Shown here piece after piece: positions 1 through 64,000 of a stretch of 64,000 nt of DNA. The notes below the pieces were generated by a model. The model was not told the origin of the DNA. It did not search any database and saw nothing but the letters and a program-made list of their open reading frames with translations. The stretch is taken from the NCBI RefSeq assembly GCF_000332195.1, contig NZ_KB235922.1, positions 1,054,001 to 1,118,000 of the forward strand. The letters run 5' to 3'. Positions within the stretch are counted from its first letter, which is position 1, and each line of letters opens with the position of its first letter. The DNA is from Pleurocapsa sp. PCC 7319 (GTDB taxonomy: Bacteria; Cyanobacteriota; Cyanobacteriia; Cyanobacteriales; Xenococcaceae). Made by a program: the position numbers and the translations under genes.

Positions 1-410
1 GTGACTAATTTTAAGGCGGCGATCGCTTTTAAAACGGGTAAATATAAATAACTATCGTAAGGAGGATCAAAATAAATCCAATCAAACTGTTGTCCTGCGA
101 GACTTTTGAGCTTAACTAATACATCTCCTTGTAATACTTGGCAAGACTGTTCTGATTGGACTATTCGTTGCCAATTTTGCTCAATCATTTGGCAAGCCTT
201 ACCATATTTTTCTATTCCCACTACTTTCCTAGCCCCTCGACATAGAGCTTCTGCTCCCATGGAACCATTTCCCGCACACAAATCTAACCAAGAACTGCCC
301 TCAATTTGCTCGCGCCAGATATTAAATAAAGCCTCTCGAACTCTGGCAGAAGTAGGACGTGTCCTCTGCCCGGGAATTGTTTTTAATTGTCGATTGCCAT
401 AAATTCTCAT
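1..410 (-). CDS. rsmD: RsmD, 16S rRNA (guanine-966 N2)-methyltransferase, 5' part only
   Basis: This is the N-terminal part (about 136 residues) of a Rossmann-fold SAM-dependent methyltransferase; the C-terminus lies beyond the window start. The reverse strand reads from an ATG at 408-410 as MRIYGNRQLKTIPGQRTRPT. It is followed by the SAM-binding motif LDLCAGNGSMGAEALCRG and the catalytic motif FDPPY. RsmD methylates G966 of 16S rRNA in the 30S subunit; the N-terminal RPT segment and the DPPY motif are typical of the family. The family is usually about 180-200 residues, so roughly 50 are missing. It is divergent from ftsH across a 246-bp gap. Identification is firm. Confidence 0.9.
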   Translation of the reverse strand, partial: MRIYGNRQLKTIPGQRTRPTSARVREALFNIWREQIEGSSWLDLCAGNGSMGAEALCRGARKVVGIEKYGKACQMIEQNWQRIVQSEQSCQVLQGDVLVKLKSLAGQQFDWIYFDPPYDSYLYLPVLKAIAALKLV

Positions 411-656
411 GATTTTTTTATAAACTGCTCACTAAAAGGGTGCCGATTACTTTCTCATTATTGTAAAATTCCTTAATATAATTAGAGTGTAGACAAAGTT
501 AAGCATTTTTTGGCAATAAACTCTTGCACTACAAAAATATCAATTGAAAATAGAAATAGATTAACCAGCAATTTAATCTATCAAAAACAAAAGTTTTTTA
601 GTTAGGCTGGTGTTAATATCAAAAAATTTATATATGTACCTAGTAAATATATAACT

Positions 657-2606
657 ATGAAAAAAAGTTGTCAGACTAAATCAGAAAAGGGATTGAATCT
701 TATTCCTATGTCTCGGTTAAATAATCGTCGGCTAAGCCCAAAAAGAGTTACTTCAATAGGTCGATTAGCTGCTGGATGGATGATTCTCCAAACCTTTTTC
801 CTGGCAACCCCCACCTTAGCTCAGCAAAAGCCCAAAAATGAGCTTAGCTATAGCCAGTTTTTAGAAAAGTTAGAAAAAGATCAAGTCACAAAAGTAGAAG
901 TTGACGAAACCACTAACAAAGCCAGCGTAATTCTGAAAGGTCAATCTAAAGAAGATCCCCCAAAAGAGGTGGTTCTTTTTGAGCAAAATCAGGATCTATT
1001 TCCCAAAATACGCGAAAAAAACGTTGATTTTAGTATTAAAACGTCTATTGATCGCTCCCAAACCGTAGGCGTGTTGCTCAACTTGCTAATCTTCTTTATC
1101 CTGTTGTCAGGGCTGATTATGATTGTGCGTCGCTCTGCCAATGCTTCAGGTCAAGCTTTAAGCTTTGGTCGCTCCAAAGCCAAGTTTCAAATGGAGGCCA
1201 ATACGGGAATTCAATTTGATGATGTGGCGGGTATCGAAGAAGCCAAGGAAGAATTACAAGAAGTTGTGACTTTCCTCAAAGAGCCAGAAAAATTCACTGC
1301 TATAGGCGCGAAAATTCCCCGGGGAGTACTCTTAGTTGGTCCTCCAGGAACAGGCAAAACTTTACTGGCTAAGGCGATCGCTGGAGAAGCGGCAGTTCCA
1401 TTTTTTAGTATTTCAGGTTCAGAATTTGTCGAAATGTTTGTCGGTGTGGGCGCATCTCGTGTCCGTGATTTATTTAAGAAAGCCAAGGAAAATGCCCCCT
1501 GCCTAGTATTTATCGATGAGATTGATGCCGTTGGTCGCCAGAGAGGTACAGGTATAGGTGGAGGCAACGATGAGCGAGAACAGACTTTAAACCAGTTATT
1601 AACCGAAATGGATGGCTTTGAAGGAAACAGTGGCATTATTGTTATCGCTGCGACTAATCGTCCTGATGTCTTAGATCAGGCTTTATTGCGTCCTGGTCGT
1701 TTTGATCGTCAGGTAATAGTAGATTATCCTGATTTACAAGGCAGATTAGGTATTTTAGAAGTTCATGCCCGCGGCAAGAAAATTGATTCCGAAGTATCTT
1801 TAGAAGCGATCGCTCGACGTACTCCTGGGTTTAGTGGCGCAGATTTAGCTAATCTCCTCAACGAGGCTGCGATCCTCACTGCAAGAAGACATAAAGAAGC
1901 TGTCACTATGCAAGAAGTTAATGATGCTGTAGATCGCATTGTGGCAGGAATGGAGGGTATTCCCTTAGTAGATAGCAAGGCCAAAAAACTAACTGCTTAT
2001 CACGAAATTGGTCATGCGATCGTTGCCACTATGACTCCTAATCACGATCCTGTAGAAAAAGTCACCATCATTCCTAGGGGAGGTGCAGGAGGGTTGACTT
2101 GGTTTACTCCAGATGAAGAAATGGGGTTAGAAACCAAATCGAAAATCTTAGCTAAAATCACGTCTGCTTTGGGAGGTAGGGCAGCTGAGGAAATTGTATT
2201 TGGTCAGGACGAAATAACTCAAGGAGCTGGTCAAGATATTCAAGTGCTAACTTCCTTGGCCAGAAAAATGGTAACTAAATTTGGGATGTCCGATTTAGGT
2301 CCCTTAGCCTTAGAAGGTCAGGAACAACCAGTATTTCTTGGTGGCGATTCCAGTAATAGAAATAAATATTCCGAAGAAGTTGCATCTCAGATTGATGTTC
2401 GTATCAGGAATATTGCCTTAGATTGCTATGAAAAAGCTAAAAATATTATTAGTGAAAATCGTTTAGCGGTAGATCGGATTGTCGACATTTTAATTGACAA
2501 GGAAACTATTGAAGGTGAGGAATTCCGCCAACTCCTAGCCAAGTTTTCGCCAGTTTATGGGGCTGAACAAAAAACTGATAAGATTCATAGCCTTTTAAAA
2601 AAATAG
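657..2606 (+). CDS. ftsH: FtsH ATP-dependent zinc metalloprotease
   Basis: Membrane-anchored AAA+ protease that unfolds and degrades membrane proteins; cyanobacterial paralogues act in thylakoid and cytoplasmic membranes, for example in photosystem II repair. A hydrophobic segment near residues 36-55 ends in ATPTLAQQ. It is followed by a soluble extracytoplasmic region, a second membrane segment at about 137-157, the AAA domain with Walker A GPPGTGKT (228-235) and Walker B VFIDEID (284-290), and the protease domain with the zinc motif HEIGH (449-453). The length of 649 residues fits the family. A second in-frame ATG at 708 would give 632 residues; neither start has a clear Shine-Dalgarno, so the N-terminus is uncertain. 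Which of the usual four cyanobacterial paralogues this is cannot be decided from the sequence alone. Confidence 0.95.
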
Positions 2607-2769
2607 GTATTGTTAACTCGTCTCTAGCAACTGATTTCAGAAAATTTAGGATATGCTGGTGGAAACATAGATAGGATTAAATTCTTATAAACAAGAAAGA
2701 TCCGCTATGGAGGGTGTCCGCTCTTAATAAAAATATAATTTGTCAGACAGAGTCTCATAGGTACTTTGA

Positions 2770-4377
2770 ATGAGCTATTGCCTAAATCCATCCTGTCCTA
2801 AACCTGTTAATCACCCCAAAGCAAAATTATGTAAAGCTTGTGGGTCAAAACTTCTGTTGCATGGTCGCTATCATCTAGTAAAAGGTCTTGGCAAAGGCGG
2901 TTTCGGTGCAACTTTTTTAGCAGCCGATCTTGCTCTACCTGGAAAACCGTTATGTGTTATTAAACAGTTACGGCCTAATACAGATAATCCCAATTTTTTG
3001 TCGATGGCCAGAGAACTATTTGAGCGAGAAGCGAAGACTTTGGGACGAGTTGGAAATCATCCACAAATACCAAGACTATTGGACTATTTTGAAGATCGAA
3101 AGCAATTTTATTTAATCCAAGAATTTGTTAAGGGTAATAATCTCCAGCAAGAAGTAAAAAAACAGGGTGTATTCAACGAAGAAAAAGCTAGGCAAGTTCT
3201 GAAAGAAGTATTGGTTATCTTAAGAGATATTCATGCTCAGAAAGTAATTCACCGAGATATCAAACCCGCTAATATTATTCGTCGCGAAATAGATGATAAG
3301 TTGGTTCTGATTGACTTCGGAGTGGTCAAAAATCAAGTCAATAGCGTTGGAGCAGGGGGGTCAAATCAAACAGCTTTGACTGCTTTTGCCGTGGGTACCC
3401 CAGGTTTTGCTCCTCCTGAGCAACTAGCAATGCGTCCCGTTTATGCTAGTGATGTTTATGCGTTGGGGGTTACTTGTATGTATCTGATGACAGGAAAAGC
3501 TCCAAAAAATATGGATTGCGATCCCATAACGGGAGAAATTGATTGGTTTAAAAACCTTACTGTTAGCGATAGTTTTGCTGAAATAGTAACCACTATGTTA
3601 GAGGTTGCAGTTAAAAGTCGTTTTAAAACCGCCAACGAAGCTTTGCAGGCATTAGAAATGGAAAATCATGTTGATAGCCTGTCTGAAAGTATGCTGAGTT
3701 ACTCTAGTAACGAGGATAAAAATTCTCATACCTCAGTCGCAACTAATAGAAGCAGTGCCTACTCTCCCCGCCGAAATACATCACCTGCATCTCAAATAGA
3801 AAATAGAATGTCTCGTCGTACTAGCAGTAGAAGTGCCTCTACCTCCAGATATTCTCGAAATAGTTCCAGAAATATCAATCCAAGAACTAATGTTGGCAAT
3901 ACCTCGATAAAATCGAAAAGTAATCCTCAAACTACTCAAAAACCAGTAAAAATGTTGGCTGCAGACGTTTTGAAAGCGTATGCAAATGGTAGAAAAGACT
4001 TTGGACTAAAAGATCTTAGTATGCAAGATCTGCAAAAAGCAGATTTATCAGAATCTAAATTTAACCGTTCTAAGTTAATCAGAACCAACTTACAGGGAGC
4101 AGATTTAACTGCCAGCAATTTTACTGATTCTGATATTCGTCAAGCAATGTTTCGCAATGCTAATTTAAGCAGAGCTTTTTTTAATTCTTCTAATCTTGAA
4201 GGAGCTGATTTACGTGGCGCAGACCTCAGCTTTGCCAATTTCAAAAATATCAAATTTAAAGGTGCTAATCTTTGTGGTGCCAATCTCAGTAATACTAACT
4301 TGACCCAAGAACAATTAGAGGAAACAAAAACGAATTGGATGACAATTATGCCCACTGGGAAAAGAGGATTTTGGTAA
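2770..4377 (+). CDS. spkB: SpkB-like Ser/Thr protein kinase with pentapeptide repeats
   Basis: Hanks-type kinase. Residues 4-24 hold a cysteine cluster (C4, C9, C21, C24). The kinase domain (about 33-295) has a glycine loop GKGGFGATF, the ATP lysine K65 in VIKQ, catalytic HRDIKPAN (161-168), DFG (182-184) and a PPEQ-like activation segment. A Ser/Arg-rich linker (about 310-395) leads to a pentapeptide-repeat domain (about 420-515). This architecture matches Synechocystis SpkB, where the N-terminal Cys motif has been linked to redox sensitivity; that role is family knowledge, not shown here. The linker is unusually basic and low in complexity. No substrate gene is next to it. The downstream YqhA-family gene is on the same strand 62 bp away and may or may not be cotranscribed. 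Confidence 0.88.
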   Translation: MSYCLNPSCPKPVNHPKAKLCKACGSKLLLHGRYHLVKGLGKGGFGATFLAADLALPGKPLCVIKQLRPNTDNPNFLSMARELFEREAKTLGRVGNHPQIPRLLDYFEDRKQFYLIQEFVKGNNLQQEVKKQGVFNEEKARQVLKEVLVILRDIHAQKVIHRDIKPANIIRREIDDKLVLIDFGVVKNQVNSVGAGGSNQTALTAFAVGTPGFAPPEQLAMRPVYASDVYALGVTCMYLMTGKAPKNMDCDPITGEIDWFKNLTVSDSFAEIVTTMLEVAVKSRFKTANEALQALEMENHVDSLSESMLSYSSNEDKNSHTSVATNRSSAYSPRRNTSPASQIENRMSRRTSSRSASTSRYSRNSSRNINPRTNVGNTSIKSKSNPQTTQKPVKMLAADVLKAYANGRKDFGLKDLSMQDLQKADLSESKFNRSKLIRTNLQGADLTASNFTDSDIRQAMFRNANLSRAFFNSSNLEGADLRGADLSFANFKNIKFKGANLCGANLSNTNLTQEQLEETKTNWMTIMPTGKRGFW

Positions 4378-4439
4378 ATACAGAAAGTGTAACTAAAACT
4401 TAATTTACTTTATCATTAATAAAATCTAGAATTTAATTA

Positions 4440-5021
4440 ATGAATAAAAAAAATGTTACAAGACTCCAAAAAATCGAGTCAATTTTTGAAACAGTTATTT
4501 GGAACTTTCGATTTTTTATCTTAGCTCCAGTTATCTTCAGTTTACTCAGTGCTTTGCGCTTCATTATTATTGGCACCTTAGATATTTGGTCTGGTCTCAT
4601 TTTGGGATTTGATCCGCAAGAGGCTGGAAGGGCAACAACTTTAAAGATAGTTTCTTATCTTATTGGCGGTGTAGATTATTATTTAATTGGCATTGTTTTA
4701 TTTATTTTTGCCTTTGGTATATATGAATTATTCATCTCAGAAATCAACATTAGGCGTAAAAATAATTCTAGTATTTTGCAGAGTCACACCTTAGAAGAAC
4801 TCAAAGTTAAATTAGTAAATGTAATTGTAGTGGCTCTAATTGTTAGTTTATTTAAGCAGATGCTTAACTTAGATGTTCAACAAGTAAGCGATGTAATTTA
4901 TATTGCATCAGCAATTCTACTCATTTCGATTAGTCAATACTTGCTACACTTAAATTATAATAGTCCCAAGAATCAACAGACAATAATCAAGAATAATCAT
5001 CATGATTCTTCCGATCTTTAG
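4440..5021 (+). CDS. YqhA (UPF0114)-family membrane protein
   Basis: Integral membrane protein of 193 residues. Its N-terminal segment IESIFETVIWNFRFFILAPV is typical of the YqhA/UPF0114 family. Four hydrophobic segments are visible, at about residues 20-48, 78-102, 121-140 and 150-166. The family is widespread and has no established biochemical function. Start ATG at 4440 follows an AT-rich leader with no strong ribosome-binding site. It ends 12 bp from the stop codon of the convergent cupin gene. Confidence 0.75.
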   Translation: MNKKNVTRLQKIESIFETVIWNFRFFILAPVIFSLLSALRFIIIGTLDIWSGLILGFDPQEAGRATTLKIVSYLIGGVDYYLIGIVLFIFAFGIYELFISEINIRRKNNSSILQSHTLEELKVKLVNVIVVALIVSLFKQMLNLDVQQVSDVIYIASAILLISISQYLLHLNYNSPKNQQTIIKNNHHDSSDL

Positions 5022-5033
5022 AAAATACCAATT

Positions 5034-5525
5034 TTAATTTTTGATATTTTCTAGTGGGGCAAAACTTTTAGCATTTGACGTATCATAGATTTCTATATTT
5101 TCGCCACGACGAAGCATTCGCTTACCTAGACGAGGAAAGTCCGCAATCTCAAAATTAAGATTTTCTCCACCCATTAGATAAACTAACTCTTCGTTAAAAG
5201 GATTGCGTAGATGATGTGCTACAGATGGTGTGGGAAATCCCATAAAATCTCCTGCACCGACTTCAAATTCCTCACCGTCAATTTCCGCAATCCCTCGACC
5301 TGAAATAATATAAATCCACTCTTCTTCTCGGTCGTGAGAATGATAGATAAAAGATTCTTTGCTAGATGGGATTTTGGCAAGACTTACACCTACCCTTTGT
5401 AGCCCTGTCAAACGACTTATTTGAGTTCCATGAATGGATGAGTTAGGATTCCAGGGGTGAGAGAAACTAACTTCTTGTTCGGCTATTTCATTAGCCCGTA
5501 AAAGATAAGGGGATTTCTCAGTCAT
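5034..5525 (-). CDS. Cupin-domain protein
   Basis: Small single-cupin protein (163 residues). The first cupin motif is visible as H62, H64 and E68/E69 followed by the glycine turn SGRG, and the second as PSVAHHLRNP with H104/H105. These residues would bind a metal ion in a beta-barrel. The N-terminal half (HPWNPNSSIHGTQISRLTGL) is shared with uncharacterised cyanobacterial and proteobacterial cupins. Substrate and reaction are unknown. It converges with the YqhA-family gene, and its promoter side faces the IS200/IS605 element. Fold assignment is firm; function is not assigned. Confidence 0.75.
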   Translation of the reverse strand: MTEKSPYLLRANEIAEQEVSFSHPWNPNSSIHGTQISRLTGLQRVGVSLAKIPSSKESFIYHSHDREEEWIYIISGRGIAEIDGEEFEVGAGDFMGFPTPSVAHHLRNPFNEELVYLMGGENLNFEIADFPRLGKRMLRRGENIEIYDTSNAKSFAPLENIKN

Positions 5526-5612
5526 ATCAATATTTACGCTTCCTCGCTATTTATTATTATGCCAATTCTGGAAAATAGCTGAAGAAACCGACAGGCTACT
5601 GACAATAAACAC

Positions 5613-5643
5613 AAAAAAAGGCGTTGTGCCCATTGTAAACGCC
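5613..5643 (-). terminator. Rho-independent terminator of tnpB
   Basis: On the reverse strand a GGCGTT...AACGCC stem (5638-5643 with 5620-5625) is followed by seven T residues (5613-5619). It lies seven bases past the tnpB stop codon and would end the tnpB / guide-RNA transcript. No T run follows the stem on the forward strand, so it is directional. Confidence 0.7.
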
Positions 5644-5649
5644 TATGAA

Positions 5650-7119
5650 CTACCCCAACTTTGCTGACGCGGAAGTTGGGGTTTCCAACTCCTCGGCACT
5701 AAGTCGAGATTTTTGACGTTTCATCTGCCCAAGTTGCTTCATCGAGCCAGTATGCTTGCGCTTACTAGTCAAGGAAGTAGAGCTTAGACATCCACTGTCT
5801 AAGAGATGCGTCCCACACCCCTGTTGCTGGTTTGTAGCAACATTATACATGACAAGAACAGAACCCTTGTCACGTTCAATTTCAAAAGTACAGTTATCAC
5901 AAACATGATAGCGATTAGACAAGTCAGCCCAGTTCTTATGCACAATTCCGCATTTTGGGCAGCGTTGACTAGGTTTGACTCTTCGCGTGTTTAATTGAAG
6001 TAGCAAACCGCCTTTGGCTTCAATTTTGTAAGCAATCATTTGGTTAAGAGTGCTGAAGCCAACAGAAAGAATAGACTTATTAAGTCCTGCTTTCTGTTTT
6101 TTTCGTTTGCCACCTTGTCTTGGTGCGCGTTCCCTAGCGTCGTGAGACGACGCGGGGTCGCACCGCTTTTTTGCCCTTCGGACGGGCGTGGAATAAGCTG
6201 CTTGCGAAGCAGCATTTCCGCCCGCTTTGCGTGTCAAGCCTTTGGTATTTAGCTTTTCAGTTACCCCGATGTCATGACGACTTGCTATATCTGAGGTAAT
6301 TTTATGCTGCCAATCAGCACGTTGCAATGCCACTTTGCGCTGTAATTTTGATACTCGTCTTCGCGCTTTTTTCCAACGATTAGAGGCTTTTATACCTTTC
6401 TTTCTATTTGGTGCGCGTTTTCTTCTGAGTTTTTTTGATTCTTGCTTGACTTTCTCTTCTGCTACTTGAGTAAAACGAGGATTAGATATTTCTTCAAACT
6501 TTATACCATCAAAGCAAGTGATAGCAGTAGCAGTACCCAAATCAAAAGCAACTATTGACTCATATTTCAAATCTGAAACAGAACCAAACTTTGCCTCTTT
6601 GACTGAAACATTACAAGTAAAACTAGCAAACCACTGTTTTTTACGTGGCTTATAAACAATGGTTAACGTAGTTGGAGTACACCAAGATTTTGCTTGTCCT
6701 CTCATTTTTAGGGTTATGCCTAAATCATTAAGAGTAACTGTGCCATGTTTACCATTAGTAGACGTTTTCCATCCAGATTTAGAACTGTACGTCCAGCCTG
6801 AATAATTTCTAATTGACTTGAAATTAGGTAAACCCCTCAGTCCTTTAAAGAAAGAATTATAGGCTAAATCAACCCGTTTTACTGTTGACTGTAAAGCTTG
6901 AGAATGAAGATGAGCAAATTCTACCCATTCTTTTTTGAATGCTGGTAAACAATTTTGCTGTTGGAAATAGTCAACAGTTTTTTGATTTTTCTTCCACTCA
7001 AAACGGCGATGAGCGATACAGGCATTATAGAGATACCCATGAAGACGACGAGCAGCAAACAATTCTCTTTCTTGAGTTTTGTTTGGGTACAGCCGAAATG
7101 TGTATCTTCTTAGTGCCAT
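5650..7119 (-). CDS. tnpB: TnpB RNA-guided nuclease of IS200/IS605, with in-frame insertion
   Basis: TnpB proteins are RuvC-type endonucleases guided by a transposon-encoded RNA; they are ancestors of Cas12. Visible are the N-terminal MALRRYTFRLYPNKTQ, the first RuvC aspartate in VAFDLGTATA, the glutamate in GVTEKLNTKG, a zinc finger CPKCG...CDNC, and the last RuvC aspartate in EIERDKGS. Length is 489 residues, longer than the usual 370-420. About 36-38 extra residues sit between LTRKA and KRKKQKAGLNKS. They are encoded by a GC-rich nested palindrome at 6120-6225 that keeps the frame. The C-terminus extends some 55 residues past the catalytic region. Its 3' end overlaps a strong hairpin, as expected if the guide RNA derives from this end. 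Whether the enlarged protein is active is unknown. Confidence 0.88.
   Translation of the reverse strand: MALRRYTFRLYPNKTQERELFAARRLHGYLYNACIAHRRFEWKKNQKTVDYFQQQNCLPAFKKEWVEFAHLHSQALQSTVKRVDLAYNSFFKGLRGLPNFKSIRNYSGWTYSSKSGWKTSTNGKHGTVTLNDLGITLKMRGQAKSWCTPTTLTIVYKPRKKQWFASFTCNVSVKEAKFGSVSDLKYESIVAFDLGTATAITCFDGIKFEEISNPRFTQVAEEKVKQESKKLRRKRAPNRKKGIKASNRWKKARRRVSKLQRKVALQRADWQHKITSDIASRHDIGVTEKLNTKGLTRKAGGNAASQAAYSTPVRRAKKRCDPASSHDARERAPRQGGKRKKQKAGLNKSILSVGFSTLNQMIAYKIEAKGGLLLQLNTRRVKPSQRCPKCGIVHKNWADLSNRYHVCDNCTFEIERDKGSVLVMYNVATNQQQGCGTHLLDSGCLSSTSLTSKRKHTGSMKQLGQMKRQKSRLSAEELETPTSASAKLG
5653..5681 (-). repeat. Subterminal hairpin at the tnpB 3' end (element end / guide-RNA scaffold)
   Basis: A perfect 9-bp stem, CCCCAACTT with AAGTTGGGG, with an 11-base loop, overlaps the last ten codons of tnpB. 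In IS200/IS605 elements such a hairpin near the tnpB end serves as a transposase recognition structure and lies in the region from which the TnpB guide RNA is made. This role is inferred from position. Confidence 0.55.
6120..6225. repeat. GC-rich nested palindrome inserted in tnpB
   Basis: The stretch contains several perfect stems: GGTGCG (6122-6127) with CGCACC (6159-6164); inside it GCGTCGT (6137-6143) with ACGACGC (6147-6153); then GCTGCTT (6197-6203) with AAGCAGC (6207-6213), the last framed by GGGCG-GGAA and TTCC-GCCC. It is far more GC-rich than its surroundings and accounts for the extra residues of this TnpB. It resembles the mobile palindromic repeats known from other cyanobacterial genomes. 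Confidence 0.7.
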
Positions 7120-7144
7120 CTGTGATTTAATAGATTTACTGTTT

Positions 7145-7180
7145 CAGTCGATAAGATAAATCATATCATAATCAGTCGAT
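7145..7180. promoter_or_regulatory. Direct repeat CAGTCGAT between tnpB and tnpA
   Basis: The octamer CAGTCGAT occurs at 7145-7152 and again at 7173-7180, 28 bp apart, within the 64-bp divergent promoter region of the two transposon genes. The second copy ends three bases before the tnpA start codon. It could be an operator or a fragment of the transposition machinery; no protein is known to bind it. Confidence 0.35.
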
Positions 7181-7183
7181 GTC

Positions 7184-7603
7184 ATGTCAACTAAGCTAAG
7201 AAAAGCTTCACACTCTATTTTTTCTATTCACTTGCATGTTATTTTTGTGACTAAATATCGTCGCAAAGTTTTGACTAGGGCAATGATTGAGGATGCCAAA
7301 AAAGTATTTCAAAGAATTCTAGAATCTAACTACTCAATTTTGTCTAACTGTGAAGGCGAAGCTGACCATTTGCACTTGCTTATTGACTTGCATCCAAATA
7401 ACAATATTTCTAATTTGGTATCCTCTCTCAAATCGGCGAGTAGCAGAATTTTGAGAAAAAAATATTCTCAGGAAATAGCTCAACACTACTGGGGCAAAAA
7501 TGCTAAGTTGTGGCATGACTCAAAGTGCATTATTTCTTGTGGAGGCGTACCATTAGAAGTCATCAAACAGTATATTGATAATCAGTCAGGTGGAAAAGAA
7601 TAG
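7184..7603 (+). CDS. tnpA: TnpA, Y1 HUH single-strand transposase of IS200/IS605
   Basis: A 139-residue IS200/IS605 transposase that excises and integrates single-stranded DNA. The core is complete: HVIFVTKYRRKVL near the N-terminus, the metal-binding HUH motif in DHLHLLIDL, and the catalytic tyrosine in VIKQYIDNQ near the C-terminus. Length matches the family (about 130-150). Start ATG at 7184 lies 64 bp from the divergent tnpB start. No frameshift or lost active residue is visible, so the element may still be mobile. Confidence 0.93.
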   Translation: MSTKLRKASHSIFSIHLHVIFVTKYRRKVLTRAMIEDAKKVFQRILESNYSILSNCEGEADHLHLLIDLHPNNNISNLVSSLKSASSRILRKKYSQEIAQHYWGKNAKLWHDSKCIISCGGVPLEVIKQYIDNQSGGKE

Positions 7604-7628
7604 GTAGTCGCTTCGCGGTTTATTGCTG

Positions 7629-7674
7629 GTCGCGATTCATCCCTAACCTATAGAGAATAGGGAATTCTCGCGAC
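7629..7674. repeat. Subterminal hairpin at the tnpA side of the IS200/IS605 element
   Basis: An outer stem GTCGCGA (7629-7635) with TCGCGAC (7668-7674) encloses an inner CCCTA/TAGGG stem, all just downstream of the tnpA stop. Imperfect hairpins of this kind are what TnpA recognises as single strands. The cleavage site would lie a little outside it. Confidence 0.6.
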
Positions 7675-7713
7675 ATTACGTTAAAATAAATCAAGGATGA
7701 TTAGTAATCAGAG

Positions 7714-8697
7714 TTAAATTCTTCCTTCCATCATTTTTTGTACAGCTTCCGCAATTTGTTCTGGCTGTACAATAGTTAATCTTTCTAATGTGCCGTTATA
7801 AGGGGTAGGAATATCCTGAGAAGATAAACGCAACACTGGTGCGTCCAACTCGTCAAATAGTTGCTCATTAATTAATGCCACTAGCTCAGCACCAATGCCC
7901 CCAGTTTTCATACATTCTTCGACAATGATAACCTTATGAGTCTTACGTACTGACTCACTGATGGTTTCCATGTCAAAAGGTTTAAGGGAAATTAAGTCAA
8001 TAATTTCTGGGTCGTAACCATGTTTTTCAATAGTTTTAAGTGCTTGAGTACAGTGATGACGCATCCGAGAATAGGTCAAGATTGTGACATCTTTTCCTTT
8101 TCGTACCATTTCGGCCTTGTCTAAAGGCAATACATACTCATCATTTGGCAGATCGTCCTTAAGGTTATAAAGCAATACATGCTCAAAAAACAGTACTGGA
8201 TTATCGTCTCTTATAGCTGCTTTTAATAAACCTTTAGAGTTATATGCTGTAGAACAGGCAACTATTTTTAAGCCTGGAACAGCATGGAAATAGGCTTCAA
8301 GCCTTTGGGAATGTTCTGCACCCAACTGCCTACCTACTCCACCAGGACCACGGATCACCATCGGAATCTTGAAATTTCCTCCAGAGGTGTAGCGTAGCAT
8401 CCCGGCATTATTGGCAATTTGGTTAAATGCCAACAGTAAAAAGCCCATGTTCATCCCTTCGATTATGGGACGTAAGCCAGTTAAAGCTGCACCCACAGCC
8501 ATCCCACAAAAGCTATTTTCCGCAATTGGAGTATCTAATAAACGTAGATCTCCATATTTCTTATACAGGTCTTTGGTGACTTTATAAGAACCACCATAAT
8601 GTCCGACATCTTCACCCAAGACGAAGACAGTTTTATCTCTTGCCATTTCTTCGTCGGTCGCTTCTCTCAAAGCGTTAAACATTAAAGTTTCAGCCAT
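7714..8697 (-). CDS. pdhB: Pyruvate dehydrogenase E1 component, beta subunit
   Basis: Beta subunit of the thiamine-diphosphate-dependent E1 enzyme, which decarboxylates pyruvate and passes the acetyl group to lipoamide on E2. The 327 residues begin [20 protein letters not shown] and contain [18 protein letters not shown], the conserved [15 protein letters not shown] segment, and a transketolase C-terminal domain with [12 protein letters not shown]. Length and pattern match cyanobacterial and plastid PdhB. No pdhA, odhB or lpd lies nearby, in keeping with the scattered pdh genes of cyanobacteria. It is divergent from the TldD/PmbA-like gene. ATG at 8695-8697 is the obvious start. Confidence 0.95.
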
Positions 8698-8826
8698 AAC
8701 GATTTTTATCCTAAGTCACCAAAAATCAATACTATCATTACCAGGTTGTTACTATTTAACTTTATATAAGTTTAGGCTTTAACAGCAAAAGCTTCTAGCT
8801 CTTTATTCCCCAATTGTTATTTGAAG

Positions 8827-10173
8827 ATGACTTTAACACCCCTCAATACCCTGATCACCCAACAAGAAGCTCTGGCTTTAATTGAATTCGCAATCGCCCA
8901 ATCTCAAGCCGACGGAATTTTTGTTAGCCTCAGTGCTAGTGAAACTGCACTTAGTCGCTTTTCAGAGAATCAAATTAGCCAAAACGTTCGTAAAAATACT
9001 TTTAGCCTCACCGTTATTAGTTATTTTGGTAAGCGTAGTGCTTCTGCTTCTACTACAGAATTAGAGCGAGAAGCGATCGCTGCTACCGTAAAACGTGCCG
9101 AAGATTTAGCTCGCATTGCTCCTGAAGATCCTGAATGGGTGGAATTATTACCGAAGCAAACCTATAGCGATCGCCTTCCTGCTTTTGACCAAGCTACAGC
9201 AACTTTATCTCCTCTGAAAAAAGGCGAGATTATTCAACAAGTATGTTCTTTAAGTAAAGATGCAGGAGTAAACGGTTCGGGAACCCTTAGTACTAAGACA
9301 TCTCTCAATGCTATTGGTAACTCTGCTGGTTTGCGGGGTTGCGATCGCACAACTGAAGCGGATTTTAGTTTTACCGCTCGTATTGACAATGGTTCTAGCT
9401 GGAATCGCTGCACTGCTTGGAGTATTAACCAATTGCCCATTACAGAATTAACTGAACAAGTTATCAACAGGGCGATCGCTTCTCGCAATCCTCAGACAAT
9501 TGAACCAGGAGACTATACGGTCATCTTGGAACCGTCAGCGATGGCTAGTTTAGTTTTTTGGGTAATTTGGAATTTAGATGCCAGGGCAGCAGATGAAGGA
9601 CGTTCTTTTATGTCTCGTAGCGATGACACGGGTAAGCCTATCGGCAACAAAGTCGGCGAAAAGTTATTTAATCCTATTGTTCAAGTACAGCGTAATCCTG
9701 CTCATCCTCTGTTGCAAGGAGGCAGGTTTTTTAGTAGTGGTCTAAGCAATGAAAATCTAGATATTATCAAAGATGGTGTTCCCCAAACTCTTTCTTACAG
9801 TCGCTATTGGGCAAAAGAACAAGATAAAAAACCTACAGGATCTTTGTCTCCTATTGTGATGACTGGTTCAGATCAAACTGTTACCGATTTGATTGCCAGT
9901 ACTGAAAGAGGTATTTTAGTCAGTCGGGCTTGGTATGTGCGTTATGTTAATCCTCGAACTTTAGAAGTTACAGGCATGACTAGAGATGGTACTTTCTTAA
10001 TTGAAGACGGTAAGATCTCTCACCCAATCAAAAACTTGCGCTTTAATCAGTGTTTGCCCGAAATGCTGAAAAATGTAGTAGCAGTAAGTCAAGCAAAACG
10101 CTGCGGCAGTAGTGTTATTCCTGGTTGTAAAGTTGAGAATTTTCACTTTAGCAGTATCACAGATAGCATCTAG
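8827..10173 (+). CDS. TldD/PmbA-family protein (PmbA/TldE-like, no metal motif)
   Basis: Member of the TldD/PmbA family, whose paired subunits form a protease acting on antitoxins and on ribosomally made peptides. The fold is visible from the N-terminal LIEFAIAQSQADGIFVSLSA through the central GDYTVILEPSAMASLVFWV to the C-terminal RFNQCLPEMLKNVVAVS. The HExxxH zinc motif of the catalytic TldD subunit is absent, so this is more likely the TldE/PmbA-type partner. No partner gene lies in the window. The ATG at 8827 is preferred over a TTG two codons upstream, because ATG is the common start and neither has a strong ribosome-binding site. Note the usual clustering of GCGATCGC octamers within it. 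Confidence 0.82.
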   Translation: MTLTPLNTLITQQEALALIEFAIAQSQADGIFVSLSASETALSRFSENQISQNVRKNTFSLTVISYFGKRSASASTTELEREAIAATVKRAEDLARIAPEDPEWVELLPKQTYSDRLPAFDQATATLSPLKKGEIIQQVCSLSKDAGVNGSGTLSTKTSLNAIGNSAGLRGCDRTTEADFSFTARIDNGSSWNRCTAWSINQLPITELTEQVINRAIASRNPQTIEPGDYTVILEPSAMASLVFWVIWNLDARAADEGRSFMSRSDDTGKPIGNKVGEKLFNPIVQVQRNPAHPLLQGGRFFSSGLSNENLDIIKDGVPQTLSYSRYWAKEQDKKPTGSLSPIVMTGSDQTVTDLIASTERGILVSRAWYVRYVNPRTLEVTGMTRDGTFLIEDGKISHPIKNLRFNQCLPEMLKNVVAVSQAKRCGSSVIPGCKVENFHFSSITDSI

Positions 10174-10187
10174 ATTGACTAAATCTG

Positions 10188-10222
10188 GGTAGCTCCATCT
10201 AATGAAGTAGATCTACTTATCA
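10188..10222. repeat. Short relic of the GTAGCTCCA/TCTACTTATCA MITE-like family
   Basis: The left end GTAGCTCCATCTAAT is joined almost directly to the right end TAGATCTACTTATCA of the repeat seen in full at 28639-28766. The join includes the 12-base palindrome AGTAGATCTACT. It appears to be an internally deleted copy and sits just after the TldD/PmbA-like gene. Confidence 0.5.
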
Positions 10223-10319
10223 CTTTGGTTGAGGCTAGATTGGGACGTTTTTCAGATGTTTTTCCTCTGTTGAATCTTTAGAATCAATTAAAACAAATTT
10301 GATTAAGGAGAAATCTATC

Positions 10320-10808
10320 ATGGGATCTTCAGTTGCAATTATGAATAAGTCTTTTGTTGTTACTTCATTGATGTTAGGTATCTTTTCCTGTAATACTCCT
10401 CCTCCTCAGGCACAAAACATTAACTTAGATAACAAAATATGTGAGGATGCGATCGCATCTGTAGAAGGTCAATTAAAGGCGGATCACCAGCTAACAATTG
10501 AAATATCTGAGACAATTAATCACTCCTATCCCGACGGTCCCGAAGGTCGTCCCAATCAATACAGATTAGGGATAAGGGGAAATGCAGCAAATTCTGTTAT
10601 GGAATCAGATGTACTACTAAATTCTCTTGCTACACAAATAATTAATAATTGTAATTCAATTAGTCTAGTAAGTTTTGGTGTCTATCAAACCGATTACATT
10701 TTAGATTATGGTTTGATATCTAAGGGAAAAGTTGAAAAGTTTCAATGTCCAGAAGATTTTGACGGGCTACCGTATAAAAGAGATTTTCAATGGGGAGAAT
10801 CCTGCTGA
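10320..10808 (+). CDS. Small exported or lipoprotein-like protein of unknown function
   Basis: I do not recognise this gene. It encodes 162 residues with a hydrophobic N-terminal segment (SFVVTSLMLGIFSC) ending in a cysteine and a proline-rich stretch, which suggests an exported or possibly lipid-anchored protein, although the lipobox IFSC is poor. The mature part has four further cysteines, including the last residue. A Shine-Dalgarno AAGGAG at 10305-10310 fixes the start at ATG 10320; an upstream TTG in the same frame overlaps the site and is unlikely. It is followed by a phosphotransferase-like fragment. Confidence 0.6.
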   Translation: MGSSVAIMNKSFVVTSLMLGIFSCNTPPPQAQNINLDNKICEDAIASVEGQLKADHQLTIEISETINHSYPDGPEGRPNQYRLGIRGNAANSVMESDVLLNSLATQIINNCNSISLVSFGVYQTDYILDYGLISKGKVEKFQCPEDFDGLPYKRDFQWGESC

Positions 10809-10873
10809 TTTTAACTGGTCTTTAAAAAGTAGTCTTTAGAGAGAATCATATTCATAACTGCTCAAATATTATT

Positions 10874-11350
10874 TTGAATGGAGCAAAAAGTGTAGGTTAC
10901 ACCACGCAACAACTGAACCAGATAAAAAATGGATTAGACACTTTAGAAAAATATCTAATTAATATTGGTTACGAAACGAATAACTTTGGTATTATCCACT
11001 CTGATTTACATTTCAACAATATTTTAATTGATTCAACAGGTCAATTAGCCATTATTGACTTTGACGAAGCAGGTTTTGGTCATTATTGGCTAGACATAGC
11101 TGTAACGTTTGACGAGTTTTATGACTACGATGAAGCCGATACTATGATTGAGCAATTTATTAATGGTTACAAAGCTGTGCGGAATATAAAATTTGACTCA
11201 ACAACAATGAAAATGTTTCGCGGACTATCTGCAACCCTTTACGCTTCTTGGATATTTGCACCTGAAAATAAATGGGTAACAGCGACTAAATTAGATTACG
11301 CTAAAAATGCGCTTCAACAGATTCAAAATATTGAATCAGTACGTTGCTAA
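10874..11350 (+). pseudogene. Aminoglycoside phosphotransferase-like fragment, C-terminal lobe only
   Basis: The frame encodes the C-terminal lobe of an APH/choline-kinase-like phosphotransferase. The catalytic loop HSDLHFNNIL and the metal-binding IIDFDEAGFGHYWLD are intact, followed by the usual helical tail. The whole N-terminal lobe, with the ATP-binding glycine and lysine region, is missing: only 65 bp separate this frame from the preceding gene, and no matching sequence is seen there. Full family members are about 300-340 residues against 158 here. The only available start is a TTG at 10874. It is most simply a remnant left by deletion; a functional small protein cannot be excluded. Confidence 0.65.
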
Positions 11351-11394
11351 ACTGCATTTACTTATTTATTAAAGACAATTTGAGCTAAAAATTA

Positions 11395-12390
11395 ATGGAT
11401 TTATGCTTAATTAAAGTTTTTCTACCTTTGACAGAAGAACAAAACATCCAACAACTGCTATCTTCTTATCCTGGGTTAGAAACCGAATCGATTTTTAAAT
11501 CACAACAGCAACTTTTGGTCAACATCTTACTGAAGAAAGAACGAGTCGAGACAGTAGTAGACGATTTAAAACAAAAATTTCCTAACCTCGAAGACTGTCA
11601 ACTGTTGGTATTACCAGCAGAAACCAGACCGAGTCAAACTAATGTAAAATTGCCTAAATTCTCTGAAACAGATAAAGATGATCGCGTCGACCAACAAGAA
11701 GTTTATACTCAAATCTCCCAAGGTATTCGCCTCGACACTACAGAAATTTCTTTGGTCATTTTATCTACGGTGATCGCCGCGATCGGTTTAGTACAAGGAA
11801 GCGAAGTAGTAATAATTGGGGCAATGGTAATCGCCCCCTTACTGAAACCCAACATGGCGTTAGCAGTGGCTACTACCTTTGGCGATCTATCCCTAGCAAT
11901 TAAAACTATAAAGGTTGGTTTAACAGAAATTGTTATATCTTTACTGCTGTCAATTTTGTTGGGCATATTAGTACCAGTCAATCTGGGAATGAATGAGATT
12001 GCCATCAGAACCAGCGTAAATCTTTCTGATGTTGTTTTAGCTTTTGCTTCAGGAGTAGCTGGAGCAATTTCTCTGACAGTTGACGAACAAAAAGCAGTAG
12101 TTGGAGTGATGGTTTCGGTGGCACTATTGCCTCCTTTAGTAGTTTTAGGAATGCTAATTGGTTCTCAGTTATGGCAACCTGCGATTGAAACAGCAGTTTT
12201 AGTGTCAACTAATATTGTTTGTCTCAATTTAGCTGCGATCGCCACTTTTTGGTTGCGAGATGTTCGTCCCCAGCAATGGTGGCAAAAGTTTCAGGCTAGT
12301 AAAATAACTGGGATTGCAACTACTTTTTGGTTAGTTATTCTAGCTATATTAATTAGTGTTATTTTTATGTTTCAGATAAACCAAGCCTAA
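11395..12390 (+). CDS. DUF389 / TIGR00341-family membrane protein
   Basis: Membrane protein of 331 residues. A soluble N-terminal region (1-100) leads into the conserved DUF389 core, which starts at DTTEISLVILSTVIAAIGLV and includes GAMVIAPLLKPNMALAVA. About six hydrophobic segments follow, including VGVMVSVALLPPLVVLGMLIG, and the protein ends in a last membrane helix and a short tail. The family is common in cyanobacteria and archaea; its function is not established. ATG at 11395 is the clear start. Its neighbours give no hint of role. Confidence 0.8.
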   Translation: MDLCLIKVFLPLTEEQNIQQLLSSYPGLETESIFKSQQQLLVNILLKKERVETVVDDLKQKFPNLEDCQLLVLPAETRPSQTNVKLPKFSETDKDDRVDQQEVYTQISQGIRLDTTEISLVILSTVIAAIGLVQGSEVVIIGAMVIAPLLKPNMALAVATTFGDLSLAIKTIKVGLTEIVISLLLSILLGILVPVNLGMNEIAIRTSVNLSDVVLAFASGVAGAISLTVDEQKAVVGVMVSVALLPPLVVLGMLIGSQLWQPAIETAVLVSTNIVCLNLAAIATFWLRDVRPQQWWQKFQASKITGIATTFWLVILAILISVIFMFQINQA

Positions 12391-12509
12391 CGAAAGCACT
12401 GTCTTTTCAGGGCAAAATACTACTCAACAAACGAGCATCAAATTAATTTTAAGAGAACCCGATCTTACTCTCGAATTATCAAAAGCGATCGCTTTGTAAA
12501 TAATATTGT

Positions 12510-13406
12510 CTATAGATGTATAGTTCTATCAGGCATAATTGTATTTGTTAAGATTGCCTTGTCAAAAATGGTATCTTCGATGTTTGCCCCTGTTAAATTA
12601 GCTTGACTGAGGTTGGCGTTAGTCAAGTTGGCGCCTCTTAGATTAGCCTTGGCTAAGTTAGCTCCGGTTAAATTAGCTTTGGTTAAATTGGTACCTCGTA
12701 GTTTAGCTTCCTGTAAATCTGCACTTTGGAGGTTGGCGTAGCTCATATTTGCCCAACGTAAGTCACAGCGTGTCAAGTTGGCTTCTAGTAAACTGCTAGC
12801 CAAGAAATAGCTATTACTCAGGTGAGTTGCGATCGCTTTAACTCGATATAAGTTAGCTCGATAAAAACTGGCGGACTGTAATTCTGCCTCAAAAAAGTTG
12901 GCTCCTGATAAGTCTGCCTGGTCAAAACTAGCCTGAGCTAAAGCTGTCTCACTGAGATTAGCACGGTTAAGCTTTGCCTGCATAAAGTTTGCCATCCGCA
13001 ATTGAGCTTGTCTAATCGATGTACCAATTAAGTTAGCCTGACTAAAATTAGCACTGCGTCCCATAATTGCTCTTAAATCTGCTCCAATCAGGTTCGCTTG
13101 ATGTAAATCTGCATCAATTAGATAGGCTGACTGCAAATTTGCCCCCGTTAAGTTACTTTGTTGGAGATTAGCGTCAATTAATTCTGCTGATTCTAAATTA
13201 GCTCCCGTCAGATTCGCTTTAACTAGTTCAGCACTACAAAGATCGGCACCAGTTAAATCTGCTTTAACTAAATAAACCTCAGGTAAATTTACTCCCCGAA
13301 GATCGGCATTGATCAAATCGATTATTGGTTGATGACTACTATCTAGCCAATTAATCCAACTGATTGCCCCCTGTCTAAGTTTAGTTAAATGTTCAATATT
13401 CGCCAC
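12510..13406 (-). CDS. Pentapeptide-repeat protein
   Basis: Protein of 298 residues made almost wholly of A(D/N)LXX pentapeptide repeats (from about residue 30 to 285). It is predicted to fold as a right-handed quadrilateral beta-helix. There is no signal peptide or other domain; the first 28 residues (LTKLRQGAISWINWLDSSHQ) form a short cap of the kind often found in cyanobacterial members. The start is GTG at 13404-13406. Cyanobacteria carry many such proteins and few have a known function. It is convergent with the DUF389 gene and lies downstream of ccmP on the same strand. Confidence 0.85.
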   Translation of the reverse strand: MANIEHLTKLRQGAISWINWLDSSHQPIIDLINADLRGVNLPEVYLVKADLTGADLCSAELVKANLTGANLESAELIDANLQQSNLTGANLQSAYLIDADLHQANLIGADLRAIMGRSANFSQANLIGTSIRQAQLRMANFMQAKLNRANLSETALAQASFDQADLSGANFFEAELQSASFYRANLYRVKAIATHLSNSYFLASSLLEANLTRCDLRWANMSYANLQSADLQEAKLRGTNLTKANLTGANLAKANLRGANLTNANLSQANLTGANIEDTIFDKAILTNTIMPDRTIHL

Positions 13407-13583
13407 GAATCTACCTCTAATTGCGATCGCATTTATTTGATTTCTTACTTATTATCTGATGTTACGCACGTCAGAACTGAAAGCCTGAATATTTCGTTCA
13501 AAAATAATTGCTGAAACTATTGCAATCTGGTGTAACTGCTTAACATCAGTTACTATCTGTTTTAAGATTCCCATTTCAGCCAA

Positions 13584-14225
13584 CTATTCATTATTTTTCT
13601 GAGTCAAACTTTCTCGTCCACTAATACTTTCAATTGCTGCTAGAGCTGCTATCGAGCCAGCAATAATATCTCGTTCTTCACCTCCTAAATAGACTCTGCC
13701 GAAGCTTCCTATTGCGGTTACTTTGAGAATATTAATTAACGCTGCTTTTTCCGCTTCATTGGCAGCAAGAGCTGCGTAAGCTGCTGGCTGTACTTCTAAG
13801 ACATAAAGAGTCTGTCCAGCCAGTAACATCTGCCCACGGCAATCACGATTAATTAGCTGTGCCTGATAAGCATCAATATTACGAATAATTTGACTAGAAA
13901 CTACCTGAGGTTTTAAGCTGTCTTGTTGCTTCACTCCCAATGTTTGAAGGATCGCCCTTCCTGCTGCTCTTACTTCTCCTTGCTTACTAGCATGAATTTC
14001 TAGTAGTCCATAAAGTCTTTCGACAAATTGAACTCCTGGACGTACTACCGCAGATTTGAGAGCAACATCAGTAATACGATTTATTTCAATACCAGGAGAT
14101 ATTTCAATCCATAAAGAAGCATCTCCTGGTAAAGGTAAAAATCCTAATGCCACTGTGCCGATGTAGGCTGCATTCTGGGATTGCAATCTATCTAAATATA
14201 CGTAACTACGAAGTTCTACGCCCAA
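13584..14225 (-). CDS. ccmP: CcmP, tandem-BMC carboxysome shell protein
   Basis: The 213 residues, beginning [15 protein letters not shown], match the carboxysome minor shell protein CcmP in length and throughout (for example [57 protein letters not shown]). CcmP is a BMC-T protein: two fused BMC domains form a pseudohexameric trimer that stacks in two layers with a large gated pore, proposed to pass bulky metabolites such as RuBP or 3-PGA. The start is a TTG at 14223-14225. The family N-terminus begins exactly there, an AGAGGG site lies shortly upstream, and an in-frame stop follows nine codons further up. It stands alone here, away from any ccmKLMN cluster, as a satellite gene. Confidence 0.93.
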
Positions 14226-14556
14226 AGTTTCAGCCCTCTTGCTGTCACGAAATTACTGTCTCAACCAATCTCCAGCTAACCAGTTTGTGTCTCCAGTTGT
14301 AAAGAGTTGAGTTAGTCTCTGGGATAATTTGATTGTTTTATTGCCAAATAGTATTTATTTGAGATCACTATACAATTTATCTTTTTTGAGCATAATAGAG
14401 AGAAATTACCCGACTATTTAGTTATTTACTAAAAAGATTAAATCTGAGGATAATTTTTGGCATCGGGCAATTTTTCCTTAATTTGCTAAATATAGTGTTT
14501 ATATAGTGTATGTATTTTCAATAGCAAATATTGCTATTTAAAGTTTGAATATTTTT
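14226..14556. other. Divergent promoter gap between ccmP and the SPP gene
   Basis: AT-rich gap of 331 bp that must hold the promoters of ccmP (leftward) and the sucrose-phosphatase gene (rightward). Apart from the inverted repeat at 14520-14538 I see no gene, RNA or repeat in it. Confidence 0.6.
14520..14538. promoter_or_regulatory. Perfect inverted repeat upstream of the SPP gene
   Basis: AATAGCAA (14520-14527) and TTGCTATT (14531-14538) form a perfect 8-bp dyad with a 3-bp spacer, ending 18 bp before the ATG. It is of operator size but could also act as a weak RNA hairpin near the ribosome-binding site. No known regulator was recognised. Confidence 0.4.
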
Positions 14557-15318
14557 ATGAATTCCCCAAGTATGAGCCCTTTATTATTTGTAACTGATTT
14601 AGACAATACCCTGGTTGGAGACGATCCCGCGCTAGCAAAACTCAACCAGCAGTTGACTAATCACCGTGAAAAATACAGCAGTAAAATTGTCTATGCTACG
14701 GGGCGTTCTCTTTATTTGTATCGTTTACTTGCAGAAGCAAAATCTTTGATACCTCCAGATGCTCTAATTACTTCTGTGGGAACAGAAATGTATTTTGATC
14801 AAAATCAAGAACAATTTGATCCAGAATGGGCAAACATCCTCTCCCAGGGTTGGGATCGAGATGAAATCATAGCGATCGCCAACCAATTTAGTGAATTACA
14901 ATCTCAGCCAAAATCAGAACAAAATCCGTTTAAAATTAGTTACTATTTGGCTGAAGCAGTATCTGAAGAAATCATCACCAGATTAAAATCTGCGCTGAGC
15001 GATCAAGGTTATATGATCAAGCTGATCTATAGTGCTGGTCAAGATTTAGATTTATTACCACAAAATGGAGATAAAGGTTTAGCCGTAAAATTCTTACGTC
15101 AGAGATGGAATATCACTGCCGAACAAACTATAGTTTGTGGTGATTCTGGTAACGATATTTCTCTATTTCAGGGACAAGAAAAAGGCTTGATTGTGGGTAA
15201 TGCGAAGCCAGAATTACTTCAATGGTATGAAGATAACAAAAATGACAAGCTCTACTTAGCTCAGTCAGGCTATGCAGGTGGTATTTTAGAAGGTTTAAAA
15301 TATTTTGGTTTTTTGTAA
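14557..15318 (+). CDS. spp: Sucrose-6-phosphate phosphatase (HAD-IIB)
   Basis: Releases phosphate from sucrose 6-phosphate, the last step of sucrose synthesis, which in cyanobacteria serves salt tolerance and carbon export. HAD motifs are intact: FVTDLDNTLVG with nucleophile D14 and acid/base D16, TGR at 48-50, K173, and GDSGND at 195-200. At 253 residues it matches stand-alone bacterial SPP enzymes. ATG 14557 is chosen over a TTG four codons upstream. No sucrose-phosphate synthase gene is adjacent. An inverted repeat directly upstream may regulate it. Confidence 0.9.
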   Translation: MNSPSMSPLLFVTDLDNTLVGDDPALAKLNQQLTNHREKYSSKIVYATGRSLYLYRLLAEAKSLIPPDALITSVGTEMYFDQNQEQFDPEWANILSQGWDRDEIIAIANQFSELQSQPKSEQNPFKISYYLAEAVSEEIITRLKSALSDQGYMIKLIYSAGQDLDLLPQNGDKGLAVKFLRQRWNITAEQTIVCGDSGNDISLFQGQEKGLIVGNAKPELLQWYEDNKNDKLYLAQSGYAGGILEGLKYFGFL

Positions 15319-15368
15319 GCAGTAAATATAAATTATTCATATTTCTTTCTACTTAGTATTTAGATATC

Positions 15369-16712
15369 CTAGATTGGAGCTGGAGATGAACTTAAAGCTG
15401 GCAAAAAATTAACTATTTGAGGAAAAGTAATAATTAGAGCTAGCACCAAAAGTTGTAACAAAATAAACGGAATTGCCCCGCGATAAATTTCCTCGGTTTT
15501 GAGTTCTGGTGGCGCTACTCCTCGTAAATAAAAGAGGGCAAAGCCAAAAGGTGGAGTTAAGAAAGATGTTTGCAAATTAGCTCCAATAATCACCCCATAC
15601 CATACCAAATCTATCCCCAACTGTTGAGCAACGGGGGCAAATATCGGAATTACAATAAAAGCAATCTCAAAGAAATCAATAAAGAAACCTAAGCAAAAGA
15701 TCACCAGCATATTAACTAATAAAAAGCCGATTACGCCTCCTGGGATATTGATGAGAAGGTTTTCCATAAATCTGTCTCCCCCCAAACCCCGAAATACCAG
15801 ACTAAAAGCAGTTGAACCCAGGAGAATAAACATAACCATGGTAGTAATGCGCATAGTTGCATCACAGACCTCACGCAACGCTGCCCAATTCAACTGACGA
15901 TTAAATGCTGCTAAAATTATCGCTCCTACTGACCCTAAGGCACCTGCTTCAGTAGGTGTAGCTATACCCAGAAAAATACTGCCCAGCACTACCATGATTA
16001 ATAAAAGAGGGGGAAGCATCACGGTCATTACTCGAACTAATAGCTTTTTACCACCAATTCTGACGCTAGGGGGAAGAGCGGGAGCAACTTCCGGCTTGAG
16101 CCAAGCGACAATCACAACGTGAAGCGCAAAAGCCCCTGCCATCATTAACCCAGGAATTAGTGAACCGATAAATAAATCACCGACAGGAATACCAAGCTGA
16201 TCTCCTAAAACAACTAGGACTACACTGGGGGGAATTATTTGTCCTAAAGTACCAGAAGCAACAATTACACCGGCTGCTAATTCTTTACTATAGCCATAGC
16301 GCAACATAATCGGCAGAGAAATTAAGCCCATTGCCACTACGGTAGCTGCTACCACTCCCGTAGAAGCAGCCAATAATGCTCCAACTATTACTACTGCTAA
16401 AGCTAAACCACCTCGTACTTTGCCAAAGAGAATACCCATAGTTTCTAACAACTTCTCAGCAATACCTGTTTTTTCCAGCATTGAACCGAGAAAGATAAAA
16501 TAGGGAATTGCCAGGAGGGTATAGTTGCCCATAATGCCAAAAATACGGCTGGGCATAGCATTGAAAAAACTAAAACTAAATTCTCCCACTGCTGCACCAA
16601 TCAGGGCAAATATAATAGCCACCCCTCCCAAAGAAAAAGCAACGGAAAAACCAAAGGATAATAAGACTAATGCTCCGGCGAACATTGCCATTCCCAACCA
16701 GTCATAATTCAT
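15369..16712 (-). CDS. dctM: TRAP transporter large permease (DctM family)
   Basis: Large membrane subunit (447 residues, about 12 helices) of a tripartite ATP-independent periplasmic transporter, which uses an ion gradient to take up organic acids or amino acids. Family signatures include the N-terminal SFGFSVAFSLGGVAIIFALIG, the loop GTLGQIIPPSVVLVVLGDQ, and GIATPTEAGALGSVGAI. Its ATG lies one base after the stop of the DctQ subunit, with an AGGAGG inside the dctQ end, so the two are translated together. In Synechocystis a TRAP system of this kind carries glutamate; the substrate here cannot be told. No binding-protein gene is nearby. Confidence 0.9.
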   Translation of the reverse strand: MNYDWLGMAMFAGALVLLSFGFSVAFSLGGVAIIFALIGAAVGEFSFSFFNAMPSRIFGIMGNYTLLAIPYFIFLGSMLEKTGIAEKLLETMGILFGKVRGGLALAVVIVGALLAASTGVVAATVVAMGLISLPIMLRYGYSKELAAGVIVASGTLGQIIPPSVVLVVLGDQLGIPVGDLFIGSLIPGLMMAGAFALHVVIVAWLKPEVAPALPPSVRIGGKKLLVRVMTVMLPPLLLIMVVLGSIFLGIATPTEAGALGSVGAIILAAFNRQLNWAALREVCDATMRITTMVMFILLGSTAFSLVFRGLGGDRFMENLLINIPGGVIGFLLVNMLVIFCLGFFIDFFEIAFIVIPIFAPVAQQLGIDLVWYGVIIGANLQTSFLTPPFGFALFYLRGVAPPELKTEEIYRGAIPFILLQLLVLALIITFPQIVNFLPALSSSPAPI

Positions 16713-16713
16713 C

Positions 16714-17253
16714 TTAGTTATCCTCCTGACTGGTATTAGTTTCTTGATATATATGCCAATTCTTAATCGCTTCGGAAATTCCTTGGAAAATTAATAAAAT
16801 AAAAGCAATAATAATCGTAAATTTGATCGGATAGCGGGGTAAACCATCAGGATCGGGAGACATCTCCCGTATCTTCCAGGAATTAATTACTGTTCCCCAA
16901 GAATAATAAATTATTAAACAACTAAACGGAATTAAAAATATAATATTGCCAACAAAATTAGCTAGAGCTTGGCGACGACGACTCCAGTTTTTATAAAAAA
17001 TATCTACCCGAACGTGTTCGTTATATTTGAGTGCATAGGCTGCACCACAAAGAAATACCACGTCAAATAGATACCATTGTATTTCGATAAGGGCATTAGA
17101 AGTAAGATTAGTACCGATCATACGCCCTAAATATCGCCCTAAAACATTCCACGTTCCTACGGCAACCATCAATAATACTAGCCAATAGGTAATGCGACCA
17201 ATCCATTCATTGATCAGATCAATTATATGGGCTATTTTTAATAGCTTGCTCAA
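16714..17253 (-). CDS. dctQ: TRAP transporter small permease (DctQ family)
   Basis: Small membrane subunit (179 residues, four hydrophobic segments) that joins the large permease to form the TRAP membrane unit. Typical features are the N-terminal IGRITYWLVLLMVAVGTWNV and the conserved IEIQWYLFDVVFLCGAAYAL, with the E/Q-W pair of the family. It is first in a two-gene operon with dctM. The extended cytoplasmic loop (YKNWSRRRQALAN) is basic. The periplasmic binding subunit, which decides specificity, is missing from both flanks. Confidence 0.88.
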   Translation of the reverse strand: MSKLLKIAHIIDLINEWIGRITYWLVLLMVAVGTWNVLGRYLGRMIGTNLTSNALIEIQWYLFDVVFLCGAAYALKYNEHVRVDIFYKNWSRRRQALANFVGNIIFLIPFSCLIIYYSWGTVINSWKIREMSPDPDGLPRYPIKFTIIIAFILLIFQGISEAIKNWHIYQETNTSQEDN

Positions 17254-17406
17254 ACTTTTTCCTCAACCATAACTTTTTTACTTCGTAGCTAATGCTAATG
17301 GTTTTAGAGTTTGAAGTCTAGTGATGAAACTGTTTAAGCAGTAAGTATAATTATCAGATAATCTACCTTACTCCGTCTTAATAACTGTTATAAAAGATTG
17401 GTCAAA

Positions 17407-17427
17407 AGCTAATAGCTGATAGCTTAG
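17407..17427. repeat. Tandem AGCTNNN heptads, three units
   Basis: AGCTAAT, AGCTGAT and AGCTTAG run in tandem just past the ssb stop codon. This is one of six such arrays in the window. Confidence 0.6.
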
Positions 17428-17441
17428 AGTAAAGTAGATCG

Positions 17442-17954
17442 TTAAAAGGGAATTTCATCCCAGTCCTCATTACTAGTGCTTGCAGGTGCGCTACTTGGCT
17501 CAGAAATAGTTTCAACTGGGGTATGGTCAGAATAAGCAGGTGCAGGTTTAGGTTGGGGAGGGATATCAAAATCTGCTGGATTACTAGGGTTATTGCTAGA
17601 CGGTTGATACCCAGATTGGTTGTTAGTAGCAAAACCTGAGATACTGGGACTAGGATTACCAAGAGGGTAAATCCTTGAGGCTACTAGTTTGGCTCGCTTT
17701 TCTTTGTATCCTTCTGGCATATCAAACAAATTCATTGACAAACGACCTTCAATAATAATTTGATCTCCAGCACTATAAGTATTCTTAATCTCTTCGGCTA
17801 AGTTTCCCCATCCTTCTACCTGTACTTTACCTGGTGCTTCTCCTTCTCTAGTGGATTCAAACTCTACCATCATTGAAGATACACTAGTTTGATCTTGAGT
17901 AGAACGTAGTTCAGGATCGCTAACGATCTGCGCCATTAAAATACAGCTATTCAT
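17442..17954 (-). CDS. ssb: Single-stranded DNA-binding protein
   Basis: SSB coats single-stranded DNA during replication and repair. The N-terminal OB fold (residues 1-105) starts MNSCILMAQIVSDPELRSTQ. A flexible Ser/Pro/Asn-rich linker of about 55 residues follows, then the acidic C-terminal tip NEDWDEIPF, which binds partner proteins such as primase, RecQ and exonucleases. AAAGGAG precedes the ATG by eight bases. Length (170) is normal. It is transcribed alone, 107 bp downstream of the nucleotidyltransferase gene. Confidence 0.93.
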   Translation of the reverse strand: MNSCILMAQIVSDPELRSTQDQTSVSSMMVEFESTREGEAPGKVQVEGWGNLAEEIKNTYSAGDQIIIEGRLSMNLFDMPEGYKEKRAKLVASRIYPLGNPSPSISGFATNNQSGYQPSSNNPSNPADFDIPPQPKPAPAYSDHTPVETISEPSSAPASTSNEDWDEIPF

Positions 17955-18061
17955 CGGTTTATTACTCCTTTATATCTGACTACTAACAACTGTCTGAACA
18001 ATTGTACTATTTGTTGCTGTGACTTGCATCTTGCTAGCAATTTTAATCGCAATTTTATAGG

Positions 18062-20575
18062 TTAACCTTGCTCGCGATCGATAAAACTTTGGACTTTATG
18101 ACGATATTCAGCTAGTTGCTGATCGACCCAAGTGCGATCGCGACTGTTAGCATAAATATGTACCAAAGGCTCCCCGGCATCGGGCAAAATCAAAATCCAT
18201 TTATCGTTGTGGGGGTTAACAATTTTAACGCCATCAATCAATTCCAAATTTTCTGGAGGATGATTTTCAACTAAGTATCGCATCAAGGCACCTTTGACTT
18301 TCCAGGGGCAACGTATCGAATAAGATTTGTGACAGATATTAGGCAGATCATTGCGAATATCAGCCAGCGATCGCTCTTGAATGGTTAACATTTCAATTAA
18401 CTTGGCAATGCTAAACATGGCGTCAAAACCTGGATGAAGTTGAGGGAAAATAAATCCCATATCACTGTTGCCACCTAGCACTACATTCGGGTTATCTTGG
18501 GAAGCTGCCATCAAAGCAGTAGGATTAACCTTGGTGCGGATTACTTTGCCGTCATGACGACGGGCGATTTCTTCCACCGCACTAGAGGCGTGAACAGGAA
18601 CAACCACTGTACTTCGAGGATTAGCAGTAAAAATAGTATTGACCATTAAGGCGGTCAAAATTTCTCCGCGAATCGGCAAACTAGACTCATCAACCAGAAT
18701 AAATTGCTCCCCGTTGGCTGATACCTGTACCCCAAAATTAGCTCCTAAGGCTTCTACCACTTGACCAAGTTGATCTAACAAGAGTTCTTTTTCGGTCGCC
18801 GAAATAGCAATTTCTTTTAGGCTAGCATTTAGTACTACTGCATCACAGCCAAATTTAGCCAAAAGTTGCGGTAAAATTGCTCCAGATACAGCGTAGACAT
18901 AGTCAATCACAATTTTGGAACCACTATTTCGTACCGCCTCAATATTGAGGTATTTTTCAAAGGTACGACTATAAGTATCGAGAATACCGCTAGGATAGCC
19001 AACACTGCCAATTTCTTGTACGGCAACTCGGCGCAAGTCCTCCTTGAAATAAGCCCCCTCAATTTTCTTTTCTTGAGACTTAGAAATATTAATCCCCTGT
19101 TTATCAAAAAATTCAATCAATAGATAATCAGGTCGATCGGGTTCTAAACGAATATGAATTCCTCCTGATACATCGATCAGATTAGTCATTATGGCGCGGG
19201 CAATGGGAATAGCTGTAGCCTCTAGATTCTGCACATTAATTCCCGCTGACATTAACCCGGCAATGATTGCTCGACCAACCATCCGTGATACACTACGCTG
19301 GTCGCGAGAGACAATTACTGTTGAACCTAACTTTAAAGTTGAACCATAAGATGCACCCAACTTAACTACAAACTCTGGAGTCAGGTCAATGTTAGCTAGT
19401 CCTGAGACTCCCCTTTGTCTGAAAAGTTGACGCAGGGCGGTATTGCCCCAGATTAAATTAATATTTAGAATCGCACCCGATTCAATTCTTTTGCTGGGCC
19501 AAACTCTTACTCCAGGAGCAATTTGAGCTTCTTCTCCCACAATGGACAAAGCCCCTACCACTGCCCCCTCTAGAGCTTGCGCCCGACGATCCATTCTTGT
19601 GCCACGAGCAATTGTACAGGCACGTAAATGAGCTTCATCTCCCACAGTAGCCCCATTCCAAATTATCGGACGTTTAAGATCGGCATCCGCTCCAATGGTA
19701 ACGTTATCGCCAATTACCGTCCCTGACTCAATTCTTACTCTTGCTCCAATCCGACAATTATCACCAATTAAAGCTGGTGATTCGATAACAGCACTAGCAT
19801 CAATATAGGTATTGTTGCCAATCCAAATTCCTGCAAATTTCTCGTGATATGTAAAATCTAGCTTAACTTTTTTAGCTAACCCATCGTACTGCGCTTCCCG
19901 ATAAGCTTCTAGATGACCTACATCACACCAGTAACCTTCAGCGACATAACCATACATCGGTTCTTGATACTTTAACAATAACGGAAAAAGATCTTTGGAA
20001 AAGTCTGATTCTTCATTTTCTGGCAGATAATCTAAGACTTCTGGTTCTAGGATATAGGTACCTGTATTTACAGTATCAGAGAAAATTTCGCTCAAGGAAG
20101 GCTTCTCTAAAAAGCGGTTTATTTTTCCGTCTTCATCGGTAATTACAACCCCAAATTCAACAGGGTTAGGCACGCGAGTCAAAATCAGAGTGGCTTTAGA
20201 TTTCTTTTCACGATGGAAGGCGATCGCCGCTTGTAGATCAAAATCGGTGATGGCATCCCCGCTAATGGTAATAAAAGTATCATTTAACCATTGTTGAATA
20301 TTTTTGACACAGCCGGCAGTTCCCAAGGGTTGTTCTTCTTCAACGGCATAAGTCATTTCTACTCCGAAGTCGCTCCCATCTTGGAAGTAGTCGCGCATCA
20401 CATCAGGCAGATAATAAAGAGTAGCGATAACTTCAGTAATACTGTTGCGTTTTAATAAGTTAATGATATGCTCAGCGATGGGACGGTTAAGTACTGGCAC
20501 CATCGGCTTAGGAAGATCACAAGTCAAAGGACGCAACCTAGTCCCCGAACCTCCAGCCATTAGCACTGCACGCAT
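18062..20575 (-). CDS. NDP-sugar pyrophosphorylase fused to a degenerate phosphomutase domain
   Basis: A protein of 837 residues annotated in relatives as mannose-1-phosphate guanylyltransferase. Residues 1-235 are a nucleotidyltransferase with the intact signature GGSGTRLRPLTCDLPKP. Residues 250-375 form a left-handed beta-helix of hexapeptides. Residues 390-837 have the fold of alpha-D-phosphohexomutases, but the catalytic sites are eroded. The phosphoserine loop, normally TASHNP, reads HIRLEPDRP (474-482). The metal loop, normally DGDGDR, is replaced by VSANGEQFIL (618-627). The sugar loop, normally GGExSGH, reads GGNSDMGF (701-708). Sugar-nucleotide synthesis is therefore probable, mutase activity improbable. 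The third domain may be regulatory. Substrate (GDP-mannose or another) is inferred from the family only. Confidence 0.85.
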   Translation of the reverse strand: MRAVLMAGGSGTRLRPLTCDLPKPMVPVLNRPIAEHIINLLKRNSITEVIATLYYLPDVMRDYFQDGSDFGVEMTYAVEEEQPLGTAGCVKNIQQWLNDTFITISGDAITDFDLQAAIAFHREKKSKATLILTRVPNPVEFGVVITDEDGKINRFLEKPSLSEIFSDTVNTGTYILEPEVLDYLPENEESDFSKDLFPLLLKYQEPMYGYVAEGYWCDVGHLEAYREAQYDGLAKKVKLDFTYHEKFAGIWIGNNTYIDASAVIESPALIGDNCRIGARVRIESGTVIGDNVTIGADADLKRPIIWNGATVGDEAHLRACTIARGTRMDRRAQALEGAVVGALSIVGEEAQIAPGVRVWPSKRIESGAILNINLIWGNTALRQLFRQRGVSGLANIDLTPEFVVKLGASYGSTLKLGSTVIVSRDQRSVSRMVGRAIIAGLMSAGINVQNLEATAIPIARAIMTNLIDVSGGIHIRLEPDRPDYLLIEFFDKQGINISKSQEKKIEGAYFKEDLRRVAVQEIGSVGYPSGILDTYSRTFEKYLNIEAVRNSGSKIVIDYVYAVSGAILPQLLAKFGCDAVVLNASLKEIAISATEKELLLDQLGQVVEALGANFGVQVSANGEQFILVDESSLPIRGEILTALMVNTIFTANPRSTVVVPVHASSAVEEIARRHDGKVIRTKVNPTALMAASQDNPNVVLGGNSDMGFIFPQLHPGFDAMFSIAKLIEMLTIQERSLADIRNDLPNICHKSYSIRCPWKVKGALMRYLVENHPPENLELIDGVKIVNPHNDKWILILPDAGEPLVHIYANSRDRTWVDQQLAEYRHKVQSFIDREQG

Positions 20576-20873
20576 TAGACCTCCTTGTTTATCGGTTAAT
20601 GTTAATTTTGGACAACTAGTGATCGTTTAATAATTTACTTTTTGATTTTTTTGTATCTTATAACTTCCAATTTAAAGCAGTTGTTGAGCAAAAAAGCAAA
20701 ATTAAAGCGATTTCAGCAAAATCAAGTAACACTCTTTGCTCATATTCACTGTGTATTGTAGAACAATGACCAGTCCAGTATGGCTTGGCAAATTTAGATC
20801 TGGGCTTAAGGGAAGGAAAATCTGACAATTGTTAGAATGTAAGTTGCTGTAAGTTTGTTTAATCAATATAGAT

Positions 20874-21068
20874 ATGCCGCACTTTATTGGTTTTATATTG
20901 TTCTTGATTTACGTGGGTGGAATCTGGAAATTTTTATCTGGTTTTCGCCGCACTAATTTTAACTCTAGTTTACCTGGACGAATTACATTAGCTTTATTAT
21001 GGCCAGTTCTGCTAGCTGCTAATAAATCTTATCGTCGTAATTTTCGCAAAGCTTTGAAGGGTCAATAA
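20874..21068 (+). CDS. Small conserved-type membrane protein
   Basis: Short protein of 64 residues with one N-terminal hydrophobic helix (IGFILFLIYVGGIWKFLSGF), a second weaker hydrophobic patch (ITLALLWPVLLAA) and a strongly basic C-terminus (KSYRRNFRKALKGQ). The pattern is that of small cyanobacterial membrane proteins of unknown function. It ends 16 bp before the cbiJ ATG on the same strand, so the two are probably cotranscribed. I assign no function. Confidence 0.65.
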   Translation: MPHFIGFILFLIYVGGIWKFLSGFRRTNFNSSLPGRITLALLWPVLLAANKSYRRNFRKALKGQ

Positions 21069-21084
21069 ACGTTAATTGCTGATA

Positions 21085-21879
21085 ATGAGAGGAAATATTT
21101 GGCTCATTGGGGGCACAAGTGAAAGTGTAACCTTAGCCAAAGCGATCGCCTCATACCAAATACCTTTGGTTATTACTGTTACAAGCCAATCGGCTAAGTC
21201 TCTTTATCCTCTTACTAGCAACATTTTAGTGGGCTGTATGGATCAAATTCAAATGCAGTCTTTTTGTGAGGAGCAAATGATCCTCGCTGTAGTTGATGCC
21301 TCTCATCCCTATGCAGTTGAAGTTTCCCGTCAGGCGATCGCCGTTACTACCCAACTCAAGATTCCTTATTTACGTTTTGAAAGAATTAATTATCAACCAT
21401 CAGATTCTATTTCAATTAACTCATCGATAATTCAATTAGATAGTTTTACAACTCTCCTTTCGGGGAAATATCTGCAAAATCAGCGAGTTTTATTAACTGT
21501 CGGTTGTAAATCTTTACCTTTGTTTCAAGTTTGGCAGGATCGCGCCACTCTGTTTGCGAGAATCTTGCCTAAAATAGAATCTCTAGAAATAGCTCTAGAA
21601 TCTGGTTTTACAAGCGATCGCTTGATAGCTATTCGTCCACCTATTAGCATTAACTTAGAAATAGCTTTGTGGCGCAAGTGGCAAATATCTCTAGTTGTTA
21701 CTAAAGCCTCTGGCAAGGCAGGAGGTGAAAATATTAAACGTCAAGTGGCAGCCGAATTAGAAGTTCCGTTAATTATTATTGCTCGTCCCCAAGTACCTTA
21801 TCCTCAAAAAACATCCATCATCCCAGAGGTATTGGCTTTCTGTAGCCGGGTAAGCAAAATTGACAGTGGTAAAAATTAG
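21085..21879 (+). CDS. cbiJ: Precorrin-6A reductase (CbiJ/CobK)
   Basis: NAD(P)H-dependent reductase of the cobalamin corrin-ring pathway. The N-terminal IWLIGGTSESVTLAKAIA is the family nucleotide-binding signature, and DASHPYAVEVSRQAI and the later VTKASGKAGGENIKRQVA are also characteristic. Length (264 residues) is normal. ATG 21085 is preferred because family members begin just before the IxLIGGTSE motif; a TTG three codons upstream is less likely. No other cob/cbi gene is in the window, and I see no cobalamin riboswitch in front of it. Confidence 0.88.
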   Translation: MRGNIWLIGGTSESVTLAKAIASYQIPLVITVTSQSAKSLYPLTSNILVGCMDQIQMQSFCEEQMILAVVDASHPYAVEVSRQAIAVTTQLKIPYLRFERINYQPSDSISINSSIIQLDSFTTLLSGKYLQNQRVLLTVGCKSLPLFQVWQDRATLFARILPKIESLEIALESGFTSDRLIAIRPPISINLEIALWRKWQISLVVTKASGKAGGENIKRQVAAELEVPLIIIARPQVPYPQKTSIIPEVLAFCSRVSKIDSGKN

Positions 21880-21927
21880 AACTTCTAACTCCGAATTCCG
21901 AACTCCCAACTCTCCTTGATTATTGCT

Positions 21928-22410
21928 TTAGAGTAAATCCAAAATCATTTCATTTCCAGGAATAAAACCCAGATTTTCATATACTGGTTTTCCCCAGGGA
22001 GAAGCATGAAGAACGGCTCTAGTACAGTCTAAATTTTTGAGATACTCGATAGTTTTATTGGTTAATTGAGTTGCAATTCCTTGACGACGATAATCTGATT
22101 CAACAAATACGTTCCAGATATAACCGTATTTCCGTTTTTCTAATTTAAACGGTGATGGATAAAGACCCTGAAATAGTTGACAACTTGCAGAACCTACAAT
22201 TTGATTTTTATTTATATCTTGGGCAATAAAACCTTGAAAAGAAAATTCTTGACGTGCTTGTTCGATAAATTTCAAAGTTATTTCTAGCCAATCTTCCCGC
22301 AAAGAATCCGAGGGAACTTTGTTATCTAACCATAACTGATAAAAATGCTGGGCAATAATAACATCATTCTCTGGTAAAGATTTGGCGATCGCAATTTGAG
22401 AGTTAGGCAT
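21928..22410 (-). CDS. GNAT-family N-acetyltransferase
   Basis: A 160-residue acetyl-CoA-dependent transferase of the GNAT fold. The acetyl-CoA site is seen in NVFVESDYRRQGIATQLTNKTIEYL (motif RRQGIAT), followed by ARAVLHASPWGKPVYENLGF-like features near the C-terminus (LHASPWGKPVYENLGF). The substrate is unknown; such proteins act on amines, amino acids or protein N-termini. It is transcribed away from the ISAs1 element and converges with cbiJ. Confidence 0.82.
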   Translation of the reverse strand: MPNSQIAIAKSLPENDVIIAQHFYQLWLDNKVPSDSLREDWLEITLKFIEQARQEFSFQGFIAQDINKNQIVGSASCQLFQGLYPSPFKLEKRKYGYIWNVFVESDYRRQGIATQLTNKTIEYLKNLDCTRAVLHASPWGKPVYENLGFIPGNEMILDLL

Positions 22411-22659
22411 ATCAAAAATTTTAATTTACCTGATTTAATTAACTTCAGATCAAGCGATCGCTCTAGAACAATCTCTCTTAAATGTTAGCGTCTACGAGAA
22501 TTAGCGATCAAAAGGTATTGAACTAACTGTAGAATTAATATTATTTTGTGCCCAAAAACTCAAAATAGTACCAGGAATCAAGATTAGGAAGGATAAATAA
22601 TACATAATTTAATTAGACCAATATCAATAAGCGATCACAATATTTTGTTGTTTTAGTTG

Positions 22660-22667
22660 ATTGATTT
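22660..22667. repeat. Target-site duplication, left copy (ATTGATTT)
   Basis: The octamer ATTGATTT borders the left inverted repeat and is repeated exactly at 23817-23824 beyond the right one. An 8-bp duplication fits ISAs1-family insertion. Confidence 0.9.
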
Positions 22668-23816
22668 CCAGGGCTATTTCATTCTAAAAAGAGAAGCAAT
22701 CTGTTTTAAACTGAATTGGCATTTACGTTGTGCCTGAGCCATATTGTCAAATCCAGAATCTCGATATAAATTGAGAGCTAAGTTACGTGCGATCGCTAAA
22801 ATCTGAGGTAATGGTAAGGTACGAATTCTAGATTTGTCTTCTCCTTGAGTAACATCGCGAACATAGTGAACTTTATTTTCTACACCCCAATAACCACGAA
22901 TTCTTTGATAAAACTCGAAGGCTGATTCGGTCAAATCAGAGATATAGTATCTGGTACTAAACTCCGTTTTATACTTGAGTTGGCGTTCTGATTCTACTTT
23001 AATGAGCGTTTTAATACTCGACCATTTAGGCAACTTCAAATCTAAGTAAGCAGTACTAACTCTGCGTTTTTCGATTCTTCCGTGACCTTTAAAAATATTG
23101 TAAAAACTGTCATGTTCGACAAATTTCGTTTTTACAGCTTGATCTAGTTTGGGTTGATTTCCTTTGACAGCAGCAAGATAGTGATTTCCGCTATTGATAA
23201 TTGTTTCAATAGTTTTTTTGTGTATTGATTGCATCAAATGCAAAAACTACCCCTTCAACGGCTAAAGCCTCAATAAATTTGGGTATTGCGGTAATTTCAT
23301 TACTCTTGTTTTTAACTTTTTCTGGTCTTAGGATTAGTCCTCTTTCAACTAGGTAAGCCGTAACTAATGTGATTGCCTTGTGTGGCTCACAATGAGGGTT
23401 GTCTGACGAAAGTAAGTATGAGCCTTTTAACACTTTTCCGTCCAATGCCAAAGTCTCACCTGCTAACGGTTTGATTTCAAAAAAACTTGCTAATCTAGCT
23501 GAATACTCCTCGTAATCCAAATTTAATAATGCTCTCCTAATTGTGCTGTAAGAAGGGATTCTTCTGACTTCAAATAACTCTTTTAATTCTTCACTGTACG
23601 ATTTTAGCCAATCTCCGAGCGCAAGAAAGCCTTGGTTGCCTGCTGTCACCCCCAGTGTAAACAGAGCCAAACATAATTGTAATGAATGCCTTGTTCCCTG
23701 TTTTCTTCTACGATCTGGCATTCGAGAGAATGCTTCTATTATCGCTATTTCACTCACTTTTCTAGTTTATTTACACTACCACAATTACAATATCACCTAG
23801 AATGAAATAGCCCTGG
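22668..23816. mobile_element. Complete ISAs1-type insertion sequence, 1149 bp
   Basis: The element is bounded by perfect 19-bp inverted repeats (22668-22686 and 23798-23816, outer bases CCAGGGCTATTTCATTCTA) and by an 8-bp direct duplication. Inside is one transposase reading leftward in two overlapping frames. It landed 14 bp past the stop codon of the PfkB kinase gene. The perfect ends and duplication point to a recent insertion. Confidence 0.92.
22674..23757 (-). pseudogene. ISAs1-family DDE transposase, split by a frameshift
   Basis: The N-terminal frame (23757-23206) carries the family start MPDRRRKQGTRHSLQLCLAL and the motif LALDGKVLKGS with the first catalytic aspartate, then stops after FDAINTQKNY. 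The C-terminal frame (entering before 23217, ending at 22674) continues IETIINSGNHYLAAVKGNQPKL and includes ENKVHYVRDVTQGEDKSRIR with the final catalytic acid. The joint lies at a run of seven A residues (23211-23217 on the reverse strand), where relatives read TQKKT. Joining the frames needs a +1 (or -2) shift. This is either a disabling slip in the A run or production by slippage; both halves are otherwise well preserved. Confidence 0.85.
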
Positions 23817-23824
23817 ATTGATTT
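23817..23824. repeat. Target-site duplication, right copy (ATTGATTT)
   Basis: Exact partner of the octamer at 22660-22667, directly outside the right inverted repeat of the ISAs1-type element. Confidence 0.9.
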
Positions 23825-23837
23825 CTATTCTGATGAA

Positions 23838-24695
23838 TTAAGATGTAAGCCAACTTCTAGTGCCAAAAAATTGACAGGATTTACTAGCTATGTTCGCTGC
23901 TTTACTTAGAGCAGTAGGAAAATTTGCTTGAAGAATATAATGACAAAAAGCACCATGGAAAATATCTCCTGCACCCAGTGTATCCAAAGCATTGATTGAA
24001 GCAACAGGTATAGTAGAAATCTTTCCTCGATCAAGATATTGAATAGGCTGTTTCCCTCTGGTAATAGCTATTTGAGAAATCCCCATATTCTGTAGAAAGT
24101 CAAACACCTCTTCGGTATGATGGCATTGGGGAGGATAGAAATTAGCCGAACAAATAGCATAATCGACAAAAGACAGTACTTTTTCAAATCCTGGTTTCCA
24201 GCTACCGCCATCAATTACTATCGGAATTTGTTTACTTTTGGCTACTTTAACAAGTTCCCAACTTACTTCCATTTGATGTCCATCAATCATAATAATGTCT
24301 ACGTTAGTTAGAATATCTTCAGGTATTTGCGAACGTTTAGCCTGAGATTTAAGAGCATTAATCGAAATTACTGAACGCTCTCCCGTAGAAGCGGTAACGA
24401 TGATCGATGAAACTGAAGGACTAGCTGATTTTTCAGGAATTAAATCCAGTATGTCGATTGGATAATTTTCGAGATCGGTTTTAATTAATTGACATAAGGG
24501 ATGCTGCCCTAAAACAGTTAGTAATTTTCCTTGATTACCAAAATAACTAAAAGCAACCGCAGCATTGGTCGCCGGTCCTCCTGCTGCGGATAAATAATCT
24601 AGAGCCACTACTTTTTGATTTGCCTGAGGATAGCGATCGCTCAAATAAATAAAATCCAACGTCGTTAAACCAACAAATAATCCTTGATATCCCAT
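23838..24695 (-). CDS. PfkB-family carbohydrate kinase
   Basis: Ribokinase-like sugar or nucleoside kinase of about 285 residues. Near the N-terminus the sugar-binding GG motif is seen in LDYLSAAGGPATNAAVAF, and near the C-terminus the anion-hole and catalytic motif NALDTLGAGDIFHGAF, with the base in GAGD. The middle has IVTASTGERSVISIN, a lid-like strand. The substrate cannot be told. ATG 24695 is chosen, because the upstream in-frame TTG (24716) adds only a short hydrophobic run lacking in the family. An insertion sequence lies 14 bp past its stop and has probably displaced its natural terminator. Confidence 0.82.
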   Translation of the reverse strand: MGYQGLFVGLTTLDFIYLSDRYPQANQKVVALDYLSAAGGPATNAAVAFSYFGNQGKLLTVLGQHPLCQLIKTDLENYPIDILDLIPEKSASPSVSSIIVTASTGERSVISINALKSQAKRSQIPEDILTNVDIIMIDGHQMEVSWELVKVAKSKQIPIVIDGGSWKPGFEKVLSFVDYAICSANFYPPQCHHTEEVFDFLQNMGISQIAITRGKQPIQYLDRGKISTIPVASINALDTLGAGDIFHGAFCHYILQANFPTALSKAANIASKSCQFFGTRSWLTS

Positions 24696-24827
24696 TGTTA
24701 ACAAAAATATGCCCAAGTATTTGAATATTAAACAGGAGGTAAATAACAGCCGACGTTTTTAGCTTAAATCCCTAAAACCCATAAAGAGCGATAATTAATA
24801 GTTAATAGTAAATAACATAATCGATCA

Positions 24828-26144
24828 ATGGAAACTGAGTTTAATTTTTGGCAAAACTGGTACCCTCTTTCTCCTATCGAAGACTTAGATCCCAAAATTC
24901 CGACTAAGGTAACGGTATTGGGAATTCAATTAGTTATCTGGAAGCCCCAAAATTCTGATAGTTTTCAAATATTTTTGGATCAGTGTCCTCATCGTTTAGC
25001 ACCCTTGAGCGAAGCCAGGATCGATGAAACGACCGGAAATCTTATGTGTAGCTATCATGGCTGGCAATTTGATAGTCTCGGCAATTGTACTCATATTCCT
25101 CAAGCAGAAAATCCTCAATTAACCAATAACAATCAACAGCTATGCGCTACTGTATTTCCTTCTCGCCAAGCTAATGACTTACTTTGGGTCTGGATGGATT
25201 CTAAATCTGCTGAAATGGCAGCCAAAACTAGTTTACCCCTATCTCCTCAAATCGATGCGAAACGAGGTTTTGTTTGGTCTTCTATGGTTCGAGATTTAGA
25301 ATATGATTGGCAAACTCTAGTAGAGAATGTCGCCGACCCCAGTCATGTACCATTTGCTCATCATGGAGTGCAGGGAAACAGGGAAAACGCTAAACCGATA
25401 CCCCTCAAAATAACTCAATCTACTATAGATTTAGTCGAAGCAAGTGTTAATAAGCCATTTAAAACGACTATTACCTTTCAGCCTCCTTGTCGCCTGGAAT
25501 ATGAGATCTCTTTTAGTGAAGAAAAACAGGTAGGTTTAGTGACTTACTGTATTCCCGTTGCTCCTGGTAAATCAAAAATTGTCGCTCAATTTACCCGAAA
25601 TTTTGCTAAAAGACTGCAACATTTAACTCCCCGTTGGTGGGAGCATATTAAGATACGAAATCTAGTTTTAGATGGCGATATGATTCTCTTGAAGCAACAA
25701 GAGCAATTGTTACAACAATCTGGTAACTGGAAAGCTGCTTATAAACTCCCTACCAGTGCAGATCGCTTAGTCATTGAATTTCGTAATTGGTTTGATCACT
25801 ATAGCAACGGAAAATTACCTTGGCATGAGGTAGGAATTGAAGCTAGTCCTGGTTCTCCCATCAATATTGACCGCGCCCAATTATTAGATCGCTATACGCA
25901 GCATACTCAAAACTGTAGTAGCTGTCGTCAGACCCTCAAAAATATTCAATTATTACAAAAAATCTTGATCGGTAATTTTATTTTGACTGTTTCTCTGGTG
26001 GCAGTAATGAATGACGATTTAAGAAGTAGTTTAGGTTTGCTACTAATAATTATTTCACTTATAGGTTTAGGTATTTGGAGTTGGTTGAAATATTGGTTGC
26101 AACCACAGTTTTATTTTGTCGATTATATCCATGCAGAGAAATAG
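24828..26144 (+). CDS. Rieske oxygenase of the pheophorbide a oxygenase / Tic55 group
   Basis: Non-haem iron oxygenase with a Rieske [2Fe-2S] cluster (CPH with C53 and H55; CSYHGW with C74 and H77) and a mononuclear iron site NVADPSHVPFAHHG (N167, D170, H173, H178). A CSSC pair (C363, C366) lies before two C-terminal membrane segments (about 378-395 and 402-422). This architecture is that of plant PaO, PTC52 and Tic55, where the C-terminal CxxC is linked to thioredoxin and the helices to the membrane. In plants PaO opens the chlorophyll breakdown product pheophorbide a; cyanobacterial homologues are not assigned. The start ATG 24828 fits the family. Confidence 0.87.
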   Translation: METEFNFWQNWYPLSPIEDLDPKIPTKVTVLGIQLVIWKPQNSDSFQIFLDQCPHRLAPLSEARIDETTGNLMCSYHGWQFDSLGNCTHIPQAENPQLTNNNQQLCATVFPSRQANDLLWVWMDSKSAEMAAKTSLPLSPQIDAKRGFVWSSMVRDLEYDWQTLVENVADPSHVPFAHHGVQGNRENAKPIPLKITQSTIDLVEASVNKPFKTTITFQPPCRLEYEISFSEEKQVGLVTYCIPVAPGKSKIVAQFTRNFAKRLQHLTPRWWEHIKIRNLVLDGDMILLKQQEQLLQQSGNWKAAYKLPTSADRLVIEFRNWFDHYSNGKLPWHEVGIEASPGSPINIDRAQLLDRYTQHTQNCSSCRQTLKNIQLLQKILIGNFILTVSLVAVMNDDLRSSLGLLLIIISLIGLGIWSWLKYWLQPQFYFVDYIHAEK

Positions 26145-26204
26145 AGTTGATAATCCCGCTCTAATAATTAGTCTACCTGCTCGATTAACCTGGTAGATTG
26201 AATA

Positions 26205-27401
26205 ATGTATGTTTTACTGCCAAAAAAGACTGTGAGCGATCGCCAGGTGGGATTTCCCTTAAGATTTTTAGTTAATTTATTACTTGTTCTGATTCTCTTT
26301 TCTCTAACAGCCTGTAGTCCGCCTCAGAGGGTCAGCGCTACAGAGCGAATGTTTCGCAATTTTTCTCTAGAATTTGTAGATCAATATGAAATTTCCCAAG
26401 CAACATTTAAAGATACTATAATCGGTGGGCTATCAGCGATCGCCTATGAGCGTCAACAAGATCGGTTTTATGTGTTGTCTGACGATCGAGGTGTACGCTC
26501 TCCTGCTCGGTTTTATACTTTTGAGCTAAAGGTCAAACAAACTGATAATGACCAAATCAAAATAGACAGCTTTAAGCCCAAAAAGGTTATTTTGCTCAAG
26601 GACGAACAAGGTCAAAATTTTCCAGTCGATAGCATCGATCCAGAGGGACTTGCTCTTTCTCCCAGGAATACAATTTTTATCTCTAGCGAAGGTAATCCGA
26701 CCCAAAATATCGAGCCTTTTATTGCCGAATTTGATTTAGAGACTGGCAAAAAACTTTTAAATGTCCGTTTACCAGGTCGCTATCTTGACAATGAAGAGCC
26801 AGATCAACCTCAAGGAATACAAGAAAATCTAGCATTTGAATCTTTAACGATTAATCGTATTGGCTTACCTGAAGACCCCTTTCGCTTATTTACGGCTACT
26901 GAATCGGCATTAATTCAAGATGAATCCTATGAAGGTGAAGAACAAGCCAGGATTCGTTTATTACACTATGTAATTAATCCCATTGGCAATCCAGTTTTAG
27001 TTGCGGAACATTTATATCTGCTTGAATCAGCACCCATAGAAATCATTTCCAATGGTTTAACAGAATTACTAGCTTTACAGACTGAAGGCTATTTTCTTAG
27101 TTTAGAGCGAACTTTTGGCTTTACTGGAGCAGGAGCTAAAATTTTTCAGGTAGTTATTGGCAATGCTACCGATACCAGTAATATTTCTAGTCTTAAAGGA
27201 GACTTAACTCAAATAAGACCTTTAAAAAAACAACTTTTATTTGATTTACAAGAATTGGGAATTTATTTGGATAATCTCGAAGGGATGACCCTCGGACCTC
27301 GTTTACCCGATGGTAGCCAGAGTTTACTCTTAATCAGTGATGATAATTTTAATGATGAACAGATTAGTCAATTGCTTTTGTTTCGCTTAGTAGAAAATTA
27401 A
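26205..27401 (+). CDS. Lipoprotein with esterase-like activity of phytase domain
   Basis: Predicted lipoprotein: a hydrophobic segment (FLVNLLLVLILFSLTAC) ends in a good lipobox LTAC at about residue 37. The mature domain (about 60-398) belongs to the family called esterase-like activity of phytase, with the markers GLSAIAYERQQDRFYVLSDD, SIDPEGLALSPRNTIFISSEG and LEGMTLGPRLPDGSQSLLLISDDN. It is predicted to be a beta-propeller with acidic metal-binding loops. It probably acts in the periplasm on a phosphate ester, but this is not shown. It begins 60 bp after the Rieske oxygenase gene on the same strand. Confidence 0.82.
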   Translation: MYVLLPKKTVSDRQVGFPLRFLVNLLLVLILFSLTACSPPQRVSATERMFRNFSLEFVDQYEISQATFKDTIIGGLSAIAYERQQDRFYVLSDDRGVRSPARFYTFELKVKQTDNDQIKIDSFKPKKVILLKDEQGQNFPVDSIDPEGLALSPRNTIFISSEGNPTQNIEPFIAEFDLETGKKLLNVRLPGRYLDNEEPDQPQGIQENLAFESLTINRIGLPEDPFRLFTATESALIQDESYEGEEQARIRLLHYVINPIGNPVLVAEHLYLLESAPIEIISNGLTELLALQTEGYFLSLERTFGFTGAGAKIFQVVIGNATDTSNISSLKGDLTQIRPLKKQLLFDLQELGIYLDNLEGMTLGPRLPDGSQSLLLISDDNFNDEQISQLLLFRLVEN

Positions 27402-27426
27402 TTATTATCTGTCTGTTTTACATTGA

Positions 27427-28509
27427 TTACATTGATTTCAAACCTGTTAACAATTCTTGTTGGGCAGTAAATGCCAGATTACAGATCGATTCTTGCCAGT
27501 CAGGGCGATCGCTATAAAAAGCATTTAGCATATTTTGTTTAATCCTTTGAGCTTGCTGAGTGTTAAAGTCTCCATATGCTTGTAGCCAATGATCGGCTCG
27601 CAGAGCATTAAAAACTTCTACTTCTGTTATGGTGCCAAATTCATAGGCAGCAGCAAGACAATTTGATTGAGTCAATTTATTTTGTAGTGCTGCGATGAGA
27701 GTTCCTTGAGGATGATAAGGAGCAACGGAGTTAGCTGAACCAGTAATTACTAATTTATTTCCCCAAACTGCCGTCGCTAAATTCTCTGTTTCCCCAGTAT
27801 TAGCGGCAAGACTCATTAATTGACCGGTGGCATATTGTCCTAAACCAGTGTGATAGTCAAGCAAACCCACTGCCTGCTTATTCTGCAAATATTGATTGAT
27901 TATTTGGCAAAAGACTCGATTTGACCAAGTAGGAACTTCACCACCATAAAAAGGTGCGTACCAATAGTGATATTGCCCTTGGGCTAAAGCTTCAATGTGA
28001 GAGGATGATTGAGATAAGTACTCAACAATTTGATTTAGAGTTTCAACTTGAGTTTCTTCTGTCCATTCTGGAGGCACAATCACCTCGGATAAATCATCAT
28101 AAAGGGAATTGCTGGGCAATGGCTGCTGAAAATCTCGAAAATTTCGATTCAGATCTACTCCTTCTTCATTTACCCGTCTAAGATGACTCATGCCCCAGGG
28201 ATTTAGCCCATGAATCATTATGATTGCCAGATTGCGATCAGCTTGACGATGCCAGCCTGTTTGAATTGAACTTACTTGGATACCCGAACCACAATATCCC
28301 TCTATTCCATGAGTTCCAGATACTAAGACTATTACTTTTTTGGCTGCTAGATCGCCAAACCAAGCTAAATCAACATACAGTTTTTCGCCCGCGATACCTC
28401 TCAAGGAATGTTGCCATGATTTGACGAAGGTTGCTCGCTCGGCACAGCAAGCCATGAAATTATCACGGGCTTCTTGATAAGAGTGAGCAAAATAATTGCT
28501 GTATTGCAT
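27427..28509 (-). CDS. DUF2817-family (M14-like) zinc peptidase or amidohydrolase
   Basis: A 360-residue protein of the DUF2817 group, related to zinc carboxypeptidases. The metal site is recognised in VSGTHGIEGYCGSG (H67, E70), with the substrate-binding RRVNEEGVDLNRNF, a later histidine in LLDYHTGLGQYATG, and a glutamate in AAYEFGT. There is no signal peptide, so it is cytoplasmic. Substrate unknown. It converges with the phytase-like gene with only 25 bp between the stops. Confidence 0.8.
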   Translation of the reverse strand: MQYSNYFAHSYQEARDNFMACCAERATFVKSWQHSLRGIAGEKLYVDLAWFGDLAAKKVIVLVSGTHGIEGYCGSGIQVSSIQTGWHRQADRNLAIIMIHGLNPWGMSHLRRVNEEGVDLNRNFRDFQQPLPSNSLYDDLSEVIVPPEWTEETQVETLNQIVEYLSQSSSHIEALAQGQYHYWYAPFYGGEVPTWSNRVFCQIINQYLQNKQAVGLLDYHTGLGQYATGQLMSLAANTGETENLATAVWGNKLVITGSANSVAPYHPQGTLIAALQNKLTQSNCLAAAYEFGTITEVEVFNALRADHWLQAYGDFNTQQAQRIKQNMLNAFYSDRPDWQESICNLAFTAQQELLTGLKSM

Positions 28510-28841
28510 TAGCGGATAATTGATGATGGTGACTATCTCCTACAGCGAAGGTAGATTGCTCGGCAAAAACCCTACTGTCATCTCCCAATCATATTCACCT
28601 AGCATTTCGGATATTACTTAAGCAATATGTTGCTGAGTAAGTAGCTCCACCTAATAAAACGTCTAATAGAACAGTAAAAAAATTGAAGATGATTCTCCCT
28701 AATCCCTAACCCCTATCACCTAACCCCGATCTTAACCATTCCATGTTTAATAAAGTGGATCTACTTATCAGGAGTTTCGAGTTTCGAGTAATTGAGCAGA
28801 GAACGCTTAAACTCAATTACTCATTGCTAATTACTTATTCA
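28510..28841. other. Repeat-bearing gap between the DUF2817 and ycf45-like genes
   Basis: The 332-bp gap holds the 128-bp MITE-like unit at 28639-28766 and a pyrimidine-rich run of CCTAATC/CCTAACC units inside it. I see no gene or RNA. Confidence 0.6.
28639..28766. repeat. MITE-like element with 22-bp imperfect inverted ends
   Basis: The left end (28639-28660, AAGTAGCTCCACCTAATAAA...) and the reverse complement of the right end (28745-28766, AAGTAGATCCACTTTATTAA...) agree at 17 of 22 positions. No coding capacity. A deleted relative lies at 10188-10222. Confidence 0.55.
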
Positions 28842-30599
28842 TTAAGCAGGATATATTCTCAGGCGGCGATTAGGCTCGTCACCAAAGCTATCGGATTGTA
28901 AACGGTAATGCTCGATCAGTTCATGCTGCATTTTCCTTACTTTTGCCGATCGCGGTAGTAATTCTACTGGTTGTCCTTTGGGAATCACAATTTGCTCTAC
29001 GGCTAGTCTAGCTTCTTCTAAGGCTTCTATTTCGTCATCATTTCCAGCCTTGCTAAACAATCGTAAATCAGTTGGTTCGGGAATATTCGGATCGTCTAAA
29101 TTTAAGATTTGGCGAAAAACCCGAGTAACTTGAGGAATCGTATTTGATTTGACCGTATAAATTGGTATATGACGGTCTTTAGCAATATTGCGTAACTTGG
29201 AATGATGTTTGATCTGCGATCGCAATGCTACTACTGCATCCGCTTCGTCTAAATCTTTGGTTAACATCACTGGTAAATCTAATACCTCAATGACCTGATC
29301 CAGCTGGGAGCGACCAATTCCATAAGCATAAATATAAACAGGCCAATCTTCTCCATTGGGGCCAGGAGTACGAATTTTTTGACTATTGGGGTCTTGAGTC
29401 CGCCAAGACCGTTCTAGCATCCTCTCAAATTCTGAATTACCTCGTTTAGATTTCCCTCCTTGAATCGATACGGGAGTCATTTTCCCCGATGCTCTTAAAC
29501 CTTGGGGATGTAATGGAGTAACTGCCGTAGTATTGTTGTTTGTGGCTAAAGGTTTAAAAGATGGCTGAGAGTCTTCATGAATAATTGTCACTTCACCACT
29601 GTCATCCACAGTTCTAACCTGAGCGGGAGGTTCAATACCTCGTAATAGTGTATCTATGGTAGCTGCTACATCATCATGAACCACCCAACGCTGCCTTTCG
29701 AGCATTTCTACAGCAATGGCGAAGGTTGGTGGTGCTTTTCTTTCTAAAACGGTTTTCTGGGTTCGACGACGGCGGGCTTCGTCATCTCCCAAGGTAACGC
29801 TTTGGATCCCTCCTACCAAATCAGACAGGGTAGGGTTCTTAATTAGATTCTCAACAGTATTCCCGTGAGCCGTACCTACGAGCTGCACTCCCCGTTCAGC
29901 AATAGTTCTGGCGGCCATAGCCTCTAGCTCTGTACCGATTTCATCAATAACAATTACTTCAGGCATATGGTTCTCAACCGCCTCGATCATCACTTGATGC
30001 TGTAGTTCGGGACGAGCTACCTGCATTCTACGAGCGCGACCTATAGCAGGGTGAGGGATATCACCATCTCCTGCAATTTCGTTAGAAGTATCGATGATCA
30101 CCACTCGTTTTTCGAGATCATCTGCTAAAACTCTGGCAATTTCTCGAAGGGCGGTAGTTTTCCCTACACCGGGGCGACCTAGCAATAGAATTGATTGTCC
30201 TGTTTCTACTAGATCGCGGATCATCACAATCGTACCGAAAATTGCTCGTCCAATACGGCAGGTTAGACCAATAATTTCTCCAGTACGATTACGAATGGCG
30301 CTAATGCGATGCAGAGTTCGTTCGATTCCTGCGCGATTATCAGTGCTAAACATCCCTACACGGTCAATACAGTGTTGAATCTCTGCCTTGGTTACAGGTT
30401 CATCACGAATATAGGTAACGCGATCGCTAAAACGGGCCTCAGGTAGTCTGCCAAGATCCATAACTACTTCAATCAGGTTTTTGCTATCCTGCTGAAGATT
30501 TTCTTCTAACTTAGAGCGAATCGAATCGGGAAAAATGGTGAGTAACTTATCCAGGTTATCGGTAATTTGCATCCGATGGGAAGGTATTTCTGACTGCAT
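28842..30599 (-). CDS. ycf45: Ycf45-like AAA ATPase with R3H domain
   Basis: Cyanobacterial homologue of plastid Ycf45, annotated as an R3H-domain single-stranded nucleic-acid-binding protein. Residues about 90-320 form a SpoIIIAA/PilT-like ATPase with Walker A GRPGVGKT (141-148) and Walker B VIVIDEIG (215-222). A low-complexity linker (about 340-400) is followed by a second conserved region (DWPVYIYAYGIGRSQLDQVIEVL). The last 65 residues carry the R3H domain (KGQPVELLPRSAKVRKMQHELIEHYRL). The role is unknown; ATP-driven action on RNA or DNA is inferred. It lies downstream of ldpA on the same strand, separated by a repeat-filled 141-bp spacer. Confidence 0.88.
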   Translation of the reverse strand: MQSEIPSHRMQITDNLDKLLTIFPDSIRSKLEENLQQDSKNLIEVVMDLGRLPEARFSDRVTYIRDEPVTKAEIQHCIDRVGMFSTDNRAGIERTLHRISAIRNRTGEIIGLTCRIGRAIFGTIVMIRDLVETGQSILLLGRPGVGKTTALREIARVLADDLEKRVVIIDTSNEIAGDGDIPHPAIGRARRMQVARPELQHQVMIEAVENHMPEVIVIDEIGTELEAMAARTIAERGVQLVGTAHGNTVENLIKNPTLSDLVGGIQSVTLGDDEARRRRTQKTVLERKAPPTFAIAVEMLERQRWVVHDDVAATIDTLLRGIEPPAQVRTVDDSGEVTIIHEDSQPSFKPLATNNNTTAVTPLHPQGLRASGKMTPVSIQGGKSKRGNSEFERMLERSWRTQDPNSQKIRTPGPNGEDWPVYIYAYGIGRSQLDQVIEVLDLPVMLTKDLDEADAVVALRSQIKHHSKLRNIAKDRHIPIYTVKSNTIPQVTRVFRQILNLDDPNIPEPTDLRLFSKAGNDDEIEALEEARLAVEQIVIPKGQPVELLPRSAKVRKMQHELIEHYRLQSDSFGDEPNRRLRIYPA

Positions 30600-30653
30600 T
30601 TAAAAATAGATCTTTGGCTAATAAATATTAATTGGTAAGAATATTCAAAAAAA

Positions 30654-30745
30654 AGCTAGTAGCTAATGGCTAATGGTGAAGCACTTGCGTTGGGCGGGTT
30701 CCCCGACTTGAGCAAAGTGCTGAACCCGAAGGGCTAATGGCTAAG
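30654..30745. repeat. Heptad array split by a pseudoknot-like palindrome
   Basis: AGCTAGT, AGCTAAT and GGCTAAT (30654-30674) resume as GGCTAAT and GGCTAAG (30732-30745) after a 57-bp GC-rich insert. The insert holds two interleaved perfect pairings: AGCACTT (30680-30686) with AAGTGCT (30715-30721), and GGGTTC (30696-30701) with GAACCC (30722-30727), in the order a-b-a'-b'. The right heptads run into the ldpA stop codon. Confidence 0.65.
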
Positions 30746-31841
30746 ATATTTTTTTAATTTGGCTGACTAATTGGCTAGCCATCCCAACAGCTTGCCCTAA
30801 TAGCTCTATGTCCTGTTCTAGCTTTAAATTAAGCTGGTTCATTGGTCGATTTATAGTTAAATTTAGTTGTGTATTTTGCAGTCCAGTTATTTCTAATTTA
30901 GCTAATATTGGCGATAAAATACCACGAGCATAGCTACCATAAGCTACTCCAGAGACAGAATTATACTTAGAGCGCAATTTTTGGGGCCGCAGCATATTTT
31001 CCTGTCTGAGTTTTTCTACTGTATAGTCGTTAGTTCCCCCAGCAAGCTGAACATGTCCAGGCAGTTTCGCCTGTAAAACTTTCTGGGCAAAAGCGATCGC
31101 GGCATGGGTTGTTCCCCTCCCGATATCTCCACTCATAGAGCGTCCATCAGTTTGCCAAATTAGAGGGCAAGGTAAGGGACTAATTAATTCATAGAGCGAT
31201 CGCAAATAATCGATAATATTTGGCGCGTCAGTACAGCTAATCGCCAATAACTTAAGCCGCCCAACTATAGGGGCAACATTCTTCCATACTCTTAGGAAGT
31301 CATCATGATGCCCCGCCTGAGTATGTATCTCAATTGCATCTATGGTCATCGATTCAATCCAAGGTACAACTTCCTTAGGACTGGATACGAAAGAACGAGT
31401 ACCAATTAATTCTTCTGGACAAATTGGTACACAGCGACCACAACCATAACAAAGATCATCTATAACCCCACCAAAGTTAAAATTGATCGCCTCAGCAGGG
31501 CAAACCTGAACACAAGGTTGCGGACAATCACTAGGACATTGATTTAAATCAAACTCTGCCTTACGAAAATGAGGATCTTCCCCATCACTAATACTGACCA
31601 TTAACCAGGGCAAAGTATTGAGATTAGATTTTTCTTGTAGTTTTTGGGCTATGCTGATACCTTCCTGAGCAGCAGCAATCACAGCAGGATCGGCAGCTAC
31701 ATCGATGCAGTCAGCTCCAGCCAGACTATAAGCTAAAGCCAAACTGCGAACTGCAGGAAGATGCTGATAGCTGGCACCGCAAATTAACTTGAACCAGCTA
31801 CCATCCAACAATGAATGTAAAGGGTCTGATTGAACTCTCAC
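30741..31841 (-). CDS. ldpA: LdpA, light-dependent-period circadian input protein
   Basis: LdpA carries iron-sulfur clusters and, in Synechococcus elongatus, feeds light/redox state into the KaiABC clock, changing period with light. Two ferredoxin-like cysteine sets are visible: C102, C106, C110, C114 and C131, C134, C137, C141 (CYGCGRCVPICP). The N-terminal HLPAVRSLALAYSLAGADCIDVAAD and the C-terminal LdpA-specific region (RPQKLRSKYNSVSGVAYGSYARG) identify the family. The start is GTG at 31839-31841. Its stop codon is formed inside a heptad repeat. No kai gene is present in the window. Confidence 0.9.
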   Translation of the reverse strand: MRVQSDPLHSLLDGSWFKLICGASYQHLPAVRSLALAYSLAGADCIDVAADPAVIAAAQEGISIAQKLQEKSNLNTLPWLMVSISDGEDPHFRKAEFDLNQCPSDCPQPCVQVCPAEAINFNFGGVIDDLCYGCGRCVPICPEELIGTRSFVSSPKEVVPWIESMTIDAIEIHTQAGHHDDFLRVWKNVAPIVGRLKLLAISCTDAPNIIDYLRSLYELISPLPCPLIWQTDGRSMSGDIGRGTTHAAIAFAQKVLQAKLPGHVQLAGGTNDYTVEKLRQENMLRPQKLRSKYNSVSGVAYGSYARGILSPILAKLEITGLQNTQLNLTINRPMNQLNLKLEQDIELLGQAVGMASQLVSQIKKIS

Positions 31842-32007
31842 TCTTACATCCTAATGTTTTGTCTGTCATTAGTGTTAGTTTTTTTGCCGCTGACAAGTTA
31901 TTATCTACTCGTACAATTATTGAAACATAAAGGTACTATAGATTGCAATCTACTGTTCCGGATCACCTAAATTCACTACTTATCCTTCATCCTTCATCCC
32001 TCCAAGG

Positions 32008-32628
32008 CTATCCTGTAATCGCGTTGAGTAATACCTCTGCTAAAGTTAGACCCCCCATATCATCGATGGTAATGGTATCGACAATATCAAATTTCGCTCC
32101 GGCTGATTCTAACTGGTCGTCTAAAGCTTTGAGAAATTGGGTAGCTTTGCGATCATTTCCCACTTGAATTAGAGAGATACCCAGTTCTTCGTCCCGATCT
32201 ATTTGGCGGGAAGCTTCAATAATCACACGCATTACAGCCTTATAATCATCTGGCTCCCCATCGGTAATCACCAAAATAGTCTCGCCATTGACTTTAGCTT
32301 GTCCTGCGGCTTTGCGTTCAAAGTAATTATTGACTGCATCAGACAGGACGCTGGCTAAATCAGTACGTCCCATAGGATCATTTTCCGCATAAATACTACT
32401 GACCTTATCGGCAGTAACATTATCATAACGACGGAAGCGACCAGAAAATAAATAAACTGTAATGCCATCAGGATCGATTTTTTCACACTCTTGCGCTAGA
32501 GCCAGGGTAGATTCTTGAGCAGACTTCCAACGAGTTTTCCCCTTTGGACGGTCATTAATCGACATACTGCCGCTTTTATCAATAATTAGTGTATAGTCGC
32601 GATCTTCGACAATAGAGCTTTCCACCAT
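32008..32628 (-). CDS. VWA-domain protein (TerY/metal-binding von Willebrand A type)
   Basis: Stand-alone von Willebrand factor A domain of 206 residues. The metal-ion-dependent adhesion site is intact: DKSGSMS (D17, S19, S21), a threonine in MGRTDLASV and an aspartate in VITDGEPDD. There is no signal peptide, so it is cytoplasmic. Such proteins in bacteria often work with AAA ATPases or tellurite/stress clusters, but no such partner is next to it. Function unassigned. Confidence 0.82.
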   Translation of the reverse strand: MVESSIVEDRDYTLIIDKSGSMSINDRPKGKTRWKSAQESTLALAQECEKIDPDGITVYLFSGRFRRYDNVTADKVSSIYAENDPMGRTDLASVLSDAVNNYFERKAAGQAKVNGETILVITDGEPDDYKAVMRVIIEASRQIDRDEELGISLIQVGNDRKATQFLKALDDQLESAGAKFDIVDTITIDDMGGLTLAEVLLNAITG

Positions 32629-32746
32629 GATGTCACTATCTCATTTTTTGTGCTGATTTTCTTCATCCAGCCTATTACAAGGTTTGGCTCAACTGCCAAA
32701 AATCACGAATTTTCATAGATTTTTTTAAGATCAATTTAATTAGTGC

Positions 32747-33469
32747 TCAAATTGATTTTAATGCCGCTTGTTGTGCTTCAAGTAATTCTTTAATTCCTGT
32801 TTCGGCTAAATCGAGCATCTGGTTTAATTGCGATCGCGTCATACTATTTGACTCTGCTGTACCTTGGATCTCAATTAACTCTAGCTTGCCATTCATAACT
32901 ACATTCAAGTCCACATCTGCTGCGACATCTTCTGGGTAGTCTAAATCTAAAAATGCTTCTTGCTCAATCAGTCCCACTGAAACAGCGGCTACTGGTTCTA
33001 GTAAAGGCGATTTCTTTAACTCTCCTGCTGCAATTAATTTATTAATTCCATGAGCTAAAGCAACATAGCTGCCTGTAATTGATGCAGTACGAGTTCCGGC
33101 ATCAGCTTGGATGACATCGGCATCAATCGTAATCGTTTTTTCACCTAATACTTTTAAATTGATTGCTGCTCTCAGGCTGCGTCCAATTAAACGCTGAATT
33201 TCCTGAGTACGTCCCGAAAGTTTGAGCAACTCTCGTGGATGGCGACTAGAGGTCGCTCCAGGCAACATTCGATATTCTGCTGTTAACCAACCTTGACCAC
33301 TGTTAAGCAAAAATTTGGGGACTTTATCTTCAATACTTACAGTACAAAGAACTTTAGTCTTACCACACTCAACAATCACTGATGAAAGTGGATTGTCAAT
33401 AAAATCTAATTCAAACTTGTGGGAACGAAGTTGATTGGCTCGGCGATTATCTGCACGATTCCAGGACAC
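32747..33469 (-). CDS. rph: Ribonuclease PH
   Basis: Phosphorolytic 3'-5' exoribonuclease that trims tRNA 3' ends. Family features are complete: [15 protein letters not shown] near the start, the phosphate-binding [33 protein letters not shown], the [23 protein letters not shown] core and [18 protein letters not shown]. The start is placed at a GTG (33467-33469). It gives 240 residues, the usual family length, with AGAGG four bases upstream; a TTG at 33508 would add 13 unrelated residues. Nearest neighbours are unrelated. Confidence 0.92.
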
Positions 33470-33810
33470 AATACCTCTACCAAATTGATTCAAAATGAAA
33501 TATTGCAAATAATAACTGAAAGGTGATCAATAATTTACAAGGTTGATATAGTTCTTAACCAAGTTAAGCTTAAAATTAAAAGTCATTTGCAATTCTAATT
33601 GATCGGATTGATATTATACTTAATTGTTGCAACTTTTCGCAAAAATGAGCCAATCGTAATCGATATTCACCAAGATTGTTTATCATTATTTAAGATTTTT
33701 AAAATTATCTTCCAAAGTCAATTTTTGATTATATGGTGTAAATAGCTAAGGACAGTTTAAATAGCAGTCCTTGTTAAAAAATAACTTTCACAAGAAATTG
33801 TTTAGAAATT
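33470..33810. other. Gap between rph and a small membrane protein gene
   Basis: AT-rich divergent promoter region of 341 bp. A short AAGGAC/GTCCTT dyad lies at about 33747-33771, but no gene, RNA or mobile repeat was recognised. Confidence 0.5.
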
Positions 33811-34092
33811 GTGTCTAATTTTTTCCTTTCTCTATTTCTTGCTGCTTCCATGAGTTTTGCTGCTCCAGTCGTTCTCATCGGGTTTATGCTAGGTTGTTTA
33901 AACATAAGCAGCTATGTACCTGGTTTTTGGGATTTAAGTAATCAACTCTCTCTTCAGATTTTGGATTTCTTAGCTGTTTTTGGTAACGGAAAACCGATTC
34001 AAGGTATTTTAACTCTTGGTTTTACAGTCAGTATTGTGGGTATCTCATTAGATGCTTTGAATTTTTATCGCTATCAAAGTCTTAGAGATTAA
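33811..34092 (+). CDS. Small conserved-type membrane protein
   Basis: Protein of 93 residues with two or three hydrophobic segments (SLFLAASMSFAAPVVLIGFML at about 6-28; ILTLGFTVSIVGISLDAL at about 66-83). The GTG start at 33811 gives an N-terminus that runs straight into the first helix; an internal ATG 13 codons on is the alternative. The type is typical of small cyanobacterial membrane proteins of unknown function. I assign no function. Confidence 0.6.
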   Translation: MSNFFLSLFLAASMSFAAPVVLIGFMLGCLNISSYVPGFWDLSNQLSLQILDFLAVFGNGKPIQGILTLGFTVSIVGISLDALNFYRYQSLRD

Positions 34093-34158
34093 TAATTTTA
34101 GTTGTTAGCTATTTAGATACTTGATTTCAATTAGCTTAGTTGGGACTAAATGGTTTTC

Positions 34159-34179
34159 AGCTATCAGCTTTTAGCTCTT
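34159..34179. repeat. Tandem AGCTNNN heptads, three units
   Basis: AGCTATC, AGCTTTT and AGCTCTT in tandem, 66 bp after the small membrane protein gene. Confidence 0.6.
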
Positions 34180-34224
34180 AGTCATTTACCTTTTTTTTAA
34201 AAAAATATATTAATAGAAAAATTC

Positions 34225-34356
34225 ATAGCGGTTCTCAAAGTTCTCAAATAAGTGAGGTATAAATATAAACTTAGTCAAAAACCTGAAAACCCCTATTCTC
34301 TATTCCCTATTCCCTGACTCCACCAAGGTGTATCTCATTAATACGAGAACCGCTAT
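34225..34356. repeat. 132-bp MITE-like element bounded by TA
   Basis: Perfect 12-bp inverted ends, ATAGCGGTTCTC (34225-34236) and GAGAACCGCTAT (34345-34356). If the outer TA is read as a duplicated target, the unit runs GCGGTTCTC...GAGAACCGC between TA dinucleotides, the pattern of IS630/Tc1-type elements. No coding capacity. Confidence 0.6.
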
Positions 34357-35057
34357 AAACTTTAATGAGCTATTTTATTTCTGGAAAATTTTAAACTTAC
34401 AATTGCTATTCGCGATCGCAGACTTTACTTTCTATAAATTCATTCTAATTACTTATTAAAGTTAGTTTAAAAATAGGCAATTAGAATTGAATCAAGCTAA
34501 AAATTTCATGACCTCTGAGAATAATACGAAAGACTTTTCTAGTAGTCTGCCAATTTTGTTTTGATGGATGCTAAAAAAGTTCGGAATTTGAAGTTATAGG
34601 TTAGTTCAGAGTCGAAAGATTTACCCCTCAATTTAAACTTGTTAGAGTACTAGTTGACCTCTTGAAAATAGGTCAGTATATTCACTGCTGACAAAAGTCT
34701 TTCAATATGTAAGTTTATATTAAACTGCTAATTTATACAGTTTTAGGGTAATTTCTTTTATTCAAATTCCAACTAGATAGTCCCAACGAACTGCGGAGAT
34801 TCTCTCCATGTTGAACTGATAACAATGATATTGAAATAGCCTGAGATAAACAAGTAGGGCTTGATTTAAACTGTATGTTACTTAACTAGACGGCGAGAAG
34901 TTGAACATTTCTTCTCAGTCGAATTTTGTGTGCAATCAATCGTAATTACCCAGTTAGCAGTTTTGACAATTTAACTTGAATCCAAACCGACCAAAGTTTT
35001 ACTTGGTAAGACATTTGGTCATTATAAGCTGTAAATTTTTATGGAGAATGTCAAATC

Positions 35058-36893
35058 ATGGTAGTAGATAGTCAACGTTTTATTGACCAAAATTTTCAAT
35101 CTTCCAGTTTTGCAATCGAGGGCACAAATAAGGAAGATATTCTGAGCCTCACTATCGTTGATGATAGTAACTTTCAGGATAATGTGATTGACATCAAAGG
35201 TCTAAATAGACCCGATCTCATTTCTTTATCTGTTGTAGCTGAAACCAACATTGCCAGAAATGATATCAATATTGAAGGCAATAAGAGCAGTGATACGATT
35301 AGTCTAATTTTAGAGGCTAGCCAAGACCTTCTTACCAACAATGTCGTGGTTGATGGGGGTGCAGGGTACGACAGAATTCATTTATCTTTGGAAGCTGGTA
35401 GCGACAAATTACAAAATAATAATGTTACTGTTTTTGGCGGTGCCAATGACGATGTTATCGATGTAATTGTCAGCCAACCTTATAGTTCTGGAGTTTCTAG
35501 CAACACCGTAACTGTAGACGGAGACAGTGGGGATGACAGAATAAGCATTCTGTTTCAAAACGGAACCTCTGACATGAAGAATAACAGCGTGACTGCTAAT
35601 GGCGGAAACGGAGCAGATACCATTGAGGTGACTTTTATTAACAGTTCCGATAGTGACATTGTCTCTAACGATGTAACAATTGATGGTGGCAAGCACGATG
35701 ATAATATTACAGTCCATTTCAGCAACGGCACAGACGATATGTTTGAAAACACCGTAACTGTTAATGGCGGAGACGGAGCAGATACCATTGAAGTAACATT
35801 TGATGCTAGTTACTCTACTGACATTTACTCTAACGATGTAACGATTGATGGTGGCAAGCACGATGATAATATTACAGTCAATTTCTTCAACGGTACATCC
35901 GAGATGTACAACAATACCGTGGCCGTTTTTGGCGGTAGCGGAGCAGATACTATTGGAGTCACTTTTGCCAATAGTGAAGATAGTGACGTTTTCTCTAATG
36001 ATGTGACGATTGATGGTGGCAGTGGCAACGATAGTATTACAGTTGATTTTATCAACGGCACATCTGAGATGTACCTGAATACCGTGACCATTGATGGTGG
36101 TCGGGGTCACGATTCTATTGGAGTGAAGTTTCTCAGTGCCGAGTCTAGTGATGTCTATTCTAATACTGTCAATGTTGACGGAGGTTCTGGCAGCGACCAA
36201 ATTACTGTCGAATTTGCCAGTGCTGAAAGTGATATTTACAGCAATGACATTGTCGTTTCTGGAGATTCTGGTAATGACTTAATTGCAGTCAAGCTCTTAA
36301 ATGCTACCTCTAGTGTTTATTCTAATACTGTGACTATCGATGGTGGGAGTCATAACGATCTAATTACAGTTGAATTAGCCGCTGCCGAAAATTCGGATGT
36401 GAGGAATAATCTGCTTAATGTCTCTGGTGGCAGTGGTCACGACACAATCGACGTTAACCTAAATGCTACGGATGTTGCAGATGTTTACAGCAATATAGTC
36501 ACAATTGACGGTGGTAGTGGCTCTGATCGTATTCAGTTAGACATTACTGGCGTGTTAACAGGAACCAGTCAAAATGACATCAATATTCAATACGATCACC
36601 TAGGGGATTTAGGGGATGAGGTTATTGGTTTGGTTAGTTCAGATACAGCAATCCTAGACCTAGAGTTTGACCGAACTGTTTTCAATGGAGATGCCGACTC
36701 AGATGGCATTCTTGATACGGGCACTTTTGTCCTGGGAACTGGGGCTTTAGATGGCGATGATTACTGGATTTATGATGAGTCGCAAGGAAAACTATACTAC
36801 GATGCTGACGGAAGTGGAGGAAAAAAACAAAAATTAGCTGTCAGTTTCGATCCAGCCCTACCAATTGACGAGACTAATATTGACTTTATTTAA
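35058..36893 (+). CDS. Secreted-type beta-repeat protein with RTX-like GGxGxD turns
   Basis: Protein of 611 residues with no cysteine and no classical signal peptide. Residues about 15-510 consist of some 18 tandem repeats of 26-28 residues, with the consensus N-x-V-T-I-D-G-G-S-G-x-D-x-I-x-V-x-F followed by a variable acidic loop and an aromatic residue (for example SEMYN, SDIYS). Each repeat carries one RTX-like calcium turn. Repeats 6-13 alternate between two loop types, giving a 55-residue (165-bp) superrepeat; two copies of DVTIDGGKHDDNITV lie exactly 165 bp apart. The C-terminal region (GALDGDDYWIYDESQGKLYYDADGSG) matches the end of cyanobacterial type I-secreted calcium-binding proteins. 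A beta-solenoid surface or secreted protein is inferred. GGAG lies 11 bases before the ATG. Confidence 0.78.
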   Translation: MVVDSQRFIDQNFQSSSFAIEGTNKEDILSLTIVDDSNFQDNVIDIKGLNRPDLISLSVVAETNIARNDINIEGNKSSDTISLILEASQDLLTNNVVVDGGAGYDRIHLSLEAGSDKLQNNNVTVFGGANDDVIDVIVSQPYSSGVSSNTVTVDGDSGDDRISILFQNGTSDMKNNSVTANGGNGADTIEVTFINSSDSDIVSNDVTIDGGKHDDNITVHFSNGTDDMFENTVTVNGGDGADTIEVTFDASYSTDIYSNDVTIDGGKHDDNITVNFFNGTSEMYNNTVAVFGGSGADTIGVTFANSEDSDVFSNDVTIDGGSGNDSITVDFINGTSEMYLNTVTIDGGRGHDSIGVKFLSAESSDVYSNTVNVDGGSGSDQITVEFASAESDIYSNDIVVSGDSGNDLIAVKLLNATSSVYSNTVTIDGGSHNDLITVELAAAENSDVRNNLLNVSGGSGHDTIDVNLNATDVADVYSNIVTIDGGSGSDRIQLDITGVLTGTSQNDINIQYDHLGDLGDEVIGLVSSDTAILDLEFDRTVFNGDADSDGILDTGTFVLGTGALDGDDYWIYDESQGKLYYDADGSGGKKQKLAVSFDPALPIDETNIDFI

Positions 36894-37057
36894 CTCGATT
36901 TTATTTAAACTCGATACCCATTTCTTAGATGGAGTATGAGTGACGGCGCGTCTACTCTAATTTAGCGGACAATTACGATCAAAAACTATGCTAGCTGGCC
37001 GCACGCATGGCAATAACTGACCCATTGATTCGCATTTATTTAGCATTGACGCGCCTG

Positions 37058-37077
37058 GGTGGGCAGTAATGCCCACC
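37058..37077. repeat. Perfect palindrome GGTGGGCA-GTAA-TGCCCACC
   Basis: An 8-bp perfect stem with a four-base loop lies between the beta-repeat gene and the sulfotransferase gene, in a locally GC-rich patch. It resembles palindromic repeats scattered in other cyanobacterial genomes. It might also act as a hairpin in a joint transcript of the two genes. Confidence 0.55.
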
Positions 37078-37155
37078 TTACCTAAATATATCAACATAAC
37101 CCGTCGTCAAAAACCAAACTGTACTGTTCGATAATTAAATAAGGGAAATTAAACT

Positions 37156-38946
37156 ATGATTGATCCGAGAATCAACCAAGTCACCCAGCTTATTTCAGTC
37201 AATCAACTTGACGAAGCAGAAGCCATTTGTCATCAACTTGAAGCGGAAAAAAAAGATAATCCTTATGTTCTTCACGCTTTAGGTTTAATTGACTATATGA
37301 GGAATAATTATCCCCAAGCCGTAGAGCGGTTTAAACGTTCGATCGCGCAAGTTGCTGATAATCCCAACTTTTTCAGCAACTTGGGAGAAGCACTGCGCCG
37401 TCTAGGAAAATACCACGAAGCTTTAACAGCGTTTCAAGAGGCTTTGCTAGTTAATCCTAACTTTACCAAAGCTCATTTAGGAATAGCTAATGTACTCGGC
37501 GATCTCAAACGTTATCAGCAAGCGATGGCTAGATTTCAGTTCACTATTAAAGTATTTCCTGATTTTGCCCCCGCTTATCACTATCTGGGCGTGATGTTGA
37601 CTACCCTAGAACGAACTAGAGAGGCAATACCACTAATACGTAAAGCGATCGCTCTGAGAAAAGATTATTACGAAGCCAAATTTAGTTTAGCCAATGCCTT
37701 AGAACAAGATGGTAATACAGAAGAAGCTTTGACAATTTATCAAGCATTACTGGAGGAAAAACCCCAAGATTCTTCGGTCAGGAATAATTATGCCAACCTA
37801 CTTAAAAGTTTGGGTTTAATCGCCGAAGCAGAGGCGCACTTACAAACAGCTTTAGCCAATAATCCCGATCACTTATCACCTTACTTTAATTTATCTGGTA
37901 AACGGTTAGCCGAAGCCATTAGTCCAGAGGAAATAGAGCGTTTAGAATCTCTATTATTAGATTCCAACCTATCACAAGAGGATCGCAGTGCTTTACATTT
38001 TACGATAGCTAAATATTACGAAGCCCATCACAAGCCAGATATAGCTTTTCCTCACTTTCAACAAGGCAACGATCTTGATCGACGGATAGAACCATACGAT
38101 GCCGAAACTCAAGACAAAATCTGCTCTATTTTTACGTCCTTTTTCACACGGGAATTCTTTGCCACTCATCCTCACTTTGGCTCAGAATCTGAAGTTCCCG
38201 TGTTTATTTTTGGTATACCTCGTTCTGGGACAACTCTGGTAGAACAAATACTTTCGAGTCATTCCCAAGTGCATGGTGGCGGCGAATTAAAATATCTGTC
38301 CCAAATAGTGCAAACTCTTTCTCATGAAAGAAATGATGTTGGCTATCCCGCCTGTTTGAAATATTTAGATGCAATCAAAGCTTGTACTTTAGGCGAAAGC
38401 TATGTAGATCGGCTAAAAGCTTTAATAACAGATAATAAAGCCAATATTTTGCGAATTACCGATAAAATGCCTGGAAATTTCTTTTCCCTTGGTCTGATTG
38501 CCTTATTATTGCCCAAAGCCAAATTAATTAATTGTCGTCGCAATCCGATGGATAGTTGCCTTTCCTGTTACACTCAGCGCTTTACCCACGTAATGAGCTA
38601 TAGCAGAAGCCTAAAAGACTTAGGACACTACTATCAAAATTACGAACGCTTAATGGCTCACTGGCAAAAGGTATTACCTATGCCAATTTTAGACGTTCAA
38701 TATGAAGAAATGGTGCAAAATCCAGCAGCTATGAGCCGCAAAATAATCGATTTTGTCGGTTTAGAATGGGACGATGCTTGTCTCAATTTTCACGAAAATC
38801 AACGTCAAATCAAAACTGCCAGTATGGAGCAAATTAGAAAACCGATCTATACAACTTCGGTTAATAAATGGCGCAAATATGAAAAGTTTTTAACTCCCTT
38901 GATGGAAGCACTAGGTGAATTCGCACCTGCTTACCAAACAGCTTAA
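37156..38946 (+). CDS. TPR-sulfotransferase fusion protein
   Basis: A PAPS-dependent sulfotransferase fused to TPR repeats. Residues 1-310 form about eight tetratricopeptide repeats (for example NPNFFSNLGEALRRLGKYHEALTAFQEALLVNP). Residues about 345-590 are the sulfotransferase domain, with the 5'-phosphosulfate loop GIPRSGTTLVEQIL (353-366) and the 3'-phosphate motif CRRNPMDSCLS (460-470). This arrangement is common in bacteria and is related to tyrosylprotein sulfotransferases; targets are mostly unknown (proteins, glycans or lipids). It starts 262 bp after the beta-repeat gene on the same strand, with AAGGGAA before its ATG. Sulfation of that neighbour is a hypothesis only. Confidence 0.87.
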   Translation: MIDPRINQVTQLISVNQLDEAEAICHQLEAEKKDNPYVLHALGLIDYMRNNYPQAVERFKRSIAQVADNPNFFSNLGEALRRLGKYHEALTAFQEALLVNPNFTKAHLGIANVLGDLKRYQQAMARFQFTIKVFPDFAPAYHYLGVMLTTLERTREAIPLIRKAIALRKDYYEAKFSLANALEQDGNTEEALTIYQALLEEKPQDSSVRNNYANLLKSLGLIAEAEAHLQTALANNPDHLSPYFNLSGKRLAEAISPEEIERLESLLLDSNLSQEDRSALHFTIAKYYEAHHKPDIAFPHFQQGNDLDRRIEPYDAETQDKICSIFTSFFTREFFATHPHFGSESEVPVFIFGIPRSGTTLVEQILSSHSQVHGGGELKYLSQIVQTLSHERNDVGYPACLKYLDAIKACTLGESYVDRLKALITDNKANILRITDKMPGNFFSLGLIALLLPKAKLINCRRNPMDSCLSCYTQRFTHVMSYSRSLKDLGHYYQNYERLMAHWQKVLPMPILDVQYEEMVQNPAAMSRKIIDFVGLEWDDACLNFHENQRQIKTASMEQIRKPIYTTSVNKWRKYEKFLTPLMEALGEFAPAYQTA

Positions 38947-39305
38947 ACAGTGCTTAAATTCTCGAAGAAAAATAGATAAGAATGATCGCAATAATTTTGA
39001 TTTGTAAGCATATAGCAATACGGACTTACATTAGGACGCTCATTACTCATTACTTATGAGCAATCAAATAAACTTGTCCTAATACAACTTTGTACGGCTA
39101 TACAACACCTTAAGGACTATAACCCGTTGGCTTGCGCCAAGTTGCCATCTGTCTTCGCGCAGGGGACTCCCGTTAAAGTCCCAGGTACGTAGGACTTAAC
39201 GCGAGAGGAATGCGCGCCTCTAATGATGTTTACAAGGTTATCAAATCCGCTATAATAGTCAGTATCTAGCGGACAAAGCTGATCCTAAAGAATACCGCTT
39301 CACAT
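38947..39305. other. Gap with GC-rich palindromes before the solo tnpB
   Basis: The left part is AT-rich and empty. From about 39120 to 39220 there is a GC-rich patch with stems such as GGGACT/AGTCCC (about 39162-39181), followed by the tnpB promoter. The patch may be the left end of the tnpB element or an independent palindromic repeat. Confidence 0.5.
39229..39256 (+). promoter_or_regulatory. Sigma-70-type promoter of the solo tnpB
   Basis: TTTACA at 39229-39234 and a perfect TATAAT at 39251-39256 are separated by 16 bp, about 50 bp before the tnpB ATG. The -10 box lies within a CCGCTA/TAGCGG dyad (39248-39277), which may allow control or be part of the element end. Confidence 0.6.
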
Positions 39306-40586
39306 ATGTTGTTGACTCAAACGGTCAGACTCAAACAGAATAATGTCGAAAAAGATATCTTGACTAATCTGTGTCACTTGTCCAAAAACTTGTTTAATGT
39401 TGGGCTTTACATGGTGCGTCAATATTTCTTTCAAGAGCAAAAATATCTTAGTTATGAGTCGAACTACCATTTGTGCAAAGAAAATGAAAACTATCAACTC
39501 TTGGCTACAGATTGCGGTCAACAAACCTTGAAGTATGTAGACAGATGTTTTAAGGTATTTTTCAAATTGCTTTCTATGAGAAAAGAAGGGACATATCAAG
39601 AGCGTGTCAATCTCCCAAGATATCTTGCTAAAGATGGGTACTTCCCTTTGATAATTCCAATTAGAAAGCGTCATGATTTTGCCAAAGATGACTGGAAGTT
39701 TAAAATTCCAACATCTCGCAAATATACTAGAGAAAATGGCTCTGTCTACATTACAGTGCCTCCTAATTTGAGAGAGTATCGAATCAAGGAAATCCGAATA
39801 CTGCCAAAGCAAAAAGGTAAGTTTTTGGATGCTGCATTTGTTTATGAGTCGAATGACCAACCAGTAAATGTGGATAAAAGTAGCGCAATATCGATTGATT
39901 TGGGACTGAATAACCTTGCTACAGTAATTTCGACTACTAACGAGTCTTTTATTATTGATGGGCTTTGGCTCAAGTCTAAAAACCAATGGTTCAATAAACG
40001 TCGAGCTAAACTGGTTCATCACAAAGACAAGCAAAGTATTAAGCATCTGACAAAACAGGAAGCATGGCTTTCTTATCGTCGAAAGAATCAAGTTAATGAC
40101 TACTTGAATAAGTCTGCTAAATATATAATCGACTTCTGCCTCAATAGAAAAATTGGAACGATAATTGTGGGATACAACCCAACGCTGAAACAAAACAGCA
40201 ACATGGGTAAACGCAATAACCAAAACTTTGTGAACATTCCGATTTTTACCCTTCGTGTCAAGCTGGAAAGCCTCTGCGAACGATACGGGTTGAACTATGT
40301 CGAGCAAGAAGAGAGTTATACCTCCAGGGCATCTGCGATAGATAAAGATGACATTCCTGTATACAACGCTGATAATCCCAGCAAGAGAAAGTTTTCTGGT
40401 GTGAGAGTCAAGCGTGGGTTGTATAAGAGTAAAGATGGTCATCTGATTAATGCAGATTGCAACGGTAGCTTGAATATCGGATTTAAAAGTAAGCACGAAG
40501 GCTTTAGCCGAGTGTCTAGGGTCTGCTTGACGCAGCCTGTCAGGGTTAACGTCCTGCGAGAATCCCCCGTTATAGCGTCAGCTTAA
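39306..40586 (+). CDS. tnpB: TnpB-like nuclease, solo IS1341-type, without a CxxC zinc finger
   Basis: A 426-residue TnpB of a clade different from the one at 5650-7119. RuvC motifs are ISIDLGLNNLATV, the second near IVGYNPTLKQNS, and HLINADCNGSLNI with the last aspartate. Between the second and third motifs relatives of the other clade have a CPxCG zinc finger; here the place is taken by EESYTSRASAIDKDDIPVY and KFSGVRVKRGLYKSKDG, a known cysteine-free variant. No tnpA is adjacent, so the unit depends on a transposase elsewhere or is domesticated. The stop codon falls inside a hairpin (40564-40593), as expected if a guide RNA is made from the 3' end. Confidence 0.87.
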   Translation: MLLTQTVRLKQNNVEKDILTNLCHLSKNLFNVGLYMVRQYFFQEQKYLSYESNYHLCKENENYQLLATDCGQQTLKYVDRCFKVFFKLLSMRKEGTYQERVNLPRYLAKDGYFPLIIPIRKRHDFAKDDWKFKIPTSRKYTRENGSVYITVPPNLREYRIKEIRILPKQKGKFLDAAFVYESNDQPVNVDKSSAISIDLGLNNLATVISTTNESFIIDGLWLKSKNQWFNKRRAKLVHHKDKQSIKHLTKQEAWLSYRRKNQVNDYLNKSAKYIIDFCLNRKIGTIIVGYNPTLKQNSNMGKRNNQNFVNIPIFTLRVKLESLCERYGLNYVEQEESYTSRASAIDKDDIPVYNADNPSKRKFSGVRVKRGLYKSKDGHLINADCNGSLNIGFKSKHEGFSRVSRVCLTQPVRVNVLRESPVIASA

Positions 40587-40593
40587 CGGCGGG
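40564..40593 (+). repeat. Hairpin at the solo tnpB 3' end (guide-RNA / element-end candidate)
   Basis: CCGTTA (40567-40572) pairs with TAACGG (40584-40589), and three further C-G pairs continue beyond a bulged C. The tnpB stop codon lies in the right arm. Position and shape match the structured end from which TnpB guide RNAs arise. Confidence 0.5.
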
Positions 40594-40679
40594 AGTACGT
40601 CAAGACTAGAAACTTAATCGAGGTTATAGTCGTCATATTACATAATCAAACCTATTTCAATTGATTGTTATTGACAAAT

Positions 40680-41534
40680 ATGTTCCAGCGATTGTTTGAC
40701 TTCTTTAATCGTTTTTCTCGCAACTGGCGATATGGCTTAATTAGCTTGGTATTAGCTTTAGCCATCGGTTTTACCAATATTCAGCCTAGCTATGGCATTT
40801 CTTGGTTAGAGCTAATGATTCGCGGCATACAAGTTGTTCAATTGTCTAATATTTCTAATGCTCAAGAAGTCGCATTAGGCAAAGAAATCAACCAAGAGCT
40901 ATTGAGTTCTGGTCAAGCAAAAATATATAACAGGAGTCGCTCAATCACAAGTTACATCGACCAAATTGGACAGCGACTTGCCAAAACTAGCCAACGTCCA
41001 GACATTCCTTATACTTTTCAAGTAGTTGATGATGACAGTATCAATGCCTTTGCCACTATGGGAGGGTACGTTTATATCAATACAGGTTTAATTAAAGCAG
41101 CAGATAACGAAGCCGAACTGGCTAGCGTTGTTGGACATGAAATTGGTCATATCGTTGGTCGACATTCGGTTGAACAAATGAAGCAGAGAGCAATTTCTCA
41201 GGGTTTGCTCTCCGCAGCTGGATTAGATCGCAGCAATGCAATTCAAATTGGCGTAGAGTTAGCTGTGAGCCGTCCCAATAGTCGTTCGGATGAATTGGAA
41301 GCAGACCGTTTTGGATTAGATAATATGACTAAAGCTAATTATGCTCCAGCAGGAATACTTGGTTTTATGAACAAGCTACTCAAAAAAGGTGGCTCTGGTC
41401 CCAGTTTCTTAAGTACTCACCCTGCTACATCAGAACGGATCAAAGTTTTGCAACAGAAGATCGATCCAGCAACTGCGAATAGTGGCAATGGTTTAGATAA
41501 TCGAGCTTATAAAAATCGTATTAGCTCATTATAG
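40680..41534 (+). CDS. M48-family zinc metalloprotease
   Basis: Peptidase of the M48 group (HtpX/Oma1/BepA relatives), 284 residues. An N-terminal hydrophobic segment (YGLISLVLALAIGFTNI, 18-34) suggests export or anchoring to the membrane. The zinc motif VVGHEIGHIVGRHS has HEIGH at 153-157, with the third ligand in SDELEADRFG (about 205). The sequence AQEVALGKEINQELL is typical of the periplasmic BepA/Oma1-like branch, implicated in quality control of outer-membrane or lipid-associated proteins. ATG 40680 is chosen over a TTG five codons upstream. Confidence 0.88.
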   Translation: MFQRLFDFFNRFSRNWRYGLISLVLALAIGFTNIQPSYGISWLELMIRGIQVVQLSNISNAQEVALGKEINQELLSSGQAKIYNRSRSITSYIDQIGQRLAKTSQRPDIPYTFQVVDDDSINAFATMGGYVYINTGLIKAADNEAELASVVGHEIGHIVGRHSVEQMKQRAISQGLLSAAGLDRSNAIQIGVELAVSRPNSRSDELEADRFGLDNMTKANYAPAGILGFMNKLLKKGGSGPSFLSTHPATSERIKVLQQKIDPATANSGNGLDNRAYKNRISSL

Positions 41535-41619
41535 ACTGCTATTTTTTCTATTTGTGATAGTCGATTAATATAAATTAGAAGTATTCCCAATGTGTCATTG
41601 ATTTGCACAGGTATTTATT

Positions 41620-42297
41620 TTGTTCAATCGACTTTCAAGTACTCAATCTGATAACAATGTTGTTGATTCAGAATCATGGCTCAGACTTCTACGAACTAAT
41701 AAAGCGATCGCCGTTATTCGCTGTTCCGAGATGAAAATTGCTCATAGGATGGCTCATGCTGTTGCAGCAGGAGGGATGAATTTACTGGAAATTACTTGGA
41801 ATAGCGATCGCCCAGGAGAGTTAATTACTAAACTTCGGGCAGAATTACCTCACTGTATGATCGGTGTGGGAACAATCTTAAATTTAACTCAATTAGACGA
41901 AGCGAGTGCCGCAGGAGCCCAGTTTGCTTTTGCTCCTCATTTTAATCGGGAATTATTAGAGACTTCTAGACTACGTTATCAAATACCTCTGGTTCCAGGA
42001 GCTTTTTCACCCACGGAGATAGTTAATGCTTGGCAATCGGGAGCCAAAGTTATCAAAGTATTCCCGATTAAATCCCTTGGGGGCGCAGAATATATTCGAT
42101 GTTTACAGGGTCCTTTAAGCCAAATCCACCTCATCCCTACTGGAGGGATTACTCTAGAAAATGCTAAGGAAATGTTAGACGCAGGAGCGATCGCAGTCGG
42201 AATTTCCAGTAGTTTATTTCCGAAACAGTCTATTGCCAATCAAGACTGGTCAAACATTACTGCTAGAGCCAAAACCCTGATCCAGAGATTAACCTGA
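41620..42297 (+). CDS. eda: KDPG/KHG aldolase (Eda)
   Basis: Bifunctional 2-keto-3-deoxy-6-phosphogluconate and 2-keto-4-hydroxyglutarate aldolase, the class I Schiff-base enzyme that ends the Entner-Doudoroff route. Active residues are visible: R34 in AVIRC, E57 in LLEITWNS, and the Schiff-base lysine K146 in KVIKVFPI; PTGGITLENAKEML binds phosphate. The only start before the conserved core is a TTG at 41620, since an in-frame TGA lies seven codons upstream, so the first 18 residues are uncertain. No edd gene is adjacent. Cyanobacteria are known to use this route beside glycolysis. Confidence 0.87.
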   Translation: MFNRLSSTQSDNNVVDSESWLRLLRTNKAIAVIRCSEMKIAHRMAHAVAAGGMNLLEITWNSDRPGELITKLRAELPHCMIGVGTILNLTQLDEASAAGAQFAFAPHFNRELLETSRLRYQIPLVPGAFSPTEIVNAWQSGAKVIKVFPIKSLGGAEYIRCLQGPLSQIHLIPTGGITLENAKEMLDAGAIAVGISSSLFPKQSIANQDWSNITARAKTLIQRLT

Positions 42298-42357
42298 ATT
42301 GAAATTCAATTCTTTCTTAAAAAGAATAGCTACGCTCACACAGAAATTAATTTCCCA

Positions 42358-42392
42358 AGCTGATAGCTGAAAGCTAAGAGCTAAAAGCTTTT
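42358..42392. repeat. Tandem AGCTNNN heptads, five units
   Basis: AGCTGAT, AGCTGAA, AGCTAAG, AGCTAAA and AGCTTTT in exact tandem, filling the space between the convergent eda and flavoprotein genes and abutting the latter's stop codon. Confidence 0.7.
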
Positions 42393-42393
42393 T

Positions 42394-43353
42394 TCACGAG
42401 TGATCCCAGTCTGGTTTAATTGCCTTACGATGATTGAGGTAACGATCAATAGACATAGCAGCGATACAACCATCTCCAGCAGCTACAACAGCTTGCTTGT
42501 AGGGAGTATTACGAATATCCCCTATCGCCCAAACACCTGGAACATTGGTAGCCATCGACTCATCAACTTTAACACCACCATCGGGGTTATATTCCACTTG
42601 ATCACCAGCGAAGTCGGTAATGGGCTTAGAACCATTTTGATAAACAAAGACTCCTTCCACCTCTAAAGATAAAGGTTCGCCTTCTTCTTTGGACTTGAGT
42701 TTAACTCCCGTTACTCCAGCATCATTGCCTTCAATAGATGCTAAACGGGAACGCCGCCAATGTTTAACATTCGACATGGTTAGCAAGTCTTGAGCATGAT
42801 AATCATCTTCTTTGGGGTCTTTGAAAGTTATCCAATGAACCTTTGAAGCAAACTTGGTTAAAAACTGAGCTTCTTCTACTGCTTCCTGATTTAAACCAAC
42901 TACTGCCACTTCGCGATCGCGATAGAAAGCTCCATCACAAGTAGCACAGTAGCTAACACCCCGACCTAAAAATTCAGATTCTCCTTCAAAAGATGGCCCA
43001 CTACGGCCCATTGCCCCAGTAGCCAATACTAGTGATCTACCAACAAATGTACCTTCTGGAGTATAAACTTTTTTCAAGTCGCCACTGACATCAATGCCAA
43101 AGACCTGAGCGCGCTGATAGGTAGTACCATACTCAACCGCCTGTTCTCTCATACTTTCGAGTAATGTTTCCCCACTCATCTCGCCAGACACTCCAGGATA
43201 GTTGGCAATTTTATGGGTAATAGCCAATGCACCAACCGCAGGATTCTTGTCTAAAATAACGGTTTTGAGATTGGCTCTTGATGTATACAGCGCACAAGTA
43301 CAACCAGCCGGCCCGCCTCCAATAATGACAACATCAAATTCGTGTGTATCCAA
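42394..43353 (-). CDS. Thioredoxin-reductase-like flavoprotein, DDOR type
   Basis: Flavoprotein of 319 residues with the fold of low-molecular-weight thioredoxin reductase. The FAD-binding GGGPAG (12-17), the redox-active CATCDG (136-141) and the C-terminal GVWAIGDIRNTPYKQAVVAAGDG are intact. The NADPH site is not: the GGGDSA motif reads GLNQEA (153-158), and the HRRxxxR motif that binds the 2'-phosphate is absent (WITFKDPKEDDY instead). This is the pattern of the cyanobacterial diflavin-linked disulfide oxidoreductase (DDOR; Synechocystis Slr0600 type), which binds a second FAD in place of NADPH. The electron donor of that group is unclear. The start is a TTG at 43351-43353. Confidence 0.83.
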   Translation of the reverse strand: MDTHEFDVVIIGGGPAGCTCALYTSRANLKTVILDKNPAVGALAITHKIANYPGVSGEMSGETLLESMREQAVEYGTTYQRAQVFGIDVSGDLKKVYTPEGTFVGRSLVLATGAMGRSGPSFEGESEFLGRGVSYCATCDGAFYRDREVAVVGLNQEAVEEAQFLTKFASKVHWITFKDPKEDDYHAQDLLTMSNVKHWRRSRLASIEGNDAGVTGVKLKSKEEGEPLSLEVEGVFVYQNGSKPITDFAGDQVEYNPDGGVKVDESMATNVPGVWAIGDIRNTPYKQAVVAAGDGCIAAMSIDRYLNHRKAIKPDWDHS

Positions 43354-43609
43354 AATGCCAATCCCCAGTTGATTTTTAAACTATATTTATTCAGGATACA
43401 TCCGCATTGGGTCTGGTTACAAATAATATGAATAGAATTACGTAGTTTTGTGACAAGGTTATGATAAATTTGCTTTCCTCAGAATAATCAGGAAAAATCA
43501 TGGCAAATTAAGGGGTTTGAAGGTCATGCAGCTCTATTTACTGCTGATTGCTGCTCATCTACATTGCCTACACTCCCACTCATAAAACCGAGTTCGATAA
43601 GCTAGAAAA

Positions 43610-44461
43610 TCAATAAGAAATGCGTTTAGCATTACCAGCTCTTACCCATCCCTCTTGATTGCCTCCAGGAACACGAACTCTTTGCCATTGACCATCGGCA
43701 GAATTCTCCAGAATAATGATTTGCTCGTCAAAATAAACTCCCCCAACTCTTCCAGCATTAATGCTAGGTTCGGCTCTTAAGCTTAATCCCTGAGGCCAGG
43801 TGACTACAGCTCGATAGGAGTTGGCTGGTAATTCTAGCTCTTCTTCAGTGGTAGGTTCTGCTGCTAGTTTTTCTTCATCTTGAGAAGTGTCACTATCTAC
43901 TGATTCGTCTTCAGAAATACGTTTAGTATTACCTGCTTTTACCCATCCCTCTTGGTTGCTCCCAGGAACACGAACTTTTTGCCATTGACCATCGGCAGAA
44001 TCCTCAAGAATAATGATTTGATCGTCAAAATAAACCCCCCCAACTCTTCCAGCATTATTACTGGGTTCAGCTCTTAAACTCAATCCTTGAGGCCAGGTGA
44101 CTACAGCTCGATAGGCATTAGGTGGCAGTTCTGGTTCCGATACTACTTCTGCCGCCTCATCTTGTTTTTCCTCTTCTAAAGTAGCTGAGGTTGATTTTTC
44201 TGCCAGTTTGGCTTCATCCTTAGCGATCGCAGTATCTAAAGATTCTTCAGTTATTGCTGACGAATCTGATGTATTTAATTCTAGCTCTTCTGATGATGGC
44301 GACTTGGAAAAAACTGGTTTCTCGGGTAAAGTCGACATTTTCCGATAGTATAAAAAAATTGCGCCGGCTGAAAATCCTACAATTAATGCTATACCAAGGA
44401 GAAAGCCTAAGATAAACTGTACAGTTGTTGATAAACGTCTGAGAAAAATAGGTTTAGTCAT
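43610..44461 (-). CDS. Membrane-anchored protein with two bacterial SH3 domains
   Basis: Protein of 283 residues. One membrane helix (TVQFILGFLLGIALIVGFSAGAIFLYY, about 11-37) anchors an acidic, low-complexity stretch (40-110). Two SH3b domains follow (about 113-180 and 212-283). The domains are near copies: both contain YRAVVTWPQGLSLRAEPS, AGRVGGVYFD, and a GWV(K/R)AGN(T/A)KRIS end, with about ten differences, so the second arose by recent tandem duplication. SH3b domains in bacteria often bind peptidoglycan. The gene starts two bases after the stop of ycf46, so they form one operon. Confidence 0.82.
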   Translation of the reverse strand: MTKPIFLRRLSTTVQFILGFLLGIALIVGFSAGAIFLYYRKMSTLPEKPVFSKSPSSEELELNTSDSSAITEESLDTAIAKDEAKLAEKSTSATLEEEKQDEAAEVVSEPELPPNAYRAVVTWPQGLSLRAEPSNNAGRVGGVYFDDQIIILEDSADGQWQKVRVPGSNQEGWVKAGNTKRISEDESVDSDTSQDEEKLAAEPTTEEELELPANSYRAVVTWPQGLSLRAEPSINAGRVGGVYFDEQIIILENSADGQWQRVRVPGGNQEGWVRAGNAKRISY

Positions 44462-44463
44462 CT

Positions 44464-45978
44464 TTAGCGAAGTTGACTTTGAATGCGATCACTTAAATCA
44501 TTATTTTTAGAAGCAAGACGAGCTTTTCCTGCTGCTACCCATTGTTGCAAAAATTGAATTTGCTCTTGAGCAGTTTTTGCTAGAGGGACAATCTGACTAG
44601 CCGCCTCTAGGATATCATCTGTGGTGAAGTCACGATTTTGACTAAAGCCAATGTGCATTGCTTCAATTATAGTTTGCTCGATTTCTGCTCCAGAGAAGTC
44701 TGGTGCTTCATATGCTAACCGTTGAATATCATAATTGCCCAGGTTATGGGGGCGTAATTTGGCTAAGTGAACCTTAAAAATTGCTTCTCGTTCTTCCTGA
44801 TTGGGTAAACCTACAAAAAAGATTTCATCAAATCGTCCTTTACGCAGCATCTCTGGAGGTAGCATCCGGATATTATTAGCAGTAGCCACGACAAATACAG
44901 GGGATTTTTTCTCAGCCAACCAGGTGATAAACGTTCCAAAAACTCGGCTAGTGGTACCAGAATCTCCTTTGCCATCTAATCCTGCAAAGCCTTTATCGAT
45001 TTCATCTATCCAAAGGATGCAGGGTGCAAGAGCTTCTGCCAATTCAATTGTCTGACGAGTCCTAGATTCTGATTCCCCAACTAGTCCAGCGAATAAACGT
45101 CCTACATCTAAACGCAATAAGGGTAAATGCCAATGGTGAGCGATCGCTTTGGCTGTGAGAGATTTTCCTGTTCCCTGAATCCCCACTAGTAATAGTCCTC
45201 GTGGATTGGGTAAGCCATAAGCTCTGGCTTGTTCACTAAATGCCCCTCCTCGACGGAGTAACCAACTTTTGAGGTTATCTAGACCGCCGATATCAGAAAT
45301 TTGTTCTGTGGCGGGATAAAAGTCAAGAATTTGTGTTTGGCGAATTGACTGACGTTTTTCTTCTAGAATTAATTCCACATCTTCTGCTTCTAGTTTTCCA
45401 TGACTGGCGATCGCTCTAGTCAAAACTCGTCTAATTCTTTCTAAGGATAGCCCTTGTGCTGCTCTTACTAATTCATCAAGTAGTGTGTTTGATAGACTTT
45501 GCCCAGGAGCAGTAACTAAGCGTTCAATTTCAGTTTTTATTTCTGGTGCAGTAGGCAAAGGAAAATCGACGACAGTAATAACTTCAGTTAAGTCATCGGG
45601 GATTTGGACTTGAGGAGCTATGACAACAATGTTCTTTGGTTGAGATTTCAAAATTCGTGCCAAATTTCTTAATTCACGAGAGACTGCAATATCTTCCAAA
45701 AAACGCTGAAAATCTCGCAGAATAAAAACTCCCCCAGCCTTAGCTGGCATTCTGCTAACAAATTCTAATGCCTGTAAAGGATTGCGCTTACCAAAACCTG
45801 CATGATTAGGATTTTCTTGATAGCCATTAACAAAATCCCAAACATAAACATTACGATTACCCAATTTTTTGGTTGAATTGGCGATCGCCAGTTCAACTCT
45901 TTCCTCTTCGGCAGTTGGTATATAAATTAAGGGATAACAGGCACGTAACAGGAGAGCAAACTCTTCGTAGAAGTTCAT
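44464..45978 (-). CDS. ycf46: Ycf46-like AAA ATPase
   Basis: Homologue of the plastid-encoded Ycf46, a AAA+ ATPase (504 residues) found in cyanobacteria and algal plastids. An N-terminal degenerate AAA-like half (LLLRACYPLIYIPTAEEERV) precedes the active module: Walker A GIQGTGKS (266-273), Walker B CILWIDEID (320-328), a sensor-1 ATANN and arginine-finger region RKGRFDEIF. In Synechocystis the homologue Slr0374 has been linked to inorganic-carbon use; this is family knowledge and not visible here. It is followed at once by the SH3 protein gene. It is divergent from moaA. Confidence 0.9.
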   Translation of the reverse strand: MNFYEEFALLLRACYPLIYIPTAEEERVELAIANSTKKLGNRNVYVWDFVNGYQENPNHAGFGKRNPLQALEFVSRMPAKAGGVFILRDFQRFLEDIAVSRELRNLARILKSQPKNIVVIAPQVQIPDDLTEVITVVDFPLPTAPEIKTEIERLVTAPGQSLSNTLLDELVRAAQGLSLERIRRVLTRAIASHGKLEAEDVELILEEKRQSIRQTQILDFYPATEQISDIGGLDNLKSWLLRRGGAFSEQARAYGLPNPRGLLLVGIQGTGKSLTAKAIAHHWHLPLLRLDVGRLFAGLVGESESRTRQTIELAEALAPCILWIDEIDKGFAGLDGKGDSGTTSRVFGTFITWLAEKKSPVFVVATANNIRMLPPEMLRKGRFDEIFFVGLPNQEEREAIFKVHLAKLRPHNLGNYDIQRLAYEAPDFSGAEIEQTIIEAMHIGFSQNRDFTTDDILEAASQIVPLAKTAQEQIQFLQQWVAAGKARLASKNNDLSDRIQSQLR

Positions 45979-46070
45979 TATTAGAAGATATTATTGCTGG
46001 TTTTTAAAAATTTATCTTATTCTTAATATACGCCTGATGTAAATTACCTGCTTTCAGATTTATTTATTTT

Positions 46071-46105
46071 AGCTTTTAGCTTTTAGCTTTTAGCTCTCAG
46101 CTCTC
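46071..46105. repeat. Tandem AGCTNNN heptads, five units
   Basis: Three exact AGCTTTT followed by two exact AGCTCTC units, in the divergent gap between ycf46 and moaA, 99 bp before the moaA start. Confidence 0.75.
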
Positions 46106-46203
46106 TGGAAACTAAATATTTACAGCGATTTATGTATTTAATTAATGACGATAGCAAACAAATTTAATCACTTAACTTAACATTTAGTTTATATCGATAT
46201 TTA

Positions 46204-47193
46204 ATGCCGAAAATTGACTATCTACGCATCAGTTTAATAGATAAATGTAACTTTCGTTGCCAGTACTGTATGCCAGAAGGTTCGGAACTTAATTATGTTC
46301 TCAATCAAGAGTTATTGACGAATGCAGAGATTTTATCACTGGTGCAAGATGTATTTATTCCTTTAGGCTTTACTAAGTTTCGTCTGACTGGAGGCGAGCC
46401 TTTGTTACGCCCTGGAGTGGTCGAACTAGTCAGAGATCTTGCCCAATTGCCCCAAACTGAAGATCTGGCTATGACTACCAATGCCTTTTTATTAGCCAAG
46501 ATGGCACAACCACTTTATGATGCCGGACTAAAGCGAATTAACATTAGTCTTGATTCCTTGAATCCACTAACATTCGATCAAATTATTGGTAATCGTGGCA
46601 AGAGTCGTTGGCAACAAACCTGGTCAGGAATATTAGCCGCTCATCGTGTCGGATTCGATCCCTTAAAGTTAAATGTAGTGGTAATTCCAGGCATTAATGA
46701 TACTGAAGTGTTGGATTTAGCAGCCCTAAGTATCGAACGTTCTTGGCATATCCGTTTTATTGAGTTTATGCCGATCGGCAATCCAGATTTATTTGGCAAG
46801 AAAGCCTGGATTGATTCTGAAGAGTTACGACACTCAATTCGCCAAAAATGGGGTCTGATGGAATCTGGTGTCAGAGGAAATGGTCCAGCGGATGTATTCC
46901 AAATTCCTCACGCGAAAGGTACTCTAGGCTTTATATCTCAAATGTCAGAATGCTTTTGCGATCGCTGTAACCGAGTTAGATTGTCAGCAGATGGTTGGCT
47001 ACGTCCTTGCCTACTTAACGAAACTGGTCAGATTGACCTAAAAACCGCCTTGCGTAATGGGGTAGATCCTATTGATTTACAAGCACAAATTAACCAGCTA
47101 TTGTTACTCAAACCTGAAATTAACTTTAAAGAGAGGGACTCTGGTACTGAAAAGGGAATCTATACTCGTACCATGTCCCAAATTGGCGGATGA
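46204..47193 (+). CDS. moaA: GTP 3',8-cyclase MoaA
   Basis: Radical-SAM enzyme that starts molybdenum cofactor synthesis by cyclising GTP to 3',8-cH2GTP. The N-terminal [4Fe-4S] SAM cluster is C15, C19, C22 in [12 protein letters not shown]. The C-terminal [4Fe-4S] cluster that binds GTP is C252, C255 and C269, with the arginine-rich [14 protein letters not shown]. The last two residues are the conserved GG needed for activity. Length (329) is normal. No other moa gene is adjacent. A heptad repeat array lies in its upstream region. Confidence 0.95.
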
Positions 47194-47233
47194 TTTCAAG
47201 GAAGAAGAATGAGGTGTTAATTCCGTTTACTAA

Positions 47234-47261
47234 AGCTTAGAGCTTAAAGCTTAAAGCTATC
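47234..47261. repeat. Tandem AGCTNNN heptads, four units
   Basis: AGCTTAG, AGCTTAA, AGCTTAA and AGCTATC between the convergent moaA and rpsD genes. Confidence 0.65.
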
Positions 47262-47300
47262 CAATAGCAGATCGGCAACGAAACAAACCCAAGATACAAA

Positions 47301-47909
47301 TTACGCCATACGAGAATAATACTCAACTACTAGTAGTTCATTGACCTGCAAAGCAACCCATTCTCGCTCAATTACGTTGTTAACCTTACCTGTAAAAGTA
47401 TTTTTGTCAAATTCTAGGTGACTAGGTAGATTAGCTAAACCAGGATATTCCATATTAGTTTCTACCAATTTACGAGAGCGATCGCGATCTCTAACTTTGA
47501 TCACATCTCCAGGACGACACTGATAGCTAGCAATATTAACAACACGATCATTTACTAGAATGTGTCCATGATTTACTAGTTGACGTGCAGCAGGAATAGT
47601 ACCAGCCATACCCATACGGAAGATGGTATTATCCAAGCGCATTTCTAGCAGTTCTAATAATGTCTGTCCCGTAGAACCAGCTACTCGACGAGCCTTACGA
47701 ACATAGCGAATGAGCTGTTTTTCAGTAACTCCATAATTGAAACGGAGTTTTTGCTTTTCTTCTAAACGAATAGCATATTCGGAACGTTTACGACGGTTTT
47801 GACCATGCTGTCCTGGTGGATATGCCTTACGAGGGCTTTTTCTACTTAAACCTGGAAGTTCCCCTAAACGGCGAACGATCCGCAAGCGCGGACCTCTATA
47901 GCGAGACAT
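47301..47909 (-). CDS. rpsD: 30S ribosomal protein S4
   Basis: Primary 16S rRNA-binding protein of the small subunit. The 202 residues begin [20 protein letters not shown], the cyanobacterial/plastid form, and include the S4 RNA-binding domain ([29 protein letters not shown]). AAGGAG stands eight bases before the ATG. It is transcribed alone, as usual in cyanobacteria, where rpsD is not part of the large ribosomal operon. Confidence 0.97.
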
Positions 47910-47976
47910 ATATTATTTCTCCTTCGGATGTTTACAGTTACAAAATAGTCCCAAATATTCAATTATACATTAAAAT

Positions 47977-49509
47977 TTAGCGACGCACTGTAAGAATGTA
48001 TCTACCTTTACCCCCTTCGTCATAGGCATTAACAATTACGTTATAAATGCCATTTTCGGGGATGATTACCCTAATGCGAGCATTACTATTGTCTTCGCTA
48101 ATATCATCGTTCTGCTCAATAATATTTCCTTGATCGTCAATTAAAGCGACAAAGGCATCAAACTCATCACTTTCTAAATAAATGATAAAGGAGTCTCCTG
48201 CTTTTCCTTCTAAAGGATAAGAATCATAAAAACTCCCATCGTCCTCAATTATGCGATCGCCTTCCTCTAAAGAACCTCGTTCGACATTTTCTAGTAAACG
48301 TGAACTATCAGAGGCAGTAGCTACTTGTTCTTCTGAATTATCTGTTTCTTCTGAATTATCTGTTCCAGCTTCAAACATCTCAATATCTTCTGGATCTTGA
48401 TTATTAGCTGATTCTAATTCTTCTTCTTTGTCTAATTCTTCCTCTGAATCCTCTTCTAAATCTAGATCTGGATTATTTATTGCTTCTAGTTCCTCTGGCT
48501 CCAATTCTTCCTCTACTAAGGATTCTTCATCATCATTGTTATCAATGTTGTCTGCCTCTTCTTCTACCAGCTCTTCATTAGCTTCTGCTAATTCTTCTTG
48601 TTCCTCAATGTCAGCTTGAGAGATTTCAATTTCTTCTTCTGGAGCAGACTCTTCAGATTCCGAAGTTGATGGGATTACATCGGGAAGATCACCAGGAGTC
48701 GAGGGTACCTGTGGTAATGGTGGTTTAGGTAGAACAGGAGTTTCTGCTACTTTGTCATTGTCATTTGAAGGATCTGTTATTGGAGCAGCTGGCGAATCTG
48801 GATTGACCTCCCTTACTGTTGTTTCGGGTTTATTGGCAGTAGTTGTATTTGACGTTGTTTCTACGTTTGATTGTGGTTCGACCTTAGCAACATCGGTTGC
48901 TGAATCGGAATAGGCGATCGCACATACCTTGGTGTATCTAGGATCTGGTTTACAGACGACTCCCGTATTCTCTAAATCTGGACTTAAAAGACTGTTACGG
49001 CGACGGCGATCAGGAAATAGTTCGTCTACTACCAGACTCATCACGATTCCCTTAGCTGTAACTCTACCGTAGCTAATATTCTGAATATTGTTAGCAGTAG
49101 CAAAATTTTCTAGTTGATTATTCGCCGTGGCTAAAATTTGCTCGGAGGTATCTAGAGGAGATAAGGGCTGTTGATTTTTTAAAATTGCGATCGCTTCTTC
49201 TAAAGCCTTCAATCCTCTATTAGTTCTAATCGGCTTTTCTCCAGGTAATTTGAGCCAGACACCATCATAGTATTGCCGTTGTTCTTGCAACCATTGAGCA
49301 TAACCTTGAGGGTCAGTTCTAACTCGGTTAATCTCGGATAGTATTGCAGGCTCTAGTTCGGTTTGGTCAGTATTATCCTCTTGTCTATTTGTCTGCTGTG
49401 CTGCTAAGTTTTGGACACTCACACGAGGATTTGGAATACCTAAAAATAAACAATTAATGATTAAACTAAAAATGCAGAGCTTAAAACTGGGTATATACAC
49501 TTTGATCAT
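47977..49509 (-). CDS. Secreted CAP-domain protein with acidic linker and PPC domain
   Basis: Protein of 510 residues with an N-terminal hydrophobic signal (FKLCIFSLIINCLFLGI, 9-25). Residues about 50-205 form a CAP (SCP/PR1-like) domain (EPAILSEINRVRTDPQGYAQWL). A proline-rich part (about 210-285) is followed by an extremely Glu/Asp-rich linker (about 286-400). The last 95 residues are a bacterial pre-peptidase C-terminal (PPC) domain (LEEGDRIIEDDGSFYDSYPLEGKAGDSFIIYLES...RYILTVRR). Export across the cytoplasmic membrane is expected. CAP domains in bacteria have no single function. It lies between rpsD and rpoC2. Confidence 0.82.
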   Translation of the reverse strand: MIKVYIPSFKLCIFSLIINCLFLGIPNPRVSVQNLAAQQTNRQEDNTDQTELEPAILSEINRVRTDPQGYAQWLQEQRQYYDGVWLKLPGEKPIRTNRGLKALEEAIAILKNQQPLSPLDTSEQILATANNQLENFATANNIQNISYGRVTAKGIVMSLVVDELFPDRRRRNSLLSPDLENTGVVCKPDPRYTKVCAIAYSDSATDVAKVEPQSNVETTSNTTTANKPETTVREVNPDSPAAPITDPSNDNDKVAETPVLPKPPLPQVPSTPGDLPDVIPSTSESEESAPEEEIEISQADIEEQEELAEANEELVEEEADNIDNNDDEESLVEEELEPEELEAINNPDLDLEEDSEEELDKEEELESANNQDPEDIEMFEAGTDNSEETDNSEEQVATASDSSRLLENVERGSLEEGDRIIEDDGSFYDSYPLEGKAGDSFIIYLESDEFDAFVALIDDQGNIIEQNDDISEDNSNARIRVIIPENGIYNVIVNAYDEGGKGRYILTVRR

Positions 49510-49798
49510 CTCAGTTTCGTATATTATATAACGTCAAAAAGCGATTGCAAATATCCCCACAAAAGCCTTTTCTTGCATTTGGTCAGAACAACAATTTCCA
49601 GTATTTTTCACTTCATACTTTCTGGTTCATCAATAATTTAAGCAACCACTTCCTTATTGTAAATAAACTTACAAAAAAAAACGATTCAATGAAGCTTGAA
49701 AGATCTCTCTCAATTATCACCGTATCGCTTTTAACTATTAATTCTAAGAGCCAAAACTGATGGCTTAGATTTTAGTATTTACCTGATTGGCATTTTAA

Positions 49799-52700
49799 TT
49801 AACCTTCTGGCTCAATTGCCGAAGGATCTAGACCCGTATAAGCTCTTGCTGTCTTATCATCTAAAATGACATTTTCGTCGTCACTCAGATTTTTATAAGA
49901 ACGGCGGGGAGTTTCATCTGGGCTAGCGTTAATGTCTTCTCCCAAGCGATAAGATTCAAAATCGCCACCATAGCCATATACTGCATTACTTCGTAGAGAA
50001 GAATCCATATCACCACGGACGTTCATTGGTTCATCATGGGTATTAAAACCACTACCGGCAGGAATCAGACGACCAATAATGACATTTTCTTTGAGTCCTC
50101 TCAGCCAGTCCGATTTACCTTCAATTGCTGCCTCAGTTAAAACTCTAGTAGTTTCCTGGAAGGAAGCCGCTGAAATAAAGCTATCGGTATTCAAGGATGC
50201 CTTAGTAATTCCTAACAGTACAGGAGTATATTGAGCCGGAGCACCTCCAGTAATAGACATAGCTTCGTTAACCTGTTCAATTTGACGTAACTCCAACAGT
50301 TCTCCCGGCAGAATGATAGTATCCCCCCCATCATCAACTCTAACTTTAGCAGTCATTTGTCTGACGATTACTTCAATGTGCTTATCAGAGATATCAATTC
50401 CCTGACTTTGGTAAACAGACTGTACCTGGCGAACTAAGAATAACTGGGCTTTTTGTAAGCCAATTAGAGATGCTTCATAACATCCTTTTTCAGGTAAGTG
50501 ATAATTAAAGTAGGTCTCCAAAATCTCATGAGGATTAGCAGGTCCATCGGTTAGTGGTTCTCCTGCTTCTACGACCTGTCCATCACTAACGATGGCATTT
50601 TGCCCTGGTTTAATGGGATAGTCGCTAACTACTCCATCGTCTTCAATAATTTTGATATCTACAGTCTCGTTTTCTTCGTAGACGACTTGACAAACTCCAG
50701 AGCTGCGACTGAGAACACAAGCTTCCTTGGGTTTACGAGCTTCCAACAGTTCTTCAATACGTGGTAAACCTTGAATAATATCCCCTGTTTTAGAACGTTC
50801 AAATACTAGTAGAACCAAATTGTCACCACGCTGTACTAAGTCACCATGATCGATATGCAGTACTGCCCCTTGAGATACACGGTAAGGTCTTGTATGACGC
50901 AGAATTATCCTGGTTTTGCCTTCGGCTTTTTCGGTTATCTCAACAACCCGTCCTGATTGTTCTGTCCTGACTCCTGGAGCAATTTCACTACCAGATACAA
51001 GCAAATCTCCTTCTTTACAGTTGCAATCATTTTGGGCAACATCCAACTCATGAGTAATCAGATCGCTATCACGCACTACTAGGATACGACGAATAGCTTC
51101 AGAACCTTCTTGAATCCCCTGTACTTCTCCAGAAGATTTACATTGAATTTCAGTACGAGCAATAGTTGCACCTTTGGTAATTTCCTGACCATCTTTTACC
51201 AAAACTCTAGTTTGAATCTGTCCACTATGAGGATCGACATCGGTATCCCTTCTTAATACCAAAGATTCCAAAATTACCATCTGCAATCTTTTAGTATCAG
51301 AGTCATCGTCATCTGGTTGTAATTCGATGTCAGCACTTAGATTAGCAATTACATCTGATTCTTCGGTAGTATCGATTTCTAAGACTAATTGAGTACTTAG
51401 CAGAGATAGACTACTGACAGATTTAACTCGCTCTCCATCTTTATAAAATATTCTCTGTACAGAGCGTAATTCAATTTGACGACCATCATCTTGATTAATC
51501 GAAGCTTGAGAAGGAATTGAAGGTTCGTCTGCCACTTCAAACTCTTTGACTGGTCGTAAGATCAGAGCTGGTCCTTCAGTAGTTTCTACTACCTCTCCGT
51601 ATCTCAGTTCTTCTACTGTTACTCCAGGCAGAACTTCTGTTCCTGGTTGAATTAGCTGTTCATGCCAATCACTCTTAGGATCATCTAGTTGGTGAATTTC
51701 TCCTGGTTTAATAATAATTTCCCGTAGAATGTCATTCTTTTGGACTACTTCGGCAATCCCCGAAGATTGACAGAATACGTCTTTAACAACCTCAGCACCG
51801 GCCTCTACATACTCTCCATCTTCAACGATCAAAAGTGATATATCTTTATTGACTTCATGGCTTTCTTCAGGAATCCACAGCAAAGAACCGCCTTTCTCAA
51901 TTTCATAACCTTGTTTACGATTACCTTTACCAATGGTCAGACCGCCATATTTAATAATTCCGCCCGTTTCTGTGCGATAGCGATCATCGATTAACTCCGC
52001 AACAATTTGATTGTTTTGGACTTTTGTGCCAGGGGTAGCTTTAAGCAAGAACTTACGATTATCGGCAGTATAAATAATATATTGTTCGCGACCACCATCA
52101 CTTTCAATTCTAACTTTGGCTTGGTCAAGAGATACCGAAGCGGTAACAATCTCAATCTCCCTGCTATCGGGTGACATTCTCACAACACCACCATTGGCGG
52201 CTGTTAGTCTAGTTTGCGCTAATATATCTCCTGGGTTAACTTTGTCGCCATTTTTCACGCTGGCTTCTGCACCAGGAAGTAAATTGTATACTTCCCCTGA
52301 TAAAATCCACAGTAATCCAGCTCTTTGAGCTATGCGAGTAGTATTACCCTGGCGGTCTTTTTTATCCTCAGGTATGAGATCGGCAAAGACAACTTCTCCT
52401 GCTAAGTCAGAAGTTACGTCCTTAGCTGCCTTTTCAGTTGATTTTTGAACCTTAACTTTGGCGACTTCTACTAGCAGTTGTCCTTTTTTAACTTCTTCTC
52501 CATCTTTGACGTATACCAATGAACCTGCTGTTAAAGCAGTGCTAACGGTTTTACCTTTATTGGGGATTAATTGGATATCTCCCACGGTTTCTACCTGTTC
52601 TCGTACGTCTCCGTGACGAGTCCGAATTTGACGGGTGGTTAAACCTGTACCGAACTTAACCTTACCATCTGCCTTAGCTCTGATTTGCCGAGCTACTTCT

Positions 52701-53725
52701 CCTGTAAATACACCACCAGTATGGAAGGTACGCATAGTGAGCTGAGTACCTGGTTCTCCAATAGACTGAGCAGCAATAATCCCCACTGCTTCTCCCATAT
52801 CTACCATGTGTCCGTGGGCAAGACTCCAACCGTAGCAATTTTGACAGACGGAACGAGCTGCTTCGCAAGTTAGAGGAGAACGCACCATGACTGTATCTAC
52901 GCGATCGCCTAATTCTTTGGCTAATTCACGATTGATGTGCTGGTTACGAGGAGCAATTACTTCTTTAGTTTTTTTGTCTACGACATCTTCACCTAAAACT
53001 CTACCTAAAAGACGGTCTGATAGAGGAATCAAAGTGCGATCGCCGTCTTTCATAGCACTTAAAGTGATACCTCGCTGGGTACCACAGTCTACTTCTCGCA
53101 CAATCACGTCTTGGGAAACGTCTACTAAACGACGAGTTAGATAACCAGAGTCAGCTGTACGCAAAGCTGTATCTACCAGACCTTTTCGCGCACCATAAGA
53201 CGAGATAATGTATTCAGTGACAGTTAATCCCTCACGGAAATTAGTTTTAATTGGGAGGTCAATAATTTCCCCTTGCGGATCGGCCATCAAACCACGCATA
53301 CCTACTAGCTGACGTACCTGAGACAAATTACCCCTCGCACCACTAAAAGCCATCATATAAACAGAATTTAGAGGATCAGTAGCACGAAAATTGGTTACTA
53401 CTTCATCTTTTAGGTTTTCCGAAGTGCTATTCCAGGTATCAATTACTTTTTGGAAACGTTCTACTTCGGTGATTTCACCACGAGCATATCGATCCTCAGT
53501 TTCCCTAATTTCCACTTCTGCTGCTTCCAGCAACTCAGCTTTAATTGGTGGTACTTTTAAATCATCGACGCTAATGGAAACCCCCGCTACCGTAGCATAG
53601 CGAAAGCCCATTTCCTTAAGTAAATCAGCCATGGTCGCACTGCGAGCCGAGCCATATTCGGTATAAGACAAAGTCATCAATTTTTTCAGACGACCTTTAT
53701 CAACGATGTGATTATAAAATTTCAT
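49799..53725 (-). CDS. rpoC2: RNA polymerase beta'' subunit (RpoC2)
   Basis: C-terminal half of the bacterial beta' subunit, separate in cyanobacteria and plastids; 1308 residues. The start [25 protein letters not shown] and the trigger-loop region ([60 protein letters not shown]) are typical. The second zinc site is C267-type CGTQ...CQNCYG. The large middle part (about 340-1000) is the lineage-specific insertion SI3 made of sandwich-barrel hybrid repeats. Last gene of the rpoB-rpoC1-rpoC2 operon, 62 bp after rpoC1. Confidence 0.96.
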
Positions 53726-53787
53726 TCTTAGTTTTTCCCGTTCCTAGCTATTAAAAGTCTCTAATCTCTCAGATTGAGCGATGTTGC

Positions 53788-55671
53788 TTATACCGTTGCT
53801 GTTAAAGCATTTTGTACGGTCTTGTTATAAATAATTCGACCGATAGTAGTCTCTATATACTGGGCAATTTGTTCTCCTTCAGGGGACTTTCTCACAAATC
53901 TTTGGCGATAATACTCAATCTTGCTACCATCAACCAAAGTTTCTGATTCCAAAACCTCATTGTCGGGTTTATCTGTTTCTACTTCTCCCTCATAACGTAG
54001 CCAGACATAGGCATGAATATCCACTTGTCCCTGCTCATAAGCTTTGATGGCGTCATCCAGGTTGCCAAAACGACGACCTTGTCCTTTAGTTGCCTGAGGA
54101 TTTTCGGCAGTCAGATAATAGCAACCTAAAACCATATCTTGAGAGGGTGCGACAATTGGTCTTCCCGTGGCGGGAGAGAGAATATTATGACAAGCTAGCA
54201 TTAGCAATCTAGCCTCAGCTTGGGCTTCTAGTGACAAGGGAACATGTACCGCCATCTGGTCACCATCAAAGTCAGCATTAAATGCCGGACAAACTAAGGG
54301 ATGCAGTTGAATTGCCCTACCTTCGACTAAAATTGGCTCAAATGCTTGAATACCTAAACGGTGCAAGGTAGGAGCCCGGTTTAACATTACTGGATGTCCA
54401 GCAATTACTTCTTTAAGTACCTCGTAGACACTGGGGTCGTTGCGCTGAATTAGTTTTTTGGCGGCTTTGATATTATTGACCATACCGCTATTGATTAAAC
54501 GATGGATCACAAAGGGTTGAAACAACTCGATCGCCATTTCCCTAGGCAAGCCACACTGATAAATCTTCAGTTTAGGACCAACCACAATTACAGAACGTCC
54601 TGAATAATCAACCCGTTTACCCAATAAGTTTTGGCGAAAACGTCCTTGCTTACCCTCAATAATGTCTGAGAGAGATTTAAGAGGACGATTGTTGGCACCA
54701 ACAACTGTCCGACCGCGACGACCATTATCGATCAGAGCATCTACAGCCTCTTGTAGCATCCGTTTTTCATTACGGACAATAATTTCTGGAGCTAAAATCT
54801 CTTGCAGTCTAGCTAAACGATTGTTGCGGTTAATTACTCGTCGATAAAGATCGTTCAGGTCAGAAGTAGCAAAACGACCACCATCTAGCTGTACCATCGG
54901 ACGTAGATCGGGAGGAATTACGGGAATAGCCGTAACTACCATCCACTCTGGACGAGAACCTGTCGCCACAAAGTTATCAATTACCCGCAGACGTTTAATT
55001 AACTTAGCTCTTTTCTGTCCTTTAGCATCGTTAATTTGCTCACGTAGTTTCTCGGCTTCTTCTTCTAAATTAACTTCTTCTAAAAGCCGTTGAACCGCTT
55101 CAGCACCAATACCTACTTCAACCCCGACTAATTCAGAGTCTTCGCTATAAAGCTGGTCTTCAATTTCAATCCACTGATCTTCAGTCAACAACTGTTTGGC
55201 AGATAAATTGCCTGCATTGCCAGGATCGAGAACTACATACGCGTTAAAATAAACTACCTGTTCTACATCTCGTAACGGCATATCAAGTAAGATACTCAAA
55301 TAGCTAGGAATACCCTTGAGATACCAAACATGAGTCACAGGTGCTGCGAGCTTAATATAGCCCATACGATGACGGCGTACCCGTGACTCTGTAACTTCCA
55401 CTCCACAACGCTCACAGACAATTCCGCGATGGCGTACGCGTTTGTATTTACCGCAATGACATTCCCAGTCCTTGGCTGGACCAAAAATGCGCTCACAAAA
55501 TAACCCGTCCATTTCAGGTTTGAGAGTACGGTAGTTAATCGTTTCTGGTTTAGTTACCTCGCCAACTAATTGACCGTTAGGCAGAGTTCTTTCTCCCCAT
55601 TGACGAATTCGCTCTGGAGAGGCAATACCAATTTTTACGTAATCAAATCGCTGTTCTATTTGGTTTCTCAT
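53788..55671 (-). CDS. rpoC1: RNA polymerase gamma subunit (RpoC1)
   Basis: N-terminal part of beta', called gamma in cyanobacteria. The catalytic magnesium motif [15 protein letters not shown], the zinc ribbon [20 protein letters not shown] and the bridge of switch sequences ([20 protein letters not shown]) are intact. The start is placed at ATG 55669-55671, where the family N-terminus [22 protein letters not shown] begins; the 25 codons upstream to another ATG (55746) have no family match. That gives 627 residues, the usual length. It lies between rpoB and rpoC2. Confidence 0.95.
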
Positions 55672-55777
55672 TATTGACTGAATATTAGGGATAGGGATTA
55701 GTTGTTTCTTGACAAGAAACGAAGGCAGAAGAAATACTTTCTTCATCCTTCATAACCCATCATTCATCCTTTAAAAG

Positions 55778-58700
55778 CTATACTTCTTCGGTGGTTTCTT
55801 CTCGCTGTAAAGATTCATAAGTAGGACGATTAGGAGTACGACGAGGAGTATCTGCCATTAAATCCACTTCAACATCACGACTGCTACCATCCTCTAACGC
55901 CTCCAATTTATGAACCGCGATATCTAACCCTAAAGACTGCAATTCTCGCATCAATACTTTGAAGGATTCTGGGGTACCAGGGCGAGGAATCGGTTTCCCT
56001 TTAACAATGGCGTTTAGCGCCTCGTTTCGTCCCTGCATATCGTCAGATTTAACCGTCAATAACTCTTGTAGAGTATAGGCTGCACCATAGGCTTCTAATG
56101 CCCATACCTCCATTTCTCCAAAGCGTTGTCCCCCCTGTTGTGCTTTACCGCCTAAAGGCTGTTGAGTAACTAGAGAGTAAGGACCAGTAGAACGAGCGTG
56201 AATCTTGTCGTCTACCAGATGAACCAGCTTAAGCATATAAGCCTTACCTATGGTTACAGGACGATCAAATGGTTCTCCTGTGCGTCCGTCAAAGACTTGG
56301 ATTTTTCCGGGGTTTTGCTCATCATATACCCAAGATCTACCTGGTTTACGAGCAGCTTCCTGAATTTTGCCATGTACAGTTTCTCGAGATGCTTCTTTGC
56401 CATACATCTCATCAAAAGGCATCATTTTGAAACGCATTGCCAAGTTTTCCCCAGCCCAGCCCAAGAGACACTCAAACACCTGTCCCACATTCATCCGCGA
56501 AGGAACACCCAAGGGATTGAGGGCGATATCAATCGGCGTACCATCAGGAAGATAGGGCATATCTTCAATCGGCAAAATACGGGAAATAATTCCTTTGTTG
56601 CCATGACGACCTGCCATTTTATCCCCTACTTGAATCTTACGTTTTTGAGCCACGTAGATTCTGACTACCATGTTTGCTCCAGGGGGCAGCTCGTCACCCT
56701 GTTCTCTGGTAAAGACACGAACATCTACTACCCTACCTTTCTCTCCATTAGGAACTCGTAGGGAATTATCACGAACATCCCTAGCTTTTTCGCCAAAGAT
56801 TGCTCTCAAGAGCTTTTCTTCTGGAGGCTGATCGGATTCTCCTTTGGGAGTCACTTTACCAACTAGGATTTCTCCCGCTTCTACCCAAGCACCAATATGA
56901 ATAATGCCCCGTTCGTCTAGGTTGCGCAAAGCATCTTCCCCAACATTAGGAATTTCTCTGGTGATTTCCTCTGGTCCTAATTTGGTTTGTCGAGCTTCAA
57001 TTTCAAATTTTTCGACGTGAATACTAGTGTAAACATCATCATAAACTAGACGTTCGCTGATTAAGATGGCATCTTCATAGTTGTAACCTTCCCAGGGCAT
57101 ATAGGCGATTAAAACATTCTGTCCTAAGGCTAGTTCTCCACCTTCAGTAGAGGAGCCGTCTGCCAAGACCTGTCCTGGGACAACATCTTCTCCTGCATAA
57201 ACCAAAGGTCGCTGATTTAAACAAGTATCTTGATTAGAACGCTGGTATTTCTGTAATTTATATGTGATTTCCTCCCCAGGGTCGGGGGCATACAATCCAT
57301 TGTTCCCCTCTTCTACTCTGACCCTAACAACATTAGCGTCAACATAAGTCACAATTCCGTGAGTTCGTGACACCACAACCATCCCAGAATCTCGAGCAGC
57401 TTGAGCTTCTAAGCCAGTACCAACTAAAGGACGCTCTGGTCTCAAGAGAGGTACAGCTTGACGCTGCATATTGGAACCCATTAGGGCGCGGTTGGCATCA
57501 TCATGCTCCAAGAAGGGAATCAAACTAGTAGCTACTGAGACAATCTGCACCGGAGAAATAGCTACATAATCAACTTCATCTGAAGCACAGGTGGAAAATT
57601 CTTGACGGTAACGAATGGCGATCGTATCTCCCAGAATATAGCCATCATCATCTGTAGCCACATCTCCTGGTGCCACTCTCATGTCGTCTTCTTCATCAGC
57701 AGTGAGGTACACAGGCGCATCATCACGCAATACACGACCATTCTTCACTGGATAATAAGGCGTGGCAATAAAACCATAGGGATTTACTCGGGCATAAGTA
57801 GCTAATGAACCAATTAATCCAGCGTTAGGTCCTTCAGGAGTTTCCACCGGACAAATTCGACCATACTGAGTAGGATGAATGTCTCGAACAGCAAAACCCG
57901 CTCTTTCTCGAGTTAATCCCCCTGGACCAAGGGCTGAAAGACGACGTTTATGGGTTAATTCGGCTAGGGGATTAGTTTGATCCATGAACTGGGATAACTG
58001 GGACGAACCAAAGAATTCTTTGATCGCAGCTACCAATGGTTTAGGATTGACTAAAGCTGCTGGAGTTAAGCTATTAGCCTCGCTGACTGTCATCCGTTCA
58101 CGAATAATTCTTTCGAGACGATTTAAACCGACCCTCACTTGGTTTTGCAGCAATTCTCCAACGGAACGTACTCGGCGATTGCCTAAGTGGTCGATGTCAT
58201 CGGTGCTACCACCGTCGAATTCTAAGTTAATTAGATAGGCTACTGCTGCCAAAATATCAGTAGTGGTTAGTACTCTGGTGGTATCGGGAACCGTAAGACG
58301 CAGCTTTTTATTAAGTTTATAACGACCAACCCGTCCTAAATCATAGCGTTTAGAATCGAAGAAGCGTGATTCTAATAGTTGCTGCCCACCACTAACAGTA
58401 GGAGGTTCTCCAGGACGTAGCTTACGATAAAGCTCTAACAAGGCTTCTTCTTCGCTGGGGTTCCCCTCTTTGTCTAAAGTCTTCTGATAAAAGTCAGGAT
58501 GGCGAATTCCATCCATGATCTCATTGTCGCTCAAACCGATCGCCTTTAATAGCACCTGAGCTGAAAGCTTCCGGGTTTTATCGATTCTGACCCAAACTAA
58601 ACCATTTTTATCAGTTTCAAACTTTAACCAAGCTCCTCGGTTGGGAATTAACGACGCAGAATAAGTACGACGACCATTTTTATCGGTTTCCGCTTTATAG

Positions 58701-59089
58701 TAAACTCCAGGAGAACGCACAATCTGGTTGACAATTACCCTTTCCGCACCATTGATAATAAAAGTTCCCCGGTCGGTCATTAAGGGCAAATCCCCGACAA
58801 ACACCTCCATTTCCTTGATTTCACCGCTTTCTTTATCGATTAAACGGGTCGGAACATAAACTTGAACGTTATAAGTGCTATCGCGGCGTTTAGCCTCTTC
58901 CATAGAATACTTAGGTTCTTTGAGCCGATAGTTTTCCCCCAGGAAATGTAGCTCAAATTTACCAGTGTAATCAGTGATTGGGGAAAAACTATTAAGTTCT
59001 TCGATTAATCCCTCTTCTAGAAACCAACGAAAGCTAGAACGCTGAATTTCAATTAAGTCTGGTAGCAGGTTATAAGTCAGATTAGTCAT
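55778..59089 (-). CDS. rpoB: RNA polymerase beta subunit (RpoB)
   Basis: Catalytic beta subunit, 1103 residues, in the compact cyanobacterial/plastid form. Among the visible signatures are [13 protein letters not shown] at the start, the rifampicin-region [42 protein letters not shown] and the C-terminal [24 protein letters not shown]. It is the first gene of the rpo operon and follows tatD and rpsT in the order conserved among cyanobacteria. The ATG at 59087-59089 matches the family start. Confidence 0.97.
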
Positions 59090-59203
59090 GAAGATTATGG
59101 CTCTTGATACTATGTTTGAGTTTTTCGGCTCTGAGAAAAAGTTGAAAACTAAAGTTTAAAGTTTATTATTTAGAATTTAGAGAAGTTAAATGGCAATTTA
59201 TTG

Positions 59204-59989
59204 CTAACTCTTTAGCTGAATGTTAAATAAACGACAAGCGTTCTCCGTAGTCTGCTCAGCTATACTCTCCAAGGAGACTTGGCGTAGTTGAGCAACATGT
59301 TCAGCTACGTGCAATACATAAGAAGGTTCATTAGTTTTACCTCGGCGAGGAACAGGAGCCAAAAAAGGACAGTCTGTCTCAATTAGTAGGCGATCGCTGG
59401 GCACCATTTTAGCTGCTGTTTGCACTTGCTTGGCGTTTTTAAAAGTAACAATACCGCTATAGCTGATATAGAAACCTAGATCGAGAAACCACCCAGTTTC
59501 TTCTTTATTTCCTCCCCAGCAGTGCATAACCCCTGGAACTGCTCCTTCAGTTTGCCAAAAGTCAGTCAATAATTCCTTTAAACTAGCTGCCGCCTCGCGA
59601 CAGTGAATAATGACCGGCTTGTCGAGTTCTTTGGCTATTCTCAACTGCTCTTGTAAAGCGACAATCTGTATTTTCTGGTTATCGGCTTTATAGTAATCTA
59701 AACCTGTTTCACCAATAGCCACTACACGGACATCTGAAGCCGCTAGGGACTTTATTTCCTTTGCGGTGCTATCTTGCCACTTATCGGCATCTAAGGGATG
59801 TAACCCAACCGCAAAAGACAATTCAGGGAAACGATCCGCTAAGGACTGTATTCCCTGAAACTCTTTAGGTTCTACACAAGAATGTACCAAGTGGACTACA
59901 CCTGCTTCCTGCCAACGCTGCTTTAACGAGCTTAAATTCCCTTGAAAAACATCGAAATTGATGTGAACATGGGTATCTATTAACTGCAT
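59204..59989 (-). CDS. tatD: TatD-family metal-dependent hydrolase
   Basis: TIM-barrel hydrolase of the TatD/YcfH family, with 3'-5' exonuclease or D-aminoacyl-tRNA-related roles reported in relatives. Metal ligands are visible in [11 protein letters not shown] (HxH), the glutamate in [11 protein letters not shown], the histidines in VIIHCREAA and GVMHCWGG, and the aspartate in [21 protein letters not shown]. Length (261) is normal. It lies between rpsT and rpoB on the same strand, a conserved arrangement. Confidence 0.92.
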
Positions 59990-60084
59990 TTACTTGGTGT
60001 ATCGCTTGTTATCAAAATATATTTGTATTAATTAAGGCTCGACACTTAGCTTAAGAAAGAGCTGCATAATTCAACAATTCAGAC

Positions 60085-60375
60085 TTAAGAAGCTGTCGCA
60101 TTTTTCAATATTCTAGCTATGCGGGCTTTTTTCCTGGCTCCATTGTTTTTATGCAAGACATTGCGCTTAACTGCTTTGTCTATTTTACTGTAAGCTGCCG
60201 ACATAGCTTGCTTAACAGTTTCTAGATTTTCTGGAGTGGGTTCGGCTGTATATGTTTCTACCGCACCAAAATATTTTTTAGTAAGCGTTCTGAGGGCAGA
60301 TTTGTACGTTTTATTACGCAGACGATTGCGCTCTGCTGTTCTGATACGTTTGATTGCCGATTTGGAATTAGCCAC
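60085..60375 (-). CDS. rpsT: 30S ribosomal protein S20
   Basis: Small basic protein that binds 16S rRNA early in 30S assembly; 96 residues starting [21 protein letters not shown] and ending [15 protein letters not shown]. The start codon is GTG (60373-60375) with no good Shine-Dalgarno. A non-ATG start also occurs in E. coli rpsT, where it is part of autogenous control. It heads the rpsT-tatD-rpoB cluster. Confidence 0.96.
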
Positions 60376-60493
60376 AGGAAGTTATTATTTTTGTGAGTAA
60401 ATTTGAAATTATACATAAACAGGATTTATCAATATAGCAACAATTTGACAAATGTGTCAAGCTAAAAAATATATTATTATACTTTAATTTTTA

Positions 60494-61162
60494 TTAGCGT
60501 CGAGCTTTTACTCGATTTTGAGACTCTTGCCGCCTGGATGATTGCGCCTTCAAGTGTCTAGTCGATTTTTTAAATAGAGTGCCATGCATTAACTTAGTGG
60601 TGTAGGCGATCGCCATTAGGGTGGTAACAAAACCGATAACTGAAGCTACAATCTGTCTAGGATCGTTGTTTCCTGAGAGCAAATTAGTTCCGACGGAAGC
60701 CAAATATACATACAAGGAAATCACTGGTAACATTCCCAACCAAGAAACAAAAAGATATTGCCAGAAATTGATTCTAGTTAGACTAAAGCCATAGTTCAGC
60801 ACATTAGAAGGCACAATTGGTGAAAGACGGGTTAGAAAGACAATTTTCCACCCTTGTTGAGCGACGGCGCGGTCAAATTTATGCCAATGCGGGCGTTCAG
60901 AGATCCACTTGTTGACGGCTTTACGAGCTACAGTTTTGCCCAACATATAACAGGTGGCGACACTCACTGTATCGGAAAAGGATACCACGACCAAACCAGG
61001 AATAAAGCCAAATAGACTGCCCGCAGCTAAAAAAAGAAAAATTGCTGGTAATCCGATTAAGGTTGCCAAAAGATAAATACTAATAAAAGCGGGATAAGCT
61101 AAGTGTCCAAGAGAACTCAGCCAATGATTTGTTTGCCAAAGCCATTCTTGCCAATAAAACAT
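60494..61162 (-). CDS. TVP38/TMEM64 (DedA-related) membrane protein
   Basis: Membrane protein of 222 residues with five or six hydrophobic segments. The family's SNARE-associated core is seen in LFLAAGSLFGFIPGLVVVSFSDTVSVATCYMLGK and in KIVFLTRLSPIVPSNVLNYGFSLTRI, including the conserved F-L-T-R-L-S-P. Members are thought to move phospholipids or ions across membranes; the role in cyanobacteria is not established. The C-terminus is strongly basic (HLKAQSSRRQESQNRVKARR). Confidence 0.87.
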   Translation of the reverse strand: MFYWQEWLWQTNHWLSSLGHLAYPAFISIYLLATLIGLPAIFLFLAAGSLFGFIPGLVVVSFSDTVSVATCYMLGKTVARKAVNKWISERPHWHKFDRAVAQQGWKIVFLTRLSPIVPSNVLNYGFSLTRINFWQYLFVSWLGMLPVISLYVYLASVGTNLLSGNNDPRQIVASVIGFVTTLMAIAYTTKLMHGTLFKKSTRHLKAQSSRRQESQNRVKARR

Positions 61163-61352
61163 AAGATTTCTCGTAATTAGCCGCCTAACAGTTAATCAGG
61201 AGCTAATGACATCGAGTGTTTTCGAATTGAATAAATAAGGAGATTAAAAAAATTACAACCATTGATTAATAAGTTGTTAACATTCGGAGTTTAGCTTATG
61301 AATATGAATTTCTCAAAAATTTGCTTTATTTTCTTTTTGTTAACAGTAAATT

Positions 61353-63587
61353 ATGAATGTTAATCGCCGACATTTCTTGTTCTTTTTTGCTGCTGTTGCT
61401 GGATCTGTGGCTTCAGGTTCCAGGGGACAAGAAAGACTTCAATTAGGCAATTTCCCCGCCATAGCTCAAACTGACTACTCATCTTTGAGCTCAGCTAATT
61501 CTAGTTTGGGCTTTAAATCAGTTAAAGTTCCTCTTCCTCTTGAGATAGAGCAACTTCCCATTTCGGAACAAATAGAGACTTATGGAAGCTATGAAGTTAA
61601 AGATGATTTAGTTTTACCAAAAAATTTTACTTATGATTTGATTGCTGCTTGGGGCGATCGCGTAGGAGATTCCCGTTTTGGCTATAATAACGACTATTTA
61701 TCTCTGATTGAGACTGTTCCCAACGAGGGATACCTCACGGTTAATTTTGAATATATTAGCGGAGGTACCTGGATGCAAACTTATCCCCTGGTGATTGGCA
61801 AACAACTTCCTTTTACTGAATTAATTGCTCTGACTAAACCGCAAGAGGGTGAAATTGATGCTTTTAGTCTTACAGATAATGACCAACTCAAAGGAAAAAT
61901 CAGGAAAATTTCCCGGGAAGGATTAATCGACCAGGGACTGGGAGTAATTTCGGTTAAGCGAAATGCAGATGGTATTTGGGAGAGAACTTATTCTGATGCC
62001 GATCGCCGTGTTACGGGAATTTCAGGTTTGGATAACCCTGAGCGTTCCCTCAGGTCGACCGGTGCAGCAGTGGCAATATTTACTAAAGCCAACAAACTGG
62101 GTTATGAAGATGGCTTAGGCGATCGCATTATTGGCACATTTCAAAATTGTGCTGGAGGGACAACACCCTGGGGAACCGTACTCAGCGCGGAAGAAAATTT
62201 CCAAGATCAAGTACCCGAACCAGTTATGGCAGATGGTTCTTCCTTGCATCCCAGTGCCACTCCATTTTTAATTACTGATGAAGATCTTGACGGCAGAGGA
62301 AATGTATTTGGTCTAGCCGGAAATAAATACGGTTGGATGGTGGAGATTGACCCAGCTAACCCCGACGACTATGGAACTAAACATACCTGGCTGGGACGTT
62401 ATCGCCATGAAGCTTTTGGTATTCGTGCGGTTGCAGGCAAAAATCTGGCAGTTTATTCAGGATGCGATCGCCGTGGAGGTCATTTATACAAGTTTATTAG
62501 TAGTGGTCAAGTAAATAATCCCCAGGATAAATCCAACTCCCGCTTATTTGAGGATGGTATGCTCTATGGAGCAAAATTTTACCCCAATGGTATTGGAGAA
62601 TGGATTCCCCTCAATCCTGATACTTTAGTCAATCCTGTATCACCCAATCAGGTAGTAGGGGGAATAGTGATCTTGCCCAATAGCGATCGTGCTGCGGGTG
62701 GAGTGATTGAAGTGACTACAGAAGAACAGATGCAACCCATGGTTACAAACTATAAAACTTTGGGAGATATATATCAAGGAGATAGCCCCCAAGAAACCCA
62801 AGGAGCAATTTTAATTGATGCTCACTTTGCTGCTAATGCAGCAGGAATAACCTGTACAGCTCGTCCTGAGGACACCATTGTTAATGAGGAAGGTATTTTG
62901 TTTATTGCCTTTACCTCTGGCTCTGATGGCAGCGATGGTGGTCCAGATAAAGCCATCTTTGTTGGTCCTGATGGCGAGTCCAATTATGAATATGGCTGGA
63001 TTATGAAACTCGAAGAAGATGACAAAGATCCTGCCTCCCTTAGTTTTACCTGGAGTATGCTCGCCACTGGAGGCGAACCAGCTAAAGGAGGTGCTGGCTT
63101 TGCCAATCCTGATAATTTATCTTTTGATCGAGCTGGAAATCTTTGGATGGTAACTGATATGTCTACTAGTACTCATAATGTTACAGTTCCCGCTAGAACA
63201 GAAAACCGAGAATCATTATCTGGCAAGGATTTACTAGGGGTATTTGGGAATAACTCTCTGTGGTATGTTCCCCTGACTGGTGATGATGCAGGAAATAGTT
63301 ATCCGTTTGCGATCGGTCCCATGGAATGTGAATGTACCGGGTTAACCTTTGATAGCAATAACAGCAATTTGTTTTTAGCGATCCAACATCCAGGAGAACG
63401 AAACGGGATTCGTCAAAATATGGCAGCAGAATCACGAAATTTTGAACTGCTAGCTACTGATGGCACAGTATTTAAACAACAAAGACAAGTACCTATTGGT
63501 TCAAATTGGCCTAGTGGCAAGGTTAATCAGCCTCCTTTACCAGGAGTGGTAGCAATTAGACGGGTTAATGAAAAAAATATTGTTTAG
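61353..63587 (+). CDS. Tat-exported PhoX-family protein (DUF839)
   Basis: Protein of 744 residues with a twin-arginine signal (NRRHFLFFFAAVAGSVASG) that would export it folded. The mature part is the PhoX/DUF839 beta-propeller, seen in GTVLSAEENFQDQVPEP, YGWMVEIDP, RYRHEAFGI, NPDNLSFDRAGNLWMVTDMST and GPMECECTGLTF. PhoX enzymes are calcium- and iron-dependent periplasmic alkaline phosphatases induced by phosphate shortage; some members differ in metal ligands. No Pho box was looked for base by base. It ends one base before the stop of a convergent small gene. Confidence 0.87.
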   Translation: MNVNRRHFLFFFAAVAGSVASGSRGQERLQLGNFPAIAQTDYSSLSSANSSLGFKSVKVPLPLEIEQLPISEQIETYGSYEVKDDLVLPKNFTYDLIAAWGDRVGDSRFGYNNDYLSLIETVPNEGYLTVNFEYISGGTWMQTYPLVIGKQLPFTELIALTKPQEGEIDAFSLTDNDQLKGKIRKISREGLIDQGLGVISVKRNADGIWERTYSDADRRVTGISGLDNPERSLRSTGAAVAIFTKANKLGYEDGLGDRIIGTFQNCAGGTTPWGTVLSAEENFQDQVPEPVMADGSSLHPSATPFLITDEDLDGRGNVFGLAGNKYGWMVEIDPANPDDYGTKHTWLGRYRHEAFGIRAVAGKNLAVYSGCDRRGGHLYKFISSGQVNNPQDKSNSRLFEDGMLYGAKFYPNGIGEWIPLNPDTLVNPVSPNQVVGGIVILPNSDRAAGGVIEVTTEEQMQPMVTNYKTLGDIYQGDSPQETQGAILIDAHFAANAAGITCTARPEDTIVNEEGILFIAFTSGSDGSDGGPDKAIFVGPDGESNYEYGWIMKLEEDDKDPASLSFTWSMLATGGEPAKGGAGFANPDNLSFDRAGNLWMVTDMSTSTHNVTVPARTENRESLSGKDLLGVFGNNSLWYVPLTGDDAGNSYPFAIGPMECECTGLTFDSNNSNLFLAIQHPGERNGIRQNMAAESRNFELLATDGTVFKQQRQVPIGSNWPSGKVNQPPLPGVVAIRRVNEKNIV

Positions 63588-63588
63588 C

Positions 63589-63786
63589 TTAGCTATTATT
63601 TTGAGATCTTCGCTTCTCACTGTAGATTAAGTAAATCCCATAGATCAATGCCAGGACTTGTACTGGCATTATCGCTGCGTAGCTCTTAAAAAATATATTA
63701 ATGTCTAGGTTAGAGAAGGTAGTTAAATAAACTGCTCCCAAAATAGCCAGGATGATTTTGCTCGAAGTACGTTTCAATTCCAGCAT
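63589..63786 (-). CDS. Small membrane protein next to a TM2 gene
   Basis: 65 residues with two hydrophobic segments (IILAILGAVYLTTF and AIMPVQVLALIYGIYLIY) and a basic tail. The start ATG is at 63784-63786, six bases after the TM2-domain gene, so the two form an operon. Not recognised further. Confidence 0.6.
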   Translation of the reverse strand: MLELKRTSSKIILAILGAVYLTTFSNLDINIFFKSYAAIMPVQVLALIYGIYLIYSEKRRSQNNS

Positions 63787-63792
63787 TAGTAA

Positions 63793-64000
63793 CTAAAACC
63801 AGCCTTTTTTTGCTGCCATGTAAGTGTTATAAAATTCATCATCAGATTTAGTTAGATACATAATCCCTTCAATTAGACCGATGATACCCATAACTGGTGA
63901 ACCAAGACCACAAGTTAAAACGCTTACTAGTAACATCACTAAGCCTTCTGTAGTGTAACCTAGGATAAATTTATGAATTCCTAAAGCTCCCAATATAATG
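63793..64000 (-). CDS. TM2-domain membrane protein, cut by the window end
   Basis: The TM2 signature is visible: GALGIHKFILGYTTEGLVML and CGLGSPVMGIIGLIEGIMYL, two helices joined by a short turn. The frame stays open through base 64000, so the N-terminus lies outside the window. TM2 proteins have no agreed function. Confidence 0.75.
   Translation of the reverse strand, partial: IILGALGIHKFILGYTTEGLVMLLVSVLTCGLGSPVMGIIGLIEGIMYLTKSDDEFYNTYMAAKKGWF

What the first reader, a model, noticed from the sequence alone, without database searches (positions are those of the whole stretch)
6120..6225. GC-rich palindromic repeat inserted in frame into a TnpB gene
The tnpB carries about 36-38 extra residues between two otherwise contiguous conserved blocks, and the DNA there is a set of nested perfect stems. 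The insert keeps the frame and does not remove any RuvC residue or the zinc finger. A selfish palindrome living inside another selfish gene without destroying it is notable, and the extra segment lies between the second and third RuvC motifs.
Basis: partly seen in the sequence, partly recalled or inferred. Interest (0 to 1): 0.55.

Follow-up and report, generated by a model that had tools for sequence, protein, structure and literature searches.

The report
Palindromic repeats lodged in TnpB's lid
Two different small palindromic repeats, each exactly 51 bases long, sit in frame in a flexible loop beside the active site of a jumping gene's RNA-guided DNA cutter, and related bacteria show that this same loop has caught such repeats several separate times, giving a natural test of how much this loop can grow.

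Summary
The tnpB at window 5650-7119 (-) carries 34 extra codons soon after the RuvC-II glutamate (E288). They are two unrelated palindromes, each a net 17 codons (51 nt): B (6173-6223) and A (6115-6165). RuvC residues and zinc-finger cysteines are intact. Both are dispersed repeats: A has 9 exact-pattern copies in this genome and up to 81 in relatives (36 of 100 genomes searched), with paired stem changes. The three closest paralogues lack A and B but carry a third 51-nt palindrome, C, in the same loop; a cousin (G022) has none; three distant TnpBs carry A there. On a tree of 148 TnpBs the four A-bearing genes need four separate changes. By alignment to ISDra2 TnpB the site lies in the RuvC "lid". 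A also sits in frame in TnpA, other TnpB loops, Ddl, ribonucleotide reductase, CobN and PKS genes, so these are protein-coding palindromes like Rickettsia RPEs, in cyanobacteria, with TnpB's lid a recurrent landing place. Outside the home family, about half of the sampled A copies lie in IS genes, suggesting carriage by them. The mobiliser is unknown; RAYT is not supported. TnpB activity is untested.

The parts
5650..7119 (-). tnpB of an IS200/IS605-type element, 489 aa, intact RuvC triad (D193, E288, D417) and zinc-finger cysteines (C387, C390, C407, C410)
6115..6165 (-). palindromic element A, 51 nt, net 17 extra codons (RCDPASSHDARERAPRQ); hairpin core 6122-6164; edges could shift by a few bases because the flanks are purine-rich
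   Evidence: dispersed in own genome and relatives
6173..6223 (-). palindromic element B, 51 nt, net 17 extra codons (GGNAASQAAYSTPVRRA); its 3' part can also form a second small hairpin
6088..6258 (-). the lid loop with its inserts: from E288 (RuvC-II) to just before the helix that starts at residue 345; pLDDT under 50 over residues 291-311 and 313-354
   Evidence: lid boundary at ISDra2 P282 from PMC11844463 (passages)
7184..7603 (+). tnpA (IS200/IS605 Y1 transposase), divergent from tnpB, 139 aa

Best explanation
These are protein-coding palindromic elements: small dispersed hairpin repeats that work like the Rickettsia palindromic elements. At least three unrelated families (A, B, C) gave inserts of a net 51 nt, so the reading frame was kept. 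Two of them (B, A) landed in the disordered, lysine-rich lid loop of this TnpB soon after the RuvC-II glutamate, where 17-34 extra residues seem to be tolerated. Shown: the inserts, their dispersed copies, the empty and differently filled sites, the repeated independent hits on this loop, the intact catalytic residues, purifying selection. Inferred: that the element moves as single-stranded hairpin DNA; that the loop is a hotspot because it is both an AAG-rich target and structurally permissive; that the protein still cuts; and that A-like elements travel between species inside IS genes.
For: Empty site and rival fillings at the same loop (102 distinct loops, baseline TRKAKKGSKRKKQKAGLN). Exactly +17 codons for A in L022, L023, L088, L190 and L272a against relatives without A. 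A core is 33 nt in 93 of 97 distinct sampled copies, intergenic ones included, and 34 nt in 4. Copies show paired stem changes. Tree of 148 TnpBs: 4 A-bearing rows = 4 changes. Palindromic inserts fall in profile columns 295-307 in 6 of 10 events (p 1.5e-7 under a uniform null), and in 3 of 7 without the window and its paralogues (p 9e-4; 6.5e-3 if the loop is taken as 26 columns). The loop is predicted disordered. dN/dS about 0.16; window branch 20 synonymous and 7 nonsynonymous codons. A in frame in other genes: Ddl, CobN, ribonucleotide reductase, CobW_C, PKS, TnpA, TnpB. Seven copies of one IS in G063, six of them 93-98% identical to the seventh over about 1.2-1.4 kb, all carry A in tnpB.
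Against: No transposase or target duplication was identified. Resident RAYT genes exist, but the one in A-rich G007 is flanked by a different, GTAG-type repeat, not A, B or C. The idea that the elements are stop-free in all frames failed (3, 5 and 4 open frames; no better than shuffles). A by-eye 'RQ' scar in paralogue L010 and in L027 could mean that A was once there and lost, so the number of gains versus losses is not settled. G347's A (L107) is a net +13, not +17, codons. The hotspot test has ascertainment bias (search seeded from this gene) and a crude uniform null. L022's A folds only at z = -1.8 and counts by family identity. Part of the window branch predates the inserts, so purifying selection after insertion is not isolated.
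Confidence: 0.83

Rival explanations
1. The segment is an ordinary lineage-specific loop extension of TnpB, with the palindromy a by-product of codon usage.
For: The loop does vary in length by a few residues among relatives.
Against: The same DNA recurs outside tnpB in intergenic DNA and other genes; A is read in different frames at different sites; closest paralogues and cousins lack it.
Confidence: 0.03
2. The loop only looks like a hotspot because elements prefer AAG-rich DNA (target preference), with no special structural tolerance.
For: Most A insertions in TnpB coding DNA follow an AAG/AAA-rich stretch and precede AAG; two other TnpB sites with a KK context were also hit repeatedly: L081/L239, L082 and L243; L088, L190 and L278.
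Against: A also sits in quite other contexts (TTGACGAGC..., TGAGGAAA... flanks); C and B have other flanks yet also landed in this loop.
Confidence: 0.3
3. The gene is a dead carrier: the inserts inactivated TnpB and it is drifting.
For: Two of the three paralogues in this genome are broken; the paralogue on C5 even has a 43-nt, frame-breaking C.
Against: Window copy is open over 489 codons with all catalytic residues and low dN/dS; a G063 IS with A in tnpB has several near-identical copies.
Confidence: 0.2
4. RAYT-mobilised REP/REPIN elements of the GTAG class.
For: Short hairpins, dispersed, mostly intergenic in A-rich G007; RAYT genes over the cut-off in 3 of 4 genomes searched.
Against: No GTAG tag next to A; the G007 RAYT is flanked by GTAGGGTGGGC repeats and none of the A, B or C motifs lies within its 3.4-kb locus; the A-rich genome G018 (66 copies) has no RAYT over the cut-off.
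Confidence: 0.1

Closest known systems
Rickettsia palindromic elements (RPE; Ogata et al. 2000, 2002, known here from reviews)
   Same: Dispersed palindromes found both between genes and in frame inside many unrelated protein genes; hosts include housekeeping enzymes
   Different: Those are described as about 105-150 bp in an alphaproteobacterium (PMC2229807, PMC10969869, passages); these are 51 nt, in cyanobacteria, sequence relatedness not tested, and several families hit one loop of a mobile-element nuclease
GTAG-/CGTC-tagged REPs, including intragenic ones (PMC3733652; section 15 and passages read)
   Same: Small hairpins, mostly intergenic, some inside ORFs; recB of two Xanthomonas species hit at about the same site; cyanobacterial families GTAG-12/15/16 exist
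   Different: No GTAG or CGTC tag seen at A; consensus sequences of GTAG-12/15/16 are in a figure I could not see, so identity with B or C was not excluded
Small dispersed repeats (SDR) of Nostoc (Elhai et al. 2008; paper not read, known from its citation in PMC3116915, and recall)
   Same: Very small mobile repeats in cyanobacteria
   Different: Not compared by sequence; A, B and C could prove to be relatives
ISDra2 TnpB (PDB 8h1j, 8exa, 8bf8)
   Same: Same nuclease fold and RuvC/zinc-finger layout
   Different: ISDra2 has no such insert; here the lid carries 34 repeat-encoded residues

Membership tests
Protein-coding palindromic elements (RPE-like kind) | Palindromic, dispersed copies in intergenic DNA and within genes | tested here: met
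Protein-coding palindromic elements (RPE-like kind) | In-frame insertion in otherwise conserved genes, with an empty site in relatives | tested here: met
Protein-coding palindromic elements (RPE-like kind) | Host protein expressed and still active | not testable with these tools
   only indirect: purifying selection
Rickettsia RPE families proper | Sequence relatedness to RPE families | not tested
   no RPE sequence was fetched
GTAG REP / REPIN (RAYT-associated) | GTAG tetranucleotide beside the hairpin | tested here: not met
   flanks of 54 distinct A copies show AGCGGT, TGACGAGC, TGAGG and similar edges; B and C not tested in the same depth
GTAG REP / REPIN (RAYT-associated) | Copies flank a RAYT gene | tested here: not met
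   4 RAYT loci scanned: no A, B or C copy, one lone A-end-like string in L307; repeats of L305 and L306 are of another type
TnpB RNA-guided nucleases | RuvC D/E/D, zinc finger, OrfB_IS605 and TNB domains | tested here: met
TnpB RNA-guided nucleases | Guide-RNA-dependent DNA cleavage | not testable with these tools

The most novel reading that the evidence does not exclude
Frame-neutral palindromes use IS200/IS605 (and other IS) genes as vehicles to cross between cyanobacterial lineages, and their repeated landing in TnpB's lid extends the switch that gates RuvC, tuning the RNA-guided nuclease rather than merely being tolerated.
Probability: 0.15. Interest if true: 0.8.

Novelty: new variant of a known kind. 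Interest (0 to 1): 0.52.

Why it matters
It shows protein-coding palindromes at work in cyanobacteria and names a recurrent landing site: the lid of an RNA-guided nuclease, a loop whose length is otherwise reported to be similar across TnpB, Cas12 and Fanzor (medians 20-22 aa; PMC11423790, passages). Natural TnpBs with 0, 17 or 34 extra lid residues are a ready series for testing how lid length controls cleavage. It also offers a concrete way in which tiny non-coding repeats may spread between species: inside IS genes that they do not break.

Tried and rejected
Stop-free-in-six-frames idea: rejected. RAYT as mobiliser of A: not supported. GTAG tag: not found at A. Rfam family in 5000-8000: none at gathering score. 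Vertical inheritance of A at the lid site: disfavoured, since each A-bearing TnpB has nearest relatives without it. A guide-RNA role of the palindromes was not pursued, as they lie far from the 3' end where the guide RNA of TnpB is made (recalled). The 12-bp direct repeat TTGGTGCGCGTT at 6120 and 6408 looks like coincidence: the second copy encodes the conserved KRAPN motif. A plasmid search gave matches at 68-76% identity in 5 records, no help in naming the host. Literature: searches listed no paper on palindromes inside TnpB or on these families; most subscription papers are not held, so this is weak evidence of absence.

Rows dropped before counts: the 191 profile rows became 173 distinct ones. 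Left out of the 6-of-10 count: inserts without a strong hairpin (L024, L176, L193, L058, L061, L141, L190 at column 96) and distant TnpBs L042, L043, L045, L048; L175 and L183 (one genome) were counted as one event; L022 was kept by family identity in spite of z = -1.8. Not all listed TnpB places were fetched: searches took 80 of them, leaving out most identical copies (G304, G077, G186 and others). In the second count (7 changes for any lid insert) L011 was scored as empty although it carries C, so that count is too high; I rely only on the A count.

Full report
WHAT IS THERE. The window holds an IS200/IS605-type pair: tnpA at 7184-7603 (+) and tnpB at 5650-7119 (-). TnpB is 489 aa with all the catalytic and zinc-binding residues expected from alignment to ISDra2 TnpB. 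In the reading direction of tnpB, after VTEKLNTKGLTRKA (E288 is the RuvC-II glutamate by alignment with ISDra2; role recalled), come GGNAASQAAYSTPVRRA (17 codons), KK, RCDPASSHDARERAPRQ (17 codons), then GGKRKKQKAGLN. Relatives read TRKAKKGSKRKKQKAGLN or close to it here. Across 102 distinct loop sequences this short form is the rule. The net insert against the family profile is 34 codons.

TWO DIFFERENT PALINDROMES. The first 17 codons are element B, the second element A; each adds 51 nt. A folds at z = -3.8 and B at z = -2.2. The whole insert region folds at z = -2.3.

THEY ARE DISPERSED REPEATS. The stretch hits 10 places in its own genome, itself included. A strict pattern for A finds 9 copies there, with none for the reversed control, and copies in 36 of 100 genomes (own included), with 81, 66 and 59 in the three richest. 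Stem bases change in pairs among copies. The core is 33 nt in 93 of 97 distinct sampled copies and 34 in 4. B's pattern is rarer: 12 copies in 10 of 60 genomes. A third element, C, has 17 copies in 8 of 60 genomes.

SAME LOOP, DIFFERENT FILLINGS. Three paralogues in the same genome, about 90% identical in DNA, have neither A nor B but carry C in the same loop, 17 codons again in L010, a few codons downstream. One of them is intact (478 aa) and two are broken. The G022 relative (84% in protein) has no insert. Two TnpBs only about 50% identical, in G007 and G021, carry A at exactly the same place, and a fourth, in G347, carries A five codons further on in another reading frame (net +13 codons). 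Each of these has near relatives without A; on a FastTree tree of 148 TnpBs, built without the loop columns, the four A-bearing rows need four changes. G038 (L024) and G148 (L176) have other repeat-like inserts in the loop whose folding is not significant. Of the palindromic inserts found in this TnpB set, 6 of 10 lie in 13 of 428 profile columns; without the window and its paralogues 3 of 7 do. The others are at columns 122 (L175/L183), 134 (L132), 240 (a second palindrome in L023) and 410 (L101).

THE LOOP. The AlphaFold model (mean pLDDT 62.7, only nine sequences) has pLDDT under 50 for 291-311 and 313-354, between the RuvC-II strand (284-289) and the next helix (345-368); its best structural match is ISDra2 TnpB 8h1j. 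[quoted passage not shown] the window insert begins a few residues past the one aligned with ISDra2 position 284. I therefore place the inserts in the lid. Lids are reported to have similar lengths in TnpB, Cas12 and Fanzor (PMC11423790, passages).

NOT ONLY TnpB. A also lies in frame in D-Ala-D-Ala ligase and CobN (G007), ribonucleotide reductase (G019), a CobW C-terminal domain (own genome), PKS genes (G067, G017, G007), PIN and Uma2 genes, and IS200 TnpA. Several other TnpB sites were hit: KK|G[FY]P in L081/L239, L082 and L243; the LSKK site before the EKARKKV helix in L088, L190 and L278; two antisense copies in one TnpB (L272); one between the zinc-finger cysteine pairs (L266). Intragenic palindromes of this sort are known from Rickettsia RPEs (PMC2229807 and PMC10969869, passages) and occur with some REPs (PMC3733652, section 15).

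IS GENES AS CARRIERS? By tblastn, A lies inside an IS200/IS605 gene in 3 of 9 copies of the own genome, in 4 of 59 sampled copies of other genomes of the same family (0 of the 30 sampled in G007), and in 12 of 42 sampled copies outside the family. Outside the family, two more copies (L082, L243) are in TnpB by BLASTP, and eight are in one DDE transposase of G037 (Pfam was run on one of the eight, the others match it by blastn across the A site), giving 22 of 42. Against this, none of 7 sampled copies in G074 and none of 5 in G076 lie in such genes. In G063 seven copies of one IS, six of them 93-98% identical to the seventh, all carry A in tnpB. This fits carriage by IS elements, but the sample was taken from listings, not at random.

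IS THE WINDOW TnpB ALIVE? dN 0.048 and dS 0.306 against the paralogue; on the window branch 20 synonymous and 7 nonsynonymous codon changes, on the sibling branch 19 and 6. This is purifying selection, though part of the branch predates the inserts. Activity was not tested.

HOW IT MIGHT MOVE. Unknown. RAYT genes exist in this clade (over the cut-off in 3 of 4 genomes; the one in the own genome is decayed), but in A-rich G007 the RAYT is flanked by GTAGGGTGGGC repeats and no A, B or C motif lies in its locus. A is often nested in other hairpins, its own kind included (L199, L207, L216; L227 in a B-like arm), which suggests insertion into single-stranded hairpin loops (inference). An AAGACA string typical of A's right edge is present in paralogue L010 and, in part, in L027; this could be a scar of in-frame loss.

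VERDICT. The kind of thing is known from Rickettsia; new here, as far as my searches show, are the cyanobacterial families with net 51-nt inserts, the repeated independent hits on the lid of an RNA-guided nuclease, and a hint of carriage by IS genes.

Noticed in passing
L199, L207, L216, L218, L219, L222 (A core at 1501-1533 of each): A cores nested inside the arms or loop of another A-type palindrome; L227 has A inside a B-like arm.
   Followed up: partly
L080 and L232-L238 (G037): Eight copies of a DDE-type IS transposase carry A at a KK site; in the two listed ORFs the frame ends right after A, yet the IS is present in eight copies.
   Followed up: partly
L272:520-1815 (+), G022: One open TnpB (432 aa) carries two A palindromes in antisense orientation, both in frame.
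   Followed up: partly
L220:912-2144 (-), L206:2-3031 (+) (G007); L263:2-1831 (-) (G019): A in frame inside D-Ala-D-Ala ligase, CobN and ribonucleotide reductase genes; whether these are the only copies in those genomes was not checked.
   Followed up: no
L305 (G007:C1:2994912-2995364), L306 (G023): Intact RAYT genes flanked by GTAGGGTGGGCA-type REPs, a separate repeat system in the same genomes.
   Followed up: partly
L175 about 657-741 and L183 about 654-738 on the reverse strand; L132; L023 about 2031-2109: Further palindromes in frame at other TnpB positions: a C-like one (GAAAAGTC...AACTTTTC), GGGGCATACA...ACAGCCCC and GGACATATCAAG...CTTGTCC.
   Followed up: partly
L024 (G038) lid loop; L176 lid loop: Lid inserts built of CTTCGGCAAGCTCAGGG-like repeat DNA, another repeat family; folding not significant.
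   Followed up: no
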